Shown one piece after another: positions 1 through 45,173 of a stretch of DNA of 45,173 nt (position 1 is the first letter of the stretch; every line of letters starts with the position of its first letter). The position numbers and the translations under genes are program-made. Below the pieces are notes generated by a model, which worked only from the letters and a program-made list of their open reading frames with translations, was not told the DNA's origin and did no database searches. Origin of the DNA: an uncultured Rhodospirillales bacterium (GTDB taxonomy: Bacteria > Pseudomonadota > Alphaproteobacteria > Rhodospirillales > Defluviicoccaceae); assembly GCA_937127205.1 (NCBI GenBank), contig CAKZLS010000092.1, positions 1 to 45,173 of the forward strand, given 5' to 3'.

Positions 1-126
1 TCGAAAACGCTTGAAGATGGGTCCCCATCGCCGGCGCGGCTCCTCCTGCCGAGGAGGCGAGAAACTCGATCACAAAGAGTCATTACTAACGACCGTTGGT
101 ATAAGGGCGAGAAAGAAGAGCGCTTC

Positions 127-2931
127 ATGACCCGTGTCACTAATCGCCGCGCGATCATCAACCGAAAGTCTCTGGTTCGCGAACTCGAGGAGCAAGCGAA
201 TTGGGTGGGATATTCGCCGGATACCCACAACAACTTTCTGCAGATATTCCGAGCGGCCCTTTACCGCGGGGTCGGTGAAGTTCGCCGCCGTTTTGAGGAA
301 GAGAATATCAACGGCGCGGAAGTGGTGCTGGCGGACGCTTATCTGGTGGATCAACTGGTTCGTGGGATTTACGACTTCGCGATCAAGTATGTTTATCCCT
401 CTCCCGACCCCGCGGCCGCGGATCCCCTGGCCATTGCCGCGACAGGCGGTTACGGACGCGCGGAACTGTCACCGTTTTCCGACATCGACCTCATGTTCTT
501 GCTCCCGCCCAACCCGGAACAACGGACCGAGCAAATCGTCGAGTTCGTTCTCTATATGCTGTGGGACATGGGTCTCAAGGTCGGCCAAGCGACGCGGACC
601 GCGGACGAATGCGTCAAGCTGGCGAAATCGGACCTGACCATCCGTACCAGCCTGCTAGAGGCGCGTTGGCTGTGGGGCGACCGGGACCTCTACCATCAGT
701 TCGAATCTCAATTCATGAACGAGTTGGTTGCTGTTACCGGCAGCCAGTTCGTCGAACAGAAGCTCGCCGAGCGCGACGCGCGTCACGAACGGATGGGTGA
801 TTCCCGGTATGTCCTCGAGCCGCACATTAAAGAAGGCAAGGGCGGGTTGCGAGATCTGCAAACCCTGTTCTGGATCGCCAAATATCTCTATCGGGTCAAG
901 GACATGGACGAATTGTTCGAGCGTGGCATTTTTACCAACTCGGATGTTCGCGATTTCCACAGAGCACAGAATTTCTTGTGGACCGTGCGGTGCCATCTCC
1001 ACTACGCGGCTGACCGGCCCGAAGAACGCCTGACGTTTCCCTTTCAGGATATCATTGCCAAGCGCCTCGGTTACAACGACCGCGCCAGCGGACGCGGCGT
1101 CGAAAGATTTATGAGACACTATTTCCTGATGACCAAGACCGTTGGCGACCTGACCCGCGTCTTATGCGCCGTGCTCGAGGAAGAACATAAAAAGAAGCGC
1201 ATGCGTTTTCGGATGCCGACGTTCTCTTTGTTCCGCCGCACCCGCGACGGTTTCACCCTGGACGGAGGCCGGGTGGCGCTCAACGGCGACAGTATACTGT
1301 CCGACAACCCCGTCAAAATTATTGAATTATTCCACGAGGCCCAGCGGCTGGAACTGGACATTCACCCGCATGCCCTGCGTCAAGTTAACCAAAACTTGCG
1401 TCATGTGGATGGTGCGCTGCGCGAAAACGAGGAAGCAAATCGGTTGTTCACGGAGATGCTCATCTCCGAGAACGATCCGGAGACGACGCTCAAGCGTTTG
1501 AATGAGGCGGGTGTATTTGGACGCTTTCTTCCCGATTTCGGCCGCGTCGTCGCGCAAATGCAATACGACATGTATCACGTCTATACGGTGGACGAGCACA
1601 CCATCCGGGCCATCGGCATTCTTCGTAGTCTCGAAACAGGCGCATTGAAAGAGCAGCATCCGACGGCAACCGAGGTGGTGGCGGACATGCGTTCTCGCCG
1701 GGCGCTCTACATGGCGGTGCTGTTGCACGATATCGCCAAAGGCCGCGGCGGCGATCACTCGGAGATCGGTGCGGAGATCGCTCTCCACGTTTGCCCACGG
1801 TTCGGGCTGGACGACTGGGAAACGGAGACCGTGTCCTGGCTTGTTCGCTATCATCTGCTGATGAGCAGAACGGCGTTCAAGCGGGACGTAGACAACCCCA
1901 AGACGGTGACCGACTTCATCGCCGAAGTGCAGTCGCCGGAACGATTGAGAATGCTTTTGGTGCTGACAGAAGTCGACATTCGCGCGGTGGGACCAGGCAT
2001 CTGGAATGCCTGGAAGGGCAGCCTGCTAGGCGAACTCTACTATCGTGCGCTTGAAGAAATGGAGATGACCGGTGGTCAGCCGGTGGAGCGCCGGACCATC
2101 CGGGTCGAGCGGGCCAAGGCCAAACTGCGGGAGCGCTTGGCCGACTGGGACGAGGTCACCCTGGAGCATACGATTGCGAGCGGCTACCCCGACTACTGGC
2201 TGGCGTTCCAGACGAATGATCATGTCCGACATTTCGAAATGATGCGGGAGGCCTCAAGCAAGGACGAGCCGCTGCATGTGGAAACCTGTCATCATCCGAC
2301 CCTCGATGTGACGGAAGTGGTCCTTTACTCTCCGGACCACCCCGGGCTGTTTGCTCATATTGCCGGCGCCATGGCGCTCACGGGCGCATCCATTGTCGAT
2401 GCCAAGGTGTTTACCCTCGCCAACGGCATGGCACTCGATACGTTCTGGATTCAGGATATTTCGGGCCGCGCATTCGACAGCCCCGAACGTATCGGCAAAT
2501 TGATCCGCCGGATGGAGCAGGCGGTGAAGGGGAGCATGTGGCCGGCGCGGGAATTACAGGCCGTCAGAGCGAAGGCCTTGCCCAGTCGAACAGGCGTGTT
2601 CACGGTGTCTCCCGCGGTCATTATCGACAACAAGGCCAGTGCCGGCCACACCGTGATCGAGGTCAATGCGCGGGACCGGCAAGGGTTGCTGCACGATGTG
2701 ACATCGGCCATCACCGATCTCAACATGCAGATCGTGAGTGCGCACATCTCGACCTACGGCGAGCGGGCGGTCGACGTGTTTTACATCAAGGATGTTTTTG
2801 GTCTGAAGGTGGACGATCCGTCAAAACTCCGGCGTATCGAACGGCGGCTTCGCAAGGCGATCACGCCTCCAGACGATGGGTCGCCGGACGTTAAGAACAG
2901 CGGAAATAAAAGGGCCGCCGCGGCCGAATAA
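127..2931 (+). CDS. glnD: [Protein-PII] uridylyltransferase / uridylyl-removing enzyme GlnD
   Basis: 934 aa ORF; nucleotidyltransferase motif GGYGRAELSPFSDIDLMFL, HD motif LLHDIAKGRGGDHS, two C-terminal ACT-like repeats. Confidence 0.96.
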   Translation: MTRVTNRRAIINRKSLVRELEEQANWVGYSPDTHNNFLQIFRAALYRGVGEVRRRFEEENINGAEVVLADAYLVDQLVRGIYDFAIKYVYPSPDPAAADPLAIAATGGYGRAELSPFSDIDLMFLLPPNPEQRTEQIVEFVLYMLWDMGLKVGQATRTADECVKLAKSDLTIRTSLLEARWLWGDRDLYHQFESQFMNELVAVTGSQFVEQKLAERDARHERMGDSRYVLEPHIKEGKGGLRDLQTLFWIAKYLYRVKDMDELFERGIFTNSDVRDFHRAQNFLWTVRCHLHYAADRPEERLTFPFQDIIAKRLGYNDRASGRGVERFMRHYFLMTKTVGDLTRVLCAVLEEEHKKKRMRFRMPTFSLFRRTRDGFTLDGGRVALNGDSILSDNPVKIIELFHEAQRLELDIHPHALRQVNQNLRHVDGALRENEEANRLFTEMLISENDPETTLKRLNEAGVFGRFLPDFGRVVAQMQYDMYHVYTVDEHTIRAIGILRSLETGALKEQHPTATEVVADMRSRRALYMAVLLHDIAKGRGGDHSEIGAEIALHVCPRFGLDDWETETVSWLVRYHLLMSRTAFKRDVDNPKTVTDFIAEVQSPERLRMLLVLTEVDIRAVGPGIWNAWKGSLLGELYYRALEEMEMTGGQPVERRTIRVERAKAKLRERLADWDEVTLEHTIASGYPDYWLAFQTNDHVRHFEMMREASSKDEPLHVETCHHPTLDVTEVVLYSPDHPGLFAHIAGAMALTGASIVDAKVFTLANGMALDTFWIQDISGRAFDSPERIGKLIRRMEQAVKGSMWPARELQAVRAKALPSRTGVFTVSPAVIIDNKASAGHTVIEVNARDRQGLLHDVTSAITDLNMQIVSAHISTYGERAVDVFYIKDVFGLKVDDPSKLRRIERRLRKAITPPDDGSPDVKNSGNKRAAAAE

Positions 2932-2989
2932 CCGTCCCTCAACACAAGGTTTTCTTTCAACGTTCCGTGAAAGTCGTTAGACACAAATC

Positions 2990-4543
2990 ATGGTGCTGCT
3001 GCGCTCCATTGCCACCATCGGCGGCCTCACGTTAGTCAGCCGGATATTCGGCTTTGTCCGGGACATCCTGATCGCCGCGGTTCTCGGCGCCGGGCCGGTG
3101 GCGGACGCGTTTTTTGTCGCCTTCAAGTTCCCTAATTTGTTTCGACGGCTGTTCGCCGAGGGCGCGTTCGCGGCCGCTTTCGTGCCGATTTTTGCGGGGT
3201 TGCTTGAAACGGAAGGTCCGGCGAAGGCGCGTGCGTTCGCCGAGCAATCTCTCAGCGTGCTGATGGTGGTCTTGCTCGGGTTTGTGGCCGTTATGCAAAT
3301 GATCATGCCCGTCGCCATGTACGGCATGGCGCCCGGATTCGCCGACAATCCCGAGAAGTTCGATCTCGCGGTTCAGTTCACACGGATTACTTTCCCTTAT
3401 CTGTTGTTCATTTCGCTGGTGTCTCTGATCGCCGGTGTTCTCAATTCCTTCGGACGTTTCGCCGCGGCCGCCGCAACGCCGATCCTTCTCAACATTTGCC
3501 TGATCATCGCGGCACTGGTGCTGGCGCCGCTCACACCCACCCCGGGACACGCGCTGGCTTGGGGGGTTGCCGTAGCTGGCGTCGTCCAGTTCATCTGGCT
3601 ATTTTACAATTGCGGGCGGCAGGGCATCTGGTTGCGGTTGCCCCGGCCGCGAATCACGCCTCAGGTCAAGCTGCTTTTGGTTCGTGCCGTACCCGTGGCC
3701 ATCGGCGCCGGCATCTATCAGATCAACCTGCTGCTCGACACCGTGATTGCGTCTTTTCTGCCCTCCGGGTCTATTTCCTATTTGTTCTACGCCGACCGTG
3801 TGAACCAGCTTCCGCTCGGAATCGTTGGTGTCGCCGTCGGCACGGCTTTGCTTCCGTTGTTGTCCAGGCAGCTCAAATCCGGCCAGGAGGCCGGTGCGCT
3901 TCACAGCCAGAACCGGGCGCTGGAATTCGCCCTGCTGCTGACCGTGCCGGCCGCCGCGGCGCTGATGGTCATCGCCGAGCCGGTGATTTCAGTGCTGTTC
4001 GAGCGCGGCGCTTTCGGCGCCGCCGAGGCCAAGGCAACGTCGGCCGCGCTTGCCGCTTATGCCACCGGGCTCCCAGCCTATGTGATGATCAAAGCGCTGA
4101 CGCCAGGCTATTTCGCTCGCGGCGATACCAAAACCCCGGTCAAGGTCGCAGCGGCGACCACCGTGATCAATCTTCTGCTTAACCTCGCGCTCATGGGACC
4201 GTTTCTCCACGTGGGTATCGCCATCGCCACCGCCGTGTCGTCATGGATGAATGCCGGCCTGCTCGCCTTCATCCTTTACCGCAGGGGGCATTACTCCATA
4301 GACGAACGCTTGAAGCGCCGGCTGCCGCGCATTTTGCTGGCCAGCGCCGGCATGGCCGCCGCGCTGTTCTTCGCGGACGAGGCATTGGCTCCTTGGTTCG
4401 AGGGCAATACGGTCGTCCGGATCATGGCCCTGGCCGCCCTGATTGGCGCGGGGCTCGCCACCTTCGCGGTCCTTGCGAACTTGTTCGGCGCCGCGCGGCC
4501 GAGGGACCTGCGCAGCCTGATGCGGCGCAAGGACGTGTCTTGA
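2990..4543 (+). CDS. murJ: Lipid II flippase MurJ (MviN family)
   Basis: 517 aa polytopic ORF beginning [35 protein letters not shown], typical MurJ N-terminus. Confidence 0.95.
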
Positions 4544-4619
4544 CCGAAACCGGTTAGATGGCCATAAACCGCCGCGTTGGTATTATCCGTTGTTTTCATC
4601 CGTTATTCTTGAAAGTCCA

Positions 4620-5624
4620 ATGAAACGCATCCTTTCAGGCATTCAGCCGACCGGTCATCTGCATCTCGGTAATCACCTCGGCGCCATCCGCAACTGGGTG
4701 CGTTTGCAGGACGAGTTCGAGTGCTTGTTTTGCGTCGTCGACATGCACGCCATCACCGTGTGGCAGGAGCCGGCAGAGCTGATCGCCAATACGCGCGAGG
4801 TGGCGATGGCCGTTCTCGCGGCGGGGATCGATCCGGAGAAGAACGTCCTGTTCGTTCAGAGCCACGTGCCCGGTCATGCGCAGTTAGCCTGGATCTTCAA
4901 CTGCGTGGCCCGGCTGGGATGGCTGAACCGAATGACCCAGTTCAAGGAGAAGGCCGGCAAAAGCCGCGAGAACGCGTCCGTCGGCTTGTTTGCCTACCCG
5001 GATTTGATGGCCGCCGACATTCTTTTGTACAAGGCCACCCATGTTCCCGTGGGCGAGGATCAAAAACAGCACCTGGAACTGACGCGAGATATTGCCCAGA
5101 AATTCAACAACGATTTCGGCACCGAGCTGTTTCCCATTGTGGAGCCACTGATTTTCGGCCCGGCCACGCGGGTCATGTCGCTCCGCGACGGAACCAACAA
5201 GATGAGCAAATCGGATCCCTCGGACTATTCGCGCATCAACATGACCGATGATGCCGAACTTATTGCGTTGAAGATCCGTAAGGCGAAAACCGATCCCGAA
5301 CTGATCCCCGACTCGGTCGACGGCATCGAGGGACGGCCGGAGGCGGCCAATCTCATGGGTATTTATGCCGCTCTGGCCGATCAGGAGCTCGAGGCCATTT
5401 GCGCGCAGTTCGGCGGCTGGCAGTTCTCGAAATTCAAGGCGGAGCTCTCCGATCTGGCGGTAGCCCGCCTCGGCCCCATCACCAGTGAAATAAACCGGCT
5501 GAAAGACGATCCGGCATATGTGGACGGTGTGCTGCGTGATGGCGCCGAACGTGCCCGGGCCATCGCCGAGCCGGTGATCGAGGAGGTATATAAGACAGTG
5601 GGATTTTTGACCGGCAATGGGTAA
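4620..5624 (+). CDS. trpS: Tryptophanyl-tRNA synthetase
   Basis: [17 protein letters not shown] and [10 protein letters not shown] signature motifs; start set at the internal ATG 4620 (MKRILSG...). Confidence 0.97.
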
Positions 5625-5666
5625 TACCAACGATCACAATGAACCCCTATCAGTGATCGTTGGTAT
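5624..5666. repeat. Perfect 14-bp inverted repeat ATACCAACGATCAC-N15-GTGATCGTTGGTAT overlapping the trpS stop codon
   Basis: Direct reading: left arm 5624-5637, right arm 5653-5666. Confidence 0.9.
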
Positions 5667-5690
5667 AAAGTCCGACTTCTATAGTATGTC

Positions 5691-5719
5691 TTGACGGTGG
5701 GTGCCGAGCCGCCCATATT
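5691..5719 (+). promoter_or_regulatory. Candidate sigma70-type promoter TTGACG-N17-CATATT upstream of the Nfu gene
   Basis: Hexamers with 17-nt spacing, 36 nt before the ATG at 5756. Confidence 0.5.
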
Positions 5720-5755
5720 TTCAACGCAGGTCTTTAGGGAAAAAAAGAGAGAGCC

Positions 5756-6319
5756 ATGTTCATTCAAACCGAGACCACCCCCAACCCGGCGACACTGAAG
5801 TTTCTTCCCGGTTGTGACGTTATGCCCGCAGGCACGGCGAATTTTACCGGTCCGGAGGATGCGCGCCGCTCACCGCTGGCCCTCCGTGTTTTCGAGGTGG
5901 ATGGCGTCTCCGGTGTTTTTCTTGGCAGTGACTTTGTAACCGTCACAAAAACGCCCGACCGCGATTGGGATGTCATGAAACCCATGATCCTGAGTTCGAT
6001 CATGGAACATTTCACCTCTGGCGACGAGGCGGTTTCCGAACACGCCGGTGCTGAGGGAGCAGGCGGCGGTGACGAGGCGATGGATGGCGACATCGACGCC
6101 CAAATCAAGGAACTGCTGGAAACCCGCGTGCGGCCGGCCGTTGCTCAGGACGGTGGCGACATCACCTTCGAGAGTTTCGAAGACGGCATTGTTTATCTTC
6201 GGATGCAGGGAGCCTGTTCCGGTTGCCCCAGTTCCACCATGACTCTCAAGCACGGCATTGAAAATATGCTGAAATATTACGTTCCTGAGGTGCTTGAGGT
6301 TCGCTCCGTGGAGTGGTGA
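5756..6319 (+). CDS. NifU/Nfu family Fe-S cluster scaffold/carrier protein
   Basis: 187 aa; Nfu N-domain MFIQTETTPNPATLKFLPG and C-terminal CSGCPSSTMTLKHGIE (CxxC). Confidence 0.93.
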   Translation: MFIQTETTPNPATLKFLPGCDVMPAGTANFTGPEDARRSPLALRVFEVDGVSGVFLGSDFVTVTKTPDRDWDVMKPMILSSIMEHFTSGDEAVSEHAGAEGAGGGDEAMDGDIDAQIKELLETRVRPAVAQDGGDITFESFEDGIVYLRMQGACSGCPSSTMTLKHGIENMLKYYVPEVLEVRSVEW

Positions 6320-6537
6320 GGAACTGCTTCCAGCGATCGGTTCGTCACTTTAGCGGCGGCGCACTTGAGTAGAGCTTTTTTGAAAATTTGCCTCTAATCG
6401 CGTACAATAAGACGTCAGGCGGCTTTTGGAAGCGCGGCAACGTTAACCGTGCGTGAGAATTTGGGCGACTGCTCGGCGTGACGTCACAAGAACAAAGCCG
6501 ACTGACAAGGCGACGGTTCTTGGCAAGATAGATTCCG

Positions 6538-7527
6538 ATGAGAATTCTGCACTACGGCGTAATAGGTACGATGGGCGCCCTCGTGGGCATACTCGTCGTG
6601 CTCGTCTCCGTTCGTCCTCCGGCGGAGGAGACGCGGGCGCCGCAGGCGCGGTTGGTCCCCGTTTTTCAAACAGACGCCGGCGGCTTCGGACTGCCCAACA
6701 GAATGATCGGGATCACCACCGGCGCGCGTCCGTTAACAGCGGACTCATTGTCTGAAGACATCCCCGGCATGGGTTACGATCTCGATCTGGTGGGTTCCGG
6801 CAATGTCGCCGTGCCGCGTTTGTTTCTCAGTAACCTGCCTTCGGATCTCGAATCTCTAAACGAGGAAGAATCCCGGAAAGTTGTTTTCTTCCGAGTTGTC
6901 CTGCCCTTAATCCTGTATGCCAACGAAGAAATTGTGGCCGATCGGAAGCGTCTTTGGCGTATCCGCTACGCGGTGCGCCGCGGACTTAGGTTGAGCCCGC
7001 AGGATCGCTTGTGGCTCATCATCAAGGCCGAGGAGTACCGGGCAGAGCCCGGAGATCTCGATGATCTTGCCCGCCGTATCGACGTCGTTCCGCCTTCCCT
7101 GGCGCTGGCGACGGCGGCCTTGAATAGTGATTGGGGAACGTCGGCGCTTTCGCACCAGAGAAATGCGTTGTTCGGCCTGCCCGTGGATGCGGCGCCACAA
7201 GTCGAGGCGGTAACGTCAAGCAATTTGACCTTGGGCAGAGCCCAGGAGGCCTGGAGCTTCGACTCACTTTTGGAATCCGTGCGGGCCTATGTCCAAAATC
7301 TCAATGTCCACCCCGCTTACGATCAATTCCGCGAGACCCGTGCCGACATGCGGCGTGGCGGGGCGCCTTTGGACGGTGTGTTGTTGATCCCTTCTCTCAA
7401 GACCGCCTCGCAACAGCGTGCCGGCTACACCGACACCGTCCAATCCATCATGGAGGCTAACGACTTGAGACGGCTCGATGACGCACGATTGCAGTACGCA
7501 CCTTCTGTTTCCGAGCCGTCTGCTTAA
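6538..7527 (+). CDS. Bax-like / glucosaminidase-fold (GH73-like) protein with N-terminal membrane anchor
   Basis: 329 aa; N-terminal hydrophobic helix; PPSLALATAALNSDWGTSALSHQRNALFG resembles the Bax/glucosaminidase core (A-N-E-S-x-W-G-T-S). Confidence 0.7.
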   Translation: MRILHYGVIGTMGALVGILVVLVSVRPPAEETRAPQARLVPVFQTDAGGFGLPNRMIGITTGARPLTADSLSEDIPGMGYDLDLVGSGNVAVPRLFLSNLPSDLESLNEEESRKVVFFRVVLPLILYANEEIVADRKRLWRIRYAVRRGLRLSPQDRLWLIIKAEEYRAEPGDLDDLARRIDVVPPSLALATAALNSDWGTSALSHQRNALFGLPVDAAPQVEAVTSSNLTLGRAQEAWSFDSLLESVRAYVQNLNVHPAYDQFRETRADMRRGGAPLDGVLLIPSLKTASQQRAGYTDTVQSIMEANDLRRLDDARLQYAPSVSEPSA

Positions 7528-7613
7528 TTTAAACGCCTTCTCCCTCGTCGTGCGGTCCTAAGCGCCCTACATCTTGTGTTTGTTGAGACGGCAACAGGCA
7601 CGCGGAGGCGCCG

Positions 7614-8204
7614 GTGAAAAACGCGATCGACGAGAATTCCCTTGATGTTCTCTTCCGACAGGCACGAACCCACAATGGCTGGCGAGACGAGCCGGTTGAC
7701 GCCGGTTTGCTCACCGATGTCTGGAATTTGGCGAGAATGGGTCCAACCAGCGCAAACTGCAGCCCCGCGCGGATCGTGTTCGTCTTGTCTAACGAGGCCA
7801 AGGAAAAGCTCAAGCCGTGCCTGATGGAGGGGAATGTTGAGCAAACCATGACGGCGCCCGCGACCGCTATTTTCGGGCACGACTTGGAGTTTCATGAACG
7901 ACTGCCGGAACTGTTTCCTCATACGGACGCACGATCGTGGTTCGCGGGAAAAGAGGCGCACATCCGGACGACCGCTTTCCGAAACGGCACCTTGCAGGGA
8001 GCGTATCTCATGCTCGCCGCCCGTGCCTTGGGCCTCGATTGCGGGCCCATGTCGGGGTTTGACAACGACAAGGTCGATCAGGCGTTTTTTGCCGGCACCA
8101 GCATTAAGTCCAATTTTCTATGCAATCTGGGCTACGGCAATCCCGACACGCTGCGTCCCCGCAACAAACGCCTCGAGTTCGACGAGGCCTGCTCGGTGGT
8201 TTAG
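7614..8204 (+). CDS. RutE-like malonic semialdehyde reductase / nitroreductase family protein
   Basis: 196 aa; [56 protein letters not shown] are RutE-like. Confidence 0.85.
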
Positions 8205-8205
8205 C

Positions 8206-8763
8206 TCACATCAGGCCTTCGGTAAGCGCACTGTCAGACAAGAGCGGGTAGTGCCGATCAGCATCGAACAGCTGGTAGTGCCACCACTCGTTTCGGAAAA
8301 AATCGAACCCAGCAGCGGTCATGATGCCGAGCAGGATCATGCGGTTGCGCTGAGCGCCAACGGGGATTGCGGTATCTCCGTGCCATGAAGATGGGGTCAT
8401 GTCGTCGAAGGACGTACCCATGTCCAGGTCGCGGCCGGTTGACGCGTCAACCAGTGTCAAATCCACGGCGGTCCCTGTGCTGTGCCGCGAGCCGGTGCGC
8501 GGATCGGCGATATAGTCCGGGTTTGGGAAGTGGCGCCACAGGACCCACTGCGCTTCGGTGGGCCGGAAGCCATCGAAGATCTTAAGCCGGTACCCGAGAG
8601 GAGCGGCCAGTTCAACGGCGCGGCGCACCTTTTCCGCAGCGTCGGAGTGCAGATAGCACGCCGCGCGTCGGTATACAGTCTGGCCCGTAAAGTTCCCGTC
8701 TGTGGCGTAGGCGATATCTAGCTCGACGCCGTAGGATTCCGAGGTTATTTCGATTAGGGACAT
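8206..8763 (-). CDS. D-alanyl-D-alanine dipeptidase (VanX/DdpX, peptidase M15 family)
   Basis: 185 aa from the internal ATG (complement of 8761-8763); zinc motifs SRHSTGTAVDLT and EWWHY. Confidence 0.9.
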   Translation of the reverse strand: MSLIEITSESYGVELDIAYATDGNFTGQTVYRRAACYLHSDAAEKVRRAVELAAPLGYRLKIFDGFRPTEAQWVLWRHFPNPDYIADPRTGSRHSTGTAVDLTLVDASTGRDLDMGTSFDDMTPSSWHGDTAIPVGAQRNRMILLGIMTAAGFDFFRNEWWHYQLFDADRHYPLLSDSALTEGLM

Positions 8764-8811
8764 GGACCGATCCTGGTATTTGTTTCCTGCAAACCAGTGT
8801 AATGAAGAATT

Positions 8812-9540
8812 ATGAACATCTTGGCGCTCGATACCACCACCTCGGCATGCTCGGTTGCCGTCATGACCGATGAAGTGATGATCGGGCGCTCCGAGGTGAT
8901 GGAACGCGGGCACGCCGAGGCGTTGTTGCCCATGATTAAAGCGGTACTGAACGAAGCATCGATGGGCTTCCCGGAGATCGACGCGCTGGGCGTCACGGTC
9001 GGGCCGGGGGCATTTACCGGCTTGCGCATCGGGCTGGCGGCGGCGCGCGGTATGGCGCTCGCCGCCGGGATTCCTTGCGTCGGGGTGACGAGTTTGGAGG
9101 CCATTGCCGAGGCAATAGATTTTGAAAAGCGCGCCGGCCGTGCATTGTTGGTCGCGCTGGACTCCAAGAGAGGCGACATCTTCGCCCAGGTGTTCGCCGC
9201 CACCGGCCCGCCCCTGACCGCGCCGGAGGCCGTTTCCTTTGACGGTCTTGCAGACATCTTGCCGGAACAACCGGTTGTCGTCGCCGGAACGGCTGCGGCC
9301 GCTGCCGTCGAGTGCCTCGTGCCTCGGGGGCTGGATGTGGTGATGGCCGCCGGTTGCAGTAGCCCTCATGCCAGGGACGTGGCCCGCGTGGCCGCCCGGC
9401 GTTACATCGCTGGCGAGACGACGGCGAACAATCCGCCTTCGCCGCTGTATCTGCGTTCGCCGGACACTGGCGCGCCGAAGCATAGGGGTAGGCCGAAGCC
9501 CACCGATACGCCGAATTCCGGGCGCCCCGTAAAGCCGTGA
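8812..9540 (+). CDS. tsaB: tRNA threonylcarbamoyladenosine biosynthesis protein TsaB
   Basis: MNILALDTTTSACSVAV and VTVGPGAFTGLRIGLAAARGMALA motifs. Confidence 0.95.
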   Translation: MNILALDTTTSACSVAVMTDEVMIGRSEVMERGHAEALLPMIKAVLNEASMGFPEIDALGVTVGPGAFTGLRIGLAAARGMALAAGIPCVGVTSLEAIAEAIDFEKRAGRALLVALDSKRGDIFAQVFAATGPPLTAPEAVSFDGLADILPEQPVVVAGTAAAAAVECLVPRGLDVVMAAGCSSPHARDVARVAARRYIAGETTANNPPSPLYLRSPDTGAPKHRGRPKPTDTPNSGRPVKP

Positions 9541-10016
9541 GCGTCATGCCGTCCGAAATGGTTGCCGTGGCAAGCAGCCATGCGGCGGTTGTCGCCGCGA
9601 TGACCGAGCGTTGCTTGGAAGAGGCCTGGAGCGACACGGCGGTCGGGAATATCCTCGCGACTCCCGGCGCATTCGGCTTTATCGCCCTCGTTGCAAATAT
9701 GCCAACGGCATTCATTCTGTGCCGCGCGGCCGGAGGGGAATGCGAGGTGCTGGCATTGGGGACGGTGCCCTGCGAGCGGCGGAACGGGATGGCGCGCCGG
9801 CTGGTGGAACGGGCCGTCCGGGAGGCCAACGCCCGGGACGCTAGGCGGATGGTTCTCGAAGTTGCCGAAGGAAATGAAGCGGCGCGCCGATTGTATGCGA
9901 ATTGCGGGTTTTCCCAGGTAGGCCGGCGGCGCGGCTATTACCGTCGGCCGACCGGACCCTCCATCGATGCGCTTGTGTTGTCGCGAGAGTGGGGCATCGA
10001 ACATAAAGTTCAATAA
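9537..10016 (+). CDS. rimI: Ribosomal-protein-alanine N-acetyltransferase RimI (GNAT)
   Basis: 159 aa GNAT ORF, GTG start overlapping the tsaB stop (GTGA); EVAEGNEAARRLYANCGFSQVGRRRGYY. Confidence 0.9.
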   Translation: MSVMPSEMVAVASSHAAVVAAMTERCLEEAWSDTAVGNILATPGAFGFIALVANMPTAFILCRAAGGECEVLALGTVPCERRNGMARRLVERAVREANARDARRMVLEVAEGNEAARRLYANCGFSQVGRRRGYYRRPTGPSIDALVLSREWGIEHKVQ

Positions 10017-10117
10017 AAGACAGTGAGAAAGCACTATCAGGCGGGATCAATGACGGTCGGAACCGCTTGCACAACCGTGCCGTGGTCTTCAGGGGGCGCA
10101 GGTCGTGAAGGGCTAGA

Positions 10118-10393
10118 CTAATTCTTACGGATTACAAGTCGGTAGATGCTGTCCGCTGAAGCTTCCAAAGTTTCGGGCTCGAGAGAAAGTATAGTGTGTC
10201 CGTGTTCCTTCACTGATCGCGGAACATTGTCCAATGGCTCGGCACCCTTTAAACGAACGGCCGCGGTTTGACCCGGTGTCATGCGTTCAAGCAGCAATTT
10301 AGTTCGGACAAAAGTGAGCGGACACACTTCCGTAGTGATATCCAGAGAAAAATCGTATTCATCGCTTATTTTTTGCTTGCGTATATTTCTCAT
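10118..10393 (-). CDS. TusA/SirA-like sulfur-carrier family protein
   Basis: 91 aa; EVCPLTFVRTKLLLERMTPGQTAAV (CPxx) core of the TusA fold. Confidence 0.8.
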   Translation of the reverse strand: MRNIRKQKISDEYDFSLDITTEVCPLTFVRTKLLLERMTPGQTAAVRLKGAEPLDNVPRSVKEHGHTILSLEPETLEASADSIYRLVIRKN

Positions 10394-10467
10394 TCTGTGT
10401 TCTTGCTATCAATCGATATACTATCTATATAAGCGGCACTAATACAAAAAACCGGGGAAGATATTGG

Positions 10468-10890
10468 ATGAGCGACAAAGCTAATACTGTTGAAATGCTC
10501 GGACTGACGAGCGAAATCGTTGCTGCACATGTTGGAAACAATCCGGTCGCCGTTTCTGATTTGCCCGGGCTAATCCAGGATGTTTATAAAACATTAGTGT
10601 CCGTCGGAACAGAGCCTTCGGTTCCTGAGCGGCCGAAGCCCGCCGTCCCAGTGAAGAAGTCAGTGTACCCTGACTATATCGTTTGTTTAGAAGACGGCAA
10701 GAAGTTGAAGATGCTCAAACGGCATCTAAAGACATCTTATAACATGACGCCAGAAGAATATCGCGAGCGGTGGGGACTGCCCGCGGATTACCCGATGGTC
10801 GCACCCAATTACGCGAAACATCGTAGCCGGTTGGCAAAAGAAATCGGTTTGGGGACTTCTCGGCGGACCCAAAATCGGCGCCGCGGTTAA
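10468..10890 (+). CDS. MucR/Ros family transcriptional regulator
   Basis: 140 aa; YPDYIVCLEDGKKLKMLKRHLKTSYNMTPEEYRERWGLPADYPMVAPNYAKHRSRLAKEIGLG. Confidence 0.95.
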   Translation: MSDKANTVEMLGLTSEIVAAHVGNNPVAVSDLPGLIQDVYKTLVSVGTEPSVPERPKPAVPVKKSVYPDYIVCLEDGKKLKMLKRHLKTSYNMTPEEYRERWGLPADYPMVAPNYAKHRSRLAKEIGLGTSRRTQNRRRG

Positions 10891-10968
10891 CCGAATACCG
10901 GATTGCAACGTGATCGATCGTCAGGTCATGCGGTGCATGTGACCTTTTCGAGCATTTAGGGACGAACA

Positions 10969-11400
10969 ATGGCATCACCATCGCGCATCGAGCAATTGTG
11001 CATGGAGAGGGGCATGAAGATGACCGGTCAACGGCGCATCATTGCCCGCGTTCTATCCGAGGCCACGGATCACCCGGATGTTGAGCAAGTTTACCATCGC
11101 GCCGTTCGATTGGACCCCAGGATCAGTATTGCGACCGTCTACCGGACGGTCCGCCTGTTCGAAGAAGCCAGCATTCTTGAGCGCCATGATTTCGGCGACG
11201 GCCGCTCCCGTTACGAGGAGGTGACGGATGAGCACCACGATCATTTGATCGATATCCAGACCGGCCAAGTAACAGAATTTCGCAATCCGGAGATCGAGGC
11301 TCTGCAGCGAAAAATCGCCGAACAGCACGGGTTCAGACTTGTCGGGCACCGTTTGGAACTTTTCGGCGTGCCATTGGAGGGTGCCAAGGACACAGAGTGA
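10969..11400 (+). CDS. Fur family transcriptional regulator (Fur/Mur-like)
   Basis: 143 aa; MTGQRRIIARVLSEATDHPDVEQVYHRA, ATVYRTVRLFEEASILERHDFGDGRSRYE, DEHHDHLID. Confidence 0.93.
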   Translation: MASPSRIEQLCMERGMKMTGQRRIIARVLSEATDHPDVEQVYHRAVRLDPRISIATVYRTVRLFEEASILERHDFGDGRSRYEEVTDEHHDHLIDIQTGQVTEFRNPEIEALQRKIAEQHGFRLVGHRLELFGVPLEGAKDTE

Positions 11401-11401
11401 C

Positions 11402-11423
11402 CGGCGCATTGAAGCTTGCGCCG
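11402..11423. repeat. 7-bp perfect stem CGGCGCA-N8-TGCGCCG just after the fur stop codon
   Basis: Direct reading; no T tract follows, so only a weak terminator candidate. Confidence 0.55.
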
Positions 11424-11546
11424 ACTTGACTCTGTTCACGGGCTTGGTACCTTCACCCAATCGTCGCTCAGCATCTGATTTGGCTAACTTGATGATCAGT
11501 TCGTTTCCCTGTTCGGCCGATTCCCCTTGGCGCCAGCATTCTTGCG

Positions 11547-12893
11547 TTGGATAAGAAACTTCACATAAAGACCTACGGCTGTCAGATGAACGTGTACGAC
11601 TCCGCGCGCATTGCGGACGTCTTGGCGCCCCTGGGTTATGCTCCGACCGATGATCCGGCCGCCGCCGACATGATTATCCTCAATACCTGCCATATCCGCG
11701 AGAAGGCGGCGGAAAAGGTGTACTCGGAGCTCGGAAGGCTCCGGCCACTCAAAGATCGGCCCGGCACGCGGAATGGCCGGGTTATGATTGCGGTGGCGGG
11801 GTGTGTCGCCCAGGCCGAGGGCGAAGAGATCCTGCGGCGAACGCCTTTCGTGGACATCGTTCTCGGGCCGCAAACTTACCACCGGCTTCCGGAGATGGTT
11901 GCTCGGGCAGAACGTGCCGCGGGGGCCGTGCTGGATACGGATTTTCCGGCCGATCCAAAGTTCGACCACTTGCCCGGGCCGGCGGCCGGCGCCGAAGGCA
12001 GCAGCGCCTTTCTGACGGTGCAGGAAGGCTGCGACAAATTTTGTACCTTCTGTGTCGTTCCCTATACCCGAGGCGCGGAATACTCGAGAGCGGTCGCCGA
12101 TGTTCTGCGCGAAGCGCGGTGCTATGCATCCGCGGGCGTTCGCGAAATCACGCTTCTAGGCCAGAACGTCAATTGCTTTCACGGTGAGGCCCCTGGTGGT
12201 GGCGAATGGGGGCTGGGGCGTTTGATCGCCGAGGTCGCCGAGATCGAGGGGATTGAGCGTATCCGTTACACCACGTCGTATCCCGCCGATATGGACGACG
12301 CCCTGATTGCCGCCCACCGTGACGTGCCCGAATTGATGCCGTTTCTTCACCTGCCGGTTCAATCCGGGTCTGACCGCGTGCTTGCCGCCATGAACCGCCG
12401 CCACGGTAGCGACGATTACCGACGCCTCGTAGACCGGTTGCGGGCTGCGCGGCCGGATTTGGCTCTCAGTTCCGATTTCATCATTGGCTTTCCGGGTGAA
12501 ACCGACGGTGATTTCCGCGCGACCCTGGAGTTGGTGAAAGATGTGGAATTTACCAGCGCGTACTCCTTCAAGTACAGCCCTCGACCGGGGACTCCCGCCT
12601 CGCTGGAAGATCAGGTAGACGACGCTGTGAAGAGCGAGCGCCTGGCGGAGCTCCAATCTCTGCTCGATGAACAGCAGAAGCGATTTAACGATCGATGCAT
12701 TGGCCGGGAGATGACGGTATTGTTCGATCGTCCTGGACGGCATCCTGGACAGCTGGTGGGACGGAGTCCGTATATGCAAGCGGTTCATGCCCAGGCGCCG
12801 CGGCCGCTGCTCGGCAGTCTGCAGCCGGTGATGATAACCGCGGGTTCCGCCAATAGCTTGTCCGGAACGTTGACCGATAGGGCGGTGGCTTGA
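11547..12893 (+). CDS. miaB: tRNA-2-methylthio-N6-dimethylallyladenosine synthase MiaB
   Basis: [17 protein letters not shown], radical-SAM [19 protein letters not shown]-like C-terminus; TTG start. Confidence 0.96.
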
Positions 12894-13900
12894 ATCGGCC
12901 GACGAAGTCCAGCGACACCAACACGGCGCCGGACAACGCGTTGCGCCTGGAATTCGAAGACAATCGGTTGGCGCAGCAGCTGTTCGGCGCCCACCACAGC
13001 CATTTGGCGCGGATCGAGCAGAAGCTCCATATCGTGATGGATGCGCGCGGCAATCAAGTCACCCTCTCGGGACCGGAAGACGCGGTTGAAGAGGGCGGCA
13101 AAGTGCTCGATGATTTGTACGATCGCCTAAAACGCGGGCAAACAGTGGAACGGCAAGACGTCGATGCGGCGCTGCGAATGACGTCCTCGCCCGGCCCTGC
13201 GTCTAGCGGAGACGTGGCTGTCCAGATCCGTCAACGAACTGTTCTCGCCCGATCTCCGACCCAGGCCAGCTACATTGATGCCATTGACAAGCATGATATG
13301 GTCTTCGGGCTGGGACCGGCGGGAACGGGCAAGACATACCTAGCCGTGGCTAAAGCCGTGGAACGGCTGGTTAGTGGTGAGGTGGACCGCATCATTTTGT
13401 CCCGGCCCGCGGTCGAGGCCGGAGAGCAACTCGGATTTCTGCCCGGCGACATGCGCGAAAAGGTCGATCCCTATCTCCGGCCGCTGTACGACGCGTTATA
13501 TGACATGTTGCCGGCTCCCCAGGTGGTCAAGCGGCTCGACAGCGGCGAAATCGAGGTGGCTCCGCTGGCCTTTATGCGGGGGCGAACGCTGGCGAACGCC
13601 TTCGTTATTCTCGATGAGGCGCAGAACACCACGGCCGTGCAAATGAAGATGTTCCTGACGCGGCTGGGCGATAATTCCCGCATGGTGATCACCGGAGACC
13701 TCAGTCAGGTGGATTTGCCCAAGGGCACGCGTTCCGGGCTGCGGCATGCCGTCGAGGTTTTGGAAGGCGTCTCCAGCATCGCCTTTGTCACTTTTACCGA
13801 GTCCGACGTTGTCCGCCATCCGCTCGTAACCAAGATCGTTCGTGCTTACAATATCGCCGAACAGCAGCAGGGAACCGGATCACAATATGAACCCGAATGA
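12890..13900 (+). CDS. PhoH-like ATPase
   Basis: Walker [48 protein letters not shown] start overlapping the miaB stop. Confidence 0.93.
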
Positions 13901-14423
13901 GCCGGAAACCGGATCCATCGCCATTCTGATTGAGGTGATTGCCGAGTCCGCGGAATGGACGAATGCCGTGCCAGGCGCGGAAAGCGTTTGCGAGCGCGCC
14001 GCCGCCGCTGCCTTCGGGGCGGTGCGGCCGAGTACCAAAGGGGCCGAGGCCAGCGTGATTCTAGCAGACGACGCACACATCACGCGACTCAACGCCGACT
14101 ATCGCGGCCGCCACGAGCCCACCGATGTCCTCTCGTTTCCGATGGTTGGCGAGGGGGGAATGCCGGTTCCGCCGAGCCCGGACCAGCCCCTGCTTCTCGG
14201 CGACATCGTCGTTGCCTTCGAAACATCGGCTGCCGGGGCGGCGGCGGGCGAAAAACCGCTCGCGGACCACTTAAGTCATCTGGTGGTTCATGGTATGCTT
14301 CATCTTTGCGGCTACGACCATCTTGCCGAGGCGGAGGCGAAAGAGATGGAGCGCTTGGAATCGCAGATTTTAAGCGGCTTGGGAGTGGCGGATCCCTATC
14401 GTGAGCACGAGCGCCTGTCATGA
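13887..14423 (+). CDS. ybeY: Endoribonuclease YbeY
   Basis: RLNADYRGRHEPTDVLSFP and HLVVHGMLHLCGYDH metal-binding motif; ATG 13887. Confidence 0.95.
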   Translation: MNPNEPETGSIAILIEVIAESAEWTNAVPGAESVCERAAAAAFGAVRPSTKGAEASVILADDAHITRLNADYRGRHEPTDVLSFPMVGEGGMPVPPSPDQPLLLGDIVVAFETSAAGAAAGEKPLADHLSHLVVHGMLHLCGYDHLAEAEAKEMERLESQILSGLGVADPYREHERLS

Positions 14424-15394
14424 GCAATCGCGCGTCCGATCCCGTCCCTGAGTCGTCAAGCGACAGTATCCAGCCCCGCGCGGCCGGGGCCAAATCCGAT
14501 CCGAACATTTGGGACTTGGTGCGCGCAATGTTTCGCGGTTCGCGGAAGGCCCGCAACGGCGACACATCGCCCCGGGACACCCTCGATGAACTGATCGAGG
14601 AACGCGAGGAGTCGGAAATTCCGCTAGGCAACGACGAGCGGATCCTGGTCGCGAACATTCTTCGATTGAGGGAGCGATCGGCGGAAGACGCCATGGTGCC
14701 GCGCGCCGACATTATCGCCGTGGAGAGCGCCATGCCGCGCGATGAAGTCATTGCGCTGATGACCAAGACGGGTCATTCCCGGCTACCCGTGTATCGCGAG
14801 ACGCTCGATGACGCCATCGGCATGATTCATATCAAAGACGTCATAACCTGGCAGGACGACGCGGCGGGGTTCAACTTGTCGAAGATCCTTCGGCGCGTGC
14901 TATTCGTGGCGCCTTCGATGGAGATACTGGAGCTGCTTTTGGAGATGCGCGCCAAGCGGTCGCATATGGCGCTGGTCGTCGACGAGTTCGGCGGTATTGA
15001 CGGTTTGATTACGATCGAAGACGTGGTCGAGGAAATTGTCGGCGAAATCGAAGACGAGCATGACAGTGCTCCGGAGCCCAATCTCGAACGCCGCGCCGAC
15101 GGTACAATCGACGCAGACGCCCGCGCGCCGATCAAGGTGATGGAAGAAGTCTTCCCGTCGGCACTGAGCGAAGAGGAAAAAGAGTACATCGATACTCTCG
15201 GCGGGCTTGTTGTCTCGCTTTCCGGGCGCGTTCCCATCCGTGGAGAGCTGATCGCTCACTCTTCGGGCGTGGAATTCGAGGTGCTTGAAGCCGATCCCCG
15301 CCGGATCCGGCGGTTGCGCATTCGCGGTCCTGGCACTTCTCTGGCGCCGGCGTCAACGGAGGCAACCGCGCGAAACGCCGGCACTCAGAGATGA
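14420..15394 (+). CDS. CorC/TlyC-type CBS-domain protein (hemolysin family)
   Basis: 324 aa; two CBS regions plus transporter-associated C-terminal domain; lies between ybeY and lnt; start overlaps the ybeY stop (ATGA). Confidence 0.92.
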   Translation: MSNRASDPVPESSSDSIQPRAAGAKSDPNIWDLVRAMFRGSRKARNGDTSPRDTLDELIEEREESEIPLGNDERILVANILRLRERSAEDAMVPRADIIAVESAMPRDEVIALMTKTGHSRLPVYRETLDDAIGMIHIKDVITWQDDAAGFNLSKILRRVLFVAPSMEILELLLEMRAKRSHMALVVDEFGGIDGLITIEDVVEEIVGEIEDEHDSAPEPNLERRADGTIDADARAPIKVMEEVFPSALSEEEKEYIDTLGGLVVSLSGRVPIRGELIAHSSGVEFEVLEADPRRIRRLRIRGPGTSLAPASTEATARNAGTQR

Positions 15395-17004
15395 GCCGCG
15401 GCCGCTCCGACGCTGGCGCCGTGGCCGGGGATTCGGACACACGCCCATCGGCGATGCGCATCCTCCACCGTCTTCATGCGGCCACGGGCCAGGTCTCGGG
15501 CTGGCGGCGTGGTGCGCTCGCGTTCGGATTGGGGGTTCTGGCAGTCGCCGCCCTCCCGCCGCTTTATGTCTGGGTGCTGCTTGCTCCGGCCTTTACCGGA
15601 CTGTTTTGGCTGATCGAAAGCAGTCCATCGCGGCGCGCCTGTTTCTTCGCCGGTTGGTGGTTCGGGTTCGGACATTTTATCGCGGGGCTCTACTGGATCG
15701 CCAACGCTCTGCTCACCAAACCGGAGCAGTTCGGATGGATGGCGCCGATCGCGGTGTTGGGGTTGGCGGCGATGTTCGCCCTATATCCGGCGTTCGCCGC
15801 TCTCCTAACCCGGGTGTCCGGTGCCCGCGGGGCAGGCGGCGTGCTGGTCTTTGCGGGCGCATGGACCGCTCTCGAGTGGGTGCGCAGCTGGGCCCTCACG
15901 GGATTTCCCTGGAATTTGATCGGCAGCGTCTGGACATTTTCCGATGCCATGATTCAGAGCACGGCCGTCATTGGTACCTACGGGCTTGGTTTGTTGACCG
16001 TGACCGCCGCCGCCATGCCGGCGGTACTGACAGCTGACGATCCGAGCCGCAAGCCGGCCATTGTTGCGGTGATCTGCGCTGTTGCCGTGCTGGCGGCTAC
16101 GTGGACCGGCGGTGCGGTGCGGCTTGCCTTGGCCGGCAAGGCAGAGGAGGTCGCGGGCGTCCAGCTGCGGTTGGTGCAGCCGAATATCGATCAGAAAGTC
16201 AAATGGGATCGGACGCTATTGGACGATCATCTGCTCAAGCAGGCAAGGATGGGCGCCCTTCCCGCGACACCGTCGCCCACTCACGTTATTTGGGCCGAGA
16301 CCGCCGCGCCGCTGTTTCTCGGCGAAGACCGTCCACGATTGCGGATGATTGGCGGATATACGCCCTCGGGAGGTTTGACGATCACCGGAACGCTGCGGCG
16401 AACGCCGCCGGGAGAACCCTACCAAGTCTGGAACAGTTTGCTGGCTTTTGATCACGAGGGATCGCCCGTCGCCACCTTCGACAAATCTCATTTGGTGCCG
16501 TTTGGGGAGTATGTTCCGTTTCGAAACCTGCTCAATCTCGCGAAGGTGACATCGGGCGCCGTGGACTTCTCGCGAGGCAGTGGGGTTCAAACCATGCATC
16601 TGCCGGGGCTGCCGCCGGTAAGCCCCCTGATCTGCTATGAGGTCATTTTTCCGGGACAGGTGGTCGATGCGGAGGATCGTCCCGAGTGGATGCTGAATAT
16701 CACGAATGATGCCTGGTATGGTCACTCCTCAGGGCCCTTCCAACATCTGGCAACCGCGCGGTTACGGGCAGTAGAGGAAGGTTTACCCCTTGTCCGGGTT
16801 GCAAACACCGGTATCTCTGCGATCATAGATCCATGGGGGCGTGTCGTCGCCCGTATAGGTTTGGGCAAGCAGGGGATTATCGATGGGCCCCTGCCGACCG
16901 CTTTGGCAACGTCACCTCCCTATGCCCGGCTCGGGAACTGGATGGTTCTGCTAGTGGCGACGATTGCGATCAGCACGGGTTTGTTGTTGTCCCGTCGCCA
17001 ATAA
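15391..17004 (+). CDS. lnt: Apolipoprotein N-acyltransferase
   Basis: 537 aa; polytopic N-terminus followed by a CN-hydrolase domain: QPNIDQKVKWD, VPFGEYVPFR, SPLICYEVIFPG, NITNDAWYGHSSGPFQHL. Confidence 0.95.
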   Translation: MSRGRSDAGAVAGDSDTRPSAMRILHRLHAATGQVSGWRRGALAFGLGVLAVAALPPLYVWVLLAPAFTGLFWLIESSPSRRACFFAGWWFGFGHFIAGLYWIANALLTKPEQFGWMAPIAVLGLAAMFALYPAFAALLTRVSGARGAGGVLVFAGAWTALEWVRSWALTGFPWNLIGSVWTFSDAMIQSTAVIGTYGLGLLTVTAAAMPAVLTADDPSRKPAIVAVICAVAVLAATWTGGAVRLALAGKAEEVAGVQLRLVQPNIDQKVKWDRTLLDDHLLKQARMGALPATPSPTHVIWAETAAPLFLGEDRPRLRMIGGYTPSGGLTITGTLRRTPPGEPYQVWNSLLAFDHEGSPVATFDKSHLVPFGEYVPFRNLLNLAKVTSGAVDFSRGSGVQTMHLPGLPPVSPLICYEVIFPGQVVDAEDRPEWMLNITNDAWYGHSSGPFQHLATARLRAVEEGLPLVRVANTGISAIIDPWGRVVARIGLGKQGIIDGPLPTALATSPPYARLGNWMVLLVATIAISTGLLLSRRQ

Positions 17005-17047
17005 CCCCTATTTGGGGAATAAGTTAGCAAATAACGTATTATACGGG

Positions 17048-17085
17048 AACAATTGTTGCGAAAACGATTAAAATTTGCATATTAT
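17048..17085 (+). promoter_or_regulatory. Candidate promoter TTGCGA-N18-TATTAT with a 10-bp palindrome AACAATTGTT overlapping the -35
   Basis: Palindrome 17048-17057, -35 17056-17061, -10 17080-17085; lnt/XRE intergenic region. Confidence 0.45.
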
Positions 17086-17197
17086 GTCGGATCGCTCGCG
17101 GTCTGGTGAGGTCTGTTTGGGAGCACTCGTTGGGTATCGCAGTGAGGAGCGTGAGAAACATACAAATGTCGAAGCCTAGAGAGCGAAAAGAAAAACA

Positions 17198-17689
17198 ATG
17201 GTTGAATCAAATAATCAAGGGAGGCGGAAAGGAAGGGGCACTTCCCGCGGCTCTCGAATTGAGCGGTTGCCTCCGGGCACACCAAATCCGGTCGATATCC
17301 ATGTAGGCAGCCGTGTGCGGCTCCGGCGTACCCTTCTTGGGTTGAGTCAGGAGAAGCTTGGGGAAGCGGTTGGACTCACGTTTCAGCAGATCCAAAAATA
17401 CGAACGCGGGGCAAATCGCATCGGCGCGTCACGTTTGTTCGAATTTAGCCGGATCCTCGATGTCCCCGTTTCGTTTTTCTTCGACGACATGCCCGACCTC
17501 ATGTCCAGCGAAGAGGCGCAATCGGCTTGGGGCCTCAGCGATCAACCTCATTCTTCTCTGGACCCGGATCCGTTGACCCGCCGTGAAACGCTTGAATTGG
17601 TGCGCGCGTACTATCGGATCGGAGACCCGCAGGTGCGTAAGCGTTTGTTCGAACTCGCGAAATCCCTAGGCAACGCCGAACAGGGTTAG
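17198..17689 (+). CDS. XRE-family HTH transcriptional regulator
   Basis: 163 aa; VGSRVRLRRTLLGLSQEKLGEAVGLTFQQIQKYERGANRIGASRLFEFSRIL. Confidence 0.92.
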   Translation: MVESNNQGRRKGRGTSRGSRIERLPPGTPNPVDIHVGSRVRLRRTLLGLSQEKLGEAVGLTFQQIQKYERGANRIGASRLFEFSRILDVPVSFFFDDMPDLMSSEEAQSAWGLSDQPHSSLDPDPLTRRETLELVRAYYRIGDPQVRKRLFELAKSLGNAEQG

Positions 17690-17763
17690 GGACAGGTTCG
17701 GCGGGGCGCTGATCGGTCGCAAAGTCACGGGTAAACTCCTTGACCTTGGTTGTAAAGGTTGCC

Positions 17764-17894
17764 ACAAGTCCGTTTCGGTCCCGTGGTGACGTTCGCTGAG
17801 TAGCGGACTTGTCCACCGGGGAAAATTGGGTATGTGCCAAGGCGCCCGGTCAGACCTTTTTTCTGGCGAACATCTTCATCCAACACCTCCTTTT
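17764..17894 (+). promoter_or_regulatory. Candidate structured 5' leader of metK
   Basis: 9-bp perfect stem ACAAGTCCG/CGGACTTGT (17764-17772/17804-17812), 6-bp stem ACCGGG/CCCGGT (17815-17820/17845-17850), T6 tract (17857-17862), anti-SD-like CACCTCCTTTT (17884-17894). Confidence 0.4.
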
Positions 17895-17915
17895 AATAGA
17901 GTTGAGGCATCAGCT

Positions 17916-19087
<1,172 letters not shown>

Positions 19088-19091
<4 letters not shown>

Positions 19092-19861
19092 CGCAATTCC
19101 CGGCACCATCAAGCGCTATTAACGCTCCGCACTTCCACGGCCGCCGCAAAGGGCGGCGGTTGCGCCCAGGCCGTCAAGCTTTGGTGGACTCGTACCTTCC
19201 GCGGCTGCGCATTGTGCTTCCGCGGAAGGGAGAGAGTCTCGAGCCGCAAACCTTGTTCGACAAGCCGGTGCGCGATGTCTGGCTGGAAGTGGGATTTGGC
19301 GCGGGCGAGCATTTGGTGTCGCAGGCGGAGGCCCATCGGGATGTGGGATTTATCGGCTGCGAGCCGTTCATCAATGGCGTGGCCGCCGTGCTGTCGAAGG
19401 TGAAGGCGCGGCAACTCGACAATGTGCGCATTTTGGATGACGACGCGCGTCCGCTGTTGGCGGCATTGGTCGATGCGAGCGTCGGCCGGGTGTTCGTTCT
19501 TTTTTCGGACCCCTGGCCGAAGGCACGGCACAACGAGCGCCGCTTTATCAGCGCCAGCACCGTCGATGCGGTGGCAAGGATCCTGAAAGATCGCGGCCAT
19601 TTGTGCTTTGCCAGCGATCATATGGGGTATGTCCGCTGGGCGCTGGAGCGCGTAACGGCCGACAGGCGGTTCTCATGGACGGCGCGGCAGCCCGCGGATT
19701 GGCGGTGCCGCCCGGAAGACTGGTTTCCCACGCGGTACGAGGCCAAGGCACGCGCTCGAGGCGCGGCGTGCGCCTACCTTAAGTTCGAGCGCGAGGGCCG
19801 TATCGGCGGCCGGGCGCCCGAGCGAAAAAGCCTTGTGCGCTCGGGCGCAGAGGTTATATAG
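19088..19861 (+). CDS. trmB: tRNA (guanine-N7-)-methyltransferase TrmB
   Basis: [37 protein letters not shown] start overlapping the metK stop. Confidence 0.94.
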
Positions 19862-19880
19862 GAGGAGTAGCGGGCGTAGG

Positions 19881-19908
19881 GCTCGGCAACGATTGAGTCT
19901 CGTTGAGC
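19881..19908. repeat. Imperfect hairpin GCTC(gg)CAACGA-N7-TCGTTGAGC upstream of the terminator
   Basis: Direct reading of complementary arms in the trmB-rimP gap. Confidence 0.55.
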
Positions 19909-19930
19909 TTAGCATTGGCAAGTTCGATGG

Positions 19931-19955
19931 GGCGGGCTAAAGGCCCGCCTTTTTT
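19931..19955 (+). terminator. Rho-independent terminator GGCGGGC-taaag-GCCCGCC-TTTTTT between trmB and rimP
   Basis: 7-bp GC stem, 5-nt loop and T6 tract. Confidence 0.9.
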
Positions 19956-20014
19956 GGTTATTGGGGCCGACGCTCAGGTATTTCGACGTATGTTCGGGAA
20001 TTTAGGACTGGCGA

Positions 20015-20521
20015 ATGGATCCAGCCAATCGCATCGAGAGGCTTATCCGGCCCACGGCCGAGGCCATGGGATTCGATCTTATCAGGGTCGCAATTCTCGG
20101 ACAGCAGAAGTTTAGGTTGCAGATTATGGCCGAAAGGCTTGTTGACGGGTCCATGACGATCGAAGATTGTGCCGTACTCAGTCGTGCGATATCTCCGATT
20201 CTGGAGGTCGAGGATCCGCTGCCGGAGGCGTATACATTAGAGGTCAGCTCGCCGGGGATTGATCGGCCGCTGGTTCGCCTGAGCGACTTTGAGAAGTATG
20301 CGGGGTTCGAGGCGAAGATCGAGATGGAGTCTCCGGTGGGAGGCCGCCGCCGGTTCCAGGGCCGGTTACTAGGCACGGACGAAAGAAACGTCCGCCTGAA
20401 TGTTGAGGACGACGAGGTTGCATTGACGTTTGATGATATCAGGCGGGCTAAGCTTATGCTGACCAAGGAATTGCTCGCTGCGCACGAGCAAGGTGCAGCG
20501 ACACAGTCGGGTGAGCAATAA
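20015..20521 (+). CDS. rimP: Ribosome maturation factor RimP
   Basis: 168 aa; PTAEAMGFDLIRV, DPLPEAYTLEVSSPGIDRPLVRLSDF; immediately upstream of nusA. Confidence 0.95.
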   Translation: MDPANRIERLIRPTAEAMGFDLIRVAILGQQKFRLQIMAERLVDGSMTIEDCAVLSRAISPILEVEDPLPEAYTLEVSSPGIDRPLVRLSDFEKYAGFEAKIEMESPVGGRRRFQGRLLGTDERNVRLNVEDDEVALTFDDIRRAKLMLTKELLAAHEQGAATQSGEQ

Positions 20522-22113
20522 TGAAGCTAGCAAAAGAAGCAGAGGCCGTTCACTCACGACCGGAGCTGCTGCAGGTTGCGGAAACCGTCGCGCGTGACAA
20601 GGGCATTGATCGCGATGAGGTCCTCGAGGCCATGGAGCAGGCCATTCAGAAGGCGGGCCGCTCCAAGTATGGGCACGAGCACGACATCCGCGCCAACATC
20701 GACCGGGTCACCGGCGAAATCAGTCTCGCTCGGTATCTGGAAGTCGTCGAAGAGATTGAAAACGAAGCGACACAGATCGGTATCGACGGGGCTCGCGGGC
20801 GAAAATCGGATGCGGAGATGGGCGAGTTCTTGGTGGATCCGCTGCCGCCAATCGATTTTGGCCGGATCGCGGCTCAAACGGCCAAACAGGTCATTGTCCA
20901 CAAAGTTCGGGAAGCTGAGCGCAAGCGCCAGTACGACGAATTCAAGGACCGTGTCGGCGAAGTCGTCAACGGTCTTGTCAAGCGGGTCGAGTTCGGCAAT
21001 GTCATTGTTGATCTCAGCCGGGCCGAAGCGATGTTGCGCCGGGAAGAGACGATCCCCCGGGAACACTTCAATACTGGTGATCGGGTTCGGTCCTACATAC
21101 TGGACGTGCGCGAAGAGCCGCGCGGACCGCAGATTTTTCTGTCGCGAACGCACCCGCAGTTCATGGCCAAGCTGTTTGCACAGGAAGTGCCGGAAATATA
21201 CGAGGGCATTATCGAGATCAGATCGGTCGCCCGTGATCCCGGGTCTCGGGCGAAGATTGCGGTGTATTCCAACGAGTCCACGATCGATCCCGTGGGGCCG
21301 TGTATCGGCATGCGCGGATCCCGGGTTCAGGCCGTTGTCGGAGAATTGCAGGGCGAGAAGATCGATATTATCCAGTGGTCTTCCGACCCGGCGACCTTCA
21401 TCGTCAACGCGCTGGCGCCTGCCGAGGTCGCAAAGGTGGTTCTCGACGAAGAGGCCAACCGCATCGAAGTGGTCGTGCCGGACGATCAGCTCAGTCTGGC
21501 CATTGGCCGGCGCGGGCAGAACGTGCGTCTCGCCTCGCAGTTGACCGGTTGGGACATCGACATCCTGACCGAGGACGAAGAATCGCAGCGCCGCAACGAA
21601 GAATTTCGCGGCCGGTCTCAAACCTTTATCGATGCCCTCAATGTCGATGATGTGATTGCCCATCTTTTGGTAACCGAAGGCTTTTCGTCGGTTGAGGAAG
21701 TTGCATTCGTGCCGATCGACGACCTGTTGACCATCGAGGGCTTTGAAGAGGACGTCGCGCACGAACTCCGCGAGCGGGCGCGGTCTTTTCTCTCTGTTCG
21801 TGATGAAGAGTTCGACCGCAAGCGCGTGGAGCTGGGAGTCGCCGATGAATTGACCGAGGTTGCCGGTCTTAAGCCGGCGGTCCTCGTCGCACTGGGTGAG
21901 CAGGGCGTTAAGACATTGGATGACTTGGCTGACTTGGCCGGCGACGAGCTTATGGAAATCGCCCCAGCCGGCACTTTGACCGAAGAGCGTGCCAACGATA
22001 TTATCATGGCTGCTCGAGCTCACTGGTTCGAAGGCGACGACGCTCCGGAAACCGAGCTTTCGGCGGCCGAAGCTCCTAAGGTGGATGCCGTAGAGGAGCG
22101 TAAAGAAGGCTGA
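20521..22113 (+). CDS. nusA: Transcription termination/antitermination protein NusA
   Basis: 530 aa; S1 and KH regions (PVGPCIGMRGSRVQAVVGELQGEKIDIIQWS; AIGRRGQNVRLASQLTGWDIDI), C-terminal helix-hairpin repeats. Confidence 0.97.
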   Translation: MKLAKEAEAVHSRPELLQVAETVARDKGIDRDEVLEAMEQAIQKAGRSKYGHEHDIRANIDRVTGEISLARYLEVVEEIENEATQIGIDGARGRKSDAEMGEFLVDPLPPIDFGRIAAQTAKQVIVHKVREAERKRQYDEFKDRVGEVVNGLVKRVEFGNVIVDLSRAEAMLRREETIPREHFNTGDRVRSYILDVREEPRGPQIFLSRTHPQFMAKLFAQEVPEIYEGIIEIRSVARDPGSRAKIAVYSNESTIDPVGPCIGMRGSRVQAVVGELQGEKIDIIQWSSDPATFIVNALAPAEVAKVVLDEEANRIEVVVPDDQLSLAIGRRGQNVRLASQLTGWDIDILTEDEESQRRNEEFRGRSQTFIDALNVDDVIAHLLVTEGFSSVEEVAFVPIDDLLTIEGFEEDVAHELRERARSFLSVRDEEFDRKRVELGVADELTEVAGLKPAVLVALGEQGVKTLDDLADLAGDELMEIAPAGTLTEERANDIIMAARAHWFEGDDAPETELSAAEAPKVDAVEERKEG

Positions 22114-22119
22114 GGAGCG

Positions 22120-22752
22120 ATGGCCGGGCACCCGAAACGTCTCGCCGCCGGCGCCGAGGATCAGCCTCAAAGACGCTGCATCGCGAGCGGAGCGGTAAAG
22201 GACAAGCAGGCGCTGCTGAGGTTCGTCATCGACCCTCAGGGGCAGGTGGTTCCGGATATCGGCGGTCGGTTGCCGGGAAGAGGTATATGGGTGAGTGCAA
22301 ACCGGCAAATGTTGAAGAAGGCTTGTGAAAAGAACTTGTTTGCACGGGCTGCACGCGCCCAGGTGACTGTTTCGGCAGACCTTGTCGAGAGGGTCGAAGG
22401 GCTACTTGTGCGCCGCTGTCTCGACCGGATTGGCATGGCGCGGCGCGCCGGCCAAGCGGTGTCGGGATACGAAAAAGTCAGTGAATGGTTGCGGGCGGGG
22501 CGCGGAGGTGTTCTTTTAGCCGCTGCCGATGGTGCTCCCGGGGCTCGTGCGAAAATGCGCGCAGCGGGGCCCGATGTGCCGGTGGTGGATGTGTTCTGTG
22601 CTGATGAGCTGGGGATGACCGCCGGTCGTGAACGCACCGTGCATTTGGTGATTGCGCCGGGGAAGTTGGCGTTGGGTGTTCGTCGGGATGCGGCACGATT
22701 GTCGGGATTCCGAAATGACGATGCCCAAGCCACCCATCCCGGGAAACCGTGA
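22120..22752 (+). CDS. YlxR (DUF448) RNA-binding protein fused to an L7Ae-like domain
   Basis: 210 aa; RRCIASGAVKDKQALLRFV, GRLPGRGIWVSANRQMLKKA; second half RRAGQAVSGYEKV resembles an L7Ae-type domain; nusA-infB context. Confidence 0.88.
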   Translation: MAGHPKRLAAGAEDQPQRRCIASGAVKDKQALLRFVIDPQGQVVPDIGGRLPGRGIWVSANRQMLKKACEKNLFARAARAQVTVSADLVERVEGLLVRRCLDRIGMARRAGQAVSGYEKVSEWLRAGRGGVLLAAADGAPGARAKMRAAGPDVPVVDVFCADELGMTAGRERTVHLVIAPGKLALGVRRDAARLSGFRNDDAQATHPGKP

Positions 22753-22779
22753 GATAGAGTCGAGACTGACAAGACTGAA

Positions 22780-25428
22780 ATGTCCGAGATCAAAGAAACC
22801 GATGAAAACAAGCAGGAGCCGCTGAGCAGACCGCGGCGGCTGGAGCTTAAAAAGACGGTCGAGACCGGCCAGGTGCGGCAGAGCTTTGCCCACGGCCGAT
22901 CGAAGATGGTCACGGTCGAGGTGCGCAAGAAGAAGACCTATGCGCGCGATGAACGGGGCCGTATGTCGGAGGTGCGCCGGGAAGCCGAAGCCGCGGCGAA
23001 GAAATCCGCCGAAGCGGCCGCTTTTTCCGCGCAAAGCGATGGTTTGCCGCGTGAAGGAGCGGCGATCGGGCTAACTCACAAAGAGAAAGAGGCCCGCGCG
23101 CGCGCCTTGCAAGACGCCATCAAGATGGAAGAGGAACGCTCTGTCGAACCGGAAGAAATGGAGTCCGAGTTCGTCGAGCAAGAGGACGCCCCCGTTGAGC
23201 CGGAGATGCCGATCGACGATGCGGTGACCGACGAGCCTGATACGTCTGCCGCCGAAGCGGTGGCTGGCGAGGTGCCCGCGGAGCCCGTAGCGGCGGAGGC
23301 CGAGGCCCCACCGTCGGTACCCGAAACTGAGCCCGAGCCCAAATCCGAGTCTGAAGCGCCTACCGCGGAGGCTGCGCCGGCTTCGGTCGGGCCTGCCGCT
23401 CCGCCGACAGCCCCTGCGGCGCCGGCTGCGACGGCTGCCGAAACCGAGGAAGAGGACAAACGCGGTCGAGCGAAGAAACCGGTAAAAACCGAGGCTCGTC
23501 GTCCGGCCACCGCCCAGCGCAAGGGCGAGCCGAGCCGCCGCGCCGGGCGGCTGACGATCGTCGATGCTCTCGACGACGGCAGCGAACGGGTCCGGAGTTT
23601 GGCGTCGGTCAAGCGGGCGCGCCAGAAAGAAAAAAATAAGCAGGTTGGGCCGGCTCGAGGCGAAAATCTAAAGATCGTTCGCGAAGTGATTATCCCAGAA
23701 ACCTTGACGGTGCAGGAATTGGCCAACCGGATGGCTGCGCGAAGCGCGGATGTCATTAAGGCGCTCATGAAAATGGGAGTTATGGCAACCATCAACCATT
23801 CCGTCGATGGCGATACGGCCGAACTTCTGGCCCAGGAATTCGGGCACAATCCCAAGAGAGTGAGCGACGCCGACGTGGAAATTGGCCTTAAAGGCGAAAC
23901 CGACTCCGAAGAGACCTTGAAAGCCCGCCCGCCTGTTGTGACGGTGATGGGACATGTGGACCACGGTAAGACGTCTCTGCTGGATGCACTGAGAAAAACC
24001 GACGTGGCCGACCGCGAAGCCGGCGGCATTACGCAGCACATCGGTGCCTATCAGGTCACCATGCCGCACGGCGGCAAGATCACATTCGTCGATACACCGG
24101 GCCACGAAGCGTTCACCGAAATGCGTTCCCGTGGCGCCCATGCAACCGATATCGTCGTTTTGGTGGTTGCCGCCGATGATGGGGTGATGCCCCAAACCAA
24201 GGAGGCGATTGACCACGCCAAGGCGGCCGAAGTTCCGATTATCGTGGCCATCAACAAGATCGATAGGCCGGAGTCCAATCCTCATCGTGTCCAGACCGAT
24301 CTGCTGCAACACGGCATCGTGGTCGAAGCCATGGGGGGTGAAGACTTGTGCGTGGAGGTTTCAGCCAAGGAGGGAACCAACCTCGAGAAGCTTGAAGAGG
24401 CGATCCTGCTGCAGGCTGAGATCCTTGACCTCAAGGCCAATCCGGATCGTCCCGCCGAGGGCGTCATCGTTGAATCCAGGATGGAGCGGGGGCGCGGAAC
24501 CGTTGCAACCGTACTCGTTCAAAGAGGCACGCTTCGTGTCGGCGACATCATCGTAGCCGGTAGCGAGTGGGGCCGCGTCCGAGGGCTTTCGAATTCGAGT
24601 GGCAAACCCGCCAAGCTCGCCGGTCCGGGAATGCCGGTCGAGGCCTTGGGCCTCGGCGGTACGCCGGCGGCCGGTGACGAGGTCGTGGTCGTCGACAGCG
24701 AGGCCCGCGCCCGCGAGGTGACGGAATTCCGCCAGCGCAGAACCCGTGACGCCAAGGCCGTGGCCAATCGCAGTTCATTCGAGGACATGTTCCAACGCAT
24801 TCAGGATGGCGAGGCCAAGGAACTGCCGGTCGTGATCAAGGCGGATGTCCATGGTTCCGTGGAGGCAATTGTTGGCGCTCTGACCAAGCTCGGCACCGAC
24901 GAAGTCAAGACGCAGATCTTGCACGCTGGCATCGGCGGTATCAACGAGTCCGACGTCGGGCTGGCCCGCGCGTCGGAGGCCATGATCATTGGCTTCAATG
25001 TGCGTGCCAACCCGCAGGCGCGCGAGCTGGCCAAGCGCGACGGAGTCGAAATCCGGTATTATTCGATCATTTACGACGTTACCGATGATCTCAAATCAAT
25101 GCTATCAGGCATGTTGGCGCCGAAGTTGCGCGAAAACACCCTTGGATACGCGGAAATCCGCGAAGTGTTCAATATCACCAAGGTCGGCAAGGTTGCCGGT
25201 AGCATGGTAACCGAAGGCGTGGTGCGCCGCGGGGCCAAGGTTCGGCTGCTGCGCGACAATGTCGTTATCCACGAGGGCGATCTCGGGCAGTTGAGGCGCT
25301 TCAAGGAAGACGCCAAGGAAGTCCGGGAAGGTTACGATTGCGGCATCTCCCTGGCCAACTACCAGGACATCAAGGTCGGCGACATGATCGAATGCTTCGA
25401 GATCGAGGAAGTCGCACGCGAACTTTGA
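22780..25428 (+). CDS. infB: Translation initiation factor IF-2
   Basis: 882 aa; Ala/Pro/Glu-rich N-terminus; [44 protein letters not shown]. Confidence 0.97.
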
Positions 25429-25479
25429 TCGCGGTCGGCGGTTCCCCAATAATTGCAACACCGGCTTGATGAGAACGTA

Positions 25480-25890
25480 ATGGCAAGGGGAGCCGGGAAG
25501 ACTCCAAGTCAACGACAACTGCGATTCGGCGAAGAGATACGCCACGCCTTGGCGTGGGTTATCGAACGCGGCGAGATCCGCGACCCGCGCCTAGCCGGAT
25601 TGCCGGTCACTGTAACCGAGGTGCGCGTCAGCCCCGACCTCCGCAATGCAACGGTATTCGTCGTTCCGTTGGGTGGCAGCGGCGATGGCGAGACGCTGAT
25701 CGAAGCCCTTGGCAAGGCGACGCCTTTTCTCCGTCACAGGGTCGCGCAGGCAGTAACGTTGAAATACGTCCCCAAGCTGACCTTCAAAATCGACGTTTCC
25801 TTCGACGAGGCGAGTAGAATCGATGATCTTCTCAAAAACCCAGCCGTTGCGCGCGACCTCGCTCGCGAGCGCGACGATGAAGAGTCTTAG
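25480..25890 (+). CDS. rbfA: 30S ribosome-binding factor RbfA
   Basis: SQRQLRFGEEIRHALAWVI, VTVTEVRVSPDLRNATVFV; between infB and truB; ATG 25480. Confidence 0.94.
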   Translation: MARGAGKTPSQRQLRFGEEIRHALAWVIERGEIRDPRLAGLPVTVTEVRVSPDLRNATVFVVPLGGSGDGETLIEALGKATPFLRHRVAQAVTLKYVPKLTFKIDVSFDEASRIDDLLKNPAVARDLARERDDEES

Positions 25891-25935
25891 AGCGATGCAC
25901 GACCGAGCGCGATCACCCGATCGAACCGAGCTCTA
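25888..25935. repeat. AGAGC-bounded palindromic repeat unit 1 (TAGAGC...GCTCTA)
   Basis: Left boundary 25888-25893 contains the rbfA stop codon; right boundary 25930-25935. Confidence 0.6.
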
Positions 25936-25984
25936 GAGCAATATCCGATCAAGTGGAATCACTTGACCGGATTTACTTGCTCTA
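25934..25984. repeat. AGAGC-bounded palindromic repeat unit 2 (TAGAGCA..ATCCGaTCAAGTG-gaat-CACTTGAcCGGAT..TGCTCTA)
   Basis: Direct reading of complementary arms. Confidence 0.85.
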
Positions 25985-25997
25985 AAAATCAATAGTT

Positions 25998-26049
25998 TAG
26001 AGCACGACTACCCGTTCGGATCGGATCGATCTGAACGGGACGTGCTCTA
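25998..26049. repeat. AGAGC-bounded palindromic repeat unit 3 (TAGAGCACG..CCCGTTC...GAACGGG.CGTGCTCTA)
   Basis: Direct reading; right end abuts the truB Shine-Dalgarno AGGAGG. Confidence 0.87.
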
Positions 26050-26059
26050 GGAGGTTCCT

Positions 26060-26989
26060 ATGGGTCGGAAAAGACGAGGCGGCGTGCCCGTGCACGGCTG
26101 GTTTCTGGTGGACAAGCCGTTGGGCATTACTTCGGCGGCTGCGGTCGCGATTGTTCGGCGCTTGCTCAACGCCATGAAAGCCGGTCACGGAGGAACGCTG
26201 GACCCTCTTGCCACGGGGGTCCTCCCCATAGCGCTCGGCGAGGCGACGAAGACGGTTTCATATGTGATGGATGGCCGGAAAGCCTACCGCTTCACGATCC
26301 GCTGGGGCGAACAGCGATCAACGGACGACGCCGAAGGAGAGGTGCTCCACCTCAGTGACGTCCGTCCCTCCGAGCAGGCCATTCGGGCGGTTCTGCCGCA
26401 GTTTACCGGCGATATCGAGCAGGTGCCGCCGACTTTCTCGGCGATAAAACTGGGTGGACAGCGGGCTTACGCGCTGGCCCGCGCGGACGCGCCGGTGGAC
26501 CTGCCGGCGCGGCGGGTAACCATCGAGCGGTTCGAGGTTGTGGCGTGCCCGGATGCGGATCATGCCGTATTCGAGGTTCAGTCGGGCAAGGGCGCCTACA
26601 TGCGTTCGCTTGCCCGGGATCTCGCCGTTGCTCTCGGTACCGTCGGCTATGTGTCGGCGCTGAGACGCATATCCGTTGGTTCATTCACGGAATCCATGGC
26701 GATTCCCCTGGATAATGTAAACGGCTTGCGGCATAGTGGCGCGCTCTTCGAGCATGTGCTTCCAGTAGGGTCGGCGCTGGCCGACATCCCGGCATTGACC
26801 CTGACCGAGGCAGAAGCTCGACGTTTGAGGCACGGACAGCCGATTGCGGTATTGCCCGTGGCCAGCCGGTCAACGTGTGAAGGCCTATACCCGGAGGCGG
26901 TGTGTTGCGCCATGTCGGGAGGACAGCCGGTCGCGTTGGCCCAAATCCGGGGCGGGGAAATTCGCCCTATCAGAGTTCTCAACCTTTAG
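26060..26989 (+). CDS. truB: tRNA pseudouridine(55) synthase TruB
   Basis: GWFLVDKPLGITS, GHGGTLDPLATGVLPIALGEATK, KAYRFTIRWG. Confidence 0.96.
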   Translation: MGRKRRGGVPVHGWFLVDKPLGITSAAAVAIVRRLLNAMKAGHGGTLDPLATGVLPIALGEATKTVSYVMDGRKAYRFTIRWGEQRSTDDAEGEVLHLSDVRPSEQAIRAVLPQFTGDIEQVPPTFSAIKLGGQRAYALARADAPVDLPARRVTIERFEVVACPDADHAVFEVQSGKGAYMRSLARDLAVALGTVGYVSALRRISVGSFTESMAIPLDNVNGLRHSGALFEHVLPVGSALADIPALTLTEAEARRLRHGQPIAVLPVASRSTCEGLYPEAVCCAMSGGQPVALAQIRGGEIRPIRVLNL

Positions 26990-27004
26990 CTAGGGAAACC
27001 GAAG

Positions 27005-27274
27005 ATGTCGATTACCGCTGAGCGGAAACAGGAACTTATTGGCGAATTCGCCAAATCTGAGGGTGACACGGGGTCGCCCGAGGTTCAGGTCGCTATTTTG
27101 AGCGAACGCATCCGAAACCTGACCGAACATCTCAAAACCCACAAGAAGGATTTTCATTCCCGGCGTGGCCTGCTGATGATGGTCGGCCAGCGCCGCAGGC
27201 TGCTTGACTACCTCAAGAGAAAAGAGGTCAAGCGCTATGAGGATCTCATCGCCAGGCTCGGATTGCGCCGTTAG
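27005..27274 (+). CDS. rpsO: 30S ribosomal protein S15
   Basis: 89 aa; [51 protein letters not shown]. Confidence 0.98.
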
Positions 27275-27373
27275 TTGGGATTCGGGTATCCGCCGCCAAT
27301 CCGGGCGTCGGTGAGCCGAGGTTGCCCCCTTCATTGAAGAGGCCCGGCGACCGAACATGTAAAAGGAAGCAGA

Positions 27374-29479
27374 ATGTTTCAAGAATTTCGCAAGGAGATT
27401 GAGTGGGGCGGACGGCCACTCATTCTTGAGGCGGGCAAAATCGCCCGCCAAGCCGACGGCGCTGTCCTCGTCACTTTGGGCGAGACAAAGGTGCTGTGCA
27501 CGATCGTCTACGAGAAGAAGCCGAGGGTCGGCTTGGATTTCTTCCCGCTGTCCGTCCATTACCAGGAAAAGACCTTTGCCGCCGGAAAGATCCCGGGTGG
27601 CTTTTTCAAGCGTGAGGGCCGGCCGGCGGAAAACGAAGTTCTCACCTCGCGCTTGATCGACCGACCGATCCGGCCGCTGTTCGCCAAGGGGTTCAAGAAC
27701 GAGACTCAGATCATCTGTACGGTTCTGAGCCATGATCTCGAAAACAATCCGGACGTGGCCGCGCTGGTGGGGACGTCGGCGGCGCTGACTTTGTCCGGGG
27801 TCCCGTTCCTGGGGCCGATTGCCGGCTGCCGTGTCGGGTACATCAATGGCGAATATGTGCTTAACCCGCTGATCGAAGACATGGAATCCAGCGACCTGGA
27901 CCTCATGGTCGCCGGGACGCATGATGGCGTACTGATGGTGGAATCGGAAGCCAAGGAGCTATCCGAGAAGGTAATGCTCGGCGCCGTCATGTTCGGTCAC
28001 AAACATTGCCAGCCGGTGGTAGACGCGATCATCGATCTCGCCGAAGCGTGCGCCCGCCCCCCGATGGATCTTCCGCCGCCGCCCGAGGGCAAGGACGAAT
28101 TGGCCGCCAAGATCAATACCATGGCGGAAGCCGACTTACGCGAAGCTTATTCGGAAATGGAAAAGGCCGCCCGACGGGATAAGGTCGCGGCCGTTAAAGA
28201 GCGCGTGAGCGCCGAATTGGCCGAGGACGAGTCCGTCGACGACGAGTTGCTCTCCGAATGCCAGGATGATCTTCTGAAGGCGGTTGAGAAAGACGTCGTC
28301 CGGCGCGATCTCATTGCAAACCGGCGCCGCATCGACGGCCGCGATCCAGCCGACGTCCGCCAGATCGTCTCCGAGGTGGGGTTGTTGCCGCGCGCGCATG
28401 GCAGCGCTCTTTTCACCCGCGGCGAAACGCAGGCCCTGGTGGTCACGACGTTGGGCACCGGTCAGGACGAGCAGGTGGTCGACGCGCTGGCGGGAGAGTA
28501 CCGCCAGAATTTCATGCTCCACTACAACTTCCCGCCCTATTCCGTGGGCGAAGCCGGGCGTTTTGGCTTCACCGGGCGCCGTGAGGTGGGCCACGGCAAG
28601 CTGGCGTGGCGGGCCATTCATCCGTTGATGCCATCCAAGGAAGATTTCCCGTACACCATTCGCGTGGTTTCGGAGATTACGGAGTCCAACGGCTCCTCAT
28701 CCATGGCCACCGTGTGCGGCACGTCCTTGGCGATGATGGATGCTGGCGTTCCCTTGCCCCGCCCAGTGGCGGGTATCGCCATGGGGCTGATCAAGGAACA
28801 GGACGATTTTGTCGTCCTATCGGACATCTTGGGTGATGAAGATCATCTCGGCGACATGGACTTCAAAGTGGCAGGCTCAGCCGAAGGCGTGACCGCGCTG
28901 CAAATGGACATCAAGATCACGTCCATCACCGAAGCGATCATGAGCCAGGCGCTGGATCAGGCGCGAGAAGGCCGTTTGCATATTCTTGGTGAAATGGCCA
29001 AGGGGATCGATGAGACGCGCGAGTCCGTTAGCCAGATGGCTCCGCGAATCACGATGATCCAGATCAACAAGGACAAGATCCGTGAGGTCATTGGCCCCGG
29101 TGGCAAAATGATCCGGGAGATCTGCGAAACAACCGGCGCCCGGATCGATTTGGAAGACGACGGAACGGTGAAAGTTGCCGCCGTCGACCAGAAATCGGCC
29201 GATGCGGCTATCGAATGGATCCGGAGTATCGCAGCCGAGCCTGAGGTGGGGACGATCTATAACGGCAAGGTCGTGAAAATCGTCGATTTCGGGGCGTTCG
29301 TTAACTTTATGGGAAGCCGGGACGGGCTGGTGCACATCAGCGAGTTGGCACCCGAGCGTGTTGGCAAGGTTACCGACGTGATTCAGATGGGCGAGACGGT
29401 CAAGGTCAAGCTGATCGGTATTGACGATCGCGGCAAGTTCAAACTGTCGATTAAGGCCGTTGACAAAGAAGCGTCTTAA
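27374..29479 (+). CDS. pnp: Polynucleotide phosphorylase
   Basis: 701 aa; two RNase PH-like domains, [24 protein letters not shown]1 [15 protein letters not shown]. Confidence 0.98.
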
Positions 29480-29543
29480 AGATCGGGGAGACACGCTTTT
29501 TCGCGGTAAAGCGATGGTCTGAGCTGTTCGATCGAAGCCAAAT

Positions 29544-29628
29544 GGGGGTCGTATTATTACAAATATTGGCTATATACCCCCCCAAGAACGGAAGGCCGGC
29601 GATCTCAACGCCGGCCGCTAACGTTCTT
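29544..29628. promoter_or_regulatory. Two nested inverted-repeat structures in the 5' region of the nitronate monooxygenase-like gene
   Basis: GGGGGT/ACCCCC (29544-29549/29576-29581); AAGAACG-gaa-GGCCGGCG-atctcaa-CGCCGGCC-N5-CGTTCTT (29584-29628). Confidence 0.55.
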
Positions 29629-29663
29629 TCGGCCGAAAACACCGCGGATAGCGGGAGGGACGT

Positions 29664-31064
29664 ATGATGAAAGCTCTGAACTCTCTGATGATGTCCGGTG
29701 CCGAGGTCCTGCCGATCGTTGAGGGCGGCAAGGGGGTCTCCGTATCCAATGGGCTCAGTGCGGGCGCTTTCGCGGCTGCAGGGTGCGTCGGCACGTTCTC
29801 CGCTGTGAACGCCGACTTTTTTGACGAAAACGGAGATGTGGTCCGCCAAGTTTATCATGGCAAGACCCGGCGCGAGCGGTACGAGGAGCTGGTAAGCTTC
29901 GCCATCAAGGGCGGCATTGCCCAGGCCCGAAAGGCCTACGAACAATCCAACGGCAATGGCCGGCTTCACATGAACGTGCTGTGGGAAGCGGCGGCGGCAA
30001 CACGGGTGCTGCATGGCGTTCTCGAGAGCGCCAAGGGAATCGTTCACGGCATAACCTGTGGCGCCGGCATGCCTTACAAGGTGGCGGAGATCGCCGCTCA
30101 ATACGGTGTCTACTATTATCCGATCATTTCCTCGGCCCGTGCCTTTCGGGCGTTGTGGAAGCGGGCCTACTACAGGTACCGCGATTTCCTCGGCGGCGTG
30201 GTCTATGAAGATCCGTGGCTGGCTGGTGGTCACAACGGGTTGAGTAATTCCGAAGATCCAGACCGGCCCGAGTCGCCCTATCCGAGAATTTGCCAGCTCC
30301 GAAAGGAGATGCGCGGCTTCGGCCTCGACGACGTGCCGATATTTATGGCGGGCGGCGTGTGGTGCCTGCGGGAGTGGGAGGACTGGATCGATAATCCCGA
30401 ACTGGGCCCGATCGCGTTCCAGTTTGGCACGCGGCCGGTTGTGACGCAGGAAAGCCCGGTTTCCACCGAATGGAAAAAGAGGCTCCTGACGCTCAAGGAA
30501 GGCGACGTTTTTCTCAATCGGTTCAGCCCAACCGGCTTTTACTCGTCGGCCGTGCGCAACGCATTCCTGAACGAATTGTCGGAGCGCAATGACAGGCAGG
30601 TGGCCTACACCCGTAAGCCGCTGGGGGAACATACGGAAGCGTGGCCGGTTGGAGCGCGCGGGCGGCCGGTGTACTTGACCCCCGCCGACAAGGCGCGTGC
30701 CGAGGCCTGGGTAGCGGAGGGCTTTTGCGAATCACTGAAGACTCCGGATTCGACGCTGATCCTGGTGACGCCGCAGAAGTCCGTTGAAATTAGGGTCGAC
30801 CAGCAATCCTGCATGGGATGCCTGAGCGCGTGCCGTTTCAGCAACTGGTCGGAGAATGATTCCGGGACCACCGGCAAGCCGGCGGATCCCCGTTCGTTCT
30901 GTATCCAGAAAACTTTGCAGTCGATCGCTCATGATGGGGACGTGGACGGCAATCTAATGTTTGCCGGGCACAACGCCTATCGATTTGCCTCGGACCCGTT
31001 CTACAAAAACGGTTTTATCCCGACCGTTGGGCAATTGGTGGATCGAATCCTCACAGGTCACTGA
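29664..31064 (+). CDS. Nitronate monooxygenase / 2-nitropropane dioxygenase-like flavoprotein with C-terminal Cys cluster
   Basis: 466 aa; GVSVSNGLSAGAFAAAGCVGTFSAVN, GIVHGITCGAGMPYKVAEIA, YYYPIISSARAF, VPIFMAGGVW; C-terminal CMGCLSACRFSNW...FCIQKTL. Confidence 0.8.
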   Translation: MMKALNSLMMSGAEVLPIVEGGKGVSVSNGLSAGAFAAAGCVGTFSAVNADFFDENGDVVRQVYHGKTRRERYEELVSFAIKGGIAQARKAYEQSNGNGRLHMNVLWEAAAATRVLHGVLESAKGIVHGITCGAGMPYKVAEIAAQYGVYYYPIISSARAFRALWKRAYYRYRDFLGGVVYEDPWLAGGHNGLSNSEDPDRPESPYPRICQLRKEMRGFGLDDVPIFMAGGVWCLREWEDWIDNPELGPIAFQFGTRPVVTQESPVSTEWKKRLLTLKEGDVFLNRFSPTGFYSSAVRNAFLNELSERNDRQVAYTRKPLGEHTEAWPVGARGRPVYLTPADKARAEAWVAEGFCESLKTPDSTLILVTPQKSVEIRVDQQSCMGCLSACRFSNWSENDSGTTGKPADPRSFCIQKTLQSIAHDGDVDGNLMFAGHNAYRFASDPFYKNGFIPTVGQLVDRILTGH

Positions 31065-31181
31065 ATACGTTAAGGCGGTGGCGGATAAATCGCTCTTTTG
31101 TGTGACGAGCGCAATGTGGCATAGTGAGAAACGATAATTTGGGATTGTGGTGGGTGAACAGCCTGCCCATATCATGCAATC

Positions 31182-31604
31182 ATGGAAACTTCGCGTCCAT
31201 TTGCCCGCGTTCTTGAACAGTTGCGAAAAGCGGATTTGCGTCCCACTCGGCAGCGGTTGGCGCTCGCCAAGCTGTTGTTCGAGAACGGCTACCGACACAT
31301 TACCGCCGAGGCGTTACATGAAGAGGCGGCCGCTGCCGATGTTCGCGTATCGTTAGCCACCGTATACAACACGCTCCACCAATTTACGGAGGCGGGTTTG
31401 CTTCGCGAAATTGTCGTGGACGGAACCCGTTCGTACTTCGACACGAACACATCGGACCATCATCACTTCTTCCATGAAGTGTCGGGCCGCCTCGAGGATA
31501 TTGCAGCCGAGCAAATTGTCGTTTCTGAGCTGCCTCCGGCCCCCAGCGGTACCACGGTCGCTCGCGTCGACGTTATCATACGTGTGACAGAAGACACTCA
31601 ATAA
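31182..31604 (+). CDS. irr: Iron response regulator Irr (Fur family)
   Basis: 140 aa; LRPTRQRLALAKLLFENGYRHITAEALHEEAA, SLATVYNTLHQFTEAGLLREIVVDGTRSYFDTNTSDHHHFFHE. Confidence 0.9.
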   Translation: METSRPFARVLEQLRKADLRPTRQRLALAKLLFENGYRHITAEALHEEAAAADVRVSLATVYNTLHQFTEAGLLREIVVDGTRSYFDTNTSDHHHFFHEVSGRLEDIAAEQIVVSELPPAPSGTTVARVDVIIRVTEDTQ

Positions 31605-31632
31605 TTGCATTTTTAACGGGGGCGATGGGAAG

Positions 31633-31649
31633 TTTAGAATCATTATAAA
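31633..31649. promoter_or_regulatory. ICE/Irr-box-like imperfect palindrome TTTAGAATCATTATAAA
   Basis: Matches the Irr box as I recall it (TTTAGAA-N3-TTCTAAA) at 13 of 14 fixed positions; followed by TTGACT (31654-31659). Confidence 0.6.
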
Positions 31650-31756
31650 CTTCTTGACTCCATTGCTTGTCGTCATCACATTGGTGATGAAATGAGTGGG
31701 TGTTTGCTAAAATGCCCGCGCAAACCGATTAATATTGTTTACGAGGGAGAACGGAC

Positions 31757-32176
31757 ATGGCTGCATTGCAGGGCTCGAAAACCGAAGACAATCTGAAGGC
31801 TGCATTCGCCGGGGAATCCCAGGCAAACCGCCGCTATCTGTATTTTGCGCAAAAGGCGGACGTCGAGGGTTACAACGACGTCGCATCGGTTTTCCGGTCC
31901 ACCGCCGAGGGCGAGACTGGCCACGCCCATGGTCATCTGGAGTTCCTAGAGAAGGTCGGCGATCCGGCCACCGGTTTGCCCATCGGTCCCACCGGCCAGA
32001 ACCTCTCGGCGGCGATCGCCGGCGAAACTCACGAATACACCGACATGTATCCCGGTATGGCGAAAACCGCTCGAGAAGAGGGCTTTGACGAAATCGCCGA
32101 TTGGTTCGAGACACTGGCAAAGGCCGAGAAATCCCACGCGGGCCGCTTCCAAAAGGCCCTGGATGGCATGGACTGA
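31757..32176 (+). CDS. Rubrerythrin-family diiron protein lacking a rubredoxin domain
   Basis: 139 aa; [51 protein letters not shown]; no cysteine in the ORF. Confidence 0.93.
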
Positions 32177-32200
32177 TCCACAATCTGATTGAGGTGACCG

Positions 32201-32234
32201 CAGATGGCGGGGGGAATGTTCCTCCCGCCATCTG
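32201..32234. repeat. Near-perfect 16-bp hairpin between the rubrerythrin and Fe-S oxidoreductase genes
   Basis: CAGATGGCGGGGGGAA-TG-TTCCTCCCGCCATCTG; only one non-Watson-Crick (G.T) position. Confidence 0.92.
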
Positions 32235-32298
32235 AACGGTATAGATACGAGAATAACGGCGCTGCACCGGCAGCGTGCCCACGAGAGGCAAGTGGACA

Positions 32299-33636
32299 AT
32301 GCGGGAAGGAAGCCTGGAGGCACCTATTCGTCACCCTATTGCGTGGCGAGACGAGGATTTTTACGATCTCGACAAGCTGGATGAGGAACTGCGGCGAGTC
32401 TTTGACATCTGTCACGGTTGCCGCCGATGTTTCAATCTCTGCGATAGTTTTCCGCGTCTGTTCGACATTGTGGATGAGTCCGAAACAGGCGAGGTGGATT
32501 CGGTCGCCAGCGGCGATTTCAAACCCGTAGTGGATGCCTGTACGCTCTGCGACATGTGCTTTCTCACCAAATGTCCATATGTGCCACCCCACGAATTCAA
32601 TCTCGATTTTCCTCATTTGATGCTGCGCTACCGCGCGATGGAGCACAAGCAGGGCAAGGTGCCGTTCGGCGCCCGCCAACTCACCGAGACCGATCGCAAC
32701 GGGAAGGCCGCGTCTCGCATGTCCTCAATCGCCAATTGGGCCGGCAAATGCGGAAACACCGTCACCCGGCCCCTCATGGAGACGTTCGCCGGTGTCCACC
32801 GCGACGCCCACTTGCCCAAGTACCATGGCAAGACGCTAACCGCGCGCGCTGGTGACGAGACGCCAGAGCTCAATGGCGACGCGCCGGCCTTCGGCCGCAA
32901 AGCGGTCATCTACGCCACGTGTTTCTGCAATTACAACAATCCGGATATCGGAACGGCCACCCGCGCCGTCTTGGCGCGAAACGGCGTGGAGACGGAAGTG
33001 GTGTATCCATCGTGCTGTGGTATGCCGCAACTGGAGCATGGCGATGTCGAACGGGTTGCCGAGCAGGCGCGAAAGATCGCGGGCGAGCTCCGGCCGTGGG
33101 TGGACAAAGGCTACGATGTGGTGTCCCTAGTGCCATCCTGTACCTTGATGCTCAAATTCGAATGGCCGCTGATCGAGCCGGATAACGACGATATCAAAGC
33201 CCTCAGCCAGTCGACGTTCGATGCGTCGGAATATGTCGTCGACATTGCACGGAAGGAGGGCTTGGCCGATGGCTTGACACCTCTGAACGGCGGCATTTCC
33301 GTTCATATCGCATGTCACGCGCGGGCCCAGAACATGGGCCAAAAGGCGGCGGATATGCTGCGGCTGCTGCCGGACACCGACATTGAGGTCATCGAGCGGT
33401 GTTCCGGGCACGGTGGTTCGTGGGGTGTGATGAAGGAAAATTTCGAGGTGGCGCTCAAGGTCGGCAAGCCGGTCGCCCGATCCGCCAAGGAGAAGGGAGC
33501 TGCCTATGTGCTTTCGGAATGTCCGCTGGCCCGTGACCACATCATCCAGGGAATGGAGCGCTTGGACGATGATCCGGTGACGGTAGAGGACGTCGCGCAT
33601 CCCATCCAGTTGATCGCGCGTGCGTATCAACTGTGA
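32299..33636 (+). CDS. GlpC/HdrD-like Fe-S oxidoreductase (two 4Fe-4S motifs plus CCG domains)
   Basis: [11 protein letters not shown] and [22 protein letters not shown]...[26 protein letters not shown]...[14 protein letters not shown] 32299. Confidence 0.88.
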
Positions 33637-33660
33637 ACCGTGTTTGAAGGAGCGCTCCCC

Positions 33661-34248
33661 ATGAGCCGTCGAGAGATCACCAGGGCCGACCTGCTGCCCA
33701 TGGACGAGTACGAAAAGGTGCGCGACCAGCGCCGCAGCACCATAACGGCAATGAAGCGCAATCGGCGGATATCGGTCGGACCGGACGTTACCTTCTACTT
33801 TGAGAACTACGACACCATGCTGCATCAGATCCATGAAATGTTGCGGATCGAGAAAGGCGGCGATGCGCAGATCGAAGACGAGCTTGCGGCTTACAACCCC
33901 CTGATTCCCGATGGCGGCAACCTCGTGGCCACGATGATGATCGAAATCGACGATCCGCGCCGGCGGGAGCGCGTGTTGAACGAGCTCGGCGGAATAGAAG
34001 AGTCGATTTTCCTCGACATCGGTGGCGAGAAGGTCCGTGCGGTGGCGGAAGCGGATGTTGAGCGAACCACCGAGACCGGTAAGACGTCATCCATCCACTT
34101 TCTCAAGTTCCCGTTTCCCGAGGCGCTGATCGGCGCGTTCGCGCAACCGGGGACACGCGTGGTCCTGGGCATCGACCATCCCAAATATGATCACATGGCG
34201 GCGTTGCCGGAAGCGGTCCGCGCCGCGCTCGCGGACGATCTTCGGTAG
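33661..34248 (+). CDS. DUF3501 family protein
   Basis: 195 aa from ATG 33661; ITRADLLPMDEYEKVRDQRR, FYFENYDTMLHQIHEMLRIE, EAYNPLIPDG-like block; located directly after the GlpC-like gene. Confidence 0.85.
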   Translation: MSRREITRADLLPMDEYEKVRDQRRSTITAMKRNRRISVGPDVTFYFENYDTMLHQIHEMLRIEKGGDAQIEDELAAYNPLIPDGGNLVATMMIEIDDPRRRERVLNELGGIEESIFLDIGGEKVRAVAEADVERTTETGKTSSIHFLKFPFPEALIGAFAQPGTRVVLGIDHPKYDHMAALPEAVRAALADDLR

Positions 34249-34406
34249 CGTTAAGCACGAGAATCTGGGCATGGAAGATTTTCCGCCGGGCAGTTGCGGA
34301 GCGGCTTGGCCATGCCATATTAGTTCTGTAATACCAGACAACCAGAGGGGTTTAGCGTTGCCTAAATCAGGGACGCTCCACCTTGTCGAAGAAAGAATGT
34401 CGGATC

Positions 34407-36998
34407 ATGGAACTGGAAAAATATACGGAAAGGTCTAGGGGGTTCATTCAGTCGGCCCAAACCCTCGCACTTCGAAGCGATCACCAACAACTAACGCCGT
34501 TGCATATCCTCAAGGTTCTGCTTGAGGACAAGGAAGGGCTCGCGGCAAACCTCATTCGTGCCGCCGGCGGGGACCCCGCGCAGGCGCTAAGAGAAGTCGA
34601 GACCGAACTGGGTAAAATGCCCAAAATCTCCGGTGGCGGCGCCGGCCAGGTTTACTTGGCACCGGAGACCGCGCGGCTGTTCGAGCAGGCCGAGCAGATC
34701 GCCGAAAAGGCGGGCGACAGTTTCGTCACTGCCGAGCGCCTTCTGCTGGCGCTAGCACTAGCCGCGGAGACGCCGGGATCGCGTATCCTCGCTCAGGCGG
34801 GGGTCACGCCACAGACTTTGAATCAAGCCATCGAAGAGGTTCGCAAGGGCCGCGCGGCCAACAGCGCCACGGCCGAGGATTCCTATGATGCGCTGAAGAA
34901 GTACGCGCGCGACCTGACGGCCTTGGCGGGGGAAGGCAAGCTCGACCCCGTCATCGGGCGCGACGAGGAGATCCGCCGCACCGTTCAGGTGCTGTCTCGG
35001 CGGACCAAGAACAATCCCGTCCTGATCGGCGAAGCCGGGGTCGGCAAGACCGCCATCGTCGAGGGTTTGGCGCAGCGCATTGTCAGCGGCGACGTGCCGG
35101 AGACGCTGAAGGACAAAACGCTCATGGTCCTCGACCTCGGTGCGCTGGTCGCGGGCGCCAAGTTCCGGGGCGAGTTCGAAGAACGGCTCAAGGCCGTGCT
35201 CAACGAAACCACGGCCGCTGACGGCGAGATCATCCTGTTTATCGATGAGATGCACACCATCGTCGGCGCGGGCGCCGCGGAAGGCGCCATGGATGCGTCG
35301 AATCTGCTCAAACCGGCATTGGCGCGAGGCGAACTGCACTGCATCGGCGCAACGACGCTCAATGAGTATCGCAAGCACATCGAGAAGGACGCAGCGCTCG
35401 CGCGCCGGTTCCAGCCGGTGTTCGTGTCTCAGCCGGGGGTGGAAGACACCGTTTCCATCCTCCGAGGACTGAAGGAGAAATACGAACTCCACCATGGCGT
35501 ACGAATTACGGACGCCGCTCTGGTTTCGGCGGCAACTCTCAGCAATCGCTACATCACCGATCGGTTCCTCCCCGACAAGGCCATCGATTTGATGGACGAG
35601 GCCGCCAGCCGGCTGCGCATGCAGGTGGATTCCAAGCCCGAGGAAATCGACGAACTGGACCGCCGGATCGTTCAGTTGAAGATCGAGCGGGAGGCCCTGA
35701 AAAAAGAAGACGATCAGGCCTCCAAGGATCGACTGGTGAAGCTCGAGGAGGAACTGGGCGAACTGGAACCGCGTTCGGCGGAATTGACCAGCCAATGGCG
35801 GGCGGAAAAGGACGCCCTCGCCGGCGCAACCAAAATCAAGGAAGAACTGGACAACGCGCGGATCACAGTAGAGCGTTATCTGCGCGAGGGAGAGTACCAG
35901 AAAGCCGGCGAGCTACAGTACTCGGCGATTCCCGAACTTGAACGGAAACTGCAGGCAGCCGAGGATGCGGAGAGCAACCGCATGCTCGAAGAGGCGGTCA
36001 CCGCCCAGCATGTGGCCGGCATCGTTTCCCGCTGGACCGGCATTCCCGTCGACAAGATGCTGGAAGGCGAGCGTGACAAGCTGCTGCAGATGGAACAGAA
36101 CCTGAGCAAGCGGGTGGTCGGCCAGGAGGAGGCGCTGACCGCCGTTGCCAACGCCGTTCGCCGCGCTCGCGCCGGTCTTCAGGACGCCAATCGCCCGATC
36201 GGTTCGTTCTTGTTCCTTGGGCCTACCGGCGTCGGCAAAACGGAGTTGACCAAGGCGCTGGCCGAGTTCCTGTTCGACGACGAGACGGCAATGGTGCGCG
36301 TCGATATGTCCGAGTACATGGAGAAGCACTCGGTGGCCCGTCTCATCGGCGCGCCTCCGGGTTACGTGGGCTATGAGGAAGGCGGCGCGTTGACCGAGGC
36401 GGTGCGCCGGCGTCCGTACCAGGTCATTCTTTTCGATGAGGTGGAGAAAGCCCACCCGGACGTGTTCAACGTGCTGTTGCAGGTTCTTGACGACGGGCGG
36501 CTGACCGACGGGCAGGGACGCACCGTGGATTTCCGCAACACGCTGATTATTCTCACATCGAACCTGGGTGGCGACATCCTCGCCGGTCAGGGTGAGGGCC
36601 ACGATTCCAGCGAGGTCCGCGAGCAGGTCATGACCATGGTCCGCGCTGCCTTCAAGCCGGAATTCCTCAACCGTCTCGACGAGATCATCTTGTTCCACCG
36701 CCTGTTCCCGGAACAAATGGATGCCATTGTTGAAATCCAGCTTGGAAGGCTGCGGGATTTGCTGGCGGATCGCAAAATCTCGCTCAACCTCGACCAGGCC
36801 GCCATCTCCTGGCTGGCCAAGGCCGGGTACGATCCCGTCTATGGCGCGCGGCCGCTCAAGCGGGTGATCCAGAGGGATCTACAAAACCCGCTCGCCACCC
36901 TTGTCCTCGAAGGGCAGGTCAATGACGGCGACATAGTGAATGTTTCCGCGAGTGAAGGTGGCCTGACCATCAATGGGGTGCAGGCCGAAGCGGCCTAA
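34407..36998 (+). CDS. clpB: ATP-dependent disaggregase ClpB
   Basis: [23 protein letters not shown]; Walker [19 protein letters not shown] and [49 protein letters not shown]. Confidence 0.97.
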
Positions 36999-37009
36999 CT
37001 TCTCACCGG

Positions 37010-37038
37010 ATCCGATCGAGTAGTTCGCTCGATCGGAT
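37010..37038. repeat. 11-bp perfect inverted repeat ATCCGATCGAG-N7-CTCGATCGGAT downstream of clpB
   Basis: Arms 37010-37020 and 37028-37038; core ATCCGATC shared with repeat unit 2 at 25934-25984. Confidence 0.8.
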
Positions 37039-37253
37039 TCCCTTGCCCTAAAGACCGAATGGCGAACGGTTCTCAGTTGCATTTTCCGAAGGACAGAGTG
37101 CGGAAGAGGTTGAAACTTTATGCCTTCGCCATGTACCGTGACTAAATGATCGGTCGATAGTAATGACCGTTGGTAAAAGGCGCGACAGGGGCGCCAATAT
37201 CATCTCTCATGCTGGGTTTCGCGCAGCGCCGGTCAATTCAAGAGTGGGGACAC

Positions 37254-37835
37254 ATGACGGACGTCATACGGATCCTATGCCGGGAACACGAGAATACCCT
37301 TACATTAATCAGGACTCTCGAACGTCAGGTCGCCATATCCGAACGGGGCGAGGTGCCCGACTACGATATCGTCGAGGGCATCGCCGACTACTTTCTCAGT
37401 TATCCCGATTTATACCATCACCCCAAGGAGAATTTGGTGTTTGCCAAGCTGCGCGAGCGCGATCCGGCCGCGGCTAGCAACATCGGCGACCTCCAGGGCG
37501 AGCATGACGAAATCGCGTTGCGGACCCGCGACTTCTCTGCCGCCGCACGGTCCATGCGGGGTGGTGTCGCCGTTGCCGGGATACCATTTGAAAAGTGGGC
37601 AGGAAACTTTATCGAATTCCAGAAGCAACACATGGAAAACGAGGAACGGTTGTTTTTTCCCGTCGCGCTGGAGGTCTTAACGCCCCAGGACTGGCAGGAA
37701 CTAGAAGCCAAGATGATGGACCAGGACGACCCTCTGTTCGGCGAACGGGTTGGCGAGCGCTACGAGGTTCTCCATGCCAACATCCTCCAGTGGGAAAACG
37801 CTGATCGGCAACGGCAAAACGAAAATTATCGGTGA
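37254..37835 (+). CDS. Hemerythrin HHE-domain protein
   Basis: 193 aa from ATG 37254; ILCREHENTLTLI, YLHHPKENLVF-like YHHPKENLVFAKL, GEHDEIALRTRDF, QKQHMENEERLFFPVA. Confidence 0.88.
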   Translation: MTDVIRILCREHENTLTLIRTLERQVAISERGEVPDYDIVEGIADYFLSYPDLYHHPKENLVFAKLRERDPAAASNIGDLQGEHDEIALRTRDFSAAARSMRGGVAVAGIPFEKWAGNFIEFQKQHMENEERLFFPVALEVLTPQDWQELEAKMMDQDDPLFGERVGERYEVLHANILQWENADRQRQNENYR

Positions 37836-38875
37836 AATGCCTGCAGAATACGGTCGACCGCGAGTGTGGTCGTCAGGCGGCCCTCTGAGACGTCTTTTTC
37901 GATAAGGGGGAGTTCTTCGATCACCTGCGGATGGGTCTTCAGAGAAGTCATCAGCCGGTCTTCGAGCATCGCCCACATCCAGCGAATGCGCTGACGCCGC
38001 CGCTTGTCCTGCAACTCGCCGGTTTCCAGAAGCTTGTTTTTGTGTTCGTCAAGTTTGTCCCAAAGAGTGTCGAGGCCCATGTTGGTGAGCCCGCTGCACA
38101 ACACCACCGGCGGATCCCAATTCGGGCTAGAGTGTTTCATGATCTTCAGGGCGTTGCGGTAGTGGACCGCGGCCTGCTTGGCTTTGACTTCGTCGCTGTC
38201 GGCCTTGTTGATGGCGATCATGTCGGCGATTTCGAGAACGCCTTTCTTGATCCCTTGAAGCTCGTCGCCGGCGCCCGGCAGCATCAGCACCAGGAAGAAG
38301 TCACTCATCTCGGAAACGGCGACCTCGCTCTGGCCGGCCCCGACCGTTTCAACCAAGATCACATCGAAGCCGGCGGCCTCGCATACCACCATGGTTGCCC
38401 GCGTCGCCCGCGCGACACCGCCCAGCGTTCCCGATGACGGGGACGGGCGGATAAACGCATTTGGCTGAACGGACAACTCCTGCATGCGGGTTTTGTCGCC
38501 GAGGATACTGCCGCCGCTGACCGTACTGCTTGGGTCGACCGCGAGAACGGCCACCTTGTAATCCGAACGCGTCAGGTTGCAGCCGAACGCCTCAATGAAG
38601 GTGCTCTTGCCGACCCCGGGAACACCCGTGATACCGATACGATGGGCGCGTTTTTCATGCGGGACGCCGCGAATATGCTCCAAGAGGCGGAGCAGGATTT
38701 CCTGCCCCATCTCCTGATGCCGTGCATTGCGGCTCTCGATGATTGTAATGGTCCGGCCCAGCATTGTCCGGTCACCGGACAACACGCCGTCCACATAATC
38801 ATCCACCGTATATGTTGGTCGCCGGCGAACGCGGACAACCTCCGGCGCGTACGCGCCCTCGGGGCCGATGGTCAT
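37826..38875 (-). CDS. meaB: Methylmalonyl-CoA mutase-associated GTPase MeaB
   Basis: 349 aa; RIGITGVPGVGKSTFIEAFG, VDPSSTVSGGSILGDKTRM, VETVGAGQSE. Confidence 0.95.
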   Translation of the reverse strand: MTIGPEGAYAPEVVRVRRRPTYTVDDYVDGVLSGDRTMLGRTITIIESRNARHQEMGQEILLRLLEHIRGVPHEKRAHRIGITGVPGVGKSTFIEAFGCNLTRSDYKVAVLAVDPSSTVSGGSILGDKTRMQELSVQPNAFIRPSPSSGTLGGVARATRATMVVCEAAGFDVILVETVGAGQSEVAVSEMSDFFLVLMLPGAGDELQGIKKGVLEIADMIAINKADSDEVKAKQAAVHYRNALKIMKHSSPNWDPPVVLCSGLTNMGLDTLWDKLDEHKNKLLETGELQDKRRRQRIRWMWAMLEDRLMTSLKTHPQVIEELPLIEKDVSEGRLTTTLAVDRILQAFHR

Positions 38876-38878
38876 GAT

Positions 38879-41083
38879 TTAGGCGGCTTCGCTGGTGTAG
38901 CCCAAGACGTTATTCAGTTCCGCGATCAAGGACATGGCCGCTTCGCCGATGACTGTACCCGGCGGGAAGATGGCGGTGGCGCCGGCCTTGTACAACTCGT
39001 CATAGTCCTGCGGCGGAATGACGCCGCCGACCACGATCAAGATGTCTTCACGCCCCAGCTTGTCCAACTCCGCCCGAAGCTCGGGCACCAAAGTGAGGTG
39101 ACCGGCGGCGAGCGAACTGGCACCCACGAGGTGCACATCGTTTTCCGCCGCCTGACGCGCGACTTCCGCGGGAGTCTGGAACAGCGGTCCAATATCCACG
39201 TCGAAGCCGAGATCGGCAAATGCACTGGCGATCACCTTCTGACCGCGATCGTGACCGTCCTGACCCATCTTGGCGATGAGAATACGCGGGCGGCGGCCAT
39301 CGTTGGCTTCGAACTCGTCGACCATTTTGTGGGCTTTGCTCACCATGTCCGATGTCTCCCCGACTGCACCACTGTAAATACCGGAGATGGTCCGGATCTC
39401 GGCCTTGTGACGGCCCCAGACCTTTTCCAGCGCATCGCTGATTTCGCCGACGCTGCACCGTGCCCGCGCCGCTTCGATGCCAAGCGCCAGAAGGTTGCCT
39501 CCGCCGCTCTCGGCGCATCGCGTGAGAGCATGGAGTTTCTCCTCCACCTCCTTGGGATCGCGGTTGGACCGCAGCTCCTCGAGCTGAGCGATCTGCTGGC
39601 GGCGCACCTGGGCATTCTCGACCTTGAGCACCTCGATCTTCTCGGCTTCGTCCAGCCGGTACTTGTTGACGCCGACCACGGTCTGCTTCCCGGCATCAAT
39701 CCGCGCTTGGGTCCGGGCGGCTGCTTCCTCGATGCGAAGTTTCGGAATGCCCTGCTCGATGGCCTTGGCCATACCGCCGGATTCCTCCACTTCTTGGATG
39801 TGGCTCCAGGCCTTCTCCGCCAGGTCGCGGGTCAGGCGTTCCACGTAATAGCTGCCGCCCCAAGGATCGATCACCTGCGTGGTACCGCTTTCCTGCTGCA
39901 GGAACAGCTGGGTGTTGCGGGCGATCCGCGCGGAGAAGTCGGTGGGAAGCGCCAGCGCTTCGTCGAACGAATTGGTGTGCAGCGACTGAGTGTGCCCCTG
40001 GGTCGCCGCCATCGCCTCGACACACGTACGGACCACGTTGTTGTAGACGTCCTGCGCGGTCAGGCTCCAGCCTGAGGTCTGTGAGTGGGTGCGGAGCGCC
40101 AGCGACTTGTTGGTCTTGGGGTCGAACTGTTTGATCAGCTTCGACCACAGCATGCGTGCCGCCCGCATCTTGGCGACTTCCATGTAGAAGTTCATGCCGA
40201 TGGCCCAGAAGAACGACAGACGCGGTGCGAACTGATCGATGGTCAGTCCGGCGTTCATGCCGGCGCGGGCGTACTCGACGCCGTCGGCCAGGGTATACGC
40301 CATCTCCAGATCCGCCGTCGCTCCCGCTTCCTGCATATGGTAGCCGGAAATGCTGATGCTGTTGAACTTCGGCATGTTCTGCGATGTAAACGAGAAAATG
40401 TCGGAGATGATCTGCATCGAGGGCGAGGGCGGATAGATGTAGGTGTTGCGGACCATGAACTCCTTGAGGATGTCGTTCTGGATGGTACCGGCCAGTTGCT
40501 GCGGTTTGACGCCCTGCTCCTCGGCGGCGACGATGTACAGCGACAGGATCGGCAGTACCGCTCCGTTCATAGTCATCGACACGGTCATTTCATCGAGCGG
40601 AATCCGGTCGAAGAGAACGCGCATGTCGGTGATGGAGTCGATGGCCACGCCGGCCATGCCCACGTCGCCCGCCACCCGCGGATTGTCGGAGTCATAGCCG
40701 CGGTGAGTGGCCAGGTCGAACGCCACCGAAAGGCCTTTCTGACCCGCCGCCAGATTCCGGCGGTAAAAGGCGTTACTGTCTTTCGCGGTGGAGAAGCCCG
40801 CGTACTGACGCACCGTCCACGGACGGGTCACGTACATGGTGGAATAGGGCCCGCGGACATAAGGCGGAATACCGGCCATGGTGTCCAGGTGGTCGAGCCC
40901 CTCGAGGTCGTCCGCCGAATAGAACGGCTTGACGTTAACGAGTTCGGGCGTCTCCCAAAGGAACTCTTCGGGAGATTTCCCGGTTTCCTTCTTGAAGCGC
41001 GCGGCCCAGTCGGCATAGCTGCCGCCACCCGGGGCGTTTTGGGTATCGAGGTGGATGTCGGAGAAATTGGGAATACCAGTCAT
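38879..41083 (-). CDS. Methylmalonyl-CoA mutase large (B12-binding) subunit
   Basis: 734 aa; [65 protein letters not shown]12 motif [15 protein letters not shown]. Confidence 0.97.
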
Positions 41084-41086
41084 GGG

Positions 41087-43192
41087 TCAGATCACTCCCA
41101 GAAGCTCGAGAGCGGAACGCGTGGTTGCGTAAACGTCCCCTCCCATAAAGATGAATTCATCGACGCCGGCTTGCATGAAGGCGTCCTTGTTATCGCCCGG
41201 AGCGCCGGCCACATAGAGCCGTTCGCATCCGGCGGCTTTGAGAGCCGGGGCCACGCTCGGAACCATGTCCACGTAGATCGGGTCGGCCGAGCAGATAATG
41301 GCGATGCGCGCGCCGCTTTCCTTGAACGCTTTGGCGCACGCTTCGGCGTCCTCGAAGCCGTGGTTGGTCAGGGTCTCAATGCCGCCCACTTCGAAGAAGT
41401 TCTTGGCGAATGTGGCCCGCGCCGTGTGTTTCGCGATGGGGCCGAGGTTGGCAAGAAAAATCTGCGGACGTTTACCCGACTTCTCGAGACAAGCATCGCT
41501 CGCTTCGCGCAGGACTTCGAACTTCTCGGCCAACCTGTGACGCGGTAGTGCCGTAATCGTGGCAGCCTCACCACCAAGTGCGTCTGCCATGGCGCCGATG
41601 GTCATGCCTTCCGAAGCCGCTGCGAATACCGCACCCGCCATATCGCCCGCCGGGGCGTTTTGGAGCGTGGACGTGCCCGCTCCGGCGTTCTTTCTTGTGG
41701 TTTCCAGGCGTGCCGACGACGTCTTAGTGAGAGCGCCAAGGTCGGGCTTTTCCGGTGTGTCGGCGGTCTCGAGAATATTCGGGAACTCGCTGACCCCGGT
41801 AAGCGGATCTCGCCGCTTATCCAGGTTCTTTTCCCGGGTCGCATAGGACTCGGCAATCTGCTTGGCGAAGCTGCCGTCGTTGAGAACCGCGACGATGCCG
41901 CCGGCCTTTTCGATCTTCTGGAATTCGGCCCATGCGGCTTTCGCCATTTCGTCGGTGCGGGTTTCCACATACCAGGACCCGCCAGCCGGATCGATCACCA
42001 TGGCGACGTTCGACTCTTCGGCCAAGATGACGTGGGTGTTACGTGCGACCCGCCGCGCAATGTTGTCCGGGAGGCCAATCGCGTTGCTGTAGGGCAGTAC
42101 GGTGACGCTCTTGGCGCCGCCGACCGCCGCACTGAAGCACGAGACCGTGGCCCGCAGTGTGTTCACCCAGGGATCGCGTTTGCTCATCATCCGCTGGGCC
42201 GTAACCGCGTGCAGGTTCATGGCCCGGGCGTCTTCGCTGGCGCCGCAGGCCTCGGCCACGCGGCTCCAAAGTTTCCGCGCCGCGCGAAGTTTGCAGATGC
42301 CGAGGAACTGGTTGCAGTCCACCGAGTAGGTGAAAAGGATTTGCTTACAGGCGCTATCGATATCCATGCCTGCATCGGTCATGGCCCGGAGGTAGGCGAC
42401 GGCCGTCGCCATGGACGCGGCTAAGTCGTCGGTTTCGGACGCACCGGCATTGTGATACGCCGACGTATTGACGTTGACCGCCGTTACGTTGGGGTAGGCG
42501 GCGGCCGTGTGTTTCGCCAGTCCGGCCATTCGCGCGAGCATCGTATCCACGGGCGCCGGCAGCGTGCCGCTATCCGCCAGGGTTCCGATTGGATCGGCGT
42601 TGAAGGCGCCGAGCGCTTTTTCGGCGCCGATACCACGCCGTTCCCAAAGCGCCGCCAGCAATCCGGCGGCCGGCAAGAATTGAGCGCCCGCGTCGAGAAC
42701 AACGGGCGCCAGATCGAGATAAACACCTGTCAGCAACAGATCGAGATCGTCGACGGAGTAAACCATCACGCCGTCATCGCCGGCCAATTCCTTGGCATCT
42801 GCCGCGTCTGCGTCCAACCCGGCCCGTGCGGCCGCGTCGAACCGAACGATCAGCGACGTCACTCCGCGCGAGAGTTCTTTCAAGATGATGTCATTGCACT
42901 TCTGAGGGTCGGGATAGGCGTGAACTTGCCTGACATCCCAGTTTTCGACCCGATTGCCGGCGGCCGTGCTGCCGCGTGTATGCGGTTCCGCGCCCGGGAA
43001 TCCGGAGGGATCGCCGGTCGGGGGCCAGTCCTGCCGCGTATAGACCGGTCGAACAGACACTCCCTCGTAGGTTTTCGTGTACATCTTTTTTTCGAAAGGT
43101 GCGCCTTTAAGCGCTTTATTCACTTCGTCGACCCACTCGTCATATGAGGGAGTTGCGAAGTCTTCGACGAATTTGATCTGGCTATCGCTCAT
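41087..43192 (-). CDS. Methylmalonyl-CoA mutase small subunit
   Basis: Mutase-like TIM-barrel sequence; no DxHxxG in the C-terminal domain, as expected for the small subunit; start set at MSDSQIKFVEDFATPSYDEW. Confidence 0.92.
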   Translation of the reverse strand: MSDSQIKFVEDFATPSYDEWVDEVNKALKGAPFEKKMYTKTYEGVSVRPVYTRQDWPPTGDPSGFPGAEPHTRGSTAAGNRVENWDVRQVHAYPDPQKCNDIILKELSRGVTSLIVRFDAAARAGLDADAADAKELAGDDGVMVYSVDDLDLLLTGVYLDLAPVVLDAGAQFLPAAGLLAALWERRGIGAEKALGAFNADPIGTLADSGTLPAPVDTMLARMAGLAKHTAAAYPNVTAVNVNTSAYHNAGASETDDLAASMATAVAYLRAMTDAGMDIDSACKQILFTYSVDCNQFLGICKLRAARKLWSRVAEACGASEDARAMNLHAVTAQRMMSKRDPWVNTLRATVSCFSAAVGGAKSVTVLPYSNAIGLPDNIARRVARNTHVILAEESNVAMVIDPAGGSWYVETRTDEMAKAAWAEFQKIEKAGGIVAVLNDGSFAKQIAESYATREKNLDKRRDPLTGVSEFPNILETADTPEKPDLGALTKTSSARLETTRKNAGAGTSTLQNAPAGDMAGAVFAAASEGMTIGAMADALGGEAATITALPRHRLAEKFEVLREASDACLEKSGKRPQIFLANLGPIAKHTARATFAKNFFEVGGIETLTNHGFEDAEACAKAFKESGARIAIICSADPIYVDMVPSVAPALKAAGCERLYVAGAPGDNKDAFMQAGVDEFIFMGGDVYATTRSALELLGVI

Positions 43193-43508
43193 GGAGATCC
43201 CGCCCCGGTTGTCATTTAAACTGTTCGTTTCGCCGCGCCATATGCATCCCTGAAAAACCGGCGCGAGCCCGACCGATCCTTTGAAAATCGGCTGTTTGCA
43301 TGTTCTTCCGTGAACGTAAGGCACCAGCCACAGAGCGTCAAGGAGTCCAGGCGGGCAGAAGAAGCTCTGTCGGAAAGGCTGGACCATTTCTCTTCCGAAT
43401 TGGAATTTCCGACCGCTGAGGAAGGTCATTGTCGCCTAATTCAGTTGCGCCGCGATGACGATGTCCTCATGTTTGCACCTTGCAGAAACCAATGGTTGGG
43501 AGGAGATC

Positions 43509-43829
43509 ATGGCTGACACGGTGGGAGCATCGCATATTTTGCTGATGTACGAGGGCTCTATGCGCTCGACGGCGACCCGTTCCAAGGACGAGGCGCTGAC
43601 CGAAATGAAACAGATCAAAGGCGAACTGGACGGCGGTGCCGATTTCGCCATCCTTGCCGCCCAACACTCCGATTGCCCGTCGGGCGCCAAGGGCGGAGAA
43701 CTCGGCGCGTTCGGACGTGGACAAATGGTGCCGGAGTTCGATGCTGTCGCGTTCGATCTCGAGGTGGGCGGCGTCAGCGATGTGTTCGAAACACCCTTCG
43801 GCTATCACCTGATCCACCGAACCGCTTAG
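43509..43829 (+). CDS. Parvulin-type peptidyl-prolyl cis-trans isomerase
   Basis: 106 aa from ATG 43509; ASHILLMYEGS, SDCPSGAKGGELGAFGRGQMVPEFDAVAFDLEVGGVSDVFETPFGYHLIH. Confidence 0.93.
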   Translation: MADTVGASHILLMYEGSMRSTATRSKDEALTEMKQIKGELDGGADFAILAAQHSDCPSGAKGGELGAFGRGQMVPEFDAVAFDLEVGGVSDVFETPFGYHLIHRTA

Positions 43830-43844
43830 GAGTATAGGCAACAA

Positions 43845-43869
43845 AAAGGCGGGTTTGAAACCCGCCTTT
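43845..43869. terminator. Bidirectional rho-independent terminator between the parvulin gene and frdD
   Basis: AAAGGCGGGTTTGAAACCCGCCTTT; A tract on the left and T tract on the right, between convergent genes. Confidence 0.9.
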
Positions 43870-43892
43870 CTTCAATAGTTCATCGTCCGTTT

Positions 43893-44237
43893 TCAGATGT
43901 TGAGCAGCGCGATGATGGTTGCCAGGGTTCCGATTGCGGCCAGTCCGTACACCACGATGGCAACGGGGGTATCCGCCCGAATGCCGAAATCGTGGGCGAC
44001 CACGCGCAACCGGTGGGCGGCATGCCAAAGCGTCAGGAACATGATACCGAACACGATGAGCTTTATCAGCCAATGGCCGATAAACCCGTGCATGGTTTCA
44101 TAGGACAACGCGGCCGAGAAACCGCCGAAAAAGGCGTAGCACGCGGTAATGATCACGATTACCGGGAGGATGAACGCTGTTGCCGTGCCGCCACCGGCGA
44201 ACACGAGCCACGGAACTGCTTTGCTTGATCGTGCCAT
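43893..44237 (-). CDS. frdD: Fumarate reductase subunit D
   Basis: 114 aa, three TM helices; MARSSKAVPWLVFAGGGTATAFILPVIVIITA resembles FrdD; adjacent to FrdC/FrdB-like ORFs. Confidence 0.82.
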   Translation of the reverse strand: MARSSKAVPWLVFAGGGTATAFILPVIVIITACYAFFGGFSAALSYETMHGFIGHWLIKLIVFGIMFLTLWHAAHRLRVVAHDFGIRADTPVAIVVYGLAAIGTLATIIALLNI

Positions 44238-44240
44238 AGT

Positions 44241-44633
44241 TTATGCCGCTCCCGCCAAGACCAATACGAAAAGGGTGACAACGGCCAAAATGCCGTAGTG
44301 CGCGCCGACAATGATATTGCCCGGCACGAAATCGGTTCCCCGCTGTATGCGCATCGCCTGCGGCACCACCTTGAACCACGAGAACGTGTGTACCGCTGCG
44401 AAAAACAACAAGAAAATATGGAAGACCACGCCTAGCGGGCTGCTGATGCCGTCCAGCCATCCCTGCCACGCTTCTGGACCCTGGCCCAGCCGGAACAAGC
44501 CGAAGATCCAGATCAGCGCATAGATGGCTATGAAAATGCACGTCAGTTCATGCAGGATGTAGTCGCGATAACGGGCCTGACTCAAGAACCAGGACGTCTT
44601 GGACATTTCGCGTACATAAGGTTTCCGGCTCAT
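44241..44633 (-). CDS. frdC: Fumarate reductase subunit C
   Basis: 130 aa; [46 protein letters not shown]-like block, [14 protein letters not shown] as in FrdC. Confidence 0.85.
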
Positions 44634-45173
44634 GATTTTACCCCCGGAATAAATGATGTGACGTAATCGATGGCGCTGGTGATCTTGGTCTGCTGGATGG
44701 CTCCCGCGGGATCCACGTCCTTTGGACAGACCTGTGAGCAGGCACCGACAAAACTACACTCCCAGATGCCATCATGACTGGCGACCACGTCTTCGCGGGC
44801 TTTGCGGCCCACATCCCGAGAGTCCGCGTTGTAGCGATGCGCCAACGCCAGTGCCGCCGGCCCGACGAATTCGTCGGCGAGCCCGTATTGCGGACAGATG
44901 GAGTAACAGAGCAGACAGTTGATACACATGGAGTACTGCTTGAAGGTCTTCAGCTGTGTCGGTGTCTGCAGATACTCACCCTGGTCGACGGTTTTCTCTT
45001 CCTTGGGAATGAGGTAGGGCTTGACGCTCTCCAGCTTTTCCACGAAGTCGTCGATCACCACCACGAGATCCCGTTCGATGGGGAAATTGGCCAGCGGCTC
45101 GACCCGTATCTTGTCGCCATAGTCCTTGAGGAAGGCCTTGGGCTTGACGCCCATCTCCTTCGCCTTCTCCTCG
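44630..45173 (-). CDS. frdB: Fumarate reductase iron-sulfur subunit (truncated at the window edge)
   Basis: [71 protein letters not shown]; frame stays open to 45173. Confidence 0.9.

Follow-up and report, generated by a model that had tools for sequence, protein, structure and literature searches.

Organization of the irr-rbr region

The locus lies in a window of 45,173 nucleotides, by which the whole stretch of DNA analysed is meant. The first gene, irr (31182-31604, + strand), encodes a Fur-family haem-responsive iron regulator of 140 aa, which was identified as Irr with the NCBIfam models NF045678 (IrrA; 218.6 bits, cut-off 150) and NF045677 (Irr; 195.4 bits, cut-off 170). Its sequence includes a DHHHF stretch containing the HxH haem-binding motif. 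There is no cysteine among the 140 residues and the N-terminal GCPW-type haem regulatory motif, as in Bradyrhizobium-type degradation, is therefore absent; this motif is not universal among Irr proteins (PMC7762939). A second Fur-family gene, of the Fur/Mur type, is located at 10987-11400, 20 kb from the site described below. Two Irr paralogues were found in each of the Methylocystaceae genomes G080, G083 and G084 (loci L154/L178, L156/L177 and L152/L176, respectively).

Downstream on the same strand follow three genes. The first, rbr (31757-32176, +), encodes an aerobic-type rubrerythrin of 139 aa without a rubredoxin domain (Pfam PF02915, 108.8 bits), which was 86-93% identical to its counterparts in relatives when aligned. 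The second (32299-33636, +) encodes RFO, a CCG-domain Fe-S oxidoreductase assigned by PF02754 and by its match in gene context to PMC5114695, and the third (33640-34248, +) a DUF3501 protein (PF12007, 225.7 bits). Judged from domains and gene order, rbr-RFO-DUF3501 is the known aerobic-type rubrerythrin module, in which the identical three genes were described as one presumed operon (Cardenas et al. 2016, PMC5114695). A search of that study gave no mention of Irr or of the regulation of the module, and the link to Irr is an addition of the present analysis. The module has also been found in some mitochondria (PMC7050145).

The predicted rbr promoter consists of a -35 element TTGACT (31654-31659, +), which shares the TTGAC geometry conserved in relatives, and a -10 element CACATT (31677-31682, +), separated by a 17-bp spacer; the latter was recognized in aligned promoters, in which the family consensus is CATATT. 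Transcription would start at about 31689, and a ribosome-binding site, GAGGGAG, can be read at 31743-31749 (+). The TTGACT/CACATT pair was missed by a sigma-70 pattern scan with default rules because the -10 element is weak.

The palindrome and its core

Between irr and the -35 element, positions 31632-31650 carry the 19-mer GTTTAGAATCATTATAAAC, which the original prediction had described as an imperfect palindrome with a core one position off the alphaproteobacterial Irr box. Both statements and the placement between irr and TTGACT agree with the sequence, although the palindrome is in fact longer: it extends over 25 bp as GAAGTTTAGAATCATTATAAACTTC (31629-31653, centre C31641), is imperfect and has 11 of its 12 positions paired. 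The core, TTTAGAATCATTATAAA (31633-31649, a 17-mer given without strand), begins 28 bp past the irr stop codon and 21 nt before the start of the -35 element, is conserved in orthologous promoters and matches 13 of the 14 defined positions, with a single mismatch, of TTTAGAA-N3-TTCTAAA, which we take to be the alphaproteobacterial Irr box (here also ICE). The outer GAAG/CTTC arms were not conserved in relatives, which indicates that the ICE core alone matters.

A match of this quality is rarely produced by chance. When the 152 bp between irr and rbr were shuffled 20,000 times with dinucleotides preserved, 13/14 was reached only once (P = 5e-5), and the whole genome (3.8 Mb, 88% complete) contains just two ICEs with at most one mismatch, where about 0.08 would be expected at the base composition of the window. 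When the shuffle test was applied to single relatives, P<0.05 was obtained individually in just 12 of 24, since the proximal half-site is degenerate in them, and the combined P was 2e-16. A weight matrix was trained on the best consensus matches in orthologous promoters outside the host's order; the site scored 28.7 bits, inside the training range of 10.8-33.0, and the next best 17-mer in the window 5.4 bits, scores that are partly circular because the best matches to the consensus were used for training. Independent support for the motif comes from the consensus-free alignments and the mbfA promoters presented below. As for autoregulation of irr, the best match before this gene in the window reaches 9/14 and is not convincing as an ICE, and in relatives no more than scattered matches were seen.

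Conservation of the site upstream of rbr

Among 30 irr loci from the host's order, the window counted, rbr adjoins irr in 25. Alignment of the region from irr to the rbr ribosome-binding site, made without reference to any motif, showed conservation mainly in two blocks, TTTAGAA..TT..AA and, 3-6 bp further on, TTGAC. Likewise, when sequences were aligned on TTGAC alone and the motif was ignored, T-rich and A-rich half-site columns appeared at -24 to -5, together with the -10 consensus CATATT 23-28 nt past the TTGAC start. The comparison was then based on 78 distinct irr-adjacent rbr loci, drawn from the host-order loci, 80 named loci, SAR11 loci and other families of the order. In 68 of them (about 87%) an ICE that reaches 10/14 or more begins 19-24 nt before TTGAC, with a chance expectation of about 0.02 per site and a TTGAC density of 0.004 per base in the irr-rbr regions, and the same arrangement occurred in 4 of the 43 loci that lack irr immediately before rbr. 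In 63 sites the offset from ICE to TTGAC was 20 nt (n=26), 21 nt (n=23), 22 nt (n=10), 23 nt (n=3) or 24 nt (n=1), so that 20-22 nt, which includes the 21 nt of the window, covers 59 of the 63. Across many families, the distance between ICE and promoter thus varies by no more than 2-3 bp. Additional or tandem TAGAA half-sites close to the ICE were noticed upstream of rbr at L043 and L021 and hint at further contacts of Irr.

Occurrence of the site and of Irr

At 41 loci where adjacency of irr and rbr was absent, distant or unclear, whole genomes were searched for Irr. Of the 25 genomes with Irr, 22 had an ICE of at least 11/14 before rbr, vs 0 of 16 without Irr (Fisher P 9.4e-9 over the 41 loci, a statistic that ignores kinship and leaves out four loci found later). 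The Irr-free set is taxonomically mixed, including Caulobacterales, Acetobacteraceae, a Beijerinckiaceae, Chromatiales and a betaproteobacterium, and several lineages are therefore involved. The Irr-bearing exceptions were L100, which lacks an ICE, and L074 and L094, which reach 10/14 only. The four loci found later (L221, L222, L224 and L225) belong to the host's order; Irr is encoded in these genomes, rbr lies away from irr and no ICE was found.

Comparison with known Irr targets

The consensus was tested on promoters of mbfA, an experimentally established Irr target that is repressed (PMC3413700, PMC7762939). In the Hyphomicrobiales, the order of a Methylocapsa genome, 15 of 30 mbfA promoters contained a box of at least 12/14, nine of them with 14/14, and mbfA thus shares the TTTAGAA-N3-TTCTAAA core with the site in the window. 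The position is different, however. Where TTGAC was clearly recognizable in an mbfA promoter, the box begins 26-31 nt past the first base of the -35 element and lies on the -10/+1 region, and in Rhodobacter sphaeroides transcription of mbfA starts inside the Irr box (PMC3413700). The rbr box, by contrast, borders the -35 element on its upstream side at a fixed 20-22 nt. A distance from box to start similar to that at the rbr of the window is found in ccpA of R. sphaeroides, where the Irr box precedes the start by about 40 nt (PMC3413700). Haem-receptor promoters, which were tried as a control set for activation, yielded three weak sites only (11/14). Rodionov et al. (2006, PLoS Comput Biol 2:e163) reportedly predicted the Irr regulon by comparative genomics, which is the same type of prediction as that of the present rbr site, and rbr sites of some Rhodospirillales may already be included there.

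The site in the window thus combines a match to the consensus, Irr in the genome, a position in the predicted promoter region, conservation in orthologous promoters, and loss together with Irr. The palindrome is very probably an operator for the Irr encoded just upstream, and the earlier proposal that Irr regulates the rbr operon is supported by the identity of Irr, by the conservation of the ICE before the -35 element and by a presence that tracks Irr. Judged from sequence comparison, it appears to be a well-supported Irr operator, ordinary in kind and unusually rigid in geometry. The identity of Irr, the site, its fixed geometry and its co-occurrence with Irr are directly established, and binding, a ligand response and a sign of regulation are inferred. 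The operator would control the sigma-70 promoter TTGACT-N17-CACATT, which would serve the rbr-RFO-DUF3501 operon for peroxide defence; haem-free Irr would bind at low haem or iron and be released as haem rises, by analogy with characterised Irr proteins, and the bound dimer would be placed immediately before the -35 element, with its centre about 48 bp ahead of the predicted start. A widespread, hitherto unassigned peroxide-defence module would in this way be linked to the haem-sensing regulator Irr.

Variants in SAR11 and Gammaproteobacteria

Other placements of the box exist upstream of rbr. In SAR11, the sole box lies over the spacer and the -10 element at L121, L180 and L182, and only an upstream box is present at L183 and L186. 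In MED-G09 and some SAR11 rbr promoters (L057, L083, L184 and L185) there are two ICEs, one on either side of the -35 element. In gammaproteobacterial rbr promoters the box, which is usually TTTAGAnTnAGTCTAAA, mostly starts 39-41 nt past the first base of the -35 element, near +1. The SAR11 sites on the spacer and -10 element and the gammaproteobacterial sites near +1 fit repression. The three natural geometries (upstream, downstream and on both sides of the -35 element) allow a direct test of the choice between activation and repression by Irr.

The box-bearing gammaproteobacterial genomes encode a second Fur-family protein that is 35-44% identical to Irr and has an HxH stretch. These proteins form one clade (100/100), which groups with Irr against Fur (99/99). 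For the four proteins tested the top models were those of Irr, at 111-136 bits, and because these scores are under the cut-offs the proteins are called Irr-like here, not Irr. The variant box TTTAGAnTnAGTCTAAA was seen upstream of rbr at L102, L115, L118, L120, L124 and L082 (Gammaproteobacteria and AG-390), where an Irr-like protein of this clade is encoded as well, and in the Ctena symbionts L097 and L105 the irr-like gene is divergent from rbr with the box in between.

Activation or repression

According to a review, the location of the ICE decides whether Irr acts as activator or repressor (PMC7762939). The original prediction left both signs possible, and this caution was right since the evidence on the sign is split. 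The ICE abuts the -35 element without covering it and its distance is fixed, which suggests contact with RNA polymerase; moreover, the rubrerythrin mRNA of Pelagibacter ubique rose 1.57-fold (P 0.025) under iron limitation (PMC2864753). Based on this position and this response, we lean slightly towards activation of the rbr operon by Irr under shortage of haem or iron, a reading that may or may not prove correct. The haem-free peroxidase system would then be turned on when haem or iron is scarce.

On the other hand, it is nearly as likely that the same operator serves repression, in which a dimer bound beside the -35 element would hinder RNA polymerase at low iron or haem, and the iron-rich Rbr-RFO module would be produced only when iron is plentiful. 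The characterised Irr targets bfr and mbfA are repressed (PMC3413700, PMC7762939), and R. sphaeroides ccpA, with its similar distance from box to start, is up 1.8-fold in an irr mutant under low iron, which means mild repression (PMC3413700). The sites over the core promoter in Gammaproteobacteria and some SAR11 point in the same direction, upstream and downstream sites seem to be interchangeable within SAR11, and the -35 element of the window is strong and near consensus, so that an activator may be unneeded. Nevertheless, repression does not readily agree with the single spacing upstream of the -35 element in the 68 of 78 loci, as opposed to the boxes of mbfA on the core promoter, nor with the Pelagibacter rbr, which rises and does not fall under iron limitation.

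Other readings of the palindrome

Binding of the box by a different member of the Fur family, such as the Fur/Mur homologue at about 10987-11400 of the same window or a PerR, is very unlikely. Boxes of the Fur family are alike and a Fur homologue is present in the window, but 15 of the 16 Irr-free genomes keep a homologue of Fur level and none of the 16 has an ICE before rbr. Furthermore, the motif matches the boxes of known Irr targets, and Fur and Irr fall into separate clades (99/99) in the tree. That the palindrome matches the Irr box by chance or serves to terminate irr transcription is scarcely credible: the position shortly after the irr stop codon and an RNA hairpin of -13.1 kcal/mol (z -2.3), better than most shuffles, would fit, but conservation extends to the ICE core and to its spacing from TTGAC, not to the outer arms, and the core is present also at loci without irr upstream, e.g., in Methylocystaceae. 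A terminator of irr was rejected, as no terminator-like site was found, the stem is AU-rich and there is no T-run.

The katG site and a possible haem switch

Only one further near-perfect ICE exists in the genome (13/14; G000:C151:1857-1873, i.e., L002:1501-1517); it precedes katG, which encodes a catalase-peroxidase that apparently carries a signal peptide. The idea that katG is generally a target of Irr was rejected, since at least 11/14 was reached in only 4 of about 19 relatives besides the genome of the window.

A speculative and rather improbable extension is that Irr switches peroxide defence from haem-dependent to haem-free enzymes and back. When haem is scarce, Irr would shut off katG, which encodes a haem enzyme and whose ICE is probably near the -10/+1 region, and would turn on the non-haem Rbr-RFO-DUF3501 system, whose ICE is fixed upstream of the -35 element. 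For the gammaproteobacterial proteins, a sister clade to Irr whose variant box is TTTAGACTnAGTCTAAA, the site would have moved onto the transcription start and the sign would have changed. Before katG, 14/14 sites are present in two relatives; that of L197, which is one of the two, overlaps a likely -10 element, and in L195 an 11/14 site adjoins such an element.
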